The notes below the pieces were generated by a model. It had not been told where the DNA came from, made no database searches, and saw only the letters and a list, made by a program, of their open reading frames with translations. A stretch of DNA of 64,000 bases, from NCBI RefSeq assembly GCF_947496385.1, contig NZ_CANMCP010000005.1:1-64000 (forward strand), written 5' to 3'. Within the stretch, counting starts at the first letter, position 1. Each line of letters starts with the position of its first letter. Positions 1 through 64,000 of this stretch are shown piece after piece. The position numbers and the translations under genes are program-made. The DNA comes from an uncultured Croceicoccus sp. (lineage in GTDB: Bacteria; Pseudomonadota; Alphaproteobacteria; Sphingomonadales; Sphingomonadaceae).

Positions 1-1
1 A

Positions 2-82
2 TGGGCCAATCGCACCGACAGCAACTGCCGCATCTGCTTCGTCCTCATCGACGGCAGGTTCGAACCGGAGTTGGAAGGCTGA
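2..82 (+). CDS. 3' end of an unidentified gene (partial)
   Basis: An open frame enters from the left edge and ends with TGA at 80-82, giving the last 26 residues of a protein that finishes with Arg-Phe-Glu-Pro-Glu-Leu-Glu-Gly. It stops two bases before the probable GTG start of the P450 gene, which is the tight spacing of an operon, so it is more likely a real gene end than part of the P450. Too little is present to name a family. The two cysteines (Cys-Arg-Ile-Cys) are visible but do not suffice to call a metal site. Confidence 0.45.
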   Translation, partial: WANRTDSNCRICFVLIDGRFEPELEG

Positions 83-84
83 CT

Positions 85-1269
85 GTGCCTGCCGTGCCGG
101 TGGATGTCGATCCCTTCGGCGACGAGTTCCTTCGCGATCCCTATGCGTTTCACGGGGCGCTCCGGGACGCGGGGGCCGTTATCTGGCTCCCCGCGATCAA
201 CGCTTTCGGCATGGCCCGGTTCGAACATGTCAGCGCCGCGCTGAAGGATCACGAAACGTTCTGCTCATCACGGGGTGTCGGGCTTGCCGACTTCGCCAAA
301 GAGGAACCGTTCCGCGCACCCTCTCTCCTGCTGGAGGCCGATCCGCCGCTGCACGACAGAACACGTCAGCTGATGAACAGGATCGTGTCGCCCAAAGCCT
401 TGAAGGATTTGCGACCGCAATGGCAGGAGAAGGCCGACAGGCTGGTGCGGACGCTGGCCACCGGAATCGAGTTCGATGCGGTGACCGAACTTGCCGAGGT
501 TTATCCGATGATGGTGTTTCCCGATACGATCGGGCTGATGGACGAGGGGCGCGAAAACCTGCTCGACTATGCGGCGATCGTCTTCAACGCATTCGGCCCC
601 AGGAACCAGATTTTCGAGGACGGCATCCGGGGCAGCGAGGCGGCGATCGCCTGGGTCGATGCTGCGTGCAAGCGCGAAAACCTGAAGCCCGGCGGGTGGG
701 GAATGGCGGTGTTCGAAGCCGCGGATCGCGCGGAATGCTCGAACGAAGAGGCCGAACGGCTTGTCCGGTCATTCCTTACCGCAGGCGTCGATACGACGGT
801 CAACGGTATCGGGCACCTCGTGCTGGCGCTATCGCAAAACCCGGATCAATTCGCCCGGCTGAGGGCGGACCCCGCGCTGGCGAAAAAGGCATTCGAAGAG
901 AGCTTGCGCTGGGATTCCACCGTGCAGACGTTCTTTCGGGTGACCACGCGGGATGTGGAAATCGACGGGACAGCGATACCGCAAGGCGCGAAGGTCCTGC
1001 TCTTCCTGGCCGCAGCCAATCGCGATCCCGGCCACTGGATCGAGCCGGAGCGGTTCGACATCGAACGCAATGTGAGCGGACATGTCGGCTTCGGCTTTGG
1101 CATCCATCAATGCCTTGGGCAAATGGTGGCGAGGCTGGAAGGGGAACTCGTCGCGAAGGCGCTTGCGCAGAACGTCGCTTCGATCAGGCCGTTGGGGGAG
1201 CCGGTTCGCCGTCTCAACAATACGCTTCATGCGCTTGCGAGCTATCGCGTCGCGGTTCAACCCGCATGA
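85..1269 (+). CDS. cytochrome P450
   Basis: Haem-thiolate monooxygenase of about 394 residues. The haem-binding segment GFGFGIHQCLG puts the ligand at Cys343, the I-helix carries AGVDTT near residue 233 and the K-helix ExxR is ESLR near 272. It is soluble, of bacterial class I type, and needs a ferredoxin and reductase not present beside it. I place the start at GTG 85 because the reading frame before it overlaps the end of another gene; an ATG at position 1 would add 28 residues with no P450 character. The gene precedes an aromatic-glycoside catabolic cluster, so a role in oxidising or O-demethylating an aromatic aglycone is a fair inference; the substrate cannot be read from sequence. Confidence 0.9.
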   Translation: MPAVPVDVDPFGDEFLRDPYAFHGALRDAGAVIWLPAINAFGMARFEHVSAALKDHETFCSSRGVGLADFAKEEPFRAPSLLLEADPPLHDRTRQLMNRIVSPKALKDLRPQWQEKADRLVRTLATGIEFDAVTELAEVYPMMVFPDTIGLMDEGRENLLDYAAIVFNAFGPRNQIFEDGIRGSEAAIAWVDAACKRENLKPGGWGMAVFEAADRAECSNEEAERLVRSFLTAGVDTTVNGIGHLVLALSQNPDQFARLRADPALAKKAFEESLRWDSTVQTFFRVTTRDVEIDGTAIPQGAKVLLFLAAANRDPGHWIEPERFDIERNVSGHVGFGFGIHQCLGQMVARLEGELVAKALAQNVASIRPLGEPVRRLNNTLHALASYRVAVQPA

Positions 1270-1349
1270 CCGCGCACAGCGCGCCGTGCGCCGCCGGGGC
1301 ACCGGGACGGAATGCCGTGCGGGAGGGAGGAAGACGCCCGCCTGTTCGA

Positions 1350-1967
1350 TCAATCGGCTTTCAGCGCGGCGGACACCGCGAGAGACACGACGCGCCGGAC
1401 AACCTCGCTGCGGTCCACTTCCCGCGGCTCGATCTTTTCAATCATGTGTTTGCGCCGAAGCGAAGCAAAGCCGTAGATCGTCGACCAGAATGCAAGGCTT
1501 CGCAGACCGATCTCGCTTTCATCGCCGTCGGGGAATGCCTCCCGCAGCGGTCGCAGCAGGGCCGCATGTCCGATATCCTGATACTGGACCAGAACAGGGT
1601 CGACCGAAGGGCTCGTGAGCTCGCTTTCATACATCAATTCGAGAAGTCGCGGGCTGGAGCCCGCAAAACCGACAAATTGCATCCCCATCTCGTGGAGGGT
1701 TTCTTCGGGCGAGAGTCCGGCATTCACGGTGGACTCCGCAAATCTGGAAAGCTCGGCATAACCCTCGATCGCGAGGGCGAGGAGCAAGGAACGGCGATCC
1801 CGGAAGTGATGGTAGGGCGCGCCGGGCGATACGCCCACCGATTGCGCCAGGGTTCGGACGGAGAGGGAATGGTGACCTTCCTCGTCCACGTATTTGCGCC
1901 CGGCCCGCAACAGGTCGCCGCGCAGGTCGTCCTTGTGATATTTTTCCGCCTTCGAAGCCATCATCAA
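1350..1967 (-). CDS. TetR/AcrR-family transcriptional regulator
   Basis: Protein of 205 residues with an N-terminal TetR helix-turn-helix (about residues 15-60, with SVRTLAQSVGVSPGAPYHHF as the recognition region) and a ligand-binding C-terminal domain resembling the WHG-type TetR domain. Three ATG codons sit in a row at the start. It is transcribed away from the flavin monooxygenase operon, and the gap between them holds two perfect 17-bp palindromes, the usual layout of an autoregulated local repressor. A third copy of the site lies in front of the rhamnosidase gene at 12.2 kb. The inducer is probably an aromatic glycoside or aglycone handled by the cluster; this is inference. Confidence 0.9.
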   Translation of the reverse strand: MMMASKAEKYHKDDLRGDLLRAGRKYVDEEGHHSLSVRTLAQSVGVSPGAPYHHFRDRRSLLLALAIEGYAELSRFAESTVNAGLSPEETLHEMGMQFVGFAGSSPRLLELMYESELTSPSVDPVLVQYQDIGHAALLRPLREAFPDGDESEIGLRSLAFWSTIYGFASLRRKHMIEKIEPREVDRSEVVRRVVSLAVSAALKAD

Positions 1968-2032
1968 TCCCGCAACAGCAATTTTCAGTCCTGAAATTCC
2001 GACTAAGCGATGGAAAGCACTCTTGCAAATGA

Positions 2033-2049
2033 TCTAATCGCTGATTAGA
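2033..2049. promoter_or_regulatory. Operator O1, perfect palindrome
   Basis: TCTAATC-GCT-GATTAGA, a perfect 7-3-7 inverted repeat in the divergent region between the TetR gene and the monooxygenase operon. It is preceded at 2022-2029 by CTTGCAAA, and both parts recur at 12274-12301. It is probably the binding site of the adjacent TetR protein. Confidence 0.75.
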
Positions 2050-2055
2050 AGTCGA

Positions 2056-2072
2056 TCTAATCACAGATTAGA
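2056..2072. promoter_or_regulatory. Operator O2, perfect palindrome
   Basis: TCTAATC-ACA-GATTAGA, a second perfect 7-3-7 inverted repeat with the same arms as O1. Its centre is 23 bp from the centre of O1, about two helical turns, and its right end is 28 bp before the GTG start of the monooxygenase gene, where a bound repressor would block rightward transcription. Confidence 0.75.
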
Positions 2073-2100
2073 TAGTGATGCGCAAAAGAGGGATGGGGAT

Positions 2101-3330
2101 GTGAGCAAGGGCAAGATTGCCATTATCGGTGCGGGGCCGGGGGGCATGGCGGCCGCGCTCGCCGCGATCCGCGTGGGTTTCGACGTCACCTTGTTCGAAC
2201 GCATGACTGAGGTGCACGCCGCGGGAAACATCCTGAACCTTTGGCCGCCGCCGCAAAAAGTGCTGAAGCTGATCGGGGTCGACACCGACGATCTGGGCGC
2301 GCCCTGCAAGGTGTTTTTCAAAAATCCGCAAGGCCATGTGCGCGCAGAGGTCATGCTGCCCGCAGAGGTGGAGCGTGAATACGGCGGCGGTTTCATCGGC
2401 CTGCTGCGCCGTGGCCTGTATCAGCGCATGCTCGATGCCTTGCCGCCTGGCGTCCTGCGCCTCGGTCACGAACTGACCGGGATCGAGGATCGCGGGGATA
2501 GCGTCATGTTGCAGTTTGCAAATGGCGAGCGGGACGATGCGGACGTGCTGATCGGTGCCGATGGCATCAACTCCTTCGTCCGCAGGCATTTGTAGGGGGA
2601 GGAGCCGATCCGCCACCAGAAGCTTCACCTCGTCGGCGGCTATCTTTTCCTCGACAGCGAGCCGGACGGAATTGGCGTGCTGTCGCACAATCGCACGACG
2701 CAGGTGAGTTACACGCCCATCCGTCACGAGGGGAAGTGGGGCTACGAGTGGTGGGTTCTCGAAGCCTGCGATCCCGACGCTCCGCCGCCCGCAGACCTGC
2801 ATGCCTTCAGCGTCGAGCGCGCGCGCGGCTTTTCGAAGACGGTGCGCGATCTCATCGCCGCGACGCCGAAGGAGCATTTGCAGCGTTGGCCGATCCGCGA
2901 CCGCCCGCCGATACGGCAGTGGTCCAAGGGCCGGATCACGCTCGTGGGCGATGCGGCGCATCCCACCTCTCCCTATGCGGCCTATGGCGCGGGCATGTCG
3001 ATCGAGGATGGCTATTTCCTCGCGCGCGAGCTGGCCGCTGTGGATATCGGGGATACGCCGGCAGTGTCCGCCGCGCTGCAACGGTTCGAGGACAGGCGCA
3101 AGCCGCACACGTCGCGCGTGTCGCAGGAAGCCTACCGGATCGGCAAGCTGTTCCACCATTTGCCTGCGCCGCTTCGTCCGGTGAGGGATTTCGTCCTCGA
3201 CCACACCCCCCTGCTCCAAAAGCAGGTCGGGGACGGCATGCCGGATCACATCATCTCGCAACTTGCCGAGATCGAGGACGCCGAACCCTACGTTCCCCTT
3301 CATCGCCGTGAGAAGAGCCACAGCCAATGA
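2101..3330 (+). pseudogene. FAD-dependent (class A type) monooxygenase, interrupted by an in-frame TAG
   Basis: One continuous frame of 410 codons broken only by TAG at 2593-2595 (codon 165). Before it lie the FAD dinucleotide-binding motif GAGPGG (residues 10-15) and the GADG motif near 154; after it lie substrate-domain sequence and the second FAD motif VGDAAHP with Asp284. The whole matches flavoprotein aromatic hydroxylases such as the salicylate-hydroxylase group in length and motif order. A single base change from TGG (Trp) would explain the stop. Start is GTG 2101 with GAGGG eight bases upstream; an internal ATG at 2677 could give only a fragment without the first FAD motif. The end overlaps the next gene as ATGA. 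The stop may be a real inactivating mutation, a suppressed codon or a sequencing error. Confidence 0.85.
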
Positions 3331-4256
3331 CATCGCATTTTCAATACGGCGTTTCGCTTTACAGCTACACCGACGACTTCGGCACGGTCATGGACCTCGA
3401 AGACGCCTTCTACCACGTGTCGGAAACGGGCTCGACCGGGATCGAGATACTGGGCGAAACGCACCTTCCGGCCTACCCGCAGCTTGAAACGGCATGGCTG
3501 GACCGCTGGTTCGGCTTGCTGGACAAATACCGGCTCGAGCCGACCAATTTCGCGAGCTGGATCGATACCGACATTCAGCGCCGCCGCGATATGACGGTCG
3601 AGGAAGGGGCGCGGCAGCTGACCACCGATCTTGAGCTGGCGAGCCGTCTGGGTTTCAAATTCGTGCGCCCCAAGTTCGGCGTGATCGACGAGGAATTGAC
3701 GCCGCACCCGATTTGGGAAGGCTGTGTCGAACGGGTGCTCGACCTGGCCGCGAAGCTGGATATTATCATCATCCCGGAAATCCATTCGCCCACGCCGATC
3801 CGGCATCCCGTGGTGGAAGGGTACATCGATTTCATCCAGCGAACCGGAACGAAGCATTTCGGACTGCTGATCGATACCGGCATCTTCCAGGACCGGCCCC
3901 TGCCCTTCTGGCAGCACGAGACGCCGGAAATGCGGGACGGTGCCATGAGCTTCCTCAACGGTATCAAGGTGCCGGTCGAGCAGCTGGCCGAGGTGATCGA
4001 ATATACACCCTTCATCCAGGCGAAGTTTCACCACATCGACGAAGAGCTGCACGATCACAACATCCCCTGGGAAAAGGTCATCCCCGCGCTGAAGTCGCTC
4101 GGTTACTCCGGCTATCTGTCCAGCGAGTACGAGGGAAAACGGGACCCGTGGGTCGCCATCGAACAGGTGAGGCGCCAGCACGCCCTGATCCGCAAGCTGG
4201 AGCGCGAGTGGGAACAGGCCAATCCCTCGAAACCCAAGGAGCAGCGCGATGCTTGA
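3327..4256 (+). CDS. Sugar phosphate isomerase/epimerase family protein; probable C-glycoside deglycosidase alpha subunit
   Basis: TIM-barrel protein of 309 residues in the xylose-isomerase-like family. Four candidate metal ligands sit at the expected strand ends: Glu151 in PEIHSP, Asp183 in LIDTG, His235 in QAKFHH and Glu267 in SSEYEG. The gene overlaps the preceding monooxygenase frame (ATGA) and is overlapped by the DUF6379 gene after it. In known C-deglycosylation enzymes (CarB/CarC and DgpB/DgpC) this TIM-barrel subunit pairs with a DUF6379-type subunit and cleaves the carbon-carbon bond of a 3-oxo C-glycoside using a metal ion. The pairing makes that assignment likely; a related epimerase or eliminase on another 3-keto-glycoside remains possible. 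Confidence 0.75.
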   Translation: MTSHFQYGVSLYSYTDDFGTVMDLEDAFYHVSETGSTGIEILGETHLPAYPQLETAWLDRWFGLLDKYRLEPTNFASWIDTDIQRRRDMTVEEGARQLTTDLELASRLGFKFVRPKFGVIDEELTPHPIWEGCVERVLDLAAKLDIIIIPEIHSPTPIRHPVVEGYIDFIQRTGTKHFGLLIDTGIFQDRPLPFWQHETPEMRDGAMSFLNGIKVPVEQLAEVIEYTPFIQAKFHHIDEELHDHNIPWEKVIPALKSLGYSGYLSSEYEGKRDPWVAIEQVRRQHALIRKLEREWEQANPSKPKEQRDA

Positions 4257-4650
4257 GCATACCCCGATCCAGAGCAGCGGCTTTTCCAATATCGGCCCCG
4301 ACGAGGACCGGACCGGCTTCTGCCTGAGGATACGCCAGCCCAATTACCGCGGTCTGCGCATGTCGCTGGTGGAGGGGATCAAGGTCGTCGTCGACGAGAT
4401 CGAGTATCCCGCCGCGACCAATCTCTATCGCCTCGGCGAACGCACCTACACGTTCGATGAGCTCGACGCCGAAACCCAGGCGCGCTGGCCGGTGGGAACG
4501 GCAATCGAGGTGCTCGTCGACAAGCCGGGCGGCCTCGACGTGGGCGTCCATCTCGTCGAAATCGAGGTGCTTTTGCGCCACCCCTATTTCCCGCCCCAGT
4601 TCCGCCCGGCCCCGGTCCACGACCGCCGCCATATCACCATCATCCGCTGA
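4249..4650 (+). CDS. DUF6379 family protein; probable C-glycoside deglycosidase beta subunit
   Basis: A 133-residue beta-rich protein with the pattern YRGLRMSLVEGIKV, TYTFDELD, RWP and KPGGLDVGVH that I recognise from the beta subunits of C-deglycosylation enzymes. It overlaps the TIM-barrel gene by eight bases (4249-4256), which suggests coupled translation of a fixed-ratio complex. The family partner forms the hetero-oligomer with the TIM-barrel subunit and helps shape its active site. No signal peptide is seen, so the complex should be cytoplasmic, in line with the MFS transporter encoded next. Assignment is by motif memory, not by a search. Confidence 0.72.
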   Translation: MLEHTPIQSSGFSNIGPDEDRTGFCLRIRQPNYRGLRMSLVEGIKVVVDEIEYPAATNLYRLGERTYTFDELDAETQARWPVGTAIEVLVDKPGGLDVGVHLVEIEVLLRHPYFPPQFRPAPVHDRRHITIIR

Positions 4651-4663
4651 GCTGGTGGGGGGC

Positions 4664-5860
4664 ATGTCGACTTCTCTCAATGCCGTATCGCCAGCGGGAC
4701 CGGCTCGCCGCGCGGGGACGGCACAGGGCATAATCATCATCCTGTCGGGTTTCCTGCCTGTGCTGGCGATCGTGAGCCTGGCGCCGGCGGTTCCCAGCAT
4801 CATCGGCGCGTTCGCCGATATTCCGGGCGCGACGACCTGGATTCCGCTGGCCGTCACGGCGCCCGGCTTCATGATCGCGCTTTTCTCTCCGCTCATGGGG
4901 TGGATCGCGGACCGCCATGGCCGCAGGCGGCTGCTGATCGCCTCCACTTTTGGATATGGCCTTGTCGGGCTCCTTCCCTTTTTCTTCGGGACGATCGAGG
5001 TGCTCTTCGTGTCCCGGCTCACCCTGGGCTTTTTCGAAGCGGCGATCCTGACCGTCACGAACACGCTGATAGGCGATTATTACGCGCATGATCAGCGGCG
5101 CACCTGGCTGACGCTGCAAGGCGTGCTCGGGCCGATACTGGGCACGTCGACGGTGTTTTTCTCAGGGCTGCTTGCCGCGCAATCGTGGCAGTATCCCTTC
5201 GCGATCTATGCCGTGGCGCTGCCCATTGCCGTGGCGATGATCTTCCTCATCCACGAGCCTGACGTGAAGGCCGAAATCGGCACGCGCACGGACGTCACGC
5301 CGTTTCCATGGCAGACGATCCTCGTATGCTCGGGGTTCACGCTGTTCGCGGCGGCGCTCTACTATGTCTATATCGTGCAGGTCGGCCGGGCGTTCGGCGA
5401 AGTGGGCGTGGCGTCGCCGGACCGTGTCGGCCTGCTGATCTCCATCGCCAGCATCGGCGTGGTGATCGGCGCGACCCTGTTCCAGGTCATCTCGCGCAGG
5501 TTCGCCGCGGACTGGCAGCTGTTCACCTTCCTCGCCTTGCTGGGGATCGGTCTGATCGGGATCGGCAACAGCGACACCGCCACGGTGATGACAAGCTTCT
5601 CCTTCGTTCAGCAGCTGGGCGCCGGCATCCTGATCCCGGCGCTGGTGCTGTGGACGGTTTCGCATCTTCCGCCTGAGCATCGCGGGCGGGGCATGGGCAT
5701 CTGGAGCGCTTGTTTCTTCCTCGGCCAGTTCGTCAGCCCGTTGCTCTTCTCGCTTGCGAACGACCTCTCCGGCTCCGTTCGCAACGCTTTCGCCTGGCTC
5801 GGCGCGCTTTCGATCGCCGGCGCGATCGCGGCCCGCCTCATGTCGAAGTTCATCAAGTAA
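4664..5860 (+). CDS. MFS transporter
   Basis: Major facilitator of 398 residues with about twelve hydrophobic helices and the loop 2-3 signature GWIADRHGRRRLL. The same frame is open further upstream, but ATG 4664 is preceded by GGTGGGGGG, lies 14 bases after the beta-subunit stop and leaves a normal MFS N terminus; the longer version would start inside the DUF6379 gene. It sits between the putative deglycosidase and the TonB receptor, so it probably carries the glycoside or aglycone across the inner membrane. Substrate is not predictable from sequence. Confidence 0.9.
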   Translation: MSTSLNAVSPAGPARRAGTAQGIIIILSGFLPVLAIVSLAPAVPSIIGAFADIPGATTWIPLAVTAPGFMIALFSPLMGWIADRHGRRRLLIASTFGYGLVGLLPFFFGTIEVLFVSRLTLGFFEAAILTVTNTLIGDYYAHDQRRTWLTLQGVLGPILGTSTVFFSGLLAAQSWQYPFAIYAVALPIAVAMIFLIHEPDVKAEIGTRTDVTPFPWQTILVCSGFTLFAAALYYVYIVQVGRAFGEVGVASPDRVGLLISIASIGVVIGATLFQVISRRFAADWQLFTFLALLGIGLIGIGNSDTATVMTSFSFVQQLGAGILIPALVLWTVSHLPPEHRGRGMGIWSACFFLGQFVSPLLFSLANDLSGSVRNAFAWLGALSIAGAIAARLMSKFIK

Positions 5861-5908
5861 TTTATGTCACGATTCACAAAATAATTAAAAACTAACGGGA
5901 GTGGTTTC

Positions 5909-8251
<2,343 letters not shown>

Positions 8252-8840
8252 TCACGGTCGGGTGCAATCCGCATAATCCGGTTCCTGCCGCTTGGGTTGA
8301 TCCCGAGAGGAAGGACCGGATTGGTGTGTGAGCAACCGTGTCGAACTCGCGGCTTCGCATGGGACCGATGGGCGGCGGGCATATCGCATCGCAGGATCTG
8401 CGCGCGCATCTTCCGATTCCGCCAAGGCGAGACGACCCCGCGTAGGGGATGCAGGGATCGCCGGTTTCGTGGTGCCTGTCCTCTCGCACCGGCGGGACGG
8501 AACCAGCGCGACCGCCAGCGTTGCTTCGTTTTTTGAAGGGGCGACCCGTTCGTTCGAAAAACGGAATGCTGCGCTATCCGGGCTGTCTGAACGGCACCGC
8601 GCGAGGCGCTCGATCATCGGGCCTATCCGCCCGCGCCCCGGTCGGCCGATCCCCGCCATGGAATGAACAAGGTCGCTGATCCTTACCGGACACTGTACCT
8701 TCCGAACGAGGAGGATCGAAGGAATTGCGATCCGATTTCCTGCCGGGTCGTCTTCACCCGATCATCCGCTGAGCCCCTATTGACCGGGAGGCCATGGTGC
8801 CGACGAAGGCCGGGACAATCCGTCGATCCGCGTGCCCGCG
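8252..8840. other. Gene-free gap between convergent TonB receptor and rhamnosidase genes
   Basis: No frame here has recognisable protein character. At 8275-8322 an imperfect hairpin (AATCCGGTTCCT pairing with AGGACCGGATT across a 25-base loop) lies just after the TonB receptor stop and may end transcription, though it lacks a T-run. The rest appears to be decayed or spacer DNA between two convergent genes. Confidence 0.5.
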
Positions 8841-11800
8841 TCAGGGATCGGCGCGTGCCATAAAATTCATGCGCACCGGCCCGAGCAGACCCGATGTGCG
8901 GAGATCTGCGTCCGCAGTGTAAGTCGGACCGAACACCGTCGCATTCCGGGTGTCCTGCACGGCATCGCCAATCAGGCGGTTCACCCAGAGATTGGCGACC
9001 CGGATCTCCATGGTGTTGACGCCCGGCTTGATCAAAGGCGTGACGTCCAGGGTGTATGGTTCGGTCCACGCGATGCCCGCCGAAACGCCGTTCACCATGA
9101 CCTCCGCCACGTCCCCCACCTTGCCGAGGTCCAGCTCGACGCGGGTGTTCTGGGCAAGAGCACGCCGTTCGATGGAAAATTCGCGCCGATAGGTCGCCGT
9201 CCCCGAATGATATTTCAATTCCGGTTCCGGCAACTCGGTCCACGAGACAAGGCGCTGCATGGCCGCCTGTTCGTCGGGCCCGTCAAACCGGACCTGCCAG
9301 TCGCTGCTCAGGTCGAGCTGTGCCTTGCGCACCATGGTCGCGCGCGAGGGCGCCGCGGACTTGCCGTCGTTGAGAAGGACCACGATCGCAGAACCGCCCG
9401 CAGGCATTTCCAGCGAGACAAGGGTACGATCCTGCACGGTGCGATAGGGCAGGCGCGCGCGCCGACCGGTAACGGCATCCCATAGTTCGGCGCGAAAACC
9501 GCCGGCCCTTAGCGAAACATCGCCGGCAAAGCCTTGCGCCCCCCGGTTGAACACGAAATATATTTCCGCATCCTTCAGCCTGCGGTGCTGCACCACGAAA
9601 TCCGCATCGGGCGATGCGGTCCAGTCCGGAGTCATGCCCTGGTCGTGGAGAGCGTCATCGAGGCTGCTGAAAACGATGCCCTTGCCGACGCGATGCGGGC
9701 TTTTGCTGCCGGCCGGCCATAGTTCGTCGGCAAGCTGCTCCCAACGTTGCACGTCGTCGCTCAGGCTTGGCGTGCCGTCGGGGCGGGGGCCGGCGACCAC
9801 GGCACCGCCGCTCACCAGCGAATGAATGCGCTCCAGCGTTGACAGGGTCATGCGTGCGCTGCTCCCGCCCAGCGCCAGGAGCCGATAGGGCACGCCGCCG
9901 TTCGAGATCAGCGTGCCGTCCGAAGACATGCGCATGGCCGACCGCAAGCCTTCCTCGCCCACGAAATCGAAGCCATAGCCGCGAGGCACCCCGTCGAAGG
10001 GACATTCGGAATACAATGCCGTAACAGGCGCTTCCTCGCCCACGAAATAGGCGATATCGGCCGCGTGGCGCCCTTGTTGCATGAGCCATGAAACGCGCGC
10101 GAGATAGTCGGTCCAGCCGCGCGCCATGCCGGCCCATGTTTCGTGCCGGGTGAAATACTGCCCAAGCTGCGGCGCGAGCGAGAACCCCGGTTTTGCATCG
10201 CCCAATGGCTGATGCGCCGAGGTGTGGATGATCATCCGGTTCACGCCCAGCGCGAAGGCGTGGTCGGCCGAAGGTTTGAGATCGGCGGGCGCGAACCCGA
10301 AGGGTTTCCCGAATGCGGTCAGGCTTTCGGCGCCGACCAGCTCGCGACCGTATATATTCGCCACCGATGCCGCGCCCTGTATATCGGCCGCGAGAGTTGG
10401 CCGTTCGAGGCGTCCGTTCGGCGCCCACCAGAATGCACCCATGGGAATATCGGCCCGGGCGCGGATCGCCAGATCGTCACCCAGTTGCGGGCGACGATCC
10501 TCGAGCGCTTCGGCGTAGTAGATGAGGCCGCTGGCTTGCGCTTCGCGCGCGAGCGTTCCGTAATGCGCCTCGGTCAGCAGGTCGGATATGGTGCGGCGAA
10601 AGTCCCAGAGAAACCGGTCGCTGTCCTGTGCGCTGTCGATCACCACGCCCGTGAGTGTGGGCAGGAAGGGCGTCGGATCATAACCGCGCAACCGGCGAAA
10701 ATCCTCGATCATTCGCGGCGTCCAGTTCTGCGCTCCCGCCTCGATGCTATCGCTCAGCAGAGCGCGGATCCCGTGCGCGCCGACGAGCTGGTCGCCCACC
10801 GCCTCGCGATAGATGTCGAGGTAATGCGTGATATAACGCGCGACGGCATCGGGATCGAGCTTGTCCACTTCCAACCCGGTCGCCTCTGCGGGTGCCGGGC
10901 CGTTCGTCTCCCCGGTGAGGGAATAACCAAGGCGCAGGATCGTCCAGCGCCCGGCTGGCGGCACCCAGGCCAGTGAGCCATCGGCTTGAAGGAACCCGGT
11001 CACGTCGACGACATCGCCGGCGGGAATGGCGTCGTCATCCGCCGTCGCGGGCGTATCGTTGGCGTAGTAGTCCGCCGTGGTGGCAAAGCCCGCCTTTTCG
11101 ACCCACCGATCGACCCTCGCACGTCCGGAAAAGCGCGCCTCCGTCAACGAAAAACTGTCGGGGGCGGGCGGCGCGGGCACGCCCACGGTGCCGGGCGCGG
11201 GGGGCGGCGCCCCGCCGGGGGGCTGCAACAGTTCGACCCTTGCAAATCGTACCGTCTCCGGTGCGAATGTTATCGCGCGCACACCGGCAGTATTGCCCGG
11301 AAGATCGGCGATGGTGCGGTAATTCGTTCCGTCCTCGCTCACGCTCAACACGGCTTCGGGTGGCGGGGGCGCGCCGAAACCCGTCGCCGCATTCAGGCCA
11401 AGTTCGAAACTGCTGATCGTCCTGGAAACGCCAAAGTCGAACGTCAGCGCCGCGCCGGCCTCTGTATCCATGGGCACGGATAGGGCTTCGGAATATCGCT
11501 CATCCGTCATCAGGGCCGTGTCGAGAGCGGCGTCGCCGCTCCGTATTGCCGCAATATCGGCGCGCGCGTCATCGATGGAAGGAAAGGCGAGTACCCGCAC
11601 ATCCCGGTAGAACACATGCCCGGCGCCGGTATGCGCGTTCGACAGATCCTGAATCGGGCCGGCAACATCCGGCGGCGAGGGAAGCATGCCGACGGGCATT
11701 GCGCCGGGCACCTCGATACGCGACCAGACGAGCTTCTTCATCGCGTCGGGAGCCTGAACAAAGGGTGCGCCGGTCGCGCTCCACCCGGGGGAGGAGGCGA

Positions 11801-12221
11801 TCGCCAGTTCCAGGCCCAGTTGCTCCGCGACAAAGGCACTACGCGCGACGGCCTCGCCCCATTCCGGCGAGGACCAGATCAGCGGAGGATCGACGACGCG
11901 GGGTGTCGACAGCGTGCCCTCGAACAGTTGCACGCCGCCGATCCCCGCATCCGCCATCCAGCGAAGATCGGCCTCTGCATCCTTTGCGGAAACGTTGCCA
12001 TTCATCCAGTGCCACCAGCTATACGGTCGCGCTTTGGAAGGAGGGTTGGCGAAGCCTTCTGCGAGCGATTGGGATTGGGATACCGATTGCGTGCATCCGG
12101 CCAGCCACAGGCCAATCGTGCTCAGCAGTGCGACTGTCCCCGCCCTCTTGATTCCAGTGATCCGCCGGCGGCGAAAATCGAGTGCTTCGTTTTTTGCAAA
12201 GCGGTTGGGCGTGCGCGGCAT
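8841..12221 (-). CDS. GH106-type alpha-L-rhamnosidase, lipoprotein
   Basis: Protein of 1126 residues. A lipobox LAGC puts the lipidated cysteine at residue 43 after a hydrophobic stretch, so it should be anchored in the envelope. The N-terminal catalytic region shows SWWHWMNGNVSAKDAEADL, MADAGIGGVQLFEG and SSPGWSATGAPFV, the pattern of glycoside hydrolase family 106. A C-terminal beta-sandwich with VMVNGVSAGIAWTEPYTLDVT resembles the sugar-binding modules of GH2-like enzymes. Family members remove alpha-L-rhamnose from plant glycosides such as flavonoid rhamnosides and rhamnogalacturonan. The gene converges on the TonB receptor operon. A copy of the putative TetR operator lies 64-80 bp upstream of its start. 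The rhamnosidase call is by family pattern; substrate is open. Confidence 0.85.
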   Translation of the reverse strand: MPRTPNRFAKNEALDFRRRRITGIKRAGTVALLSTIGLWLAGCTQSVSQSQSLAEGFANPPSKARPYSWWHWMNGNVSAKDAEADLRWMADAGIGGVQLFEGTLSTPRVVDPPLIWSSPEWGEAVARSAFVAEQLGLELAIASSPGWSATGAPFVQAPDAMKKLVWSRIEVPGAMPVGMLPSPPDVAGPIQDLSNAHTGAGHVFYRDVRVLAFPSIDDARADIAAIRSGDAALDTALMTDERYSEALSVPMDTEAGAALTFDFGVSRTISSFELGLNAATGFGAPPPPEAVLSVSEDGTNYRTIADLPGNTAGVRAITFAPETVRFARVELLQPPGGAPPPAPGTVGVPAPPAPDSFSLTEARFSGRARVDRWVEKAGFATTADYYANDTPATADDDAIPAGDVVDVTGFLQADGSLAWVPPAGRWTILRLGYSLTGETNGPAPAEATGLEVDKLDPDAVARYITHYLDIYREAVGDQLVGAHGIRALLSDSIEAGAQNWTPRMIEDFRRLRGYDPTPFLPTLTGVVIDSAQDSDRFLWDFRRTISDLLTEAHYGTLAREAQASGLIYYAEALEDRRPQLGDDLAIRARADIPMGAFWWAPNGRLERPTLAADIQGAASVANIYGRELVGAESLTAFGKPFGFAPADLKPSADHAFALGVNRMIIHTSAHQPLGDAKPGFSLAPQLGQYFTRHETWAGMARGWTDYLARVSWLMQQGRHAADIAYFVGEEAPVTALYSECPFDGVPRGYGFDFVGEEGLRSAMRMSSDGTLISNGGVPYRLLALGGSSARMTLSTLERIHSLVSGGAVVAGPRPDGTPSLSDDVQRWEQLADELWPAGSKSPHRVGKGIVFSSLDDALHDQGMTPDWTASPDADFVVQHRRLKDAEIYFVFNRGAQGFAGDVSLRAGGFRAELWDAVTGRRARLPYRTVQDRTLVSLEMPAGGSAIVVLLNDGKSAAPSRATMVRKAQLDLSSDWQVRFDGPDEQAAMQRLVSWTELPEPELKYHSGTATYRREFSIERRALAQNTRVELDLGKVGDVAEVMVNGVSAGIAWTEPYTLDVTPLIKPGVNTMEIRVANLWVNRLIGDAVQDTRNATVFGPTYTADADLRTSGLLGPVRMNFMARADP

Positions 12222-12284
12222 AGGGCTCGAAACTCATGGATAAATTTCGAACAGGCATAGCGCAGAAAAGAAGCTTGCAAACAA

Positions 12285-12301
12285 TATAATCACTGATTGG
12301 A
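12285..12301. promoter_or_regulatory. Operator O3, near-perfect copy of O1/O2
   Basis: TATAATC-ACT-GATTGGA matches the arms of O1/O2 at 12 of 14 positions. CTTGCAAA at 12274-12281 lies 11 bases before the palindrome start, exactly as at O1. The site is upstream of the leftward rhamnosidase gene and probably puts it under the same TetR regulator, 10 kb away. Confidence 0.65.
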
Positions 12302-12430
12302 TTGGCCGGCAGACGGTATTGGGTCGTAGACGGTCCCGCTCTTCGCGATCTGCCGGAGGGCCATGCGATGTGGCGGATACCGAACCCGAAGACCGAAGAC
12401 CGAGCTTTCGCATTTTTCCCTTACCGAGGC

Positions 12431-12820
12431 GCTCTGCATATAGGCGAAATTGCAGCCCGGCGAGATCACGAGATCGGCAGTTTCGAGCGCCTCCACCCCC
12501 GCGCAATTTCCGAGGATACCGTTGACCCCGACATTATAGGGATTGTCCGGCTCCAGAAATTCCTTGGCCTGCGTCGTGTGGACCATCGGCGCCTTCACCT
12601 TTTCGCAAAAGGCGACGATCTCGTCCCGCGCGTCGCGTGCCCCGATCCCGGGATAGACCGTGACCTTGCCCGCCGCATCGACCAGCTCGGCGAGCTGCGC
12701 CATTTCGGAGTCGTTGGGCCGGCCCGCACGTGCCCGCGCACACGGCCAGCTCTCCGGTCATGCAGGCCTCGTCGCCTGCGGCGAAGGCGCCCGGCGGGAT
12801 TGCGACAAATTCATTCAAGC
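12431..12820 (-). pseudogene. Remnant of a PoxB-like thiamine-diphosphate enzyme (pyruvate dehydrogenase/oxidase family)
   Basis: Two pieces are readable in different frames. Near 12708-12820 there is sequence of the N-terminal ThDP domain (FVAIPPGAFAAGDEACMTG then ELAVCAGTCGP). Near 12431-12712 there is the central domain (MAQLAELVDAAGKVTVYPG, then VKAPMVHTTQAKEFLEPDNP, then NPYNVGVNGILG and ending CNFAYMQ). About a hundred residues that should lie between them are missing, and nothing of the C-terminal domain follows. The start is also gone. It is a deletion-scarred relic, sitting between the rhamnosidase operator and the ROK kinase. Confidence 0.75.
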
Positions 12821-12909
12821 GCGCAGCATGCGCCCCGCACGTCTTTCCAACCCGCCCATTGGCGCGCAAGGTGCGCCTTGGCCACAAGGGCCGCGATGGA
12901 GGAGCATGC

Positions 12910-13785
12910 ATGGGCAGGACGCTGATCGGCGGGATCGAGGCGGGCGGAACCAAGATCGTCCTGGCGGTCGCGGAAAGCCCGACCGAGATTGTCGCAACCC
13001 ATACGATCCCGACCCGCGAACCGGACGAAACTCTCGCCACGGCGCGCAACTGGTTCGAAGAAAACGGACCACCCTGCGCGATCGGGATCGCCAGCTTCGG
13101 GCCAGTGGAACTCGATCCCGGCGCGCCGCAATGGGGCCATATTCTCGAGACACCGAAGGCGGGCTGGTCCCAATACGACCTCGCCGGACATTTCTCCAGC
13201 GCGTTTTGCGTTCCCGTCGGGTTCGACACCGACGTGAACGCAGCGGCGCTCGGCGAATATCGTCACGGCGCCGGACAGGGTGCGGCCTCGCTCACCTATG
13301 TGACGGTCGGCACGGGCATCGGCGGCGGGACGGTCATCGATGGCCGGCTCGTCCACGGCGCCGGTCATCCGGAACTCGGCCATATCTATCCGCGGCGCGG
13401 CATTCAGGATCGCGATTTTCCCGGCATATGCCGCTTTCACGGCGATTGCCTCGAAGGTCTGGCCTCCGGTCCGGCCATTTTCGCACGCTGGGGAGCGACG
13501 CTTTCCGACCTTCCGGACGACCACGAAGCGCACGGGCTTGTGGCTGGATATCTCGCCCAGATGTGCCACACCGTCCACGCTTCGATCGCGGCGCAGGTCA
13601 TCGTGCTGGGCGGTGGCGTCATGAACACGCCGGGTCTGACGAAGCGGATCGCCGGGAAGGCGCAGGCCCTTGGCGCGGGCTATTTTCCCGGCGCAGCGGA
13701 CCACCGGATCGTCGCCCCTTCGCTCGGCGACAGGGCCGGGATCACCGGCGCACTGCTGCTCGCGGAAAATGCACGGGGCGCTTGA
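12910..13785 (+). CDS. ROK-family sugar kinase (fructokinase type)
   Basis: Protein of 291 residues. The ATP-phosphate loop GIEAGGTK is at residues 8-15 and a ROK zinc site is formed by His158, Cys174, His177 and Cys180 (HPELGHIY ... CRFHGDC). GTGIGGG near residue 137 completes the ROK pattern. Start is ATG 12910 because GGAGGA lies about seven bases upstream and the product then begins directly at the nucleotide-binding strand; an earlier in-frame ATG adds unrelated residues. The sequence is closest in pattern to ROK fructokinases. It probably phosphorylates fructose or another hexose released by the neighbouring glycoside-processing genes. Confidence 0.9.
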   Translation: MGRTLIGGIEAGGTKIVLAVAESPTEIVATHTIPTREPDETLATARNWFEENGPPCAIGIASFGPVELDPGAPQWGHILETPKAGWSQYDLAGHFSSAFCVPVGFDTDVNAAALGEYRHGAGQGAASLTYVTVGTGIGGGTVIDGRLVHGAGHPELGHIYPRRGIQDRDFPGICRFHGDCLEGLASGPAIFARWGATLSDLPDDHEAHGLVAGYLAQMCHTVHASIAAQVIVLGGGVMNTPGLTKRIAGKAQALGAGYFPGAADHRIVAPSLGDRAGITGALLLAENARGA

Positions 13786-14557
13786 TCGTGACCGGTTCGT
13801 TCGCGCCAATAGACGGAAGGCAGAGACATTTTTCGCGGCGAAACGCAGCCTTGCGCGATGGACGGCAGGTGGATGGAACGCGGGGCTTCTCGATCAAGAT
13901 CGCGACGATCAGGCCCGCAACAATCTGCGCGAAGTGCACAAGAAACTTTCGCGCCGGGTGCGGCATGGCGCACGTAGGCCGACATGTTGCCAATCGGCGC
14001 CGTGATGGAAAAGAGCGCCCCACGCCGCTCCGTGCACGGTGGGAGGTCGGAACCGGGCAGGCCTGCTCTGGGCCGGCATGGGCTGGGCGATCCCGATCTG
14101 CTCGCCCGGAAAACCGCGCCGATATCATTGCGACCACCATGGCGCCCGACCCTCATCGAGGGCGAGATAGGCAGGGGCCGCGCACCCGAACACGGCCGCG
14201 CCTGACTCGTCGATCCGCAGCAACATGCTTCCCCTCGACATGGTGGAGGAGGCCGGCCTGCCCGCAGGGCGCACCGCGACCGGGAAAGGTGTTCAGACTG
14301 GCGCGCGGCCGTTGCCGCCGGGACGCGCGGCGGCACGATCCAGCCCTCGCTCGCACCCCGAACGGCGGAACAGGCATCGCTAGTCGTGGGTCCACGCCTT
14401 GAACCCATGCGCAGGACCTGCCCGCTCGGCGGCAAGTCGTCGCTCCCCCTGCCCTGAACCTGAGGTCATTTGAGGACCGATCCGCAATGCGCCATAAGTG
14501 CTATCGATCGAGCGAACAGGGCGTATAAAGCACCGCGAAATTCACGACCAGGAAACG
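13786..14557. other. Gene-free gap after the ROK kinase
   Basis: Several overlapping frames are open on both strands, as expected at this base composition, but none shows a family motif, a ribosome-binding site with a plausible start or a codon pattern like its neighbours. It may be decayed coding DNA; I could not trace it to a family. Confidence 0.45.
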
Positions 14558-15424
14558 ATGTTCGCCATGCTGAAATCCCGTTTCCTGAGTGCGGCGCTGG
14601 CCTTCTCGCTCTGTGCTTGCAACACAGCGACGGCCTCGCCGCCGCAGAGCGTCGCCGACACGCCTCCCGCCGCGACGATGGTGACCGTTCCTGTCGACGG
14701 GCGCGAGCTTCGCATTTCCGTGTTTCGCCCGGCCGAGGCGCCGCGCGGCGTACTTTTCCTGTCGCATGGCGCCGGTGGCTCGCCGGAGATGATGCGTCCG
14801 CTGATCGACCGGCTGATCGGGGCGGGATTCGCCGTCGTCGCCCCGCTTCACCGCGATTCCATGACCTACCCGGCGCAGGACCGCGAGGATCTGCAATCCG
14901 CATTCGCAACGCGTATCGCCGACCTTCAGGCGACCTCGGCCGTCGCGGATCGACTCTTTCCGGGCCTGCCCTATGGCGGCGTGGGATATAGCTACGGTTC
15001 GCTCTTCGCCTTGATCGGCGGCGGCGCGCTAAAGGACATGGTCGGCGCCAGCGTCCCCGCGATGAAGGCGGTGGCCACCTTTTCCTCGCCGGGGCTGATA
15101 CCCGGCGTGGTCACCGATGCGGGCCTGCAAGGCGTATCGGTGCCGACACTCATGATTACCGGCACTCGCGACATGGTGACCGGCTTCATCCCCGATCCCG
15201 CGGCCCACGTGCACTATTTCGAGAACGAGCCGGCCGGGGGACGCTATCTGGCGATCGTTGACGGCGCATCGCATGACTTCGTCTATGGGCAGGAGCCTGG
15301 CTATGACGCCGCGATCGACATCACGGTCCGCTTCTTGCAGGCCTATGTCCTGGGCGACGGGGCGGCTTTGCGGATGCTCAACGATACCGAAAGCCGCGGA
15401 TTGATCGAATTTCGTCGCCGCTGA
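14558..15424 (+). CDS. Alpha/beta-hydrolase fold lipoprotein
   Basis: Protein of 288 residues with a short hydrophobic leader and lipobox LCAC, lipidated Cys21. The nucleophile elbow is GYSYGS with Ser145; a later GTRDM and ASHDF supply plausible Asp and His of the triad, and GVLFLSHGAGGSPE the oxyanion region, as in the dienelactone-hydrolase-like esterases. AGGA at 14550-14553 precedes ATG 14558; ATG 14567 is an alternative with longer spacing. It probably acts as an envelope esterase. It lies alone between the ROK gene and the signalling pair, so no pathway can be assigned. Confidence 0.8.
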   Translation: MFAMLKSRFLSAALAFSLCACNTATASPPQSVADTPPAATMVTVPVDGRELRISVFRPAEAPRGVLFLSHGAGGSPEMMRPLIDRLIGAGFAVVAPLHRDSMTYPAQDREDLQSAFATRIADLQATSAVADRLFPGLPYGGVGYSYGSLFALIGGGALKDMVGASVPAMKAVATFSSPGLIPGVVTDAGLQGVSVPTLMITGTRDMVTGFIPDPAAHVHYFENEPAGGRYLAIVDGASHDFVYGQEPGYDAAIDITVRFLQAYVLGDGAALRMLNDTESRGLIEFRRR

Positions 15425-15463
15425 ATTCCAAGGGCGCGCAGGTCGGCGCGCGTTCCCGCTAAC

Positions 15464-15847
15464 CTACGCGGCGAATGCGCGCAGCAGGCGTATGGCATCG
15501 GCCGGAACGATGGGTTTGGGGATGAATTCCGCGCGTACCGGCAATACGTCGAGTGCAGGCTTGTGACCGCCGGACGTGACGATAATCTCGATCGGGGGCC
15601 AACGTTTCCGCACTGCCGCGGCGAGACGCAGGCCATCCATCGATCCGGGCATGTCGATATCGGTAAAGACGACGCGAATGTCCTTCCGCTGTTCGAGGAT
15701 GATGACCGCCTCGTCGGCGTCCCTCGCCTCGACCGCTTCATAGCCTGCGTCCTCGACAAGATCGATCATCCCCAGCCGCTGAAGCGGGTCGTCCTCCACC
15801 ACGAGAATGAGAACCGAAGGGTTCGATGTTGAAGCGTGTGAGATCAT
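15464..15847 (-). CDS. Single-domain response regulator
   Basis: A 127-residue CheY-like receiver with no output domain. The acidic pocket is Glu18/Asp19/Asp20, the phosphoacceptor is Asp63 in FTDIDMPG, Thr91 is the switch residue and Lys111 the conserved lysine. It ends the operon begun by the HWE kinase, six bases after that gene, so it is almost certainly the kinase's phosphorylation partner. Such lone receivers beside HWE kinases in alphaproteobacteria often serve as phosphate sinks or relays in stress and light signalling. Confidence 0.92.
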   Translation of the reverse strand: MISHASTSNPSVLILVVEDDPLQRLGMIDLVEDAGYEAVEARDADEAVIILEQRKDIRVVFTDIDMPGSMDGLRLAAAVRKRWPPIEIIVTSGGHKPALDVLPVRAEFIPKPIVPADAIRLLRAFAA

Positions 15848-15853
15848 GGCAAA

Positions 15854-17833
15854 TCAGGAACGCTCGAGATCGGCAATCGGCGCCTCGAAAGAGGCATTAA
15901 ATCCGCCCGCTCCGTAATTCAGCGTACTTCCCCCCGTGCCGGCAAGCCCCATGCGGATGAGCCGCGACCCGAAGCCTTTCGTCGCGGGCTCCTCGACCGG
16001 CGGGCCGCCCCGCTCGTTCCAGTGCAGGATCAACTCACGCTCCTTCCCCTGCCCGGCGATGGTCCATTCGATTGCGATCGTGCCGTCGCTCGACAGCGCG
16101 CCATATTTCATCGCATTGGTCGCAAGTTCGTGGATCAGCAAGGATGTCGACAGCGCGGACCTCTGCCCCAGCCGCACATGTGGCCCCTTCGCACGGAAAC
16201 GATCGGTGGCGCCCACGGCATCAAGCACCCGCCCGATCAGCTCGCCCAGATCCGCCGGGCCGATCGAATGGTCGAGCAATTCGTTCTGCGCCATGCCCAG
16301 CGCAGTGAGACGACGCGCGAATATGCTCAACGCGCCGGGTTCGAGATTATCACGAAGCGTCAGATTGGCGATCGATTGCACCATGGACAACGTGTTTTTC
16401 AGGCGATGGACAATCTCGTGATTGAGGATGTCCTGCTGTTCCTCGGCGCGGATACGCTGCACCGCGACGCGGATGCGCGCCGCCGCGTCCCGCAGGAACT
16501 GAAGATCCTCCCCGCTCCAGCTTCGCGGGCGCGTCGAGATCGCATAGAGCAGCGCCACGAACCGGCCTCTCTCAATGACCGGCACGTTCACGAAAGCCTG
16601 GGACCGGCGCGCCTCGAAGGCTGCGATATGGTCACGGGTGCGCGGATCGGTGCGACAATCCGTCACGATAACGGTTTCGCCGCGTTTGAGATCGTCGATA
16701 TAGGACCCGTAATCCCGGAATTGATGCGTTCCCGACAAGGACAGCGCATCGTCGGTGGCCCAGTCGCTTTCGACCGCGATCGTTTCCGCATCGCTATCCA
16801 CGCTGCCATAACCGACCAGTTCGATGCCGAGCGTCTGCCCGATGACCGCGCTTGCCGATCCAATGAGATCGTCCACCAGCGACGCGTTCTGAAGAACATC
16901 GGTGAGCGCGACCACCCCTGCCTGCCGGTTGAGCCGGTCCACCCGCTCGGTCGCGTCGCTGAAGATGACGGTGAACCGATCACCGCCGATCGACTGCGCG
17001 ACGCAATCGTACCATCGGCCAAGGGCGCCGACCTGCTGCGTAAAGCGCGCAGGCTCGCCCGTTTCCACGACCGTTGCGAATGCCGCGATCCATTCGTCTT
17101 CTATGCCTGGAATGATCTCACGCACCCGGCGCCCGACCGCCTGGCCGCGCGGTACCCCGACGAGATCGTGCCACGCATCGTTCACCTCCTCGTACCGCCA
17201 GTCGATCGCCGCGCCGGCCGCGTCACGGATCAGCTCGCCGAGCAGGAACCCTTCCTGCAACGTGGCGAAGATGCCGCGCCATTTCCTTTCACTCGCGCGC
17301 AATGCCTCGTCGGCGAGAACGCGATCGGTGGTCTCGACGGCGAAAATGAACAGGCCCGCCACCGCGCCGCCGGGATCGAGAACGCGCGAATAGGAGAAGG
17401 AAAACCACGTTTCGGCCCGCCCCCTGTCCGTGGCAAGTTTCCACGGCAGGTCGGTATAATGCTGCGAGCGTCCGTCGAAGGCGTCCGCGATGATCGGCTC
17501 TGCCTGTTCCCACGCATCGGCCCACACTTCGTGGAACGGCGCCCCCATTGCCCATTCGAGACGCGGGCCGAGCAGCGGAAAATACGCCTCGTTGAAGAAG
17601 AACGTTAGCTCCTCTTCGCCCCAGCACAGGATCATCGATTCCGGCGAGTTGAGTATCAGGCTCAGGCAGGATTTCAGCGTATCGGGCCAGCGATCTGGCG
17701 GACCCAGCGGATGATCCGTCCAGTCGCGCGCAAGGATGAGCGTCGTCGCCTCCCCGCCGCCCGCAAGGAACGGGTACGCGTCGATGGACCTCGAGGATCG
17801 GTTGTCGGAATCACGTTTCATCGATGGGATCAA
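15854..17833 (-). CDS. HWE-family sensor histidine kinase with PAS and GAF domains
   Basis: Cytoplasmic protein of 659 residues without membrane segments. Two PAS-like regions (about 30-165 and 175-290) precede a GAF-like region (about 300-450) and an HWE transmitter. The phosphoacceptor is His476 in the VHRLKN motif; LIHELATNAMKYG carries His568 and Asn573, and the HWNE motif gives Trp605 and Glu607, the residues that name the family. Start is ATG 17833, with ATG 17821 as alternative. It is followed six bases later by a single-domain receiver. The stimulus is unknown; no haem or flavin-binding cysteine motif (such as LOV NCRFL) is visible. Confidence 0.9.
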   Translation of the reverse strand: MIPSMKRDSDNRSSRSIDAYPFLAGGGEATTLILARDWTDHPLGPPDRWPDTLKSCLSLILNSPESMILCWGEEELTFFFNEAYFPLLGPRLEWAMGAPFHEVWADAWEQAEPIIADAFDGRSQHYTDLPWKLATDRGRAETWFSFSYSRVLDPGGAVAGLFIFAVETTDRVLADEALRASERKWRGIFATLQEGFLLGELIRDAAGAAIDWRYEEVNDAWHDLVGVPRGQAVGRRVREIIPGIEDEWIAAFATVVETGEPARFTQQVGALGRWYDCVAQSIGGDRFTVIFSDATERVDRLNRQAGVVALTDVLQNASLVDDLIGSASAVIGQTLGIELVGYGSVDSDAETIAVESDWATDDALSLSGTHQFRDYGSYIDDLKRGETVIVTDCRTDPRTRDHIAAFEARRSQAFVNVPVIERGRFVALLYAISTRPRSWSGEDLQFLRDAAARIRVAVQRIRAEEQQDILNHEIVHRLKNTLSMVQSIANLTLRDNLEPGALSIFARRLTALGMAQNELLDHSIGPADLGELIGRVLDAVGATDRFRAKGPHVRLGQRSALSTSLLIHELATNAMKYGALSSDGTIAIEWTIAGQGKERELILHWNERGGPPVEEPATKGFGSRLIRMGLAGTGGSTLNYGAGGFNASFEAPIADLERS

Positions 17834-17963
17834 CCAAGCCGCGGGCGGGGACGTAACCCCTTGAATAGAGTGGTGCCGCCGACGGACAAGCGCAAATGCT
17901 CCTGTAACGAAGAATGAGCCCGTCGCCCATTGTGCCGCATGCGTCCGGCACGGCTGAAACCCG

Positions 17964-18720
17964 TCAAAAGGTCGCGCCTGTTCCCCCTCGCCGCCGGATG
18001 CAAGCGAACGAAGCTGTCAGTCGGATGCGATACGCGCTCCGTCCTGCATATTGCGCCCTTGCCGAATTGTTCTTCAGGCCGTCGGATCTTGCCACAAGGC
18101 GGTGTTCGGTATTGAAGTGATTGTGGCAGGAGGCATGAACCGAGGCGAACTTCTGTAGCGATTTCATTAGGCTGAAGCGCAGCATCGCTCCTTCCCATCG
18201 TCGGAATGGCAGGTGTGAGTTTTCAGCTCGGTTGTTCGCGTAGCGGCCGGTCTCCTGCTTCTGCTCGCAGTTCAGTTCGGACATCGCAGCTTTGTAGGAG
18301 CGCAGACCGTCAATGACGCTTCAGCGCTCTTATCACGAAACGCAGGTCGGCTCCCTCCTCCCTGATTGAGGTGACGGAGCTTTCGCGCAGCTCGCCTGCG
18401 TGATCGACGGTGCGCCAAAGGTATACCATCTTGTCATTTATGCGGACGTACATCTCATCGAGATGCCAGTTCCACTGACGGAACCCGCGCATTCGGCTGA
18501 TCCGCTGACGCCCTCTGTCCGCCGCAAAGATGGGGCCAAACCTGTTCCACCAAAGCCGTACGATCTCATGGCAGATGTCGATCCCGCCTTCCGACAAGCG
18601 ATCTTCGACGTTCCGCAGCGAAAGCGGAAATCGAACCTGCATCATCACCACGCGGATGACCTCCGGCGACGAATGGAAATACCGGAAAGGGTTGGCTCGT
18701 TTGCGAGGGCGGCTCATCAA
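17964..18720 (-). pseudogene. IS6-family transposase, frameshifted remnant
   Basis: From 18720 the frame encodes the IS6 N terminus and first catalytic Asp (WNWHLDEMYVRINDKMVYLW, then DHAGELRESSVTS). It ends in a stop at 18310. The remainder continues in another frame with DGLRSYKAAMSELNCEQKQE and RAENSH, supplying the second Asp and the Glu, then LQKFASVHASCHNHFNTEH. Comparison with the family pattern points to a loss of about eight codons plus a shift near 18310, and the extreme C terminus is also altered. I found no terminal inverted repeats of IS6 type. It is an inactive relic beside tRNA-Ser. Confidence 0.85.
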
Positions 18721-18803
18721 ACTCGCCTAGCCTACCCCACCAAGTCTGCTTAGCGGCGCAATCCTTCCGACGAGGCCATTTTCCCCAAGGAAATCGCAGG
18801 AGG

Positions 18804-18893
<90 letters not shown>

Positions 18894-19061
18894 GCATCCG
18901 AGGTTCGTGCATCGCCTTTCGGCAACGGGTCGAACGAAGGCGGGCGGTTAACCGATGCGCCGCCCTTTGCCAAGGGGGCATTCGCAAAATATTCGAGATT
19001 TCCCACATGCGCGAAATGGCGCTCGCTTGTTTCGATCCCGCCATGCGCCTATATTGGGCGC

Positions 19062-19487
19062 ATGAGCATCAATTTCGGTTCCAATGAGATCGACACGGAC
19101 GCGGGCAGGAAACGCTCCACGTTCTATTCCCCGCAGGCCGGACGGGCGGTGAGCGCCCCTGCGGTGACGAGCGCGCGATTCGCCATCGGCGACGTGGTCC
19201 GCCATCGCAAGCACGATTTTCGCGGCGTCATCTTCGACATCGACCCCGTCTTCGCCAACAGCGAAGAGTGGTACGAATCCATTCCCAAGGAACTGCGCCC
19301 GCGGCGCGAACAACCTTATTATCACCTCTTCGCGGAGAACGATGAAAGCAGCTATGTCGCCTATGTCAGTCAGCAGAACCTGACCGAGGACGGCATTTCA
19401 GGGCCGGTCGACCACCCCTCGATCGAGATGATCTTCGGCGAATTCACCGACGGCCGCTACCCGCTGCACCGCTCATTGAGCCATTGA
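19062..19487 (+). CDS. hspQ: Heat shock protein HspQ
   Basis: Small cytoplasmic protein of 141 residues with the HspQ/YccV hemimethylated-DNA-binding fold: FAIGDVVRHRKHDFRGVIFD, EEWYESIP, QPYYHLF and VAYVSQQNL are the typical blocks. In enterobacteria HspQ promotes proteolysis by Lon and helps DnaA turnover. The start is ATG 19062; the product carries a 35-40 residue N-terminal extension compared with the usual length of about 105. It converges with the ABC-2 permease gene, whose stop is four bases beyond. Confidence 0.9.
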   Translation: MSINFGSNEIDTDAGRKRSTFYSPQAGRAVSAPAVTSARFAIGDVVRHRKHDFRGVIFDIDPVFANSEEWYESIPKELRPRREQPYYHLFAENDESSYVAYVSQQNLTEDGISGPVDHPSIEMIFGEFTDGRYPLHRSLSH

Positions 19488-19491
19488 CCGG

Positions 19492-20358
19492 TCAGCTGCG
19501 GATCTTCCATCCCGACCGCAGCACCGCATAGACGATGATCGCGAGCACGAGGTTCAGCACGCCGAGCCCGATCGCCCCGTGCAGGACTGCCATGTTCGTG
19601 TCGCCGATGTCGCTGCGCCCCAGAAAGCCGAAGCGAAAGCCCGAAATCACGTAGAAGAACGGGTTCAGGCGGCTGATCGACTGAAAGAACGGGGCGAGAT
19701 TGTCGATGACGTAGAACGTGCCCGACAGCAGCGCGAGCGGCGCCACCACGAAATTCGTGACCGCCGCGTTATGGTCGAACTTTTCCGCCCAGATCGACGT
19801 CAGCATGCCGAGGAACGCCAGCATCGCCGTCCCCATCAGCCCGAACCACACGATCGCCCAGGGATGCGGCGCGGCGAGGTCGACACCGGGATAGAGCGCC
19901 ATCGCCAGCGCGACGGCCAGCCCGACCAGCACGCCGCGCGTCACCGCCGCACCGACAATGGCGATCATCAGCTCCGCATTGGATAGCGGCGGCATCAGAT
20001 AGTCGATGATCGTGCCCTGGATCTTCCCGCCCAGCAGGCTGAAGCTGGAATTGGCGAAGGCGTTCTGCATCATGCCCATCACGATGAGGCCGGGCGCCAC
20101 AAAAGTCGCGAAATTCACGCCGAGGATTTCCCGCCCCGAACGGCCCAGCGCGACCGAGAAGATCACGAGAAACAGAAGCGTCGTGATCGCCGGCGCCCAG
20201 ATTGTCTGCGTCTGCACCTTGAAGAAACGGCGGACCTCTTTCATATAGAGCGTCCACAGCCCGAGTCCGTTGACACGGCCGATAATAGGCTCGCCCGGCG
20301 CGCGAAAGCGCGAGACATGTTGCTTTATCGGGGCGGGCGTGATTTTCGGATCGTTCAT
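19492..20358 (-). CDS. ABC-2 type transporter permease
   Basis: Integral membrane protein of 288 residues with six predicted helices and the ABC-2 pattern (LYMKEVRRFFKVQTQTIWAP at the first helix, APGLIVMGMMQNAFANSSFS, YLMPPLSNAEL, PLALLSGTFYVIDNLAPFFQ). No ATP-binding partner gene lies next to it in the window. The start at 20358 (MNDPK) is chosen because the upstream in-frame extension overlaps the gcrA gene on the opposite strand. Such permeases export polysaccharides, lipids or drugs; the cargo is not readable here. Confidence 0.9.
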   Translation of the reverse strand: MNDPKITPAPIKQHVSRFRAPGEPIIGRVNGLGLWTLYMKEVRRFFKVQTQTIWAPAITTLLFLVIFSVALGRSGREILGVNFATFVAPGLIVMGMMQNAFANSSFSLLGGKIQGTIIDYLMPPLSNAELMIAIVGAAVTRGVLVGLAVALAMALYPGVDLAAPHPWAIVWFGLMGTAMLAFLGMLTSIWAEKFDHNAAVTNFVVAPLALLSGTFYVIDNLAPFFQSISRLNPFFYVISGFRFGFLGRSDIGDTNMAVLHGAIGLGVLNLVLAIIVYAVLRSGWKIRS

Positions 20359-20464
20359 ACAGTCGGTGCGGTTACCGGTATGCGATGGGGATGGCAAGCA
20401 GCCCCGCCGCCTTCCACGCCGCGCCCGCACCCTGTCGGGCGAAAAGTATTTGAACGGAGTATCC

Positions 20465-21187
20465 ATGAGCTGGACCGAGGAACGCATCGCCACGCTGACA
20501 AAGCTGTGGGAAGGCGGATCGACCGCATCGCAGATTGCAGAGGAACTGGGCGGTGTGAGCCGTAACGCGGTCATCGGCAAGGCGCATCGGCTGGGCCTGA
20601 AATCGCGGCCCTCGCCGGTGAAATCCGGCGAAAAGGCGAAGCCCAAGCCGGCCAAGCCGAAGAAGGAGGCCGCAACGCCCGAACCCAAGGCGCCCGCGGC
20701 GGAACCGGTCGCGGCGAAACCCGCGCCCGAACCCGCGCCTGCGCCCGCCCCGGCCCCTGTGGAACGCCCCGTCCGCCCGCAGGCCGAGCCCGCGCCCGCG
20801 CCGGCCCCCGCCGTGAGCGAGGACGACGACGCACCCGCGCAGAAAAGCAGCCCGCGCATCGTGTCGGTCGGCCCCGGCGGCTTCCTGCGGCAGGGTCCGG
20901 GCGATCAGCAGCCGCCGATTCCGCCCGCGCCGCCGCGCCGGCTCGTTCCCGCGAAACCCAGCCCGGACATCGCGGACAAGACCAGCCTTCTCGACCTCAA
21001 CGAGCGGATCTGCCGCTGGCCGATGGGGCATCCGGGCGAACCGGATTTCCATTTCTGCGGCGAGGCGGTCAATCCCGGCTTCCCCTATTGCGTCGAACAT
21101 TGCGGCCGCGCGTATCAGGCGCAATTGCCGCGCGGTTCGCGCCGCCCCCCGCCGCCGCTGCCGTTCGGCGGTCCGCGCGTGCGCTGA
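20465..21187 (+). CDS. gcrA: GcrA cell-cycle regulator
   Basis: Protein of 240 residues. Residues 1-45 (SWTEERIATLTKLWEGGSTA then GVSRNAVIGKAHRLGL) form the DNA-binding domain. A long Ala/Pro/Lys linker follows, and the C-terminal segment with CRWPMGHP, FCGE and YCVEHC is the sigma-70-binding domain. In Caulobacter GcrA binds DNA methylated by CcrM at GANTC sites and recruits sigma-70 holoenzyme to cell-cycle promoters. The start ATG 20465 has CGGAGT seven bases upstream. The linker here is longer than in Caulobacter. An intrinsic terminator follows. Confidence 0.95.
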   Translation: MSWTEERIATLTKLWEGGSTASQIAEELGGVSRNAVIGKAHRLGLKSRPSPVKSGEKAKPKPAKPKKEAATPEPKAPAAEPVAAKPAPEPAPAPAPAPVERPVRPQAEPAPAPAPAVSEDDDAPAQKSSPRIVSVGPGGFLRQGPGDQQPPIPPAPPRRLVPAKPSPDIADKTSLLDLNERICRWPMGHPGEPDFHFCGEAVNPGFPYCVEHCGRAYQAQLPRGSRRPPPPLPFGGPRVR

Positions 21188-21205
21188 TCTTCGGCTGATT
21201 CTTGA

Positions 21206-21241
21206 AAAAGGGCGTCCGGGCCGACCGGGCGCCCTTCTTCG
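21206..21241 (+). terminator. Intrinsic terminator after gcrA
   Basis: Stem AAGGGCGTCCGG / CCGGGCGCCCTT (one G-T pair) around a GCCGA-type loop, preceded by an A-run and followed by CTTCTTC. It lies 20 bases after the gcrA stop. Confidence 0.8.
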
Positions 21242-21313
21242 TGGCCGGTCTTTTTCTCGCCATCGGCCGCTCGGTATGCTGGCCTATGCGGGTTTCATCG
21301 CTATCTGACGGCC

Positions 21314-22006
21314 ATGAACGAAACCCTCTATCTTGCCGCGGCGCTCATCGTTCCGCTCATCATCGCCATCGTCTTTCACGAGGTGTCGCACGGCTTTGTC
21401 GCGCGCATGCTCGGCGACCATACGGCGGAACGAAAGGGGCGGCTCACGCTCAATCCCGTTCGCCATGTCGATCCGGTCGGCACCCTGCTCGTGCCGGGCG
21501 TGCTGGCGATGCTGTCGATGCCGGTGTTCGGATGGGCAAAGCCTGTACCCGTGGCAAAGAACCGCCTGCGCAATCCGCGCATCGGCATGATGCTGGTCGC
21601 GATCGCCGGGCCGGGGAGCAATTTCCTGCTCGCGCTCGTCGGCGCGGTGTTGCTGGGCACGGTTGCGGGTCTGGCCGGGCCGGATGCGGCGGGCGTTGCC
21701 GGTTTTGCGCTGACCTCGCTCTATTATTTCATCGCGATCAACATTTTCCTCGCGCTGTTCAATCTGCTGCCGATCCCGCCCTTCGACGGGTCGCATATCG
21801 TGGAGGGGCTTCTCCCGCGCCGGGCGATTCCGGCCTATGAGCGGCTCCGTCCGGCGGGCTTTGCGCTGGTGGTGATCCTGCTGCTCGTGGTGCCATACGT
21901 GTTTCCGGGGCTTGGCATCGTGGAAAACGTCATCCTGCCGCCGGTGCAATGGCTGCTCGACAAATATATCGGCATCGCGGACCTGGTCGCCGGTTATCGC
22001 GCATGA
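21314..22006 (+). CDS. Site-2 protease family (M50) membrane metalloprotease
   Basis: Membrane protein of 230 residues. The zinc motif FHEVSHG gives His22, Glu23 and His26; the third ligand is Asp158 in LLPIPPFDGSH. Hydrophobic segments around residues 5-20, 95-125, 135-160 and 180-205 fit the small S2P-like family (YwhC/Rv1417-like group). Targets are unknown. Its stop overlaps the truB start as ATGA, an arrangement suggesting co-translation with truB and rpsO. Confidence 0.9.
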   Translation: MNETLYLAAALIVPLIIAIVFHEVSHGFVARMLGDHTAERKGRLTLNPVRHVDPVGTLLVPGVLAMLSMPVFGWAKPVPVAKNRLRNPRIGMMLVAIAGPGSNFLLALVGAVLLGTVAGLAGPDAAGVAGFALTSLYYFIAINIFLALFNLLPIPPFDGSHIVEGLLPRRAIPAYERLRPAGFALVVILLLVVPYVFPGLGIVENVILPPVQWLLDKYIGIADLVAGYRA

Positions 22007-22968
22007 TCAACGGCTGGATCATCCTCGACAAGCCGCTCGAACTCGGATCGACGCAGGCGGTTTCGGCGGTGAAGCGGAACCTGCGCGAGGCGGGGCTGGG
22101 CAAGGTGAAGGTGGGCCATGGCGGCACGCTCGACCCGCTGGCGACCGGCGTGCTGCCGATCGCATTGGGCGAGGCGACGAAGCTTGCGGGCCGGATGCTC
22201 GACGCGACGAAGGAATATGCCTTTACCGTGCAATTCGGCAGCGAGACCGACACGCTCGACGCAGAAGGCAAGGTGATCGCCGAAAGCGACCGGCGCCCGC
22301 CGTTCGCCGCGATTGCGGCCGTGCTCGACCATTTCACCGGCCCGATCGATCAGGTGCCGCCGGCCTATTCCGCGCTCAAGATCGATGGGCGGCGCGCCTA
22401 TGATCGTGCGCGCGCGGGCGAGGACGTCGAGATGACATCGCGCCGCGTGACGATCCACGCGCTCGGTCTCGCGTCCGAGCAGCGCGACGATAGCATTGCG
22501 GGCAGCTTCGCGACGGCGGGCGGAAGGCCCGACCCCTACGACCCTGCGGCCCCGCTCGAACTCGCCGAATCGGTCACGCTGCTGGCAAAAGTGTCGAAGG
22601 GTACCTATATACGGTCCCTGGCGCGCGATATTGCGCGGGCGCTGGGCACCTATGGCCACGTGACCATGCTGCGCCGCACGCGCGCAGGCCCGTTCGGCGA
22701 GGCGCAGGCGATTTCGCTGGACATGCTGAATGAAATCGGCAAGGGCGCGCCACTTGAACGCATTCTCCTGCCGGTAGAGGCGGGGCTGGACGACATCCCG
22801 GCCCTCTCCCTTTCCCCGGACGCGGCAGGGGCGGTCCGACAGGGCCGCAAATTGTCCGGGCTTGCCGAACCCGACGGAACCTACTGGGCGAAATCGGGCG
22901 AAACGCCGGTCGCCCTCATCGAGGTTGCGGATGGCGAGGCAAGGGTCCTTCGGGGCTTCAACCTTTAA
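22003..22968 (+). CDS. truB: tRNA pseudouridine(55) synthase TruB
   Basis: Enzyme of 321 residues that isomerises U55 to pseudouridine in the T-loop of tRNAs. The catalytic Asp44 is in [11 protein letters not shown], followed by the expected [21 protein letters not shown] and [13 protein letters not shown] blocks. The start is ATG 22003, overlapping the protease stop by four bases; the longer frame upstream lies inside the protease gene. It stands before rpsO and pnp, the classical truB-rpsO-pnp order. Confidence 0.96.
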
Positions 22969-22990
22969 CAGGATGTCGCGGAGTAAGACT

Positions 22991-23260
22991 ATGTCGGTTA
23001 CCGCCGAAGAAAAACAGCAGATTATCCAGGACCACGCCCGCCACGAAGGCGACACCGGCAGCCCGGAAGTGCAGGTCGCCATCCTGACCCAGCGCATCCG
23101 CAACCTGACCGGTCACTTCGACGCGAACCACAAGGATAACCATTCGCGTCGCGGCCTGCTGGTCATGGTCAACAAGCGTCGTAGCCTGCTCGCCTATCTG
23201 AAGAAGATCGATGTCGAGCGGTATAACGAGCTGATCAAGAAATTGGGCCTGCGCAAGTAA
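22991..23260 (+). CDS. rpsO: 30S ribosomal protein S15
   Basis: Protein of 89 residues, the exact usual length. [28 protein letters not shown] and [10 protein letters not shown] are the S15 blocks that bind the 16S rRNA central domain. ATG 22991 follows GCGGAGTAAGACT. A strong terminator lies just after, separating it from pnp, although in many bacteria the two are also read through. Confidence 0.98.
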
Positions 23261-23275
23261 GCCGAGAGTTACGGG

Positions 23276-23306
23276 AAAGCGGCCTCATCAAACGGGCCGC
23301 TTTTTC
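23276..23306 (+). terminator. Intrinsic terminator after rpsO
   Basis: Stem AAAGCGGCC / GGCCGCTTT with a ten-base loop, and a run of five T at 23301-23305. Confidence 0.88.
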
Positions 23307-23476
23307 GCTTATGGGGTCTGGGCCACGCCGCGACCCCCGATCAAAGGCAAGGCGAACGCAATCCGGCGTCGCCGCCTGCAAACAGGGGCCGATTTGCCCC
23401 GCACCGGACCGGGACGGATATTCCCGGCAAGGAAACCCCGCCTGAGCAATCTGGCCGGCGGGATTGAGGAAAGTAC

Positions 23477-25786
23477 ATGTTCGACACGAAAACCGTATCG
23501 ATCGAGTGGGGCGGCAAGACGCTGACACTCGAAACCGGGCGCATCGCCCGTCAGGCCGACGGCGCCGTTCTGGCGACCTATGGCGAAACCGTGGTGTTGT
23601 GCGCCGTCACCGCCGCGAAGAAGGTGAAAGAGGGCCAGGATTTCTTCCCCCTCACCGTTCACTACCAGGAAAAATTCTCGTCCGCCGGCCGTATTCCCGG
23701 CGGCTTCTTCAAGCGTGAGCGCGGTGCGACCGAAAAGGAAACGCTGACCAGCCGCTTGATCGACCGTCCGATCCGTCCGCTCTTCCCCGAAGGGTTCTAC
23801 AACGAGATCAACGTCATCGCGCAGGTCATGTCCTATGACGGCGAGACCGAGCCCGATATCGTCGCGATGATCGCCGCGTCCGCCGCGCTGACCATTTCGG
23901 GCGTGCCCTTCATGGGCCCGATCGGCGCGTGCCGCGTCGGTTACGAGGACGGCGAATACACGCTGAACCCGTCGCAGGCGCATGCCGCCGACACCGCGCT
24001 CGACCTGATCGTGGCGGCGACCGGCAATGCCGTGATGATGGTCGAATCCGAAGCGAAGGAGCTTTCGGAGGAGATCATGCTGGGCGGCGTGATGTTCGCG
24101 CATGACGAGTGCAAGAAGGTCGTCAACGCGATCATCGACCTCGCCGAGAAGGCCGCGAAGGATCCGTGGGAAATCGACGTCAGCGACGACCAGTCGGCGA
24201 TCAAGGAAAAGCTGCGCGGGATCGTCGGCAACGACATCGCCGCCGCCTACCGCCTGACCGACAAGTCGGAGCGTTCGGACGCGCTCAACGCCGCCCGCGC
24301 CAAGGCAAAGGACGCCTTCGCCGACGAAGACGGCCAGACGCAGATGACCGCCGGCAAGGCCGTGAAGAAGCTGGAAGCCGAAATCGTGCGCGGCGCCATC
24401 CTCAAGGACGGCACCCGCATCGATGGCCGCACCACGACGCAGGTCCGCCCGATCGAGGCGATCGTCGGCCTGCTACCCCGAACCCACGGTTCGTCGCTCT
24501 TCACCCGCGGCGAAACGCAGGCCATCTGCACCACCACCCTTGGCACCAAGGAATCGGAGCAGATGATCGACGGGCTCGAGGGCCTGACCTATTCGAACTT
24601 CATGCTGCACTACAACTTCCCGCCCTATTCGGTCGGTGAAGTCGGTCGTTTCGGGGCGCCCAGCCGCCGCGACATCGGCCATGGCAAGCTTGCGTGGCGC
24701 GCGCTTCGTGCGGTGCTGCCGACGAAGGACGATTTCCCCTACACCATCCGCGTATTGTCGGACATCACCGAGTCGAATGGCTCGTCCTCGATGGCGACGG
24801 TGTGCGGTGGCTGCCTGTCCATGATGGACGCCGGCGTGCCGATCACGCGCCCGGTTTCGGGCATCGCCATGGGCCTCATCCTCGAAGGCGAGGAATTCAC
24901 CGTGCTGTCCGACATCCTGGGTGACGAAGATCACCTCGGCGACATGGACTTCAAGGTGGCCGGGACCGAGCAGGGCATCACCTCGCTCCAGATGGACATC
25001 AAGGTCGCGGGCATCACGCGCGAGATCATGACCCAGGCGCTGAGCCAGGCGAAGGAAGGCCGCGCGCATATCCTGGGCGAGATGACAAAGGCGCTGGGTT
25101 CCGCCCGCACCGAGATTTCGCAGCACGCCCCCCGCATCGAGACGATCCAGATCGACAAGTCGAAGATCCGCGACGTCATCGGGACCGGCGGCAAGGTGAT
25201 CCGCGAGATCGTCGCCGAAACCGGCGCGAAGGTCGACATCGACGACGAGGGCCTGATCAAGATCAGCAGCTCCGACAACAGCCAGATCGAGGCCGCGAAG
25301 AAGTGGATCGAAGGCATCGTCGAGGAAGCCGAAGTCGGCAAGGTCTACACCGGCAAGGTCGTGAACATCGTCGATTTCGGCGCATTCGTGAACTTCATGG
25401 GCGGCAAGGACGGGCTCGTCCACGTGTCCGAAATGAAGAACGAGCGCGTAGAAAAGCCGACCGACGTCGTGTCCGAAGGGCAGGAAGTGAAGGTCAAGGT
25501 GCTCGAAATCGACCAGCGCGGCAAGGTTCGCCTGTCGATGCGCGTCGTCGACCAGGAAACCGGTGAAGAGCTCGAAGACACCCGCCCGCCGCGCGAACCG
25601 CGCAGCGACCGGGGCGAACGCTCCGATCGGGGCGACCGCGGCGGTGATCGCCGTCCGCGCCGCGATGGCGACCGGGGTGGTCGTGGCGGACGCGGCCCGC
25701 GCCGCGAAGGTGGCAATCGTGGCGGCCCGGCCGACAAGGGCGAAGGCCCCGACCACATGCCGGCGTTCCTGAAGGACGACGATTGA
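23477..25786 (+). CDS. pnp: Polyribonucleotide nucleotidyltransferase (PNPase)
   Basis: Enzyme of 769 residues that degrades RNA 3' to 5' with phosphate and is a core of the degradosome. Two RNase PH domains (about 10-140 and 320-550), an alpha-helical linker, a KH domain ([15 protein letters not shown] near 560) and an S1 domain ([20 protein letters not shown] near 620) are all present. The last 65 residues form a charged Arg/Gly/Asp tail with RG and RGG-like repeats, longer than in Escherichia coli. The start ATG 23477 follows AGGAAAGTAC. It continues the truB-rpsO block. Confidence 0.98.
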
Positions 25787-25814
25787 TCTGATCGCCGCGA
25801 GGCATCGGACATGA

Positions 25815-25853
25815 AACGGGCCGCGAAGGGAAACCTTCGCGGCCCTTTCTTTA
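25815..25853 (+). terminator. Intrinsic terminator after pnp
   Basis: Perfect 12-bp stem GGGCCGCGAAGG / CCTTCGCGGCCC with a GAAA tetraloop, followed by TTTCTTT. Confidence 0.93.
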
Positions 25854-25961
25854 TGCCGTCGCCGCAGACATCGGCGCATGCTGTCCGCTTCGCTCACACA
25901 ACGCGGCAGGGCACACCCGTGGTGGCCCCGATACACGATCCCGGCGGTAGGTGGATGAGAC

Positions 25962-26037
<76 letters not shown>

Positions 26038-26154
26038 GTTCCAGTCATGTTCGCAGGTCTAGGTTCATCCGGCGAACGCGGCGCTGTTACCGCATGATGA
26101 GGCGGAGGCAAAGGGGGATTTTTCAAAAACCGCCCTTTGCCTGCCTGTCATCGA

Positions 26155-27093
26155 TTATTGTCCGGTGGTGGTGACGGGCGGGGTCGCGCCATTCGGATCG
26201 GCGGGAGTCGCACCCGGAGTAACCGGCGTCTCCTGAACCGGGGGCGCCGGCACGATCTGCGGTTGGAGAACGGGCGGAACCGCATTGACCGGGTCGGTCA
26301 CGACTGTCGCTCCGGTCGCGGCCACGCCGGTGTTGGATGGCACAGGATCGACGGGATCGCCATTCGCATCGACGGCAACCGGCGCGATGATCGGTGCGGC
26401 CGCGAAACTGCGCGGCGTGTAGGGATAGGGCTTCCCGTAGGTGGCGAGATATCTGTCCTCCCACGCGGCGGCCTCTGCCTTATACGCCTCGTACCGCTCG
26501 AAAAAGGCGAGAAACGGCTCTTCCATGCGGAGCAGCATGCCCGGCGCCGCCTCGCTCAGCCCGCCCTTCGGCATCAGCGCGAGTTCCTCGCTCACCTTCA
26601 GCGCGATCGGGCAGAACTCCTCCTCCATCGCAGGCAGGGCGAAATAATTATAGACCTGCGTCATGTAGGCGTCCTGCGGATCGCGGAACGTGGGCCCGTA
26701 TTTCTGGCGAAATTCGCTATCCACCGTGCGCCCCGCGGCGGCGAGATCGCGCGTGTGCGTTTCAAGAAACGCGCCGTAGCGTTCGGCCATCGGTTCGTAG
26801 ATGGCGCCGTCGCAATTGAGCGCCGCCACGTTATACGCGGAGCGCAGGTTCCAGACCGCCTGCGCCGGGGTCACCCAGGTATTGACCGTCTGACGCACGC
26901 CGGTCGAATCGGTGCGCGGCAACTGAAGCCCTTCGTGGGCGCGGTTGGGCGCCAGAGGGCGCGCGGGGAATGCTTCGGGCTCGGGCGGCGGGGGCGGCGG
27001 GGGCGCCGGTTCGGGCGTGGAGGAACATGCCGCAATCGCGGTCATGCTGGCCAGGGCGGCCATTCGAAAAATCGTGGAAATGCGTCCCGCCAT
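26155..27093 (-). CDS. Conserved hypothetical lipoprotein with Pro-rich ends
   Basis: Protein of 312 residues. A leader with lipobox IAAC (Cys23) is followed by a Pro/Glu run, a helical central region (about residues 55-220) with two cysteines (NCDG and FCPI) and a disordered Pro/Thr/Val-rich tail from about 230. I do not recognise a family. The layout suggests an envelope-anchored protein. It is a single gene, with tRNA-Ala on one side and the Bax-inhibitor gene upstream. Confidence 0.7.
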   Translation of the reverse strand: MAGRISTIFRMAALASMTAIAACSSTPEPAPPPPPPPEPEAFPARPLAPNRAHEGLQLPRTDSTGVRQTVNTWVTPAQAVWNLRSAYNVAALNCDGAIYEPMAERYGAFLETHTRDLAAAGRTVDSEFRQKYGPTFRDPQDAYMTQVYNYFALPAMEEEFCPIALKVSEELALMPKGGLSEAAPGMLLRMEEPFLAFFERYEAYKAEAAAWEDRYLATYGKPYPYTPRSFAAAPIIAPVAVDANGDPVDPVPSNTGVAATGATVVTDPVNAVPPVLQPQIVPAPPVQETPVTPGATPADPNGATPPVTTTGQ

Positions 27094-27251
27094 GCTATGC
27101 GACCCTCTCTCAATTCGGGGAGATATACCGACATTCGATCTGACCGATGGGCGATGACCGCAGCGTGAAGCGCATGCAGCCCCGAAACAGATCGTATCCG
27201 AACCCCCTTATGCGCCAAGCCGGGGCCGCTCGTAAATGGCGAATATCCAAC

Positions 27252-27286
27252 AAAATGCCCGGCCGGATCGGGTCCGGCCGGGCACA
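27252..27286 (-). terminator. Intrinsic terminator of the Bax-inhibitor-1 gene
   Basis: Perfect 12-bp stem TGCCCGGCCGGA / TCCGGCCGGGCA with a five-base loop (27256-27284). Read on the minus strand it is followed by TTTTG, so it serves the leftward gene ending at 27352. Confidence 0.85.
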
Positions 27287-27351
27287 TGTTGACATCGCCA
27301 TTTCATCATCCGGCCCACCCGTGCGGACCGGATGCGAGGGAGCAACCGCGA

Positions 27352-28095
27352 TCAGTCGCGCTGCCCCATGAACATCAGCAGGAACTGAAACATGTTGATG
27401 AAATCGAGGTACAGCGAAAGCGCACCCAGGATCACCGCCTTGCCCATAAAATCCGTGCCGGCGAGCTGAAAATACTGACGCTTCAGCCGCTGCGTATCAT
27501 ACGCGGTCAGGCCTGCGAAAATCAGCACGCCCAGAAAGCTCACCGCCCACATCAGCGCCGCGCTCTGCAGGAAAATGTTGATCACCGACGCGATCAGCAG
27601 GCCGATGACGCCCATGATGAGGAAGCTGCCCATGCCGGACAGGTCCTTCTTCGTGGTGTAGCCGAACAGGCTGAGCCCGGCGAACGCACCCGCGGTTGCA
27701 AAGAACGTCGCCGCGATCGACGCGCCGGTATACACGGCAAAGATCGTCGACATCGACGCACCCATGAGCGCCGCGAACGCCCAGAACAGGATCTGCAGCG
27801 TGCCTTGCGAAAAGCGGTTCGCGCCGAACGACATCGCGAAAACGATGGCCAGCGGCGACAGCACGATCAGCCACATCAGCGGCGAAGTCATGATCGCCAC
27901 GCCAAAGGCGGTATTCGCCATGACGAATGCCACCACGCCGGTCAGCGCGACGCCCATCGCCATGTAATTGTAGATCGACAGCATGTATTTGCGCAGGCCG
28001 GCGTCAAAGCCCTCCCGCGTCTGCATACGCCCGTCGAGGCCCGTGGACGCGCCGAAGCCCGTCCGGGTGGGCTGGGGATCGTTCCAGTTTGCCAT
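27352..28095 (-). CDS. Bax inhibitor-1/YccA family membrane protein
   Basis: Protein of 247 residues with about seven membrane helices, in the BI-1/YbhL/YccA family of calcium-leak or FtsH-modulating membrane proteins. Typical blocks are RKYMLSIYNYMAMGVALTG near residue 35, GVNLS-like SMSTIFAVYTGASIAATFF in the middle and FQFLLMFMGQRD at the C terminus. A GGAG precedes the start (AGGAGTTAGGACAAA on the minus strand). Exact role in bacteria is not settled. Confidence 0.92.
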   Translation of the reverse strand: MANWNDPQPTRTGFGASTGLDGRMQTREGFDAGLRKYMLSIYNYMAMGVALTGVVAFVMANTAFGVAIMTSPLMWLIVLSPLAIVFAMSFGANRFSQGTLQILFWAFAALMGASMSTIFAVYTGASIAATFFATAGAFAGLSLFGYTTKKDLSGMGSFLIMGVIGLLIASVINIFLQSAALMWAVSFLGVLIFAGLTAYDTQRLKRQYFQLAGTDFMGKAVILGALSLYLDFINMFQFLLMFMGQRD

Positions 28096-28258
28096 TTTGT
28101 CCTAACTCCTCTGCCAACCCGCCGAGAAGGCGGGCCGTTGCATGCAATATCGGCCCGATCGCCCCCGAATTCAAGGGAAACCGGGCACCGACGACCTTGC
28201 GTTACAATCGGATACCAACGGGAAACAAATGTTTAACGCCGGTATCGTTTCGGCCGGT

Positions 28259-29074
28259 TCAGGCCTCTTTGGCCATGGCGATGCTGCGATCGCGGGCGTT
28301 GCGCAGCGTATCGGTCATCAAGGTCAGCATGCGGTCGTTTTCATCGAGCGTGTCCAGCCCGGCCTGCGTCACCCCGCCCGGCGATGCCACGCGGCGCGCC
28401 AGTTCGCCCGGCGAATGTTCGCTGTTCGCGGCGAGCGCGGCGGACCCTTCGACCGTGGCGAGCGCGAGCCGATCGGCCTGTTCGCGCGGCAGGCCGAGCT
28501 CGGTCGCGGCCTTGGCAAGCGAATCGATGAAGCGGTAGACGAAGCCCGGCCCCGACCCGGCGAGTGCGGTGACGAGATCGAACAGGCTTTCATCCGGCAG
28601 CCATTCGCCCTGCCCCAGCGGCGCGGCGAGTGCATCGACCATGGCGCGCTGTTCGTCGCCGACATCCTTGCCGACGAGCGCGAGCGGCGATTTGCCGAGC
28701 GCCGCCGAAAGGTTCGGCATGACGCGCACGATACCGCCCGCGCGCGGGAATTTCGACGCCAGCGTATCGAGCTGCGTCCCCGCCAGGATCGACAGCACGA
28801 CCGTCTCGCTCCCGATGAGCGGTTCGATGTCCGGCGCATTGTCGTTGAGCATCTGCGGCTTGATGCCGAGCATCACCGCATCGAACGTCTCGCCCTTGGG
28901 AAGTTCCTTGAGCAGGCGCACGCCATCGGGCGCATCCTCGCGATAGGGGTCCGCAATGGTGAAGATCGACGGATCCACCCCTCCTGCGAGCCAGCCGTCC
29001 AGCATGGCACCCGCCATGTTGCCGCAACCGATCAACAGCATCGAGCCGGGTGTATTCGTCGTCATCACGTTCAT
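28259..29074 (-). CDS. proC: Pyrroline-5-carboxylate reductase
   Basis: Enzyme of 271 residues that reduces 1-pyrroline-5-carboxylate to proline with NAD(P)H. The dinucleotide fold is LLIGCGNMAGAML and the substrate region is TALAGSGPGFVYRFID, with RRVASPGGVTQAGL near the C terminus, the proC signature. Start is ATG 29074, with ATG 29065 three codons later as an alternative; AGGAGA lies about twelve bases before the first. It begins four bases after the YbjN-family gene and is probably co-transcribed with it. Confidence 0.95.
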   Translation of the reverse strand: MNVMTTNTPGSMLLIGCGNMAGAMLDGWLAGGVDPSIFTIADPYREDAPDGVRLLKELPKGETFDAVMLGIKPQMLNDNAPDIEPLIGSETVVLSILAGTQLDTLASKFPRAGGIVRVMPNLSAALGKSPLALVGKDVGDEQRAMVDALAAPLGQGEWLPDESLFDLVTALAGSGPGFVYRFIDSLAKAATELGLPREQADRLALATVEGSAALAANSEHSPGELARRVASPGGVTQAGLDTLDENDRMLTLMTDTLRNARDRSIAMAKEA

Positions 29075-29078
29075 AATC

Positions 29079-29567
29079 TCAAGCTTCTCCTGCGGCATCG
29101 ACGAGCGCGGATTGCAAGGCCGTCTGCGCGTCGCGATCGCCCCATAAAACGAATTGAAACGCCGGATAGAACCGGTCGCATTCCTCGACGGCCACCTCCA
29201 CGGCGGTCTGCGCCTGTGACAGGCTAAGTAAGCCATCATCGCCCAGCATCAACCCGTGGCGGTAAAGCAGCACCGATCCGTTGGACCAGATATCGAAATG
29301 ACCCAGCCACAATTGTTCGTTCACCAGGGTCATCAATTCGAACATCGTGACCCGCTTTTCCTGCGGGACGCGCGTTTCGGGCAGGCACAGCAATTGAAGC
29401 ACGTTATCCTCGTGCCGCCAGATCGCGCGTAGCTGATATTTGGCCCAGGCGCCCTGCACCTCGCCGCTGATCTCGTCCTCGCCAATGAGTTCGTAGGGCC
29501 AGCTGCGCGCCTCGAAGAGCGACATCAGCATGTCGACGGGGGCCAGCTCCTCATGGGTGCTCATCAT
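29079..29567 (-). CDS. YbjN-domain protein
   Basis: Protein of about 162 residues of the YbjN/type III chaperone-like family (SWPYELIGEDEISGEVQG, then LLCLPETRVPQEKR, FELMTLVNEQLWLGHFDIW, MLGDDGLLSLSQ). The frame is open far upstream, but AGGA is placed six bases before ATG 29567, and the longer version has no family character. An ATG follows immediately at 29564. In sphingomonads and relatives this gene commonly sits with proC. Its biochemical role is unknown; the fold is that of secretion-chaperone-like proteins. Confidence 0.85.
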   Translation of the reverse strand: MMSTHEELAPVDMLMSLFEARSWPYELIGEDEISGEVQGAWAKYQLRAIWRHEDNVLQLLCLPETRVPQEKRVTMFELMTLVNEQLWLGHFDIWSNGSVLLYRHGLMLGDDGLLSLSQAQTAVEVAVEECDRFYPAFQFVLWGDRDAQTALQSALVDAAGEA

Positions 29568-29766
29568 TTTGCGTCCTGTCGTCATCGTCGCTCCCGCCGC
29601 ATGGATCGCCCGCCCCGCACGTGATGCGGGGCCGGCTTTCATGCTCGTGCCCTGCCACACCCCCGCTTGCCAATCCGCGCCCCATGCCGCACCGGGGCAT
29701 AACCCCACACAGCTGTGCAGACCATGTGGAAAACGACCCTCCCTGTATCGGGATGGGTCGCATCGG

Positions 29767-30657
29767 TCACTCGCCCCTGCTGCGCCGGGCGCGTCGCCGC
29801 GATGCTTTTGCCCCATCGGAGCGGGTTTGCGGATCGGCGGCGATCGCGTCCATGCGCGGGAAACGCCCGAAGGTGGCCGCAGCGACCTGCTGCGCATTGC
29901 TCAGCCTCGGCATGACCCGCATATAGGGCGAGATCTGCGCGGCGAGTTCGGCCGGCAAGACCGTGCCGAGCAGTGCGACCGCCTCGCGCTCGTTCCCGCT
30001 GATGGCGAGCATGAAGGCCCGCGTGCGCCAGCCCGAGAGGTCCTGCCGTTCGAGCAGCGGTCGCAATACGGCATCGCCTGCGGCAAAATCGCCCCCGACG
30101 GCAAGGCTGAGCGCGTGGCGCCGGGTCAGCTCGTCCGCGACGTAATTATTGGGCGGAACGTCGCGCTGCTGCAGCAATTGCGCGGCAATCCGGTAGTAAT
30201 ACTGGGCCGAGGGCTGATCCCCGATGAGATCGTAGGCCAGCGCGCGATCCGCGGCGAGATCGGCGACGGGCGCGCCATTGGCCTCGGCCCTAGCGAACTG
30301 GTCGAGCGCGGCCTGCGGCTCGCCCTGCAAGGCGAGGATCGCCGCCCGCACGGACGCAATGACAGGATCCGCCGGTGCGTGCTTCTCGGCTTCCTCGACA
30401 TAGGTGAGCGCCGCCGCCGGATCGCCCAGCCGCACCGCCGCCACCGCAGCCTCGCGCAGCGCCCCCAGATTGTCGGGATCGCGCAGGAGCACCGCGCGCG
30501 CATCCTTCAACGCGATCTGATCCGGGCCGGGAAGCGGCTGCACCACCGGCACGGCCGCGACCGGTGAAACCGCGACGCCAGCGCCCGCCCCCACCGTCAG
30601 AACGGCGGCCAGGACCGGGCGCAGGCGGCGCGCCATGCCGGCGGGGAAAGCACGCAT
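29767..30657 (-). CDS. Exported TPR-like protein downstream of ftsZ
   Basis: Protein of 296 residues with an N-terminal hydrophobic signal (AVLTVGAGAGVAVSPVAA) and a run of helical hairpins resembling tetratricopeptide repeats (LLRDPDNLGALREAAVAAVR, AALTYVEEAEKHAP, AALDQFARAEANG). The last 40 residues are basic. It starts four bases after the ftsZ stop (ATG 30657; ATG 30636 is also possible, neither with a clear ribosome-binding site), so it is the last gene of the division cluster. A link to division or envelope assembly is suggested only by position. Confidence 0.78.
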   Translation of the reverse strand: MRAFPAGMARRLRPVLAAVLTVGAGAGVAVSPVAAVPVVQPLPGPDQIALKDARAVLLRDPDNLGALREAAVAAVRLGDPAAALTYVEEAEKHAPADPVIASVRAAILALQGEPQAALDQFARAEANGAPVADLAADRALAYDLIGDQPSAQYYYRIAAQLLQQRDVPPNNYVADELTRRHALSLAVGGDFAAGDAVLRPLLERQDLSGWRTRAFMLAISGNEREAVALLGTVLPAELAAQISPYMRVMPRLSNAQQVAAATFGRFPRMDAIAADPQTRSDGAKASRRRARRSRGE

Positions 30658-30661
30658 GCGG

Positions 30662-32242
30662 TTAACGATTGTTGCGACCCAGGAAGCGCGGGATGTTGAG
30701 TGCGCCATCGTCATCGTCGTCATCGTCGAGATCGACACGGCGGTTGTCGCGGCGGGGCGCATCGCGGCTTTCGTCACGGCGGTCGTCCCGTCCGCGCGAA
30801 AGATTGGCCATGCGCTCGAACAAGGTGCTGCCGCCGCCCGAACTGCGCGGGGCCGGCGCCGGACGCGCCGGTGCGGGTGTGGGCGCGACGTCCTCAATCG
30901 GGGTGAGGCGGTCGGGAGCCGGCGCGGGCGGCGGCGTTTGCCGGGGGGCGGGCTCCGCCTCCATCCCGCCGAGCTGCAATTCGTCGCTCACGTCGGCGGG
31001 CGGCGGTGTGTCGGCCTGCTGATCGAGATTGAGTTCGAGCGGTTCGTCGTCATGCGCATCCTCGGCGAAACCGTGGTCGGTGCCGGGCGCCTTCAACTCG
31101 CGATCGTCGGCCGGATCGGGCAGTCCGGCGCCGCCATCCTGCGCCGCACCGCGCGTTTCGGCCACCGGTGCCGGCGGCGCTGCGGGTGCGGGCGCCGGGG
31201 ACGAGCCGGGATGGACCGGGGCGCGGCCCGAACCCATGGAGAAACCCTTGACTGCGGGCGATTCCTGGCGGTCGGCGCTCTGATCGATGCCGGTCGCGAC
31301 GACCGACACGCGGATCTTGCCTTCCAAATCGGGATTGAAGGCCGAACCCCAGATGATGTTCGCATCCGGATCGACGAGATCGCGGATATGGTTGGCCGCC
31401 TCGTCCACTTCCATGAGGCGCATGTCCTCGCCGCCGATGATCGACACGATGACGCCCTTTGCGCCCTGCATCGAGACCCCGTCGAGCAGCGGGTTGGCGA
31501 TGGCCTTTTCCGCGGCTTCGAGCGCGCGATTGTCGCCCTCGCCCTCGCCCGTGCCCATCATGGCCTTGCCCATCTCGCCCATGACCGAACGCACGTCGGC
31601 AAAGTCGAGATTGATGAGGCCCGGCATCACCATGAGATCGGTGATCGACCGCACGCCCTGCTGCAACACCTCGTCGGCGAGGAGGAAGGCTTCCTTGAAG
31701 GTGGTGTCGGGGCTCGCGACCAGGAACAGGTTCTGGTTCGGAATGACGATCAGCGTGTCGACGTGCTTCTGCAATTCCTCGATGCCCGCGTCGGCGGCGC
31801 GCATGCGGCGATTGCCCTCGAACATGAACGGTTTCGTGACGACGCCGACGGTCAGCACGCCCTTTTCGCGCGCGGCCTTGGCGATGACCGGCGCGGCGCC
31901 CGTGCCGGTGCCGCCGCCCATGCCCGCGGCGATGAAGCACATGTGCACGCCCTCCAGCATGCGGTCGATCTCGCCGATGGTTTCCTCCGCCGCCGCACGG
32001 CCGACCTCGGGACGTGCGCCCGCGCCCAGCCCTTGCGTGATTTCGGGGCCGAGCTGGATCCGATCCTCCGCGATGGAGGAATTCAGCGCCTGTGCGTCGG
32101 TATTCACGACGACGAAATCGACGCCCTCGATCTCCGAACGGATCATGTTGGCGATGGCGTTATTGCCGGCGCCGCCGACGCCGATCACGGTGATGCGGGG
32201 GCGAAGCTCCTCAACCGCCGGCGGACCGATATTGATGCTCAT
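30662..32242 (-). CDS. ftsZ: Cell division protein FtsZ
   Basis: Tubulin-like GTPase of 526 residues that forms the division ring. The tubulin signature [10 protein letters not shown], the N-terminal GVGGAGNNA and the T7-loop region with [11 protein letters not shown] are present. After the globular domain (about residue 320) comes a long Pro/Ala/acidic linker of roughly 180 residues, then [15 protein letters not shown] and a basic end, the peptide that binds FtsA and other partners. The long linker is typical of alphaproteobacteria. A 199-base gap to ftsA may hold its own promoter. Confidence 0.98.
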
Positions 32243-32441
32243 GAAATTCTCCGGGACGAAAACCGTCGTCAGCGTTCAAGATTTAAGGCTGGCAAAATTA
32301 TGGCGGGGTTTTGGCACAGAACAATTCATCGGGGCAAAGGGATAATGCAGATTTCCACACCCCAAAAAGCAGCACGGCATGCCTTTGTCGCGCGCCTGCC
32401 CCGCTCCGTCGCGAAGGGCGGACCGGCCCCGCCATCCGCCC

Positions 32442-33707
32442 TCAGAAATATTCACGCACCGCGCGCACCATCCGCGCGAGCAGGTTGCGCCCGCCGCCCC
32501 TGGCCCCATCGCCGATAGTCCCGTGCGCGCGTATGTCCACAGGATCGGCCGCGGCATGCAACACCAGCCCGGCAAGGCTCGCAAATCCCGGCGTCGCATG
32601 GGCCTCGGGCAGGCCGGTCATCGCGGGGGCGCGGCCCGTGCGCACCGGCTTTGCCAGCGCCTGTTGGACATAATCGGCAAGCCCGGCCAGTTCCGCCCCC
32701 CCGCCGGTGAGCACGATCTGCCGCCCGTTGCTTCCCCGCCCGGCCACAAAGCCCAGCGATTTCAGCGCCTTGGACACATCGTCGGTCCACCGCGCCAGCT
32801 GCCCGGTAATGACCGAGATCAGCTCGGCCCGCGGGATCATCTCCCCTCGGCCGGTGCTGTCCGCCGAAAGCGGTATCATCTCGCGATTGTCGGTCGGGCT
32901 GGCGATCGCCGAACCATAGACGCATTTCAGCCGCTCGGCCTGTGCGCGGCGGATACCGAAGGCGGAGGCGATGGCGTCGGTAATATCGCCCGAACCATAG
33001 GGCAGCACGTCCATGCCGACGAGCATGCCGCCCGCATGAACAGAAATATGCGTGACCTCCGCCCCCATGTCGATGACCGCGACGCCGAGGTCGCGCTCCT
33101 CCTCGGTGAGGCAGGCGTGCCCGCTGGCGACCGCGGCGCCGACGACGCCCGCCACTTCCAGATGCGCGCTCTGCACCGCCTCCATCAGATTGCGCAGCGG
33201 GCCGGTTTCCGCCTCCATCACGTGGATCGCGACCGAAAGCGTATCGGCATGAAGCCCGCGCGGGTTGGCCACGCCCTGCGCCTGGTCGAGCACGTAGAAC
33301 GCCGGTTGCGCGTGAAGCACGGCGCGCTGTTCACCCGCCTCGGGAATGATCTGATCGCGCGCATCGACCAGCAGGTAATCGATGTCGTCCTGCTCGATCC
33401 GGCGTCCGCCGATCTCGATATCCACCTCGCGAATGGCGCTGGTGAGACCGGCATTGGCGCATCCGATCCATACCGCGTCGACCTGCACGTCGGCGGCGCG
33501 TTCGGCGCGTTCGATGGCGTCGCGCACCGCATGGGTCGCCGCGTCCATGTCGGTGACGTAGCCGCGCCGGATCCCGTCGGCGGCCCGGTGGCCCGAGCCC
33601 AGCACGATCATCTCGCCATCGCCGGTCAGCCCCGCAATCATGGCGGAGATGCGGAAGCTGCCGATATTGATGGCGGCGAAAATCTTCTCGATACGCGGTG
33701 CAGGCAC
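32442..33707 (-). CDS. ftsA: Cell division protein FtsA
   Basis: Actin-like membrane tether for FtsZ, 421 residues. AAINIGSFRISAMIA is the phosphate-1 motif, AVIDMGAEVTHISVH the phosphate-2 motif, and IVLTGGGAELAG the adenosine motif. The C terminus ends in a basic amphipathic helix (NLLARMVRAVREYF) that binds the membrane. I take GTG 33707 as start; it is seven bases after the ftsQ stop with GGAGG eleven bases upstream, inside ftsQ. Upstream in-frame codons overlap ftsQ and read as nonsense. Confidence 0.95.
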   Translation of the reverse strand: MPAPRIEKIFAAINIGSFRISAMIAGLTGDGEMIVLGSGHRAADGIRRGYVTDMDAATHAVRDAIERAERAADVQVDAVWIGCANAGLTSAIREVDIEIGGRRIEQDDIDYLLVDARDQIIPEAGEQRAVLHAQPAFYVLDQAQGVANPRGLHADTLSVAIHVMEAETGPLRNLMEAVQSAHLEVAGVVGAAVASGHACLTEEERDLGVAVIDMGAEVTHISVHAGGMLVGMDVLPYGSGDITDAIASAFGIRRAQAERLKCVYGSAIASPTDNREMIPLSADSTGRGEMIPRAELISVITGQLARWTDDVSKALKSLGFVAGRGSNGRQIVLTGGGAELAGLADYVQQALAKPVRTGRAPAMTGLPEAHATPGFASLAGLVLHAAADPVDIRAHGTIGDGARGGGRNLLARMVRAVREYF

Positions 33708-33714
33708 GGCTGGT

Positions 33715-34644
33715 TCAGCCTCCGTCCGCTTCGCGCGCGCGTTCCGCGGCAAGCTCGGCCTGCGCCTTCGCCCGGCCCGGCACGCGCATGTAGGTGCGGT
33801 CGGGCGCGCGCATATCGAACACCGCGACCTGCCCGCCGAGCAGGCGATTGGTGCCGTCGTCGCGCGCAAAGGTGACGAGCGCATCGCGCGCCTCCTCGTC
33901 CCCTTCGGGCAGGGCGAGCACCTGCCCGGTCGCGAAGGTCAGGTTCCAGCGGCGATTGCCGATCCATTCCGCGCCGCGCACCTGCGGCTTGAGCGCGGGC
34001 GCGATGTCGAGCAATTGCGCAAGATCGACCGCGCGATCCTCCGCCCCCTCGCCCGACAGGACGAGCATCTTCTCCGCCCGCCCCCGCGGCACCGGCTCCA
34101 GCCTGTGGCCCGAGGGATCGATCAGCACGAATTCCTCGCCCTGACGCAGCACGGCATGCGGTTTGCGTTCCACCACGTCGATCACCAGCGCATCGGGCAA
34201 TTGCCGCGACACGCGCGCATCCTGCACCCAGGGTAGCGCGACCAGATCGGCGCGCAGGCTGTCGAGATCGAGCAGCGGCATCGGCACGTTACGCGCGGCG
34301 AGCGCCTTGGCATAGATCGCCTGCTCGTCCATGCGGTTCACGCCGCGCACCTCGATCCGGTGCACGGCGAACCCGGCGCTGTCCGCCGCATCGGCCACCC
34401 GGGCGCGGATCATATCGGGCACGCCGAGCAGGACGGCCAGCCCCCATGCCGCGATGGCGAGCGCCGCCGCGATCAGCAGCTGAAAGAATTTCTGCAAGCC
34501 GCGTTCGGAAACGGGCAGCACGCGCATGATCGCGTCGGCCGCGCCGCCGGTGCGCGCCTTTGCCGTGTTGACGGCCTTGCGCTTGCCCTTGGCGGCGGCG
34601 GCGCGGCGGACGCCCTTTCCGCCGCGGCGGATGGTGGTGCTCAT
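33715..34644 (-). CDS. ftsQ: Cell division protein FtsQ
   Basis: Bitopic divisome protein of 309 residues. A basic cytoplasmic N terminus of about 50 residues (RRGGKGVRRAAAAKGKRKA) precedes one membrane helix (FQLLIAAALAIAAWGLAVLL). A POTRA domain follows (VHRIEVRGVNRMDEQAIYAK) and then the beta domain with LPDALVIDVVERKP. ATG 34644 overlaps the murB stop as ATGA. In relatives a ddl gene usually lies between murB and ftsQ; here none does. Confidence 0.95.
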   Translation of the reverse strand: MSTTIRRGGKGVRRAAAAKGKRKAVNTAKARTGGAADAIMRVLPVSERGLQKFFQLLIAAALAIAAWGLAVLLGVPDMIRARVADAADSAGFAVHRIEVRGVNRMDEQAIYAKALAARNVPMPLLDLDSLRADLVALPWVQDARVSRQLPDALVIDVVERKPHAVLRQGEEFVLIDPSGHRLEPVPRGRAEKMLVLSGEGAEDRAVDLAQLLDIAPALKPQVRGAEWIGNRRWNLTFATGQVLALPEGDEEARDALVTFARDDGTNRLLGGQVAVFDMRAPDRTYMRVPGRAKAQAELAAERAREADGG

Positions 34645-35609
34645 GCCCCCGCCTCCACCGGCTCGCCCGCAAAACGGCCCACGCGGCGGATTTCCCAATC
34701 CAGCGTCACGCCCGAATGCGCCTTGACCCGGCGGCGCACCTCCTCGCCCAGCATTTCGATGTCGCGGCTCGTCGCCTCGCCCGTGTTGATGAGGAAATTG
34801 GTGTGCTTCTCGCTCACCTGCGCATCGCCGATGGCAAGACCGCGGCACCCCGCCGCATCGACAAGTTGCCAGGCCTTGTGCCCGTCGGGATTCTTGAACG
34901 TGGACCCACCGGTCTTGGTGCGCAAAGGCTGGCTGTTTTCGCGCGCTTCGGCGATGCGGTCCATCTCGTCGCCAATGGCATCGGGGTCGCCCGGCGTGCC
35001 GCGGAACGTGGCGGCGGTGACGATCGCGCCGTCGGGCAGGTCGGAATGGCGATAGCGGTAGCCCATGTCACCGGGACCGAACGTGGCGGATGTCCCATCG
35101 CGCAGCACCACATCGCATGCGACGAAAATATCGGCCACCTCGCGCCCATACGCCCCGCCGTTCATCCGCACGAAACCGCCGACCGTGCCGGGAATACCGC
35201 GCAGGAACTCCATCCCAGCAATGCCCGCATCGCGCGCGCTGCTCGCCGCCAGAATGCCGCTCGTCCCGCCGCCCATGCGCAGGGTCGTGGGGTCGAGCGC
35301 CTCCACCTCGGCGAAGGCCTTGCCCAGCCGCACGACGACGCCGTCCACGCCGCCATCGCGCACGATCATGTTGGAGCCGAGGCCAATTCCCATCACCGGC
35401 ACCCAGCCGGGCAGCGCGGCGAGGAATTCGCACAGATCCTCGGCATCGGCCGGCTCGAACAGCAATTCGGCCGGTCCGCCCGTCTTGAACCAGGTATATT
35501 TGGCGAGCGGCGCCATCGCGCGCAATTTCCCGCGCGGCGCATCGATGGCGAACGCCCCGCCATTCAGCCTGATCTCGAGACGATCCCCATGCTCGACTAG
35601 ATCCGCCAT
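34641..35609 (-). CDS. murB: UDP-N-acetylmuramate dehydrogenase MurB
   Basis: FAD enzyme of 322 residues that reduces UDP-GlcNAc-enolpyruvate to UDP-MurNAc. YTWFKTGGPAELLFEP starts the FAD domain, GLGSNMIVRDGG is the pyrophosphate loop, GIPGTVGGFVRMNGGAYG the core motif, and KTGGSTFKNP holds the catalytic Ser region of type I MurB. ATG 35609 overlaps the last base of the murC stop (TGATG). Its end overlaps the ftsQ start. Confidence 0.97.
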   Translation of the reverse strand: MADLVEHGDRLEIRLNGGAFAIDAPRGKLRAMAPLAKYTWFKTGGPAELLFEPADAEDLCEFLAALPGWVPVMGIGLGSNMIVRDGGVDGVVVRLGKAFAEVEALDPTTLRMGGGTSGILAASSARDAGIAGMEFLRGIPGTVGGFVRMNGGAYGREVADIFVACDVVLRDGTSATFGPGDMGYRYRHSDLPDGAIVTAATFRGTPGDPDAIGDEMDRIAEARENSQPLRTKTGGSTFKNPDGHKAWQLVDAAGCRGLAIGDAQVSEKHTNFLINTGEATSRDIEMLGEEVRRRVKAHSGVTLDWEIRRVGRFAGEPVEAGA

Positions 35610-37030
35610 CACGCGCCCCTTTTCGCGGCGACGGCATCTGCCAGCCCGGCGGCCCAGCGGGTGATGTCCCCCGCGCCAAGGCACACGATCATATCGCCCG
35701 GTTCGACAACGCCGGCCAGTGTTGCGGCGAGTGCATCGGCATCCTCGACCACGGCGGTCTGCCGATGGCCCCGATCCTTCAGCCCGGTGACAAGCGCATC
35801 GGCATCCACGCCCTCGATCGGCTCCTCGCTCGCGGCGTAGACCGGCGTGACATAGACGATGTCGGCATCGTTGAAGGCGCTCTGAAAATCCTCCATATGG
35901 TCGCGCAGGCGGGTGTAGCGATGCGGCTGCGCCACCGCGATGACACGGCCCGTCGCCCCTTCGCGCGCGGCGGACAGCACGGCGCGGATTTCCACCGGGT
36001 GGTGGCCGTAATCGTCGATAACGATCGCCGGTTCGCCGCCGGTCGCGATCTCGCCCACCTTGGTAAAGCGGCGCTTGACCCCGCCGAACCGGGCAAACCC
36101 GTCGCGCACCGTTTCGAACGGGCATTGCATTTCGACGGCGACCGCAATCGCGGCCAGCGCGTTCTGCACGTTGTGGCGGCCCGGCATCGGCAATTCGATG
36201 CCCTCGATCCGTTCGGCGGTGCCGTCGCGGTGGCGGATGGCAACGTCGAACCGATTGCCGCCGGGCACCGGGGTCACGTTTTCGCCGCGGATGTCGGCCT
36301 GCGCGCTGAAGCCATAGGTGACGACGCGGCGGTCGCGGATCTTCGGCAGGATCGCCTGCACCTCCGGATGGTCGAGGCACAGCACGGCGGCGCCGTAGAA
36401 CGGCACGTTCTCGATGAATTCGACGAAGGCGTTCTTCACATTGTCGAAGCTGCCGTAATGGTCGAGATGTTCGGGGTCGATATTGGTGACCACCGCGATC
36501 GTCCCGTCGAGGCGGAGGAAGCTGCCGTCGCTTTCATCGGCCTCCACCACCATCCATTCGCTGGTCCCGACGCGTGCGTTGGAGCCGTAGCTGTTGATGA
36601 TGCCGCCATTGATGACGGTGGGGTCCACCCCCCCTGCGTCGAGCAGGGCGGCGACCATCGATGTCGTTGTCGTCTTGCCATGGGTACCGGCGACCGCGAC
36701 GGTGCGTTTCAACCGCATCAGCTCGGCCAGCATTTCGGCGCGCCTCACCACCGGGATGCGATTTTCGAGCGCGGCGACAACCTCCGGATTGTTGCGGCGG
36801 ATCGCGGTGGAGGTGACGAGCACGGCGGCGCCCGCGACATTTTCCGCCTTCTGCCCGATCATCACCGGGATGCCTTTTTTGCGCAGCCCCTCGATCACGT
36901 GCCCTTCGGAAATATCCGAACCCTGCACGTCATAGCCGAGGTTGTGCATGACCTCGGCAATGCCGGACATGCCGATGCCGCCGATCCCTGCAAAATGGAT
37001 GGTGCCGATGTCTGTGCCGACGCCCTTCAT
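35609..37030 (-). CDS. murC: UDP-N-acetylmuramate-L-alanine ligase MurC
   Basis: Mur ligase of 473 residues adding L-Ala to UDP-MurNAc. The N-terminal [18 protein letters not shown] binds [16 protein letters not shown] is the ATP P-loop, EADESDGSF and [11 protein letters not shown] are ligase motifs, and [11 protein letters not shown] is in the C-terminal domain. The gene is complete and starts at ATG 37030, overlapping the murG stop as ATGA. It is a useful contrast with the murF-like gene in the same operon, which lacks the equivalent P-loop. Confidence 0.98.
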
Positions 37031-38193
37031 GCGCGCATCCCCCGCATTTCGCCGCGCGCGTCGGGCTGTTTCATGCGGATCACGTCCATGAGCGGTGCGC
37101 CGCCGAACCCTTCGACCAGATCGGCAAGATCGCTTGCCGCGTCGGGGCGCCCGCAATTCCACATGGCATGGGCGGCGGCGGCGAGCGTTTCCGGGGTGCG
37201 CGCAAGGTCGGCGACCTGCGCGGCCAGTTCCGCGGGCGTGAATTGCGGCTGCCGGATCGAGCGCGCGCCGCCGGCGGCGACAATGTCGCGCACATTGGCG
37301 GCCTGGTGATCGTCGGTCGCGATGGGCAGCGGCACGAGGATCGCGGGGCGCCCCACCGCGGTCAGCTCCGCAATCGTCGATGCGCCCGCGCGCCCGATGA
37401 ACAGATGCGCATCGGCGAGCCTCTGGGCCATATCCTCGAAATAGGTGCCGAGCTGTGCCGTGATGCCATGCGCGGCATAGGCGTCGCGCACCGCTTCCAT
37501 ATCCTCCGGCCGGCATTGCTGCGTCACGTGGAGCCGGCGCCGCAGGGCGTCGGGCAATTGCGCCAGCCCATCCGGCACCACCTGCGACAGCACGCGGGCA
37601 CCCTGGCTCCCCCCGGTGACGAGGATGCGCAACGCCCCGTCCTCGGCATATGCGGGAAAGGGCTGACTGCGCAGGTCCAGCACGGGCCCGCGTACCGGAT
37701 TGCCGACGAGTTCGGCCCGCGTGCCCGCGCCCTTTGGCATGCGATCGACCTGTTCATAGGCGGTCGCGACAATGTCGGCATTGCGGGCAAGAAAACGGTT
37801 CACCCGGCCCAGCACCGCGTTCTGTTCATGGATGATCGACGGGATGCGGGCCGATTGCGCGGCCAGCAGCGCCGGCAATGCGGGATAGCCGCCAAAGCCG
37901 ACGACCGCCGACGGTTCGAATTCGTGGAACAGGCGCAGCGCCATCTTGCGCCCCGACAGGATCGCGCCAATCCCCTTTATCTTGGCGAGGATGCCGCCGT
38001 CCATCCGCCCCGCGGGCAGGACATGGGCCTTCATCGCATGCGGCATGCCGGGGATGGCCGCGCCGCGTTCGTCGGTGATGAGCGCGACCCGGTGTCCCCG
38101 CCCGATGAGTTCGGTGCCGAGCGCGAAAGCGGGGATGAGATGCCCGCCGGTTCCGCCCGCGGCGAGCACGTAATGGCGCGAAGCCTTCGTCAT
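37027..38193 (-). CDS. murG: UDP-GlcNAc: lipid I N-acetylglucosaminyltransferase MurG
   Basis: GT28 glycosyltransferase of 388 residues that makes lipid II at the inner face of the membrane. [13 protein letters not shown] is the first G-loop, [13 protein letters not shown] the second, and [13 protein letters not shown] the third; [13 protein letters not shown] and [14 protein letters not shown] bind the donor. ATG 38193 overlaps the ftsW stop as ATGA. Confidence 0.97.
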
Positions 38194-39425
38194 GTCCTGC
38201 GCCTTCCTTGCAACGCGTTGAAACCGTCGCGCCCCAGATACGGATTGCGGCGTGTCACCGCCAGCAGCAGACCGATGCTGAGGCACAGGGCGATCATCGA
38301 CGAACCGCCATAGCTGATCAATGGCAGCGTCATGCCTTTCGACGGGAAAAGCTGAAGATTGACGGCGATATTGATGAACGCCTGCCCGCCGAGCAGGGCG
38401 GCAAGGCCCGTCCCGCCGAGCACGGCAAACAGATCATCCTCGTCCCGGAGCCGCCACAGCACCCGCACCACCAGCGCGCAGAACAGCAGCGAAATCGCCG
38501 CCACGGACACGAGGCCGAATTCCTCCCCGATCACGGACAGGATATAATCGGTATGCGCCTCGGGCAGCGAATTCTTGCGCTCCCCCATCCACAATCCGCG
38601 CCCGAACCACCCGCCCGAAAGCATCGTCTTGCTGGCGAGATCGACCTGGCTGAAGGCCTCCCCCCCTTCGAGGAAGGCGTCGATGCGATGCCGCGCATTG
38701 TCGTAGAACATGTAGGCAAGCCCGACGATCGAACCGATCGCCCCGACGGCAAGCCCGATATGGCGCCACGGCATGCCCGCACACAGCACCAGCACGAACC
38801 ACACCCCGCAAAGCAGCATCGCCGCGCCGAAATCGGGTTGCAGCATCAACAATCCGACCGAAAGCAGCAACAACGCCCCCGACGCCGCGATCACCGGGAG
38901 GCCGGGGTCGCGCACCTTCCACGACAGGATCCACGCGAGCGCGAGCGCGAAGGCCGGCTTGTAGAATTCGCTCGGCTGAAACGAGGCGCCGACATTGATC
39001 CAGCGGCGCGCCCCGTTCACCTCCGCCCCGACGAACGGCACCAGCACCAACAGCGCCAGCATCACCGCCGCCAGCACGATGGCGAAACGGCGGGCAAGGT
39101 CGCGCGGCATCATCGAGGTCGCCGCCATCACCCCCGCGCCGAGCACGAGCCAGCGCACGTGCGGCCAGAAGAAATAGAGATCGGGCAATGTCTTGCGCGC
39201 GGTCGAAAGCCGCTCTGCGCTGGCGGCGGAACCGGCCGCGACCGCGATAATGCCCGCGATCATGAGCGCGGCGACAATGCCGAGCAGCACCCGGTCGATC
39301 TCCCGCCACCAGATGGCGAGCTCGCGGCGGCGCCCGCGCCGGTAGCGGTTCGATTTACGGGCGATATGGACGCCGCGCGTCTCGCCCGCGAACTGGCCGC
39401 TTTCGAAATGAGGGGTCACGTTCAT
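38190..39425 (-). CDS. ftsW: Peptidoglycan glycosyltransferase FtsW
   Basis: SEDS polymerase of the divisome, 411 residues with about ten membrane helices after a basic cytoplasmic start. MLQPDFGAAMLL carries the conserved Asp region, GWFGRGLWMGERKNSLPEAH is the large periplasmic loop, DYILSVIGEEFGLV and PLISYGGSSMIALC are family signatures. It polymerises lipid II together with FtsI. ATG 39425 overlaps the murD stop as ATGA. Confidence 0.96.
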   Translation of the reverse strand: MNVTPHFESGQFAGETRGVHIARKSNRYRRGRRRELAIWWREIDRVLLGIVAALMIAGIIAVAAGSAASAERLSTARKTLPDLYFFWPHVRWLVLGAGVMAATSMMPRDLARRFAIVLAAVMLALLVLVPFVGAEVNGARRWINVGASFQPSEFYKPAFALALAWILSWKVRDPGLPVIAASGALLLLSVGLLMLQPDFGAAMLLCGVWFVLVLCAGMPWRHIGLAVGAIGSIVGLAYMFYDNARHRIDAFLEGGEAFSQVDLASKTMLSGGWFGRGLWMGERKNSLPEAHTDYILSVIGEEFGLVSVAAISLLFCALVVRVLWRLRDEDDLFAVLGGTGLAALLGGQAFINIAVNLQLFPSKGMTLPLISYGGSSMIALCLSIGLLLAVTRRNPYLGRDGFNALQGRRRT

Positions 39426-40780
39426 GGCTGCTGTCTCGCCTCCTCGATCGCACGCACGTTCTGAATGAAGCATTCGCCGCGCTTCTCGTAATCGCGGAAC
39501 TGGTCGAAACTCGCGCATGCGGGCGACAGCAGCACGACATCGCCCGGCGTAGCCGCGGCGGCGGCGGCATGGACTGCCTGGCCCAGCATTTCCGCCCGCG
39601 TGACGGGGACGTGGGGCGACAGAAGACCGGCAAACATCTCGCCCGCCTCGCCAATGGTGTAGGCCGCGGCCACGTGGTGCAGCCAGTCTGCGCATTCCTC
39701 CAGCGCGTCCCCCTTGGCCAGCCCGCCGACGATCCAGTGGATGCGGGCCCGCCCCTCCCGCGGCGCGAAGGCGGCGAGCGCCGGCGCAGCGGAGGCCGGG
39801 TTCGTCGCCTTGCTGTCATTGATGAACACGGTGCCGCCAATGTCGGCGACACGCTGCATCCGGTGGGGCAAGCCTGTAAAGCTGGCCAGGGCGCGCGCGA
39901 TGTCCGCATCGTTCAGCCCGCATGCCCGCGCCGCGGCGGTCGCGGCCGCGACATTGGCCCGGTTGTGCGGCCCCTGCAGCGCGGGCCAGTCCGACTGCTG
40001 CGACGGGATCGCGACATCCTCGATCACGGTGGGCGCCCGCCCGGCGAGCGCCTGCGCCACCTGCGGGATGGTGCGCAGCGACCGCGCATCGACAATCGCG
40101 GTGCCCGCGCCGCCCTGCATCTCGAAAAGGCGGGCCTTCGACGCGGCATAGCCTGCGAAACCGTCGTCGTACCGGTCGAGATGATCGGGCGTCAGGTTGA
40201 GCAGCATGGCGCAATCGCAGGCGAGCGAATGGGTCAGGTCGATCTGGTAACTCGACAGTTCGAGCACATAGACCCCACCTTCGGGAAGCGCCTCGGTCGC
40301 GAGGATGGGAATCCCGATGTTGCCGCCCATGCGCGCGGCGATGCCCGCGGTGTCGAGCATGTGCTGCACCAGCGCGGTCGTCGTGGATTTTCCGTTGGTG
40401 CCGGTGATGCCGACGACCTTGTGCGGCGGCATCGCGGCGCGGTTCTGCGCGAAAAGCTCGATATCGCCGATGAGCGGTACGCCGGCCTCCTGCGCGATCC
40501 CGGCAATGGGATGACGGTTGATCGGCACGCCCGGCGATACGACGATCCCGTCGAACCCGGCAAGCGCGCCCGCATCCATTTCGCCCAGTTCGACGCGCCC
40601 GTCGCTCGCCGCCATGGCCGCGTCGCGCGCATCCGCGTCCCGGTCCCACGCCCGCACATGCGCCCCGGCATTGAGCAGGGTGCGCACCGCCGCCTGCCCG
40701 CTGCGCGCAAGGCCGAGCACGGCATAGCGGCGCCCGGCGAAAACCTGCGGCGACAGGATCGAGGCGGCGCCCCCGCTCAC
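39422..40780 (-). CDS. murD: UDP-N-acetylmuramoylalanine-D-glutamate ligase MurD
   Basis: Mur ligase of 452 residues adding D-Glu. The UDP-binding [15 protein letters not shown], the P-loop [25 protein letters not shown] and [16 protein letters not shown] are all present, so domains 1, 2 and 3 are complete. The start is GTG 40780, which overlaps the mraY stop (GTGA); the frame continues upstream only inside mraY. Its catalytic loop is intact, unlike the murF-like gene two places upstream. Confidence 0.96.
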
Positions 40781-41838
40781 CGCAGTTTCAACGTCGCGAG
40801 TCCGATCACGGCCAGCACGATGGCCACGATCCAGAAGCGGATGACGACGGTGGATTCGGCCCACCCCTTCTGCTCGAAATGATGGTGGATCGGTGCCATC
40901 TTGAAGACGCGCTTGCCCGTCCGCTTGAACCAGAACACCTGAATGATGACCGACGCGGCCTCCAGCACGAAAAGCCCGCCGACGATACCGAGCACGACCT
41001 CGTGATGCGTGCCCACCGCGATGGTGCCGAGCGCCCCGCCGAGCGCGAGCGAACCTGTATCGCCCATGAACACCGCGGCAGGCGGCGCATTGAACCACAG
41101 GAACGCAAGCCCCCCGCCGATGATCGCGGCGCACAGAATGGCAAGCTCGCCCGCGCCCTCCACAAACGGAATGCCGAGATAGGCGGCAAAATCGGTCCGC
41201 CCGACGAGATAGGCGATGATCGCGAACGTGCCCGCCGCGATGATCACCGGCATGGTGGCCAGCCCGTCAAGCCCGTCGGTCAGGTTCACCGCATTGCCCG
41301 CGCCGACGATGACGAAGGCGGCAAATACGTAGTAAAGCGGACCCAGAGGAATCCCGAACGTCACGAAGGGCAAATAAAGGCTGGTATCGCGCACGATCAG
41401 CCACGCGGCGATCCCGGCAATGAGGAATTCCCCCGCCAGCCGCACCCTTCCGGGCACGCCCGCGTGGCTCGATTTGCGCACCTTGTCCCAGTCGTCGAGG
41501 AAGCCGATCAACCCGAAACCCACGGTCACCGCGATGCATGCCCACACTAGAAACGAGCGCAAATCCATCCACAGCAGCATGGAGACGGTCACGCTGATCA
41601 ACACGAGCAGCCCGCCCATCGTCGGCGTGCCCCGCTTGGCCAGATGCGTCTGCGGCCCGTCGAGGCGGATCGGCTGCCCCTTGCCCTGGCTCAGCCGGAG
41701 CATGTTGATGAAGCGCGGCCCCATCACCAGCCCGATGACCAGCGCGGTCAGCAGGCAGGCCCCGGCGCGGAATGTCTGATACCGGACAAGATTGGCCAGC
41801 CCCTCGAAATTCAGCCACTCGGCAATCAGAAAAAGCAT
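40777..41838 (-). CDS. mraY: Phospho-MurNAc-pentapeptide transferase MraY
   Basis: Membrane enzyme of 353 residues with ten helices that transfers phospho-MurNAc-pentapeptide to undecaprenyl phosphate to form lipid [13 protein letters not shown] carries the catalytic acidic pair, [13 protein letters not shown] the third Asp, and [10 protein letters not shown] the C-terminal signature. It starts at ATG 41838. The 191-base gap to the preceding murF-like gene is unusual within this overlapping operon. Confidence 0.98.
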
Positions 41839-42029
41839 CGAAATTCCCTTGGCGCACCGGCGAACCGGGGCGGCGCGATTGCAATGTCAACAAGGCCGGC
41901 GCATGCGACCCGCGATAATGCCATGGGCGATTGGGTGCCGCTTGTGAAGAACCCTGTTGTCCGGTTTCCCCGACGCGGCGCCGCGCGCGCGGATCGGGGC
42001 GGGATCGAAATGGCCCGCCGTGCCATGGT

Positions 42030-43010
42030 TCAGCCCGCCCTGCCCCCGGACGCGCCGCCCCCCGAAGCCTTGCCCGCAAACGCATCGTCGGCCAGCGTCA
42101 TCGCCGCCGCGCCGAGCGATGCACCCGCCGCACGCATCGCGCCGATGATCGCCATCGTGGCATCGGCATCGGCACTGTCGGCGACGGTATAGCACAGCGG
42201 ACGGCCATGGATTTCAACCGAGAGCAGCGTCCCGCCGAACGGTCCGACCACGCCATCGAGCAGGCGGATGTCGGCACTCGCCCGGCGGCCATAGCCGGTG
42301 ACCGCGGCGCCCGCGTCCATCGCCGCGGCGCGCCATCGCGCGAAATCGGGATGGTCGGCAGGAAGGATTGCGGCGCCGCCCGCCTCGACCGAAGCGGCGG
42401 CGCGGCGGCCGGCCTCGCGGCCTGTATCTCGCCCGAGAATGACGAGATGGGGCCGCAGCGGTTCGGGCGCGGCGACGCCGTCGATCCCGAAGAGCGCATG
42501 GCTGCGATCCGCCGCCATCCGGCACAGCGCGAGGTCGAGCCCCTGCCCCGTCTCGGTGGTCCAGCTTGTGCCCCGGCTGGCGAGCTTGAGCGCGCGGCCC
42601 AGCACATCCGCCACCGCGCCGCCGGTAAAGCCGAGGATCGCCATGACCGTACCGCGCGCCCGGTTGCGCGACGCGCGCGCGAGGCGCGACAACGCCTCCC
42701 CCGTTTCGTCGACGAGGATATGTGGGCCTTGCACCCGCTGCGTCGTGACGATGCCCGCCGCGCCTTTGGCCCGTGCAGCCTGCGCATCGATGTGGCCTTG
42801 CGCGAAATAAAGCGTGCCGTCGTCCACATCATCCGCGACGGTGGCGATATCGGTTGCGGCGAAATCGCCGATCAACTGCCCGCCGACCGAACTTGCCACC
42901 GCCTGCGCGCGCCATAGGGGCTTGTCGGCGAGGCCGTGCGTTTCCGCGATGATCTGCGCACGGGTTGCCGAGGGGACGGGGCGTATGCTGACCTTGGATG
43001 CACCACTCAT
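42030..43010 (-). CDS. MurF-like protein lacking the ATP-binding loop and C-terminal ligase domain
   Basis: Protein of 326 residues at the murF position, against about 450-490 for MurF. LWRAQAVASSVGGQLIGDF, a GPHILVDETGEALSRLAR block and a later AILPADHPDFARW / GYGRRASADIRLL block follow the MurF order. Where the P-loop GxTGSxGKT is expected (residues 124-132, bases about 42605-42640) the sequence reads AILGFTGGA, with no Lys or Thr. The NNHxGVP and HW(V)xN motifs of the central domain are also absent. After residue about 310 it ends in Gly/Ser with none of the DESYNANP-type third domain. I checked the other frames there and found no hidden continuation. ATG 43010 overlaps murE as ATGA. As it stands it should not ligate D-Ala-D-Ala; it may be a decayed gene or a non-catalytic paralogue. 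Confidence 0.75.
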   Translation of the reverse strand: MSGASKVSIRPVPSATRAQIIAETHGLADKPLWRAQAVASSVGGQLIGDFAATDIATVADDVDDGTLYFAQGHIDAQAARAKGAAGIVTTQRVQGPHILVDETGEALSRLARASRNRARGTVMAILGFTGGAVADVLGRALKLASRGTSWTTETGQGLDLALCRMAADRSHALFGIDGVAAPEPLRPHLVILGRDTGREAGRRAAASVEAGGAAILPADHPDFARWRAAAMDAGAAVTGYGRRASADIRLLDGVVGPFGGTLLSVEIHGRPLCYTVADSADADATMAIIGAMRAAGASLGAAAMTLADDAFAGKASGGGASGGRAG

Positions 43011-44494
43011 GCTGCGCACTCCCTTGCTACGGTGACATCGTCGAACGGTTCGATCCGCTGCGCCTCGCCGCGCCCGTGGATCTGTCCCTGTTCGTGGCCT
43101 TTCCCTGCGATGAGGACGATATCGCCCCGCCCGGCCTCGCCGATGGCGGCGGCGATGGCCTCGCGCCGGCCCGCAACTTCGCGCAAGGTGCCTTGATCGG
43201 CGCCGGCAAGGATCGCGGCGCGGATGGCGGCCGGATCCTCGCCGCGCGGATTGTCGTCGGTGACGATGGCGATGTCGCTGGCGCGTGCGGCGACCGTACC
43301 CATCGGTCCGCGCTTTCCGGTATCGCGGTCGCCGCCCGCGCCGAACACCGTGATGAGCCGCCCCGACACATGCGGGCGAAGCGCCGCAATCGCGGCTTCC
43401 AACGCGTCGGGCGTGTGGGCGTAATCGACATAGACCGGCGCGCCCGCCCGGTTGATCGCCGCGCGTTCGAGCCGGCCACGCACCGGTTGCAAGCGCCCCA
43501 TCGCATCGAACACCTGGGCCGCGTCCGGACCGTCCTTCCCGCCCGTCACGATGGCCAGACCTGCGGCACACAGCGCATTCGCCGCCTGATACGCGCCGAT
43601 CAGCGGAAGGCGGATCGTGCGTTCCTGGCCATTGTGCAGGATGGCAAGCTCCTGCCCCAGCTCGGTCGGTGTGCGCGAAAGGAGACGTATCCCCCCGCCC
43701 CCGTCATCGCCGCCATCCCCGTTCTCACCCACCGCGAAGAGCCGCAATCCGCGCCGCCGTACCCAGTCCGCGACGGCCGCGCTCTTGCCATCGTCCATCC
43801 ATACGACCGCGGCGCCGCCATCGTCGACGACCTCTTCGACAAGGCGCATTTTCGCCGCGAAATAATCGTCCATGTCGGCGTGGTAATCGAGATGGTCACG
43901 CGACAGATTGGTAAAGGCACAGGCGGCAACCGGCAGGCCTTCGTTGCGATATTGGGAGAGGCCGTGGCTCGACGCCTCATACGCGACATGGGTGACCCCT
44001 TCGCGCGCAAGGCCGGTCATGTTCGACAGGAAGGTCGCGATGTCCGGCGTGGTCAGTCCGGTCGACACCGATTCGTCCGGCGTCGTTACGCCCAGCGTGC
44101 CGATCGACGCCGCGGAAAAGCCGCACATGCGCCAGATCTGCCGCGTCATTTCGACCGTCGACGTCTTGCCATTGGTGCCGGTCACGGCGACGACGGTTTT
44201 CGGCGTGGGACGGAAAAAGCCCGCCGCGATGCGGGCAAAGGCGCGGCGCGGTTCCGCATCGGCGATGTGGATCGCGCCATCGACATGCGCCTCGGGCCGG
44301 GCGACGATGGCGACCGCACCCGCCGCGATCGCCTGCGGGATGTAATCCTCGCCATTGGCGGTGCTGCCCCGGAACGCGCCGAAGACGCTGCCCTTGGCGA
44401 CCTTGCGATTGTCGATGGCAAAGCCGGTGACTTGCGCCTCGCCCGCGACCGCTTCGTATCCCGCACGTTCGAGTAGCGTGTTCAGCCGCATCAA
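43007..44494 (-). CDS. murE: UDP-MurNAc-tripeptide synthetase MurE (meso-diaminopimelate type)
   Basis: Mur ligase of 495 residues. VTGTNGKTSTVEM is the P-loop, TTPDIATFL and YEASSHGLSQYR are central motifs, and DNPRGEDP is the motif that selects meso-diaminopimelate, so the stem peptide is of the Gram-negative type. ATG 44494 overlaps the ftsI stop. The gene appears fully intact. Confidence 0.97.
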   Translation of the reverse strand: MMRLNTLLERAGYEAVAGEAQVTGFAIDNRKVAKGSVFGAFRGSTANGEDYIPQAIAAGAVAIVARPEAHVDGAIHIADAEPRRAFARIAAGFFRPTPKTVVAVTGTNGKTSTVEMTRQIWRMCGFSAASIGTLGVTTPDESVSTGLTTPDIATFLSNMTGLAREGVTHVAYEASSHGLSQYRNEGLPVAACAFTNLSRDHLDYHADMDDYFAAKMRLVEEVVDDGGAAVVWMDDGKSAAVADWVRRRGLRLFAVGENGDGGDDGGGGIRLLSRTPTELGQELAILHNGQERTIRLPLIGAYQAANALCAAGLAIVTGGKDGPDAAQVFDAMGRLQPVRGRLERAAINRAGAPVYVDYAHTPDALEAAIAALRPHVSGRLITVFGAGGDRDTGKRGPMGTVAARASDIAIVTDDNPRGEDPAAIRAAILAGADQGTLREVAGRREAIAAAIGEAGRGDIVLIAGKGHEQGQIHGRGEAQRIEPFDDVTVARECAA

Positions 44495-46278
44495 TGCGCT
44501 CCCCCCACCAGCGGCATCAGGTCGGACAGGTCGATGTCGCGGTTTTCATCCGGATACACGCCCAGCATCGGGCCGATCCGCGGGACGAGCCGACCGACGG
44601 CGGGCGCCGCATTCCATGCCGCGGTCCGCTGATACGAGGTGGCGGGCGTGCCCTTCGGCTCGTCGAACATGGTGATCACGACATAGCGCGGATTGTCCAT
44701 CGGAAAGGCGGAGGCAAAGGTCGTCACCAGCGTCGTGCGGGCATAGCCGCCATCGGTCGGCTTTTCCGCGCTGCCCGTCTTCCCGCCGAGACGGAAGCCC
44801 GGCGCCTCCGCCTTGCGCCCGGTGCCGTCGACCACGATCATGCGCAGCATCTGCCGCATGCGGGCGCTCGTCGCTTCCTTGAACACGCGGCGGCCCTTGG
44901 GCGCTTCGCCGGGGGCGAGCTTGTGCAGGGTCGCCGGGCGCCAGATGCCGCCGTTCACCATCGCGGCATAGGCGCTGGCGAGATGGAGCGGCGTCACCGC
45001 GATGCCGTGGCCATAGGCGACCGTCATTGTCGTCAGCCGCGGCCATTCCCCGCTCCGCCAGATGGGAAAGCCGCGCGCCGGCAGTTCGATCCGGGGCCGC
45101 TCGTTAAAGCCGAGCAGCTCCATCTTCGCCTTCATGCGCTTTGACCCCAGCTCGTCCGCGATCTGCGCCGTGACGATGTTGGAGGAATGCATCAGTGCTT
45201 CGGGCACGTTGAGGCTGGCGCCGAGCGAGTGGCTGTCGCGAATGGTGAAGCGCCCGACGCGAAGCCCGTGGCCGGCCGGGTAACGCCGCGCCAGATTGGT
45301 GACCGTGCCCGCGTCGATCGCGGCGGCAACGGCGAGCGGCTTGAACGTGGAGCCGAGTTCGTAGACCTGGTTCGTGACCCGGTTGAACATCAGCTTCATG
45401 CCCTCCTCGTCGATCTTGTTCGGATCGAAGGAGGGAAGCGAGGCCAGCGCGATCACCTCGCCCGTATCGACGTCGAGCACGATGCCCGCCGCGCCCAGAG
45501 CCTGCGCCTCGCCAATGCCGCGCATGAGTTCATCCTCGAGCGCGGCCTGCACCCGCGCGTCGATCGACAGCGGTACCGGCGTGCCCCGCGTCGCCGGGTC
45601 GGACAGCTGCGCGTCATACACCTGCTCCATGCCGACGCGCCCCTTCCCGTCGGACGCGACATAGCCCAGCACGTGCGCGGCAAGATTGCCTTCGGGATAA
45701 TAGCGGCTGGGCTCTTCGGGCGGGTTCAGCGCGGGCTCGCCGATGGCGAACACCTTCGTGGCCTCTGCGGGGAGGATACGGCGGCGCAGATATTGCCCCT
45801 TGCCCGAGGCGAGCCGCCGGGTCAGGTCCGCCTCGTCCATGTCGGGAAAGATCGCGACCAGCTTTTTCGCGATTTCGGCGGCGGGCCGGGTCAATGGCGG
45901 ACCGCCCTCCATCGCCTTGGGATTGAACCAGAGCGCATAGGATTGAAAATCGCGCGCCAGCGGGACGCCGTTGCGGTCGGTGATCTGTCCGCGATCGGGG
46001 AGCAGCGCATCGCCCGCGCGCACGGGCACGCCGTCGCTTTCGAAAAAGCCCAGCACCGCCACGCGCAGCAACAGCACGGCGGTGAACATGGCGAAGAAAA
46101 ACGCGATCCACGCCATGCGTTGCCGCGCCTGACGCAGGGCGGTCGTGCGGATATTGCCCCGGCTCGCCGGCGGGGGCGCGGCATGGATTTCGCCATGCGC
46201 GCCGTTCGCCTTGCCTCCGCCCGAAAATTCCCGCGATGGTTCGAAATTCGCCCCGTAGCCGAGCGGCGCCGTGGCCAT
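44491..46278 (-). CDS. ftsI: Penicillin-binding protein 3 / FtsI
   Basis: Septal transpeptidase of 595 residues. A cytoplasmic N terminus of about 50 residues and one membrane helix (WIAFFFAMFTAVLLLRVAVL) precede the PBP dimerisation domain (DRNGVPLARDFQSYALWFNP). The transpeptidase has GSTFKPLAV (SxxK), HSSNIVTAQ (SxN) and LGGKTGSAEKP (KTG). ATG 46278 shares a base with the ftsL stop (TGATG). It cross-links septal peptidoglycan with FtsW. Confidence 0.97.
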   Translation of the reverse strand: MATAPLGYGANFEPSREFSGGGKANGAHGEIHAAPPPASRGNIRTTALRQARQRMAWIAFFFAMFTAVLLLRVAVLGFFESDGVPVRAGDALLPDRGQITDRNGVPLARDFQSYALWFNPKAMEGGPPLTRPAAEIAKKLVAIFPDMDEADLTRRLASGKGQYLRRRILPAEATKVFAIGEPALNPPEEPSRYYPEGNLAAHVLGYVASDGKGRVGMEQVYDAQLSDPATRGTPVPLSIDARVQAALEDELMRGIGEAQALGAAGIVLDVDTGEVIALASLPSFDPNKIDEEGMKLMFNRVTNQVYELGSTFKPLAVAAAIDAGTVTNLARRYPAGHGLRVGRFTIRDSHSLGASLNVPEALMHSSNIVTAQIADELGSKRMKAKMELLGFNERPRIELPARGFPIWRSGEWPRLTTMTVAYGHGIAVTPLHLASAYAAMVNGGIWRPATLHKLAPGEAPKGRRVFKEATSARMRQMLRMIVVDGTGRKAEAPGFRLGGKTGSAEKPTDGGYARTTLVTTFASAFPMDNPRYVVITMFDEPKGTPATSYQRTAAWNAAPAVGRLVPRIGPMLGVYPDENRDIDLSDLMPLVGGAH

Positions 46279-46892
46279 CAATCGGCTCCTTCCGCCTTGG
46301 CCAGAACGGCGTCGAGGTCGAAGCGTTCGGCAAAATTGCGCGGGGTCACGGCCTTGCCTGCCGGAATGGCGGGGAGGCTCGACGGTTCGACGCGGGTGGG
46401 TTTGGCCTTCGCGGCGCTTGGCCCACGCGCGTTATCCCGCGCGACCAGTTGCCGCATCATGCCGATCGGCGCGGCGGCATTGTCGGCCGCTGCCATGCGG
46501 ACGGGTGCTTCGCCAGTCTCGTCGGCATCGTGCGTCGCATCCTGTGCATCGGCCATGCGCATCGGCGCGGGGGCGACCACATCGACCGGCTTGCCCAGCA
46601 TGGCGAGCTCCTGCCGCGTTTCGAAAAACTGGTCCGCCTTGGGCGCGACATAGCCGAATTCGACCTCGTTCCAGCGGACGAGCTGCTGTTGCCGCGCGCG
46701 GGTTTGAAACTCGGTTTCGAGCACGATCAGCTCCTGCTTCGTCTGCAGGATCTGCCGCTCGGTCGCGGCGATGTCGCTCTTCACGCCCTTCACCTGCAAC
46801 ATCAACGCAAAGCACACGGCCAGCGTCACCAGCACCGCGGCGCTCCACATCATGGCCTGCGTGCGATTGCGGCTGATCATGGGGCCGGTCAT
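46278..46892 (-). CDS. ftsL: Cell division protein FtsL (long form)
   Basis: Position, a single membrane helix (residues about 14-34) and the following heptad-rich helix ([20 protein letters not shown]) identify FtsL. It is 204 residues long, about twice the usual length; the additional C-terminal 100 residues are Ala/Pro/Met-rich and low in complexity up to a conserved-looking [18 protein letters not shown] end. Its start overlaps the rsmH stop as ATGA and its stop overlaps ftsI. FtsL binds FtsQ/FtsB and activates FtsWI. Confidence 0.85.
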
Positions 46893-47869
46893 GCGGTGTT
46901 CCTCTGCGATGCGGGGCGGGCGGGGGCGGCGGTGCGGGTGGCGGCACGAAGGACGGCGGAACGGGCACGGGGATTGCGCGCCAGCTCCGCATCGCCCGGA
47001 CGAACGGGTTTGGCAGGCTTTGCAAACACCGCGCTCGCCACGTCGTCGGTCGCGGGCATGTGGCGCGACGGCGCGGCGCCCGTATTGGACGCATCGCGCA
47101 GGAAATGCTTCACGATGCGGTCCTCAAGGCTATGGAAACTGACCACGGCGAGCCGCCCGCCTTCGTTCAGCAAATCCTCCGCCGCGCAAAGGCCCGCCCG
47201 CAATTCGTCGAGCTCGGCATTCACATGGATGCGGATCGCCTGAAAACTGCGGGTGGCGGGATCCTTCGGGGCGTTGGCGCGGCGATCGTTGCGATTGAAG
47301 CCGAGCGCCTTGCGCACGATATCGGCCAGCGCGCCCGTCGTTTCCAAGGGGCGGGCCGCGACGATGGCCCGCGCGACACGGCGCGACTGACGCTCCTCGC
47401 CATAATGGTAGAGCACGTCCGCGATCGCGCCTTCCTCCGCGCTGTTGACGAAATCGGCGGCGCTTTCCCCCTCCCGCGACATGCGCATGTCGAGCGGGCC
47501 GTCGGCGGAAAAGGCAAAGCCGCGCTCCGCCTGGTCGAGCTGCATGGAGGACACGCCAATGTCCATCACCACGCCGTCGACATGGCGCACGCCGGCCTCG
47601 CGCATGGCATCGGCCATTTCGGAAAAGCGGCGCGGATGAAGGATGAGGCGCGGCGCATCGCCCGCCGCCTCCGGCCAGTCGCGCGCGGCGGCGATGGCGG
47701 TCGGGTCGCGGTCGAAGGCATGCACGGTCGCCCCCGCCGCGAGCAAAGCGCGCGTATAGCCGCCCGCGCCGAAGGTCGCGTCGATCACCACCGCATTGGC
47801 GAGCGGTTGCAACGCCGCGATCACCTCGTCGAGCAGGACGGGCACGTGGGGTGCGTCATGGTTTGCCAT
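46889..47869 (-). CDS. rsmH: 16S rRNA (cytosine(1402)-N(4))-methyltransferase RsmH
   Basis: SAM methyltransferase of 326 residues. [15 protein letters not shown] opens the protein, [14 protein letters not shown] is the SAM motif, [19 protein letters not shown] the family signature and [18 protein letters not shown] the C-terminal motif. I use ATG 47869; a GTG at 47878 that overlaps the mraZ stop (GTGA) would add three residues and cannot be excluded. It is the second gene of the dcw operon. Confidence 0.95.
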
Positions 47870-47874
47870 GCCGC

Positions 47875-48378
47875 TCACTTGCGGCCCCGCTTCGGCTTGG
47901 CCGCATCGCCGCGCAGCGATTCGCACGCCGCCTTCGCCGCGGTCCAGTCGTCGCCCATTTCGAACAGGCGCGCCGGGTTCCACAAGGTGAAGAACGCGCC
48001 GCCGCCCTGAAAGAACAGCTCGCCTTCGATCCGGGCGAGGTCGATGAGATGGTCGGGCATGATGAAGCGGCCCGATTCGTCGAACGGAATTTCAAGAAAG
48101 CCGTAAAGCTGCGCCGAGCGGGTATCGCGGTCGAATTCGCGGTCCATGCGCAGGGCGCGCTCTTCCTCCCGGTCGAGCTGTAGCTCCAGCTCATCCATGC
48201 GCGAGAGGCCGAATCCGGTCAGGCAATCCCACCGCTCATGCTTGGCCAGGCACAGGATGCGCGCGTCATCGGACGATCCGCGCACCACCTTGCGGAACGC
48301 AGGGGGCAGCACGAATCGGTTCTTCTCGCCGCGTAGCGAAAAGCCCTGCCCCCTGTAGCTGTGCGGCCGTGCCGGCAC
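47875..48378 (-). CDS. mraZ: Transcriptional regulator MraZ
   Basis: Protein of 167 residues with two AbrB-like SpoVT/MraZ domains ([20 protein letters not shown], then [20 protein letters not shown]). In Escherichia coli MraZ represses its own dcw operon by binding G-rich direct repeats upstream. The start is a GTG at 48378 with GGGGA about seven bases before it. It is the first gene of the division cluster, which runs leftward to ftsZ. Three 10-bp-spaced GGGGA-type repeats lie about 130-155 bases upstream. Confidence 0.93.
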
Positions 48379-48709
48379 GTAGCGTCCCCAAAATTACAAA
48401 CGCGTTTCTCCTCCCGGTGCCGTGCGTGAGCATGGCCCGGTACGCCCCCTTTCGGCGCGGGAAATGATCGTTCCAGTGAATGGAATCGCTATTAGCCCAA
48501 AGGGGTCGGGGATGAAAGGGGAATTCGCGGGAAACTACGTCCAAAATGAGTTTTACGTGCATTTCAAAGCAGCGTTTACCGCCCGCTAACTATGCGGAAC
48601 CGCACGGAATCGTCAATCGGCACAAGCCGTCCCGTGCGATCCCCTCCCATTTACGGCAATGTCGGCCATCCGTCCCGCACGATCCCCGATGGGCAATGCG
48701 GCGGCGGGG
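48379..48709. other. Gene-free region upstream of mraZ
   Basis: No protein-coding frame is credible. This should contain the leftward promoter of the dcw operon. G-rich repeats at 48508-48532 are the only regular structure I see. The region also separates mraZ from the 3' end of the leftward lipoprotein gene that ends at 48710. Confidence 0.6.
48508..48532. promoter_or_regulatory. Three 10-bp-spaced GGGGA-type repeats, candidate MraZ sites
   Basis: On the plus strand GGGGA at 48508, GGGGA at 48518 and CGGGA at 48528 repeat with exact 10-bp spacing. MraZ of Escherichia coli binds TGGGN repeats separated by five bases. The spacing and G-rich core agree, but the repeat strand is opposite to mraZ and the first base differs, so this is a candidate only. 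Confidence 0.35.
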
Positions 48710-49498
48710 TCAGAGCGGCGCTTCGAGCGTCTTCAGCATCGCGCGCAACGCGGTCTCCGCACCCTCCACCGGGGCGTCGCCGTCCTGCAAAAGCGCGGCA
48801 TCGGCAATCGCCAAGACCGTGCCATCCCCGATCCGGCATCGCGCGATCAGCCCGCCTGCCTGCGTTTCGCACTCCGAATCGTGCCCCTCTCCGGTCAGGC
48901 GGAAATGCCCGGCCTGCGACACGGGCAACGGCGCGGGCGTGCGCGCCATGCGCCAGCCCTCGTCCTGCGCCTCGTCATAGGCGAGTTCGAGGCCCCAGCG
49001 CGCCAGGATCGGCGACAGCATCGCCATCGCCTCTGGCCTGCGCCGGTCGCCGAGCCCGTATTCCGAATGCGCCTCCAGCATCGGATCGGCGAGCAGCACA
49101 AGCCGCCCGCCGCCGCGCACCCATGTGTCGAGCGCGACATTTTCATCGCCTGCCAAAGCGCGCGGCTGTGCCATGAAAAGACGCTGCACGCCGCCATCCG
49201 CCGGGTCGCCCAATTGGGTCAGCCGGTCGACCGGTCGCAGATCGTAATCGCGCGCGATCACGGCCTTCGCCCAATGGTCCCGCGTTTTCCCGTCGAGCAA
49301 CGCGTCAATGTCCCCCTCGGCCCAGAATATCGGCAGGCTGGTGAACAGGGCGAGCGCGGGCCTGTCGGCCGCAACCGTCGCGGCGCCCCCGGCCGAAGAC
49401 GGGTTCGCCCCGCCAGCCTCCGCACCGCCGCCCGCGCCAGTATCCGTATTGCACCCGCAGAGTGCGAGCGCGGCGAACAGCGCGGCAAGCGTGCGCAT
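48710..49498 (-). CDS. DUF4350/GldG-like lipoprotein
   Basis: Protein of 262 residues with lipobox LCGC (Cys16) and a Gly/Ala linker. The body (FTSLPIFWAEGDIDALLDG, then LDTWVRGGGRLVLLADPML, AHSEYGLGDRRRP) resembles the GATase-like or DUF4350/GldG-type domain seen in ABC-associated gliding and uncharacterised transport proteins. The start ATG 49498 lies one base after the stop of the small membrane-protein gene before it. Together with that gene and cysteine synthase it forms the end of the ccmAB operon. Function is unknown. Confidence 0.75.
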   Translation of the reverse strand: MRTLAALFAALALCGCNTDTGAGGGAEAGGANPSSAGGAATVAADRPALALFTSLPIFWAEGDIDALLDGKTRDHWAKAVIARDYDLRPVDRLTQLGDPADGGVQRLFMAQPRALAGDENVALDTWVRGGGRLVLLADPMLEAHSEYGLGDRRRPEAMAMLSPILARWGLELAYDEAQDEGWRMARTPAPLPVSQAGHFRLTGEGHDSECETQAGGLIARCRIGDGTVLAIADAALLQDGDAPVEGAETALRAMLKTLEAPL

Positions 49499-49499
49499 C

Positions 49500-49913
49500 C
49501 TATTGCCCGCTGCCAGCGTCAGCACCGCCATTATTGCCACCACCAGTGCCGGTGGACGGCGTCGACGGCGCGGCCTGCGGCGGGGGGAGATCCGCGGCGG
49601 GAAGATCGCGCACGCTGTCACCTTCTCCCTCGGCGGGCAGTTCCGGCACGACGCCGATATCGACCAGCGGATCGGTGCGGTTGGCCTTCGCCTCCGCGCC
49701 TTCCTGCGCCGCGATCTGCGGATCCTCGGCCTCGCGCGCCTGCTCCATGATGGTGCTGGCCAAAGCGACGAGGAGCAGCATCGCGCCAATGCCCGCGATG
49801 CCGAGCTGTATGCGCTGGCTCGCCTGAACGCGGGCGCCGCGCAAGGCGGCGGAATCGCGCTCGGCCTTCCTGGCGGAGGCTTCGCGCCGGGCGAATCCGC
49901 GCGTCAACGCCAT
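49500..49913 (-). CDS. Small single-pass membrane protein
   Basis: Protein of 137 residues with a basic N terminus (RREASARKAERD), one membrane helix near residues 37-55 (LGIAGIGAMLLLVALAST) and an acidic then Pro/Gly/Ser-rich periplasmic tail. I do not recognise a family. Its stop is one base before the start of the lipoprotein gene and its start is 13 bases after the cysteine synthase stop, so the three are probably co-transcribed. Confidence 0.65.
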   Translation of the reverse strand: MALTRGFARREASARKAERDSAALRGARVQASQRIQLGIAGIGAMLLLVALASTIMEQAREAEDPQIAAQEGAEAKANRTDPLVDIGVVPELPAEGEGDSVRDLPAADLPPPQAAPSTPSTGTGGGNNGGADAGSGQ

Positions 49914-49926
49914 GATCGTGCCCCCC

Positions 49927-50931
49927 TCACCCGTTCAGCCACGGAAAGACGGGAAGCCCCTTGGCCCGCAACCATTCGGGATTGTAGAGACTGGAGAGAT
50001 AGCGAAAGCCCGTATCGCACAGGATCGTCGCAACGCGCGCCGGCCGGCCGAGGTCGCGCGTCAAATCCTGTCCCAGGCGGATCGCCCCCGCCACGTTGAT
50101 GCCCGACGACAGGCCAAGGCACAGCCCCTCCTCCTTGAGCAGGCGGCGCACCCATTCGAGGCCTTCCTCGTCCGAGATGCGATATTGCGTGTCGATCGGC
50201 GCACCTTCGAGATTGGCGGTGATGCGCCCCTGCCCGATTCCTTCGGCGACGGAGCTGCCCTCCGCCTTCAATTCGCCGTTCGCGTAATAATTATAAAGGG
50301 CGGCCCCGTGCGGATCGGAAAGCGCGATGCGCACATCCTCGCTGCGTTCCTTCAGCCCCATGCCGACCCCGGCAATGGTGCCACCTGTACCCGCCGCGCA
50401 GGTGAACCCGTCGACGCGGCCCTCCATCTGATCCCAGATTTCGGGGGCGGTGCTGTCGATATGGGCCTTGCGATTGGCGGTGTTGTCGAACTGATTGGCC
50501 CAGATTGCGCCGTCCGTCTCCTCCGCCAAGCGGCGGGAGGTGTGCACGAAATGGCCCGGATTGGAAAAGGGCGCCGCAGGGACCAGCACCAGCTCCGCGC
50601 CCAGCGCCCGCAGCGTGTCCATTTTCTCGCGCGATTGGGTTTCGGGCATGACGATGATGGTGCGATACCCGCGCGCATTCGCGACGAGAGCCATGCCGAT
50701 GCCGGTATTGCCGGCCGTGCCCTCGACGATGGTGCCGCCGGGTTTCAGCGCGCCGCGTTCCTCCGCATCGCGCACGATCCAAAGCGCGGCGCGATCCTTC
50801 ACCGATGCGCCGGGATTCTCGAACTCGCACTTGCCGAAAATGTCGCATCCGGCGGCCTCGCTCGGCCCTGCGAGCCGGACCAGCCGGGTGTTGCCGATAA
50901 GCGATAATGTATCAGGAATTGTCTGCATCAT
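49927..50931 (-). CDS. cysK: Cysteine synthase A (O-acetylserine sulfhydrylase)
   Basis: PLP enzyme of 334 residues making cysteine from O-acetylserine and sulfide. PLP binds Lys45 in NPGASVKDRAA; GTAGNTGIGMAL is the substrate loop, AGTGGTIAGVGMGLKE the phosphate-binding loop, and LGLSSGINVAGAI near the end the other PLP-pocket segment. ATG codons at 50931 and 50928 are both possible starts. It follows ccmB by 47 bases on the same strand. The final region (TGFRYLSSLYNPEWL) is typical of the alphaproteobacterial group. Confidence 0.93.
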   Translation of the reverse strand: MMQTIPDTLSLIGNTRLVRLAGPSEAAGCDIFGKCEFENPGASVKDRAALWIVRDAEERGALKPGGTIVEGTAGNTGIGMALVANARGYRTIIVMPETQSREKMDTLRALGAELVLVPAAPFSNPGHFVHTSRRLAEETDGAIWANQFDNTANRKAHIDSTAPEIWDQMEGRVDGFTCAAGTGGTIAGVGMGLKERSEDVRIALSDPHGAALYNYYANGELKAEGSSVAEGIGQGRITANLEGAPIDTQYRISDEEGLEWVRRLLKEEGLCLGLSSGINVAGAIRLGQDLTRDLGRPARVATILCDTGFRYLSSLYNPEWLRAKGLPVFPWLNG

Positions 50932-50978
50932 CGCCAAGGTAGGAGGCGCATTGCCGAAGGGCAACGATAAAGCGGCGG

Positions 50979-51638
50979 TCAATCGCGGGCCGCGCGCACC
51001 GCCGCGCCCGCGGCAAAGGGCGCAATGGCAAGCAGCACGAGACTGACCGCGCCGGTGAGCGCGATGCCGCCCTCGCCCCCGCTCGACAGGCTGCCCGCGC
51101 CGAAGATCAGCAGCGGTATCGCCAGCGGCACGATCAGCAGCCCCGAAAGCGCCGCGCCCCCGCGCAGCCCCGCCGTGATCCCCGCCACCATCACGCCGAG
51201 CGCCGCCAGCCCCGGCGTCCCCGCGAGCAGGCCCAGCATCACGACCCGCACCTGTTCCCCCGACAGGCCGAGCAGCGCCGAGGCGGGCAGAGCCGCCGCC
51301 ATCAACGGCACCGCGAAGGTCAGCCAGTGCGAACCGATGCGCGACGCCATGATCCATTCCTCGCTCAATCCGCGGATCGCCCATTGATCGAAGAACCCGG
51401 CATCGAGGTCCGGCTCCACCAGCCGGTCGAGCGGAAGGATCGCCGCCAGCAACGCCGCGACCCACACGATGCCCCCGCCGCTGCGCGCGAGCAGCGCCGC
51501 ATCCGGCCCCACCGCAAAGGGGTAGAGCATGGCCACCGCCAGGAAGAACAGCACCGGCAATCCCGCCCCGCCGCGCCGCCCGCCGGTGAGCAGCATGGCG
51601 ACGTCGCGGCGGAACACCTGCGCCCAAAGGGCCGTCAC
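50979..51638 (-). CDS. ccmB: Haem exporter protein CcmB
   Basis: Membrane permease of 219 residues, the usual CcmB length, with six helices. FRRDVAMLLTGGRRGGAGLP starts the family pattern and LDRLVEPDLDAGFFDQW and GTPGLAALGVMVAGI follow. With CcmA it forms the ABC transporter of cytochrome c maturation system I that drives haem release from CcmE. GTG 51638 overlaps the ccmA stop (GTGA). Other ccm genes are not in the window. Confidence 0.92.
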   Translation of the reverse strand: MTALWAQVFRRDVAMLLTGGRRGGAGLPVLFFLAVAMLYPFAVGPDAALLARSGGGIVWVAALLAAILPLDRLVEPDLDAGFFDQWAIRGLSEEWIMASRIGSHWLTFAVPLMAAALPASALLGLSGEQVRVVMLGLLAGTPGLAALGVMVAGITAGLRGGAALSGLLIVPLAIPLLIFGAGSLSSGGEGGIALTGAVSLVLLAIAPFAAGAAVRAARD

Positions 51639-52282
51639 GCGGCGTAATCCGGTATCGAGAGGCGCGCCATGCCGGGCAAGCGGATCGGTTGGTGCGAGGC
51701 GACGAGCGCGATTCCGCCCGCCCCGCAATGCTCCGCGATCAGAACCTCAACCATGGCGGTCGATGCCGCGTCGAGCCCGTTGAGCGGTTCGTCCAGCATC
51801 CAGATCGCCGCCCCGCGCCCCGCCATGCGCGCGAGCGCGGCACGGCGCCGCTGCCCGGTGGAAAGATAGCGCACCGGCACGTCGAGCAGGCCATCGATGC
51901 CGACCCGCTCCGCGATGCGCGCCGCGGCCTCGTCATCCAACCCGTCGCACCGCGCCCAGAAACCGAGTGCCCGGCCGAGCGGCAGATGCGTGTCCAGCGC
52001 CAGCCGTTCATCGAGCAGGGCAATATCACCGGTTCGCTCCACAGTGCCGGCAAAAGGCCGCGACAATCCCGCCAGGATCCGGATCAGGCTGGACTTGCCC
52101 ACGCCGTTCGGCCCTGCCAGATGGAGCGCATCGCCGTGCTTCAACCGCAGCGACAGCTTTGCGAACAACAGCCGTTCGCCCCGCCGGCATGCCAGATCCC
52201 GCGCCTCCAGCGCGGCATTCGCATAGGCCATCGGGCCGGGCTGGGCTGGCGGGTCGGACGGAATGGAAAGGGCGGCGGCCAT
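51635..52282 (-). CDS. ccmA: Haem ABC exporter ATP-binding protein CcmA
   Basis: ATPase of 215 residues. Walker A is GPNGVGKS at residues 57-64, the signature is LSTGQRRR and Walker B is AIWMLDEPLNGLD. It powers CcmB in cytochrome c maturation. ATG 52282 gives a short Pro-rich lead; a later Met (MAYANAALEARDL) at 52231 may be the true start, since family members begin near there. The stop overlaps ccmB. Confidence 0.92.
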   Translation of the reverse strand: MAAALSIPSDPPAQPGPMAYANAALEARDLACRRGERLLFAKLSLRLKHGDALHLAGPNGVGKSSLIRILAGLSRPFAGTVERTGDIALLDERLALDTHLPLGRALGFWARCDGLDDEAAARIAERVGIDGLLDVPVRYLSTGQRRRAALARMAGRGAAIWMLDEPLNGLDAASTAMVEVLIAEHCGAGGIALVASHQPIRLPGMARLSIPDYAA

Positions 52283-52326
52283 CGCGCCGGTCTATGGGAT
52301 GATGGGCCGCGTGCCAAGCCAGGGGA

Positions 52327-52626
52327 ATGGAAACGAATATGGTCGACAGGCTGACGAAAGAAGAAATCGGCGCGATGCTGGCGCAGGCGCCCGAATGGAC
52401 GCTGCGCGAAGATGGCGGCGCGATCGAAAGGCGCTTCGTGTTCGACGATTTCGTCGCCGCATTCGGCTTCATGACGCGCGTCGCACTGCTCGCGGAAAAG
52501 GCGGATCATCATCCCGAATGGAGCAATGTCTACAACCGGGTGGACATCACGCTCACCACGCATGACGCGGACGGATTGTCGGCCCGCGACGCGGAGATGG
52601 CACGGGCGATCGACGCCGCGCTATAA
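52327..52626 (+). CDS. phhB: 4a-hydroxytetrahydrobiopterin dehydratase
   Basis: Pterin-4-alpha-carbinolamine dehydratase of up to 99 residues. [20 protein letters not shown] and [13 protein letters not shown] carry the catalytic histidines and family signature. It recycles the pterin cofactor of aromatic amino-acid hydroxylases. ATG 52339 has GGAA six bases upstream and may be the true start rather than 52327, whose AGGGGA is adjacent. Its end overlaps the convergent glycosylase gene by six bases. Confidence 0.93.
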
Positions 52627-53238
52627 TGCCGGGTTCTGGTAATAATGCCAGGTGAAGATCGCCATCGCGCCGCGATGCGGTCGCCATTTTTCGGCAAGCG
52701 CGCGCGTGGCGCGTTCGTCGGGGCGTTCCTCCATCCCGGCAATGCGCCCGGCCCCCACCTGCACGGCGAGGTCGCCCGCCGGCCAGATGTCGGGCCGCCC
52801 CTCGGCAAAAAGCAGGTAGATTTCCGCCGACCAGCGGCCGATCCCCTTCACCTGCGTGAGCGCGGCAATCGCCTCCTCGTCATCGGCGGGAAGCGCGTGG
52901 AGGTCGAGCGCACCGTCATCGATCAACGCGCATAGGGACCGGGCATAGCCCTGCTTCTGCCGCGACAGGCCGCACGCCCGCAATGCGTCGAAATCCGCGT
53001 CCAGCAAGGCACGCGGCGGAATATCCTCCCCCAGCTGCGCGACGAGCCGGCCCCACACCGCATTTGCCGCCGCGACCGACACCTGCTGTCCCACGATGGT
53101 GCGCAGCAATGTGCGGTATCCGGTTTCGCGAATCCGTTCCTCCGGGTATCCGACCGCCTCCAGCGCACGCGCAACCTGCGGATCGCGGGCCGCGACCGCG
53201 TCCAGTCCGGCGGTGAGTTGTGCGTTCGTCAAACCCAT
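52621..53238 (-). CDS. DNA-3-methyladenine glycosylase II (AlkA-like)
   Basis: HhH-GPD glycosylase of 205 residues without the N-terminal domain of AlkA. The helix-hairpin-helix is [20 protein letters not shown] (residues 128-147) and the catalytic Asp156 is in PAGDLAVQ. It excises alkylated purines in base-excision repair. ATG 53238 has GAAGGATC upstream; the longer frame is not supported. No iron-sulfur cluster cysteines are present, which argues against Nth or MutY. Confidence 0.9.
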
Positions 53239-53366
53239 CGCTGATCCTTCGTCATGTTGCGCCCGACCACAAGCAGGCTTGCCAAATCCTGCGCAACGCG
53301 ATAGGAGCCCGCCCCGGACAGGCAAGCGATGCCAGGTGCATCGCCGCCGAAACATAGGGACAGACT

Positions 53367-53684
53367 ATGCCGCAACTGATTGTCGTTAATCGCGAAGGCG
53401 AGGAAAAGCCGGTCGAAGCCCAGGACGGGCTGAGCGTGATGGAGGCGATCCGCGACAATGGTTTCGATGAATTGCTGGCGCTTTGCGGGGGCTGCTGCTC
53501 CTGCGCGACATGCCATGTCTATGTCGATCCCGCGTTCGGCGACAAGCTGCCCAAGATGTCGGAAGACGAGGACGATCTCCTCGACAGCTCCGACCATCGC
53601 AAGGAGAATTCGCGACTTTCCTGTCAGATCCCGATGTCGGGCGATCTGGACGGTCTGAAGGTCGAAATCGCCCCGGAGGATTGA
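53367..53684 (+). CDS. Adrenodoxin-type 2Fe-2S ferredoxin
   Basis: Protein of 105 residues. Cluster ligands are Cys40, Cys46, Cys49 and Cys86 (C-x5-C-x2-C-x36-C); acidic residues near 65-72 (SEDEDDLLD) form the partner-binding helix. Ferredoxins of this class feed P450s and Fe-S assembly. It is far from the P450 gene at the left edge, so a link to it is only a possibility. A strong terminator follows. Confidence 0.95.
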
Positions 53685-53731
53685 GGCCAGCGCCGCGATC
53701 GTTCCGGTCGGCGCGAAGCCGGTTGGAGAGG

Positions 53732-53771
53732 AAACGCCCCGGTTCCCGCCAAGAGGAACCGGGGCGTTTAT
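53732..53771. terminator. Bidirectional intrinsic terminator between ferredoxin and map
   Basis: Perfect 15-bp stem AAACGCCCCGGTTCC / GGAACCGGGGCGTTT around an eight-base loop. A and T runs at both ends let it work for the rightward ferredoxin gene and the leftward map gene. Confidence 0.92.
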
Positions 53772-53836
53772 TTTGCGGCGGACATGTCCGCGTGCAACGC
53801 CCGGTCACACGTCGGCAGGCTCACACGTCGGCCCGC

Positions 53837-54667
53837 TCACACGTTGTAGGGCGGCGCGTGGCGTTCCTTCGGGCTCAGCGTGAAGATTTCGCAGCCGTCC
53901 TCGGTAATGCCGATGGAATGCTCGAACTGCGCCGAGAGGGACCGGTCGCGCGTCACCGCCGTCCATCCGTCGTCGAGCAGCTTCACCCCCGCCTTGCCCA
54001 GATTGATCATCGGTTCGATGGTGAAGAACATGCCCGGCTTCAATTCCGGCCCGGTGCCCGCGCGCCCGGCATGGACGACTTCGGGCGCATCGTGGAACAA
54101 CCGGCCCAGCCCGTGCCCGCAAAATTCGCGCACCACGCCATAGCGGTGGTTTTCGGCATGGGTCTGAATGGCGGAGGCAATATCGCCGAGCCGCGCGCCG
54201 GGGCGGGCCTGCTCGATCCCGATCATCAGGCATTCATACGTCACGTCGACCAGCCGCCGCGCCTTTAACGGGACATCGCCGACCAGATACATGCGCGAGC
54301 TGTCGCCGTGCCACCCGTCGAGCAGCGGCGTCACGTCGATATTGACGATGTCGCCATCCTTCAGCGTCTTTTCCGAAGGGATACCGTGGCACACGACATG
54401 GTTGATCGAGATGCAGCAGCTGTGCCGGTATCCACGATAGCCTGCTGTGGCCGGAACCGCGCCGGCGTCGAGCGTCATCGATCGCACCGCGTCGTCGAGC
54501 GCGCCCGTGGTGATGCCGGGGCGCACCATTTCGGCCATCGCATCGAGGATTTCGGCCGCCAGCCGGCCTGCCTTGCGCATGCCGGCAAACCCGGCCTCGC
54601 CATGGAGCTTGATGGTGCCGTCGCGCGGCAGGATGTCGGTGTCGTCTACGGTCTGATATTGAGTCAT
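53837..54667 (-). CDS. map: Type I methionine aminopeptidase
   Basis: Metalloprotease of 276 residues removing the initiator methionine. CHGIPSEKTLKDGDIVNIDV starts the metal site; the ligands are in NIDVTPLLDG and HGDSS (Asp pair), CGHGLGRLFH (His), FTIEPMIN (Glu) and QFEHSIGITEDG (Glu). ATG 54667 (MTQYQ) is preferred; ATG 54676 would add Met-Gly-Pro. Neither has a strong ribosome-binding site. Confidence 0.96.
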   Translation of the reverse strand: MTQYQTVDDTDILPRDGTIKLHGEAGFAGMRKAGRLAAEILDAMAEMVRPGITTGALDDAVRSMTLDAGAVPATAGYRGYRHSCCISINHVVCHGIPSEKTLKDGDIVNIDVTPLLDGWHGDSSRMYLVGDVPLKARRLVDVTYECLMIGIEQARPGARLGDIASAIQTHAENHRYGVVREFCGHGLGRLFHDAPEVVHAGRAGTGPELKPGMFFTIEPMINLGKAGVKLLDDGWTAVTRDRSLSAQFEHSIGITEDGCEIFTLSPKERHAPPYNV

Positions 54668-54729
54668 CGGGCCCATGTAGCGTCGCGCGGGCCGGATTGC
54701 GAGTGGTCAAACAGCGAGACGGGCCGCGT

Positions 54730-55548
54730 TCACCCCTCCGGCGCGGCGGCGAATGCGTCGCGATATTCGGGACGGAGCGCGGCGATCACCGCCTCGGTCA
54801 CCGGAATGGTGAGATCGTAGCTGCCCTCCGCATGGGCGCCCGCAACCGACGACCCGACGAGGAAACCGAGCCGGTCGATCCGGCGCCCGTCGCTCGACCC
54901 CAGGATCATCGAGGCATCGGACACAGGATCGATGCAGGCGTTTTCCCACCCGCCCTCGGTGCCCATGTCGCCGCGCCGTTCGGCCCGCGCGCGGTCGAGC
55001 GCGTCACACATCGGCCCGCGCACCGCATCGTTGAGAGCGGCGGTGCCCGAAAACATCGTGCCGGGCTGCAGCACGAGGTTCTTCTCCCGGTCGAGCACCA
55101 GCGCATCGAAGGTCTGCATCGGATGCGCGCCCCCTTCGTAAACATAGGTTTCCGCCGACAGCGAGACGAAGCGCGGCGTTTGCGTCACCACGCTCCATTC
55201 CTTCTCAAAACCGAAGGGGCGGAAGGGGTAGCCCGATGCCTCCGCCTCCCGCCGCGCGGCAGCTGCGCTTGTCGCGATCTCGTTGCGCAGGCGCTGCCGC
55301 TCGGCCGTGAGCGCATCCTTCAACGGGCCGGTGCCGGCAGCGGCGGGCCAGCTATAGGCAAATTCGAAATCGTCGGTGCTTTCGTCGACCGCCTCGGCCC
55401 GGCCCGGTTGCGCGGGAGTTTCGGCCCCGGCGGAGACGCTCGCCGCCTCCTCGCTTGCGGGCGATGCCGCAGGCTCCGCCGCGCCATTGTCGGAGCATCC
55501 TGTCAGCATCGGCAGGAACAGGGCGGTGGCAAGAGCCGTTCGAAACAT
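54730..55548 (-). CDS. DUF3298/DUF4163 domain lipoprotein
   Basis: Protein of 272 residues with lipobox LTGC (Cys18), an Ala/Glu linker and a PdaC/RsiV-like fold: FVSLSAETYVYEGGAHPMQT is the DUF3298 signature and the first part of the body matches DUF4163. Family members occur in anti-sigma factors and peptidoglycan deacetylases; here only the small domain is present and the role is unknown. It is divergent from the aminopeptidase gene. Confidence 0.85.
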   Translation of the reverse strand: MFRTALATALFLPMLTGCSDNGAAEPAASPASEEAASVSAGAETPAQPGRAEAVDESTDDFEFAYSWPAAAGTGPLKDALTAERQRLRNEIATSAAAARREAEASGYPFRPFGFEKEWSVVTQTPRFVSLSAETYVYEGGAHPMQTFDALVLDREKNLVLQPGTMFSGTAALNDAVRGPMCDALDRARAERRGDMGTEGGWENACIDPVSDASMILGSSDGRRIDRLGFLVGSSVAGAHAEGSYDLTIPVTEAVIAALRPEYRDAFAAAPEG

Positions 55549-55616
55549 GATCAGATTTTCCTCGCTAGCGGATAACAGTGCCGCCTATTGCGCCGACAAC
55601 CAAGGATATGGATACG

Positions 55617-57014
55617 ATGACCCGAACCGAAAAGAGCCCCGCCCTCATCGAGGCCGACCGCGGGCAGGACGCGATCGCGCTGCACCTCGTCAACAAGGAC
55701 GGGTTCGATGCATGGCGCGCCACCTTGTCCGGGCCGCAGCGCGCGGCCCTCGCGGCGCAGAAGTTCAAGGGCAAGGGGTATGAAACCGCGATTCTGCCCG
55801 ATGGCGATGGCTGGTTCGCGGTGGGCGGCGTCGCCAATCCCGCCGACCTGTCGAGCTGGTGCCTGGCCAAGCTTGCCGAGGTGCTGCCCGCCGGCACCTA
55901 CCGCCTTGCCAAGGGGGACGCCGGCCCGGCGCTGTTCGGGTGGCAGACCGCGCAATATCGGTATGACCGGTACAAGAAGAACGCCGAGGCCGAAGGTCCG
56001 CGCATCCTCCTCACGCAGCAGGCCGCCGCCATCGACGCCGCCATCGCGGAGGCCGAGGCCGCCCATCTGGTGCGCGACCTCGTCAACACGCCCGCAGAGG
56101 ACATGGGCCCCGAAGCGCTGGAGGCCGAGGCCGAACGCATCGCCAAGGCGCATGGCGCGACCATATCGGTTACGCGCGGCGACACGCTCGAACGGGAATA
56201 TCCGATGGTCCATGCCGTGGGCCGCGCCGCCGCGCGCGGGGTCGCGCCGCGCATGATCGAAATCGAATGGGGCGATGAAAATGCGCCGCGCCTCGCCATC
56301 GTGGGCAAGGGGGTGTGTTTCGATACCGGCGGGCTCGACATCAAGGGCGCGAGCGGCATGGCGTTGATGAAGAAGGACATGGGCGGGTCCGCGCATGCGC
56401 TGGCGCTGGCGCAGCTGATCATGGCACGGGGGCTGAACGTGCGTCTGCATTGCCTCGTCCCGGCGGTGGAGAACGCGATTGCCGGCAATGCATTCCGGCC
56501 CGGCGACGTCCTGACATCGCGGGCGGGGAAAACGGTGGAGATCACCAATACCGATGCCGAAGGGCGGCTGATCCTCGGCGATGCGCTGGCGCGGGCGAGC
56601 GAGATGAAGCCCGAACTCATCATCGATTTCGCCACGCTGACCGGCGCGGCGCGCGTGGCGCTCGGCCCCGACCTGCCGGCGCTGATGGCGCGGCGCGATG
56701 CGACGGCGGATGCATTGCTCACCGCGGGCAAGGCGCATGACGACGAATGCTGGCGCCTGCCGCTTCCCGAAACCTATCGCGACATGTTGAAAAGCGACAT
56801 CGCCGACATGGCCAATTCGGCCAGCGGCGGGTTCGCCGGCGCGATCACGGCGGGGCTTTTCCTAGATGCATTCGTCGCCGACGATCTCGACTGGGCGCAT
56901 TTCGATACGTTCGCATGGCGCCCCTCGGCAAAGCCGGGACGGCCGAAGGGCGGCGCCGCGCTCGGCCTCAGGGCGGCATGGCACATGGTGCGCGCGCGTT
57001 TCGGCGGCAATTGA
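55617..57014 (+). CDS. M17 leucyl aminopeptidase family protein
   Basis: Metallopeptidase of 465 residues. The metal and catalytic motifs are VGKGVCFDTGGLDIKG, MKKDMGGSAHAL and NTDAEGRLILGDAL, the last being the M17 signature. I chose ATG 55617 because AAGGA at 55602-55606 is ten bases before it, whereas ATG 55608 is only one base away. In alphaproteobacteria this gene is often followed by an NlpC/P60 peptidase; here only its SH3-type N-terminal domain follows. Confidence 0.93.
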   Translation: MTRTEKSPALIEADRGQDAIALHLVNKDGFDAWRATLSGPQRAALAAQKFKGKGYETAILPDGDGWFAVGGVANPADLSSWCLAKLAEVLPAGTYRLAKGDAGPALFGWQTAQYRYDRYKKNAEAEGPRILLTQQAAAIDAAIAEAEAAHLVRDLVNTPAEDMGPEALEAEAERIAKAHGATISVTRGDTLEREYPMVHAVGRAAARGVAPRMIEIEWGDENAPRLAIVGKGVCFDTGGLDIKGASGMALMKKDMGGSAHALALAQLIMARGLNVRLHCLVPAVENAIAGNAFRPGDVLTSRAGKTVEITNTDAEGRLILGDALARASEMKPELIIDFATLTGAARVALGPDLPALMARRDATADALLTAGKAHDDECWRLPLPETYRDMLKSDIADMANSASGGFAGAITAGLFLDAFVADDLDWAHFDTFAWRPSAKPGRPKGGAALGLRAAWHMVRARFGGN

Positions 57015-57100
57015 ACGGGCGCGGCGGGGCGGAAACTTGCCTCTGTCGGCACGGCGGTCTAAGCGGCGCGTTCGCGAAAGACTTTCACTCGATCAGAAAC

Positions 57101-57460
57101 ATGCCGCCCTTGCCCGATCCAGTTACCCTGTCCATTCCCGCAGAGCCGCAGCCGCGCAGTTTCCACCTGTCCGGCCCGCGTGAGAGCGACGACCTGCGCC
57201 TTCCCGCGCGCGGCGATCTTGCGCATATCGATCTGGCCGGCAGGATCTTCGTGCCGCATTACGCGGTACCGATGGCGCATGTCGCGACGCGGGCCGCCCC
57301 GGTCGTGGCCTCGCCGCAGGTCGGGGCCGGTCCCGTCGGGTCGCTCAACGAAGGGGACATGTTCGACGTGCTCGATTTTTCCGGTGGATTCGCCTGGGGC
57401 TGCGCGCCGGGCGGCATGGCGGGCTATGTCGCGTCCGATGCGCTGGCGGCCAAGGCATGA
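57101..57460 (+). CDS. SH3-domain protein, apparently the N-terminal part of an NlpC/P60 peptidase
   Basis: Protein of 119 residues. HYAVPMAHVATRAAPVVASP and a later GSLNEGDMFDVLDFSGGFAW / GYVASDAL block form the bacterial SH3 fold that precedes the C40 catalytic domain in the usual neighbour of M17 aminopeptidases. The catalytic Cys/His domain is absent, and the stop overlaps the argC start as ATGA, so nothing further can be encoded. No signal peptide is seen. It may be a truncated gene or a natural single-domain form. Confidence 0.7.
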   Translation: MPPLPDPVTLSIPAEPQPRSFHLSGPRESDDLRLPARGDLAHIDLAGRIFVPHYAVPMAHVATRAAPVVASPQVGAGPVGSLNEGDMFDVLDFSGGFAWGCAPGGMAGYVASDALAAKA

Positions 57461-58395
57461 GCGTGCGGGTCTTCATCGACGGGGCGGCGGGGACCACCGG
57501 CCTGGAAATCGCGGAACGGCTGCACGGGCGGAGCGAGATCGAGATGATCACCCTGCCCGACGACCGGCGCAAGGACGATGCCGCGCGGGCCGAGGCATTG
57601 AACGATTGCGACTTTGCGATCCTGTGCCTGCCCGACGATGCCGCGCGCGAATCGGTCGCGATGATCCGCAACGATACCACCCGCGTGATCGACGCATCGA
57701 CCGCCCATCGCGTCGCGGACGGATGGACCTATGGTTTTGCGGAACTGGTCGGCCACGACGCCATTGCAAATGCGCGTTTCGTCTCCAATCCGGGTTGCTA
57801 TCCCACCGGGTTTCTCGCCCTGGTCGCGCCGCTGGTGGCGGGCGGGCTGCTGCCGGCGGATTTCCCGTTCGTGTGTCACGCGGTGTCCGGATATTCCGGC
57901 GGCGGCAAGGCGATGATCGCCGATTACCGCAATGCCGGGAGCCCGCCCGCGTTTCGCGGCTATGCCCTCCATGGCGGGCACAAGCATCTGCCCGAAATGC
58001 AGAAACATGCCAGCCTGACCCATGCGCCGGTGTTCGCGCCGGCGGTGGTGCCCGCGATGCGCGGCATGGTGGTGGAGGTGCCGATCCCCGCCGCCGCGAT
58101 GGGGGTTGCGGCCGACGCCGATGCGATGCGCGCCGCCCTGCGCGAACGCTATGCCCATTCGTCCATCGTCACCGTCGCGCCCGAGGACAGGGACCGGACC
58201 GCGCTATTGCTCGATGCCGAGGGCGGCGCGCATGACGGGATCGTGCTGCACGTGTTTGCAAGCGCGCACGGTGCGCAGATCCGGCTGGCCGCGACGCTCG
58301 ACAATCTGGGCAAGGGGGCGAGCGGCGCCGCGCTTCAGAACCTCAACATCATGGCCGGGTTCGATGAGACGGCGGGGCTGAACCTCGGCAAATAG
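57457..58395 (+). CDS. argC: N-acetyl-gamma-glutamyl-phosphate reductase (type 2)
   Basis: Arginine-biosynthesis dehydrogenase of 312 residues. The nucleotide motif is FIDGAAGTTGLEIA, the catalytic Cys114 is in SNPGCYPTG and HGGHKHLPEM carries the substrate-binding histidine region. The shorter length marks the AGPR type 2 group. Its start overlaps the SH3 gene by four bases. Confidence 0.95.
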   Translation: MSVRVFIDGAAGTTGLEIAERLHGRSEIEMITLPDDRRKDDAARAEALNDCDFAILCLPDDAARESVAMIRNDTTRVIDASTAHRVADGWTYGFAELVGHDAIANARFVSNPGCYPTGFLALVAPLVAGGLLPADFPFVCHAVSGYSGGGKAMIADYRNAGSPPAFRGYALHGGHKHLPEMQKHASLTHAPVFAPAVVPAMRGMVVEVPIPAAAMGVAADADAMRAALRERYAHSSIVTVAPEDRDRTALLLDAEGGAHDGIVLHVFASAHGAQIRLAATLDNLGKGASGAALQNLNIMAGFDETAGLNLGK

Positions 58396-58413
58396 TGCCT
58401 GCGTGGCGGGCAC

Positions 58414-58430
58414 TGCCCAATGTTTGGGCA
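58414..58430. promoter_or_regulatory. Palindrome between argC and glnB
   Basis: TGCCCAA-TGT-TTGGGCA is a perfect 7-3-7 inverted repeat 19 bases after the argC stop and 233 bases before glnB. It has no T-run. It could be an operator for nitrogen control of glnBA (loosely like NtrC half-sites) or part of an argC terminator. Confidence 0.3.
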
Positions 58431-58446
58431 GGGCCTGCACGATTAG

Positions 58447-59001
<555 letters not shown>

Positions 59002-59095
59002 GTTCGCGCAGCGACCGCGCGGCACACGCGCGGAATGTCGAAATTCTCACGAAAAATCCCCGGCACGTCCGGGTACCAAGACGAAAGGTATGAAC

Positions 59096-60505
59096 ATGGC
59101 TTCTGCAAGCGACATCCTGAAACGGATCAAGGACGAAGAGATCGAGTGGGTCGACCTGCGTTTCACCGACCCCAAGGGCAAGTGGCAGCATCTTCAGATG
59201 CTGGCCGGGCCGCTGGGTGAGGACGAGCTGGAACAGGGCCTGATGTTCGACGGCTCCTCGATCGAGGGGTGGAAGACGATCAACGAATCGGACATGATCC
59301 TGAAACCCGATCTCGACGCCGCCTATGTCGATCCGTTCTCCGCGACGCCGATGCTGGTGCTGTTCTGCGACATCGTCGAACCCTCCACCGGCGAGCTCTA
59401 TGGCCGCGACCCCCGTTCCACCGCCAAGCGCGCCGAGGAATTCCTGAAGACCACCGGGCTGGGCGACACCGTCTATGTCGGGCCGGAACCGGAATTCTTC
59501 ATGTTCGACGACGTGAAGTTCTATGACGGCTACGATGGCTCGGGCTATCGCATCGACGACATCGAACTGCCCACCAATTCGAACCGCGATTACGAAGGCG
59601 GCAACCTCGCCCACCGTCCGCGCGCGAAGGGCGGCTATTTCCCCGTCGCGCCGGTCGACAGCGCAATGGACATCCGTGCCGAAATGGTCACGACGATGGT
59701 CGAAATGGGCCTGCCCATGGACAAGCACCACCACGAGGTCGCCTCCGCACAACATGAGCTCGGCATCACGTTCGGCACGCTCACGCAGACGGCGGACCGG
59801 GTGCAGATCTACAAATATGTCGTGCACATGGTCGCGCAGGCCTATGGCAAGACCGCGACCTTCATGCCGAAGCCGATCAAGGCCGACAACGGGTCGGGCA
59901 TGCACACGCACATGTCGATCTGGGACAATGGCAAGCCGACCTTTGCCGGGAATGGCTATGCCGGCCTGTCCGACAATTGCCTCTACTACATCGGCGGCGT
60001 GATCAAGCATGCCAAGGCCTTGAACGCCTTCACCAACCCCACCACCAACAGCTACAAGCGTCTGGTGCCGGGCTTTGAGGCGCCGGTGCTCCTCGCCTAT
60101 TCGGCGCGCAACCGGTCGGCATCGTGCCGCATTCCGTATGGCGCCGGCGAAAAGGCGAAGCGCGTCGAGTTCCGCTTCCCCGATCCGCTCGCCAATCCCT
60201 ATCTGTCGTTCGCGGCGCTGTTGATGGCGGGCATCGACGGGATCAAGAACAAGATCCACCCCGGCGACGCGATGGACAAGAACCTGTACGATCTGCCGCC
60301 GGCAGAGCTCGCCGAGGTGCCCACCGTGTGCGGTTCGCTGCGTGAGGCGTTGCTTGCATTGGAGGCCGATCACGAGTTCCTGCTCGAGGGCGGCGTGTTC
60401 ACCAAGGAGCAGATCGACGCCTATGCCGAATTGAAATGGGCCGATGTGCTGCGTTTCGAAACGACGCCGAGCGCGGTCGAATTCGACATGTATTACAGCG
60501 CCTGA
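59096..60505 (+). CDS. glnA: Glutamine synthetase, type I
   Basis: Enzyme of 469 residues making glutamine from glutamate and ammonia. Metal and substrate motifs are [44 protein letters not shown] and NRSASCRIP. Tyr398 in KNLYDLPP is the adenylylation site. ATG 59096 is chosen because AAAGG (59084-59088) is seven bases upstream; ATG 59090 is too close. It is followed by an intrinsic terminator. Confidence 0.98.
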
Positions 60506-60528
60506 TTCCATCGGAACGGCATTTTGCG

Positions 60529-60563
60529 AAAGGGCGTCCGGCCGTGGGTCGGGCGCCCTTTTT
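60529..60563 (+). terminator. Intrinsic terminator after glnA
   Basis: Stem AAAGGGCGTCCGGCC / GGTCGGGCGCCCTTT (two G-T pairs) with a short loop and a T-run at 60559-60563. Confidence 0.85.
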
Positions 60564-60661
60564 GCATGCCCGCCACGTGGGGACAGGGGCCATGCCGCAG
60601 CGTACGCGATTGTGGAACCGCGCGCCTTTGCAATGCGTTACTCCCGCAAAGGAGATTAACA

Positions 60662-61714
60662 ATGCGCAAGTTTTTGATCGGCGTTGCCGTGCTTGCCTTG
60701 TCCGCCCCGGTCGCCCACGCGCAGCCCGGAAATGGCAATGGCAACGGCCAGGCAAAGGGCCAGGCCGCCGCCCAGGGCGGAAACGGCAATGGCAACGCCC
60801 GCGGCAACAATGGAGCCGGCAACCGCGGCAATGGTGGCGGAAAGCCGGACAGGCAGGCCTCTGCCGCGCCTCGTAATCCGGGCAATGGAAATGGCAACGG
60901 CAACGGAAACGGCAATGCCCGCCTTGCCAACGATGCCCAGCCGCGCGGCAATTCCGCGAAATCGTTCAACGGGAACGGTAATGGCAACGGCAACGGGAAC
61001 GGGAACCGGCCCGTGATGCAGGGCAAGAACGGCAATGCCCGGCAGGATCGCGATATCCGCTACGCCCGCGACGAGTATTATTCGCGCGGCGATTACCGCG
61101 ACGGGCCCGTACGGGATATTTACTACGACTGCCGCTCGCCCGATTACCGGCCCGTCGATGGTTGCCCGCCCGGTCTTGCAAAGAAGAACAACGGCTGCAT
61201 GCCGCCCGGCCTCGCGCGGAAGGCGGACCGCCGGTACGACCGTCTGGATTGGTGGGATCTGCCCAACATGACCGACGGGCGTTATCGCTATTACGACGGC
61301 AATCTGGTGCGGATCGGCGACGGCGGCAGGATCAGCGGCTATTACCCGCTGCTCGCCGGGGCGCTTTCGCCGGGACAGCGCTGGCCCAACTGGTTTCAGC
61401 AGGAGCCGCTCCCGTCCTATTACCAGTCCTATTTCGACCTCGGCAATGCGCAAAGCTATCGCTATGCCGACAATACGATCTACCGGATCGACCCCACGAC
61501 GCAGGCGATCACCACGGTGGCGGCGCTGCTCACCGGGAACGACATTCGCGTGGGACAGCCGATGCCATCGGGATATGATGTCTACAACGTGCCGTATAAT
61601 TACCGGGATCGTTACCGCGACGGGCCGGACGCCCGCTATCGTTACAGCGACGGCTATGTCTATCGGCTCGACCCGACGACGCAGCTTGTCCAGGCCGTGA
61701 TCGAACTGCTGTGA
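60662..61714 (+). CDS. Exported protein with Gly-Asn repeats
   Basis: Protein of 350 residues. A signal peptide (VAVLALSAPVAHAQ) is followed by about 100 residues rich in Gly-Asn dipeptides in several runs, a Cys pair region (YYDCRSPDY ... DGCPPGL ... NGCMPPGLARK) and a Tyr/Asp-rich C-terminal half with two related segments (YADNTIYRIDPTTQ and YSDGYVYRLDPTTQ). I know no function; the second half recalls small sphingomonad secreted proteins. Start ATG 60662 has AAAGGAGA eight bases upstream. It probably acts in the periplasm or outside. Confidence 0.8.
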   Translation: MRKFLIGVAVLALSAPVAHAQPGNGNGNGQAKGQAAAQGGNGNGNARGNNGAGNRGNGGGKPDRQASAAPRNPGNGNGNGNGNGNARLANDAQPRGNSAKSFNGNGNGNGNGNGNRPVMQGKNGNARQDRDIRYARDEYYSRGDYRDGPVRDIYYDCRSPDYRPVDGCPPGLAKKNNGCMPPGLARKADRRYDRLDWWDLPNMTDGRYRYYDGNLVRIGDGGRISGYYPLLAGALSPGQRWPNWFQQEPLPSYYQSYFDLGNAQSYRYADNTIYRIDPTTQAITTVAALLTGNDIRVGQPMPSGYDVYNVPYNYRDRYRDGPDARYRYSDGYVYRLDPTTQLVQAVIELL

Positions 61715-61734
61715 TGCGCAGGGAAGGAAAACCG

Positions 61735-62280
61735 ATGAACCAGATCCTGCGCAATCTTTCCGCCGCCCTGCTGCTCGTCGCGCCGCTGGCCGCATGCGGA
61801 TCGGACCAAGCCGAGGGTGCCGCCGGCGGGGCGACCGATGCCCGCAACGAATCGCTGGCTGCGGCGCTCGCCGATGCGGACGGGCTCTCGCGGTTGAGCG
61901 GTTCGCTCAACGAAACCGCCATGGCCACCATTTTCGACGGTACGGCGAGCTACACGATCCTCGCGCCCACCGACGCCGCCTTCGACAAGGCCGCGCTTTC
62001 CGCACAGGAAGGCGAGAGCGCGTATGCCGTGCTCGCCGCGGTACTGCGCGAACATGTCCTGCCCGGCGCGTTCACCGTGCCCGATATTGCCCGCGCGCTC
62101 CAAAACGACGGCAGTGTCGAGATGCAGAACATGGGCGGGACCATGCTGACCTTTGCGAAGGAAGGCGATGCGATCCGCGTCACGGACGAGGATGGCGGCA
62201 CCGCACTCATCACCGGGGACGCGATCGTCGCCAGCAATGGCGTCGCCATTCCGGTCGATGCCATGCTGAAAACGCCGTAG
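61735..62280 (+). CDS. Fasciclin (FAS1) domain lipoprotein
   Basis: Protein of 181 residues with lipobox LAAC (Cys21) and one FAS1 domain: SYTILAPTDAAFDK, LREHVLPGAF and DAIVASNGVAIPVDAML are the typical blocks. The family mediates adhesion or envelope binding of unknown ligands. GGGAAGGA lies seven bases before ATG 61735. It is 20 bases after the Gly-Asn repeat gene and may be co-transcribed with it. Confidence 0.9.
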   Translation: MNQILRNLSAALLLVAPLAACGSDQAEGAAGGATDARNESLAAALADADGLSRLSGSLNETAMATIFDGTASYTILAPTDAAFDKAALSAQEGESAYAVLAAVLREHVLPGAFTVPDIARALQNDGSVEMQNMGGTMLTFAKEGDAIRVTDEDGGTALITGDAIVASNGVAIPVDAMLKTP

Positions 62281-62325
62281 CAGCGGCGCCGGGTGCGGGG
62301 CGATGCTCCGCACCCGTGGCCTGCG

Positions 62326-64000
62326 TCAGTAATCCCGGCTGACCTCGGCCCCGACCGAATTATACCCGATCGACGACACGCTGGCGAGCAGCGAGAGCCA
62401 GCCCGTGACCCGGTATTCGAGTGCGCTCGCGCTATAGCCGCGCCCGTCGGTAATCAGCTCGACATAGAGATTGCGCCCGAGATATTCCCCCGCCGCGACG
62501 CTGGTGCCCCGGCCCAGCGCCTCATCCGCGCCGACGATGCGCAGCCGGTCGAGGCCGATCGCACTGCGCAAACGGTTGATCGGGTCGAGCCCGCTCCCCC
62601 CGCCCTGCAAGGCTGCCACGGCGGAACCGAGCTGCAACGCCTCCGCCGCGGAGATATTCGCAATGGAATCGCCGAACAGCAGGCGGGAGAGCACTTCTTC
62701 CTCCGGCAGGGCCGGGACGGAGGAGAAGGCGATCTGCGGCGCGAGCGCGGAGCCGCTGATCGCGATGCGCGCGTCGATATCCTCCACGTCGGCCACGGCG
62801 AGCACGTTCAATTGCGGATCGGGCGGATTTTCACCGGTAAACTGAATCCGCCCGCGTTCGAGTTCGAAACGCTGTCCCGAAAACTGATACCCGCCGCGGA
62901 CGAGCTCTGCTTCACCGTAAAGGCGCGGCGCCGCGGTGGTGCCGCGAATGCGAACATCGGCCTCCCACTCGCTGTCGAGGCCGAGTCCGGTCACCGTGAA
63001 ACGATCGTCGGCGCGCACGTCGATGAGATAGCGCCACGGCCCCATGCGCGACCGTGCGGCCTGCTGATCCGCGGGGAGGTTGATTTCGCGCGTCGCAACG
63101 CTCGGCAGGCTTTGGGCCGCCGATGCGCGCCCCAATTGCCAGCGCCCGCTTTCCACGCGCAGGCGCCCGGCGATCGTGCCGCGATTGTCGCGCGCCACGA
63201 TACGCATCGGGCCGGTCACCACGGCGCCGATTTCGTCACGGCGAAGCAGCTGTGCCTGCTGTGCCGCGATGCGAATATCCATGCCGACACCGCGCTCCGT
63301 AATATCGGACAGGTCGATCGTGCCGCTACCCGCAACCGTGCCGCCATTGCCCGCGCGCCCCGAAAACCGCCCGATCCGCAGGACGGAGCCATCGAAATTG
63401 CCGCGCAGGGCAAGGCCGTCGATATCGGTGCCGGTGAGCGCGCTCTGCATGCGCAGATCATCGCTGCGGATGGTGCCGCGCAATTGCGGATCGTCGAACG
63501 TGCCGCGCATGTTGGCGGCGATGCGGACCTCTCCGGTAAGGTCGAACAGTTCCACCGCGACCAGGCGCCAGATCGCATCGGCAGGCCCGCGATAGCGCGC
63601 CTGTCCCGTAAGCCGTCCGGCGCGCAACCGGTCGATTACCGCGCCGCTGGCGGGAAGGTCGTCAATCCGCGCCTGCAGCCGCCCGCTGCGGTTGCCGTTC
63701 TCGCGAATGACCGCGCGCGTCTCGAACCGGCCGGCCGACAATTCGGCCACCACCGCCAGGTCGACCGGCCGCGAGGTCAGCACCAGCCCGGACCGCGTCA
63801 AATCGTCGAACAGCAACCGCGCCCGTCCCGTCGGCGCCTCGCCCGGCATGTCGCGATAGGTGACGACGCCCGACGCCGTCCCGCCAAGCCCGAGATCGCT
63901 GATCAGCAGGTCGCCGACCGACATCGGCATGTCCGCAAGCTTCAGCGTGATGGCGTTCACCTCGCCCAGCTGCCCCTCGACCTGAAGTCGTCCGCCGGCA
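62326..64000 (-). CDS. tamB: Translocation and assembly module subunit TamB (3' part; gene runs off the right edge)
   Basis: The frame is open through the edge; 558 residues of the C terminus are present. The last 200 residues carry the TamB/DUF490 domain (RGGYQFSGQRFELERGRIQF, PALPEEEVLSRLLFGDSIAN then SAAEALQLGSAVAAL) and the protein ends AEVSRDY. Earlier sequence is the repeating beta-taco region. TamB spans the periplasm with TamA and helps insert outer-membrane proteins or move lipids. tamA would be expected beyond the edge. Confidence 0.93.
   Translation of the reverse strand, partial: AGGRLQVEGQLGEVNAITLKLADMPMSVGDLLISDLGLGGTASGVVTYRDMPGEAPTGRARLLFDDLTRSGLVLTSRPVDLAVVAELSAGRFETRAVIRENGNRSGRLQARIDDLPASGAVIDRLRAGRLTGQARYRGPADAIWRLVAVELFDLTGEVRIAANMRGTFDDPQLRGTIRSDDLRMQSALTGTDIDGLALRGNFDGSVLRIGRFSGRAGNGGTVAGSGTIDLSDITERGVGMDIRIAAQQAQLLRRDEIGAVVTGPMRIVARDNRGTIAGRLRVESGRWQLGRASAAQSLPSVATREINLPADQQAARSRMGPWRYLIDVRADDRFTVTGLGLDSEWEADVRIRGTTAAPRLYGEAELVRGGYQFSGQRFELERGRIQFTGENPPDPQLNVLAVADVEDIDARIAISGSALAPQIAFSSVPALPEEEVLSRLLFGDSIANISAAEALQLGSAVAALQGGGSGLDPINRLRSAIGLDRLRIVGADEALGRGTSVAAGEYLGRNLYVELITDGRGYSASALEYRVTGWLSLLASVSSIGYNSVGAEVSRDY

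Follow-up and report, generated by a model that had tools for sequence, protein, structure and literature searches.

In Croceicoccus, the murF position of the dcw cluster is occupied by a degenerate murF, and we propose, with a probability of roughly 0.75, that Ddl and MurF gave way to an acquired Ddl2-MurF2 cassette, the old MurF surviving as a pseudoenzyme. At the level of sequence, the loss of the catalytic motifs, the retention of the gene throughout the genus, the purifying selection acting on it, the lack of any other MurF or Ddl above the curated cut-offs and the presence of the cassette are established. That MurF2 and Ddl2 carry out the chemistry is very probable in our judgement, and is inferred from genome content, with no biochemistry for a D-Ala-D-Ala adding activity. 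The window analysed here is a stretch of 64,000 nucleotides from an uncultured Croceicoccus sp. (Alphaproteobacteria, Sphingomonadales; contig NZ_CANMCP010000005.1).

The degenerate murF and its product

The preliminary description of this locus had placed AILGFTGGA at residues 124-132 of the dcw MurF, had found in the protein neither a P-loop nor the NN..GVP and HW..N motifs nor the C-terminal domain 3, and had described an intact frame of about 326 codons that overlaps murE by four bases and is followed by 191 bases before mraY. All of these points were borne out (Table 1). The translation carries AILGFTGGA, the pattern G..GK[ST] occurs in none of the 14 genus members, alignment with canonical MurFs confirms the loss of both further motifs, and domain 3 is absent in 14/14. 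The overlap with murE (ATGA) is an in-frame overlap of 4 bp in all 14 members, so that pseudo-MurF is probably translated in step with murE. The claim that the gap before mraY is the only large one from mraZ to ftsA agrees with the list of open reading frames, but stays provisional, as not every start was measured.

Table 1. Features of the window around the murF position and layout of the pseudo-MurF protein
Feature	Position	Strand	Remarks
murB-ftsQ junction	33715..36380	(-)	no ddl in between; coordinates of the longest open frames
mraY	40777..41838	(-)	next gene
191-bp gap	41839..42029	(-)	domain-3 coding part missing here; holds a genus-conserved element
pseudo-MurF (degenerate murF)	42030..43010	(-)	326 aa + stop, frame open
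pseudo-MurF, N-terminal extension	aa ~1-30		
pseudo-MurF, domain-1-like part	aa ~31-118		
pseudo-MurF, domain-2-like part	aa ~119-310		without P-loop
pseudo-MurF, domain 3			absent
murE	43007..44494	(-)	intact, with P-loop GTNGKT; shares 4 bp with the start of pseudo-MurF

In addition to these motifs, the D-S-R..ALKG..DGH loop, the UDP-loop signature in domain 1 of canonical MurF, was found to be lost in the 14 genus proteins, which were aligned with 26 canonical MurFs (25 in the consensus; L050 and L037 omitted as duplicates). With starts chosen by script, all 14 genus copies end at 321-340 aa.

The relation of the dcw protein to MurF (UDP-MurNAc-tripeptide:D-Ala-D-Ala ligase, TIGR01143/PRK14093) rests on its place in the cluster and on similarity. 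Identity to MurFs of its own family is 30-38% across roughly aa 31-310, and the NCBIfam models NF010693 (E 3.3e-14 over aa 29-308) and TIGR01143 (E 5e-7) match it far below their cut-offs. Pfam returned no match for the protein, and a phmmer search of PDB sequences gave no MurF or Mur ligase up to E 1. Foldseek ranked MurF structures first; the model submitted was of low confidence (3-sequence alignment, mean pLDDT 40.6), and no domain claim is based on it. A different protein family with no MurF relation is contradicted by the NCBIfam matches and the identity values, and weakly by Foldseek. Judged by these alignments, the dcw protein is a MurF homologue comprising domains 1 and 2, and differs from MurF in having no ATP site (P-loop), no NNHxGVP motif, no UDP-loop signature and no domain 3. 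Among the Foldseek matches to the same low-confidence model were the entries 8xzv_J and 8r6s_Q, which we take to be the plastid MurE-like subunit of chloroplast RNA polymerase; this, too, would be a Mur ligase homologue serving as a structural part, albeit a different Mur ligase in a different complex.

Retention and selective constraint within the genus

Pseudo-MurF matches were obtained in 50 of 60 genomes (our own and 59 relatives), including 13/13 other genus members, whose copies are 50-95% identical to that of the window and free of internal stops. An error of sequencing or assembly affecting a normal murF, regarded beforehand as a possible refutation, is thereby practically ruled out, since all 14 Croceicoccus genomes share the state at the identities just given; no support for it was found. 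The two checks suggested at the outset, conservation in related genomes and dN/dS, were both positive. All 14 Croceicoccus genomes carry the degenerate gene at this position, and its dN/dS is 0.05-0.30 in ten close pairs, with bootstrap upper limits of at most 0.42. In the same close pairs the values are 0.07-0.19 for murE and 0-0.11 for mraY (15 pairs, close and distant, were compared in all), and in the pair G010/G013 pseudo-MurF is as low as murE. Between distant Croceicoccus clades dN/dS rises to 0.39-0.56 (three pairs, dS 0.8-1.2), indicating that pseudo-MurF evolves much faster than MurE or MraY. Across the 14 proteins, 99 alignment columns are invariant.

Regional pN/pS was computed in two sets of close pairs. 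The genus-specific N-terminal extension ranks among the most constrained parts (0.05 and 0.12), followed along the protein by domain 1 (0.38 and 0.11) and the first (0.27 and 0.31) and second half (0.19 and 0.18) of domain 2, and little or no constraint remains on the C-terminal tail (1.11 and 0.64). As far as these rates allow us to judge, pseudo-MurF is a conserved non-catalytic relic under purifying selection, not an accident.

It might be objected that the remnant merely decays, its frame held open by translation of the murE/mraY operon (polarity or spacing) and its protein functionless. The relaxed C-terminal tail would fit such a course, as would the clean deletions of murF in seven MurF2-bearing genomes and the different pieces kept in different lineages (see below). 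Amino-acid constraint in ten pairs, whose bootstrap limits stay well short of 1, the 99 invariant columns, a constrained extension that is specific to the genus and, in G010/G013, a dN/dS matching that of murE all speak against this explanation, which we regard as improbable. A remnant under purifying selection may also be decaying slowly, and lineages without it live.

A Ddl2-MurF2 cassette as the probable replacement of Ddl and MurF

The preliminary description had supposed the active enzyme to be encoded elsewhere. No complete canonical murF was found elsewhere in the same genome; the search returned instead a MurF-like ligase, a 534-aa protein on contig C1 that lacks domain 1, has predicted membrane segments and is called MurF2 here. 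Mur_ligase_M occurs five times in this genome, in MurE, MurC, MurD, a FolC-like protein (contig C2) and MurF2, the names MurC, MurD and FolC-like being assigned by position and size. MurF2 matches PF08245 (Mur_ligase_M) and PF02875 (Mur_ligase_C) over cut-off, no domain-1 family, and TIGR01143 with 203.8 bits, below the curated cut-off of 288.6. Aligned with the solved MurFs 4cvk and 1gg4, it keeps GSxGKT, EMGA, AH, the lysine, HN..N, DDAYNAN and ELG, and TGS.GKT, EMGAY, AH and DD..N.N are conserved in at least 95% of 38 MurF2 proteins, as is a QQ..Y motif in the predicted membrane part. By a hydropathy scan, the first 132 residues of the C1 protein hold four hydrophobic segments; in their N-terminal part, the 38 proteins have between one and five. 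MurF2 resembles MurF in its middle and C domains and in its catalytic motifs, whereas it lacks domain 1, carries predicted membrane segments instead and scores under the cut-off.

Directly upstream of MurF2, with a 4-base overlap, lies an alpha/beta hydrolase, and divergent to the latter a Ddl-like ligase (Ddl2), which matches PF01820 (Dala_Dala_lig_N) and PF07478 (Dala_Dala_lig_C) over cut-off and TIGR01205 with 211-213 bits, below the curated 245.65. In 14/14 genus genomes the MurF2 and Ddl2 matches share a contig, with less than 2 kb between them; the intervening hydrolase was verified in G000, G009 and G001 only. The hydrolase (L052:8763-9566) adjoins MurF2 in Croceicoccus and also in G039, G041, G046, G559 and G658.

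No MurF over the curated cut-off was detected in the 14 genus genomes except one in G006. This full MurF lies in a second dcw cluster on contig C14 (L143), 38-61% identical to the dcw proteins of the window and probably part of a contaminating contig (G006 contamination 5%). Ddl over the curated cut-off is absent in 14/14 genus genomes, and present in 21/22 other family genomes searched alongside, the exception, G020, having it split in two pieces. In the window as well as in Croceicoccus hydrothermalis, ftsQ follows directly after murB. The earlier proposal, that dcw retains a MurF without catalytic function while the active enzyme is encoded elsewhere, is supported by these results, its second part being only probable. 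The term paralogue had to be given up: by position the dcw gene is the native orthologue, and the replacement MurF2 is the xenologue.

The joint presence of both proteins in 14/14 Croceicoccus would also be expected if pseudo-MurF were a non-catalytic partner lending its substrate-binding domain to MurF2, in effect a MurF split into two subunits, and the domains appear complementary: MurF2 has the middle and C domains and lacks domain 1, and the remnant has domain 1 plus part of domain 2 and lacks domain 3. Such a division of labour is unlikely in our opinion, as the canonical UDP-loop signature of domain 1 is itself gone in Croceicoccus, and it is further weakened by the seven genomes that carry MurF2 with no remnant adjoining murE.

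Alternatively, MurF2 and Ddl2 might serve some other role, e.g., in secondary peptide or envelope modification, with the MurF step performed by an unrecognised enzyme or dispensable. The sub-threshold scores of both proteins leave room for this possibility, and MurF is retained by 4/22 class carriers and by 13/15 order genomes with a MurF2-like second match (MurF over cut-off; P-loop checked and present in five, G036, G041, G043, G049 and G056). We nevertheless give it little credence. Apart from MurF2, the Mur_ligase_M domain is confined in the own genome to MurC, MurD, MurE and the FolC-like protein, MurF2 is the sole MurF-like ligase in several lineages, and ftsI in the window is intact, with STFK and KTG motifs. 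Because of the carriers that keep MurF, MurF2 could have begun with another role.

MurT of the MurT/GatD system for lipid II amidation is reported to be a Mur ligase relative with a central P-loop domain and a C domain that acts on lipid I/II and not on UDP-linked precursors (PMC6085368). MurF2 is comparable in lacking a canonical uridine-binding domain. It differs in its MurF motifs and predicted membrane segments, and it is accompanied by a Ddl-like ligase and an alpha/beta hydrolase, without a GatD glutaminase. Given the missing uridine-binding domain and the predicted membrane segments with QQ..Y in its place, MurF2 may act after MraY. A possible, though speculative, extension is that MurF2 adds D-Ala-D-Ala to lipid-linked MurNAc-tripeptide (lipid I/II) and that the dead MurF is part of the MurE-MraY hand-over. 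If so, Croceicoccus and several further alphaproteobacterial lineages would invert the textbook order of MurF before MraY, and MraY would take UDP-MurNAc-tripeptide as substrate.

MurF2 (E 1e-40 or better) is present in 11 of the 397 family genomes sampled, which are exactly the 11 Croceicoccus among them, i.e., one of 96 genera; G002, G006 and G012 lie outside this sample, and their MurF2 was found in a separate search. Canonical MurF over cut-off was found in 371 of the 397. Of the remaining 26, 11 are the Croceicoccus genomes, another 11, all of them assemblies of at least 260 contigs, gave no match at 1e-50, and four, judged from the E-values among the matches listed, gave weaker ones (G020, G246, G389 and G396). 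The MurF of G020, which is 86% complete, and that of G246 are split in two pieces. In the phylum sample, MurF2 occurs only in G000 (1/299, E up to 1e-60). A midpoint-rooted FastTree of 38 MurF2 proteins groups Croceicoccus with family f124 (local support 0.998) and separates it from the same-order families f2, f5, f6 and f7. Transfer of MurF2 from outside the family would be the simplest reading of this distribution and tree, and horizontal transfer of the whole cassette, likewise inferred, is in our view probable.

Fate of murF in other carriers and a putative role of the remnant

In the class sample, MurF2 was detected in 23 of 385 genomes, and the murF slot was inspected in the 22 of these carriers other than our own genome. 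A clean loss, with murE adjoining mraY, was observed in six (G539, G643, G656, G480, G695 and G460), a degenerate gene in seven, a full-length MurF with P-loop in four (G537, G803, G619 and G640, the last below the curated cut-off), and five remained unresolved owing to contig ends or incompleteness (G435, G453, G491, G559 and G788). Two of the degenerate genes are unfused (G739, 430 aa; G658, 152 aa, assigned from its position and a visual likeness to the C-terminal part of G739), and five are fused to MurE, without a P-loop in G472, G443, G574 and G671 (the last assigned by similarity to the other two f28 tails) and with the P-loop kept and other motifs lost in G587. Within the order, G040 shows a clean murF loss and G047 a remnant cut by a contig end. 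The fused tails of f28 are likewise constrained, with a pN of 0.25 and a pS of 0.65 for G443/G574, compared with 0.11 and 0.74 for their MurE. A Ddl-like match lies within 5 kb of MurF2 on the same contig in 17 of 24 genomes and on another contig in seven; G658 additionally carries Ddl over cut-off. MurE proteins with a degenerate MurF at the C-terminus were noted at L136, L137, L147, L142 and L146, in the alphaproteobacterial families f28, f57 and f45.

An association control was restricted to the 222 class genomes of at least 90% completeness, 201 of which have canonical MurF over cut-off. This MurF is absent in 10/12 MurF2 carriers versus 11/210 non-carriers (Fisher p 3e-10; 1e-8 with G640 classed as MurF-bearing; uncorrected for phylogeny or shared ancestry). 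The 11 non-carriers without MurF over cut-off (G452, G679, G499, G514, G651, G676, G431, G446, G490, G609 and G567; G676 inferred from its E-value among the matches listed) yielded no MurF2 in a profile search, only partial weak matches appearing in G514 and G651, so that other causes of MurF absence or divergence must exist. G490 and G609 (family f75, 0.9 Mb) are near-complete small genomes in which no MurF candidates were seen at first look, and possibly lack peptidoglycan synthesis.

According to the proposed displacement, a Croceicoccus ancestor would have gained a cassette of Ddl2, the alpha/beta hydrolase and a membrane-anchored MurF2 from another alphaproteobacterium. Ddl2 would make D-Ala-D-Ala, and MurF2 would join it to the tripeptide wall precursor at the membrane. 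Because the cassette would both make and attach the dipeptide, the native ddl could then be lost, and murF could lose its ATP site, substrate loops and domain 3. The remnant would be kept as a non-catalytic protein for what its surfaces bind; its likeliest task, in our view, would be a structural one, to hold or tune MurE, or a MurE-MraY-MurG assembly, via inherited domain surfaces. We surmise that MurE is the first candidate partner, as the 4-bp overlap is found in 14/14 genomes and MurE fusions occur in f28, f45 and f57; such a scaffold role is an inference that we hold only tentatively, at somewhat less than even odds. The clean deletions in 6/22 class carriers and in G040 speak against a general need for the remnant, and, since remnants of different lineages retain different parts, no single conserved role is proven.

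A Bordetella MurE-MurF fusion is reported to bind MurG and is proposed as a scaffold (PMC6420597). The degenerate MurFs fused to MurE in f28, f45 and f57 are comparable in their physical coupling; both enzymes are active in the Bordetella protein, whereas here the MurF part lacks a P-loop, except in f45, where the P-loop is kept and the other motifs are lost.

Both pseudoenzymes and non-orthologous displacement have precedents, and MurF and Ddl are treated as standard wall-synthesis steps and drug targets. Within the open-licence literature, searched by titles and the openings of abstracts, no MurF loss or replacement in Croceicoccus or Alphaproteobacteria was found, and to the extent of that search it would be new for a membrane cassette to displace Ddl and MurF together while a dead MurF is retained. 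Should a membrane-bound ligase cassette have taken over repeatedly in nature, this would demonstrate that MurF and Ddl can be displaced together; genomes at different stages are available, with both enzymes, a dead MurF, a fused dead MurF or no MurF. Whether D-Ala-D-Ala is added after the lipid step, and what job remains for a dead Mur ligase in the dcw complex, become testable questions. Where annotation takes murF in dcw for granted, such genomes would wrongly be flagged as having a gap.

The 191-bp gap downstream of pseudo-MurF gave no Rfam match inside 41839-42029 and no fold signal in an RNA fold test (z-score +1.2), and the exact word TGGGGAAA is absent from the gap of this window. It does hold an element conserved in the genus, composed of GGGGA[AC]A (14/14 members), CTTCACA (13/14) and CAT[GT]GC (14/14), which may serve mraY as a promoter or regulatory site.
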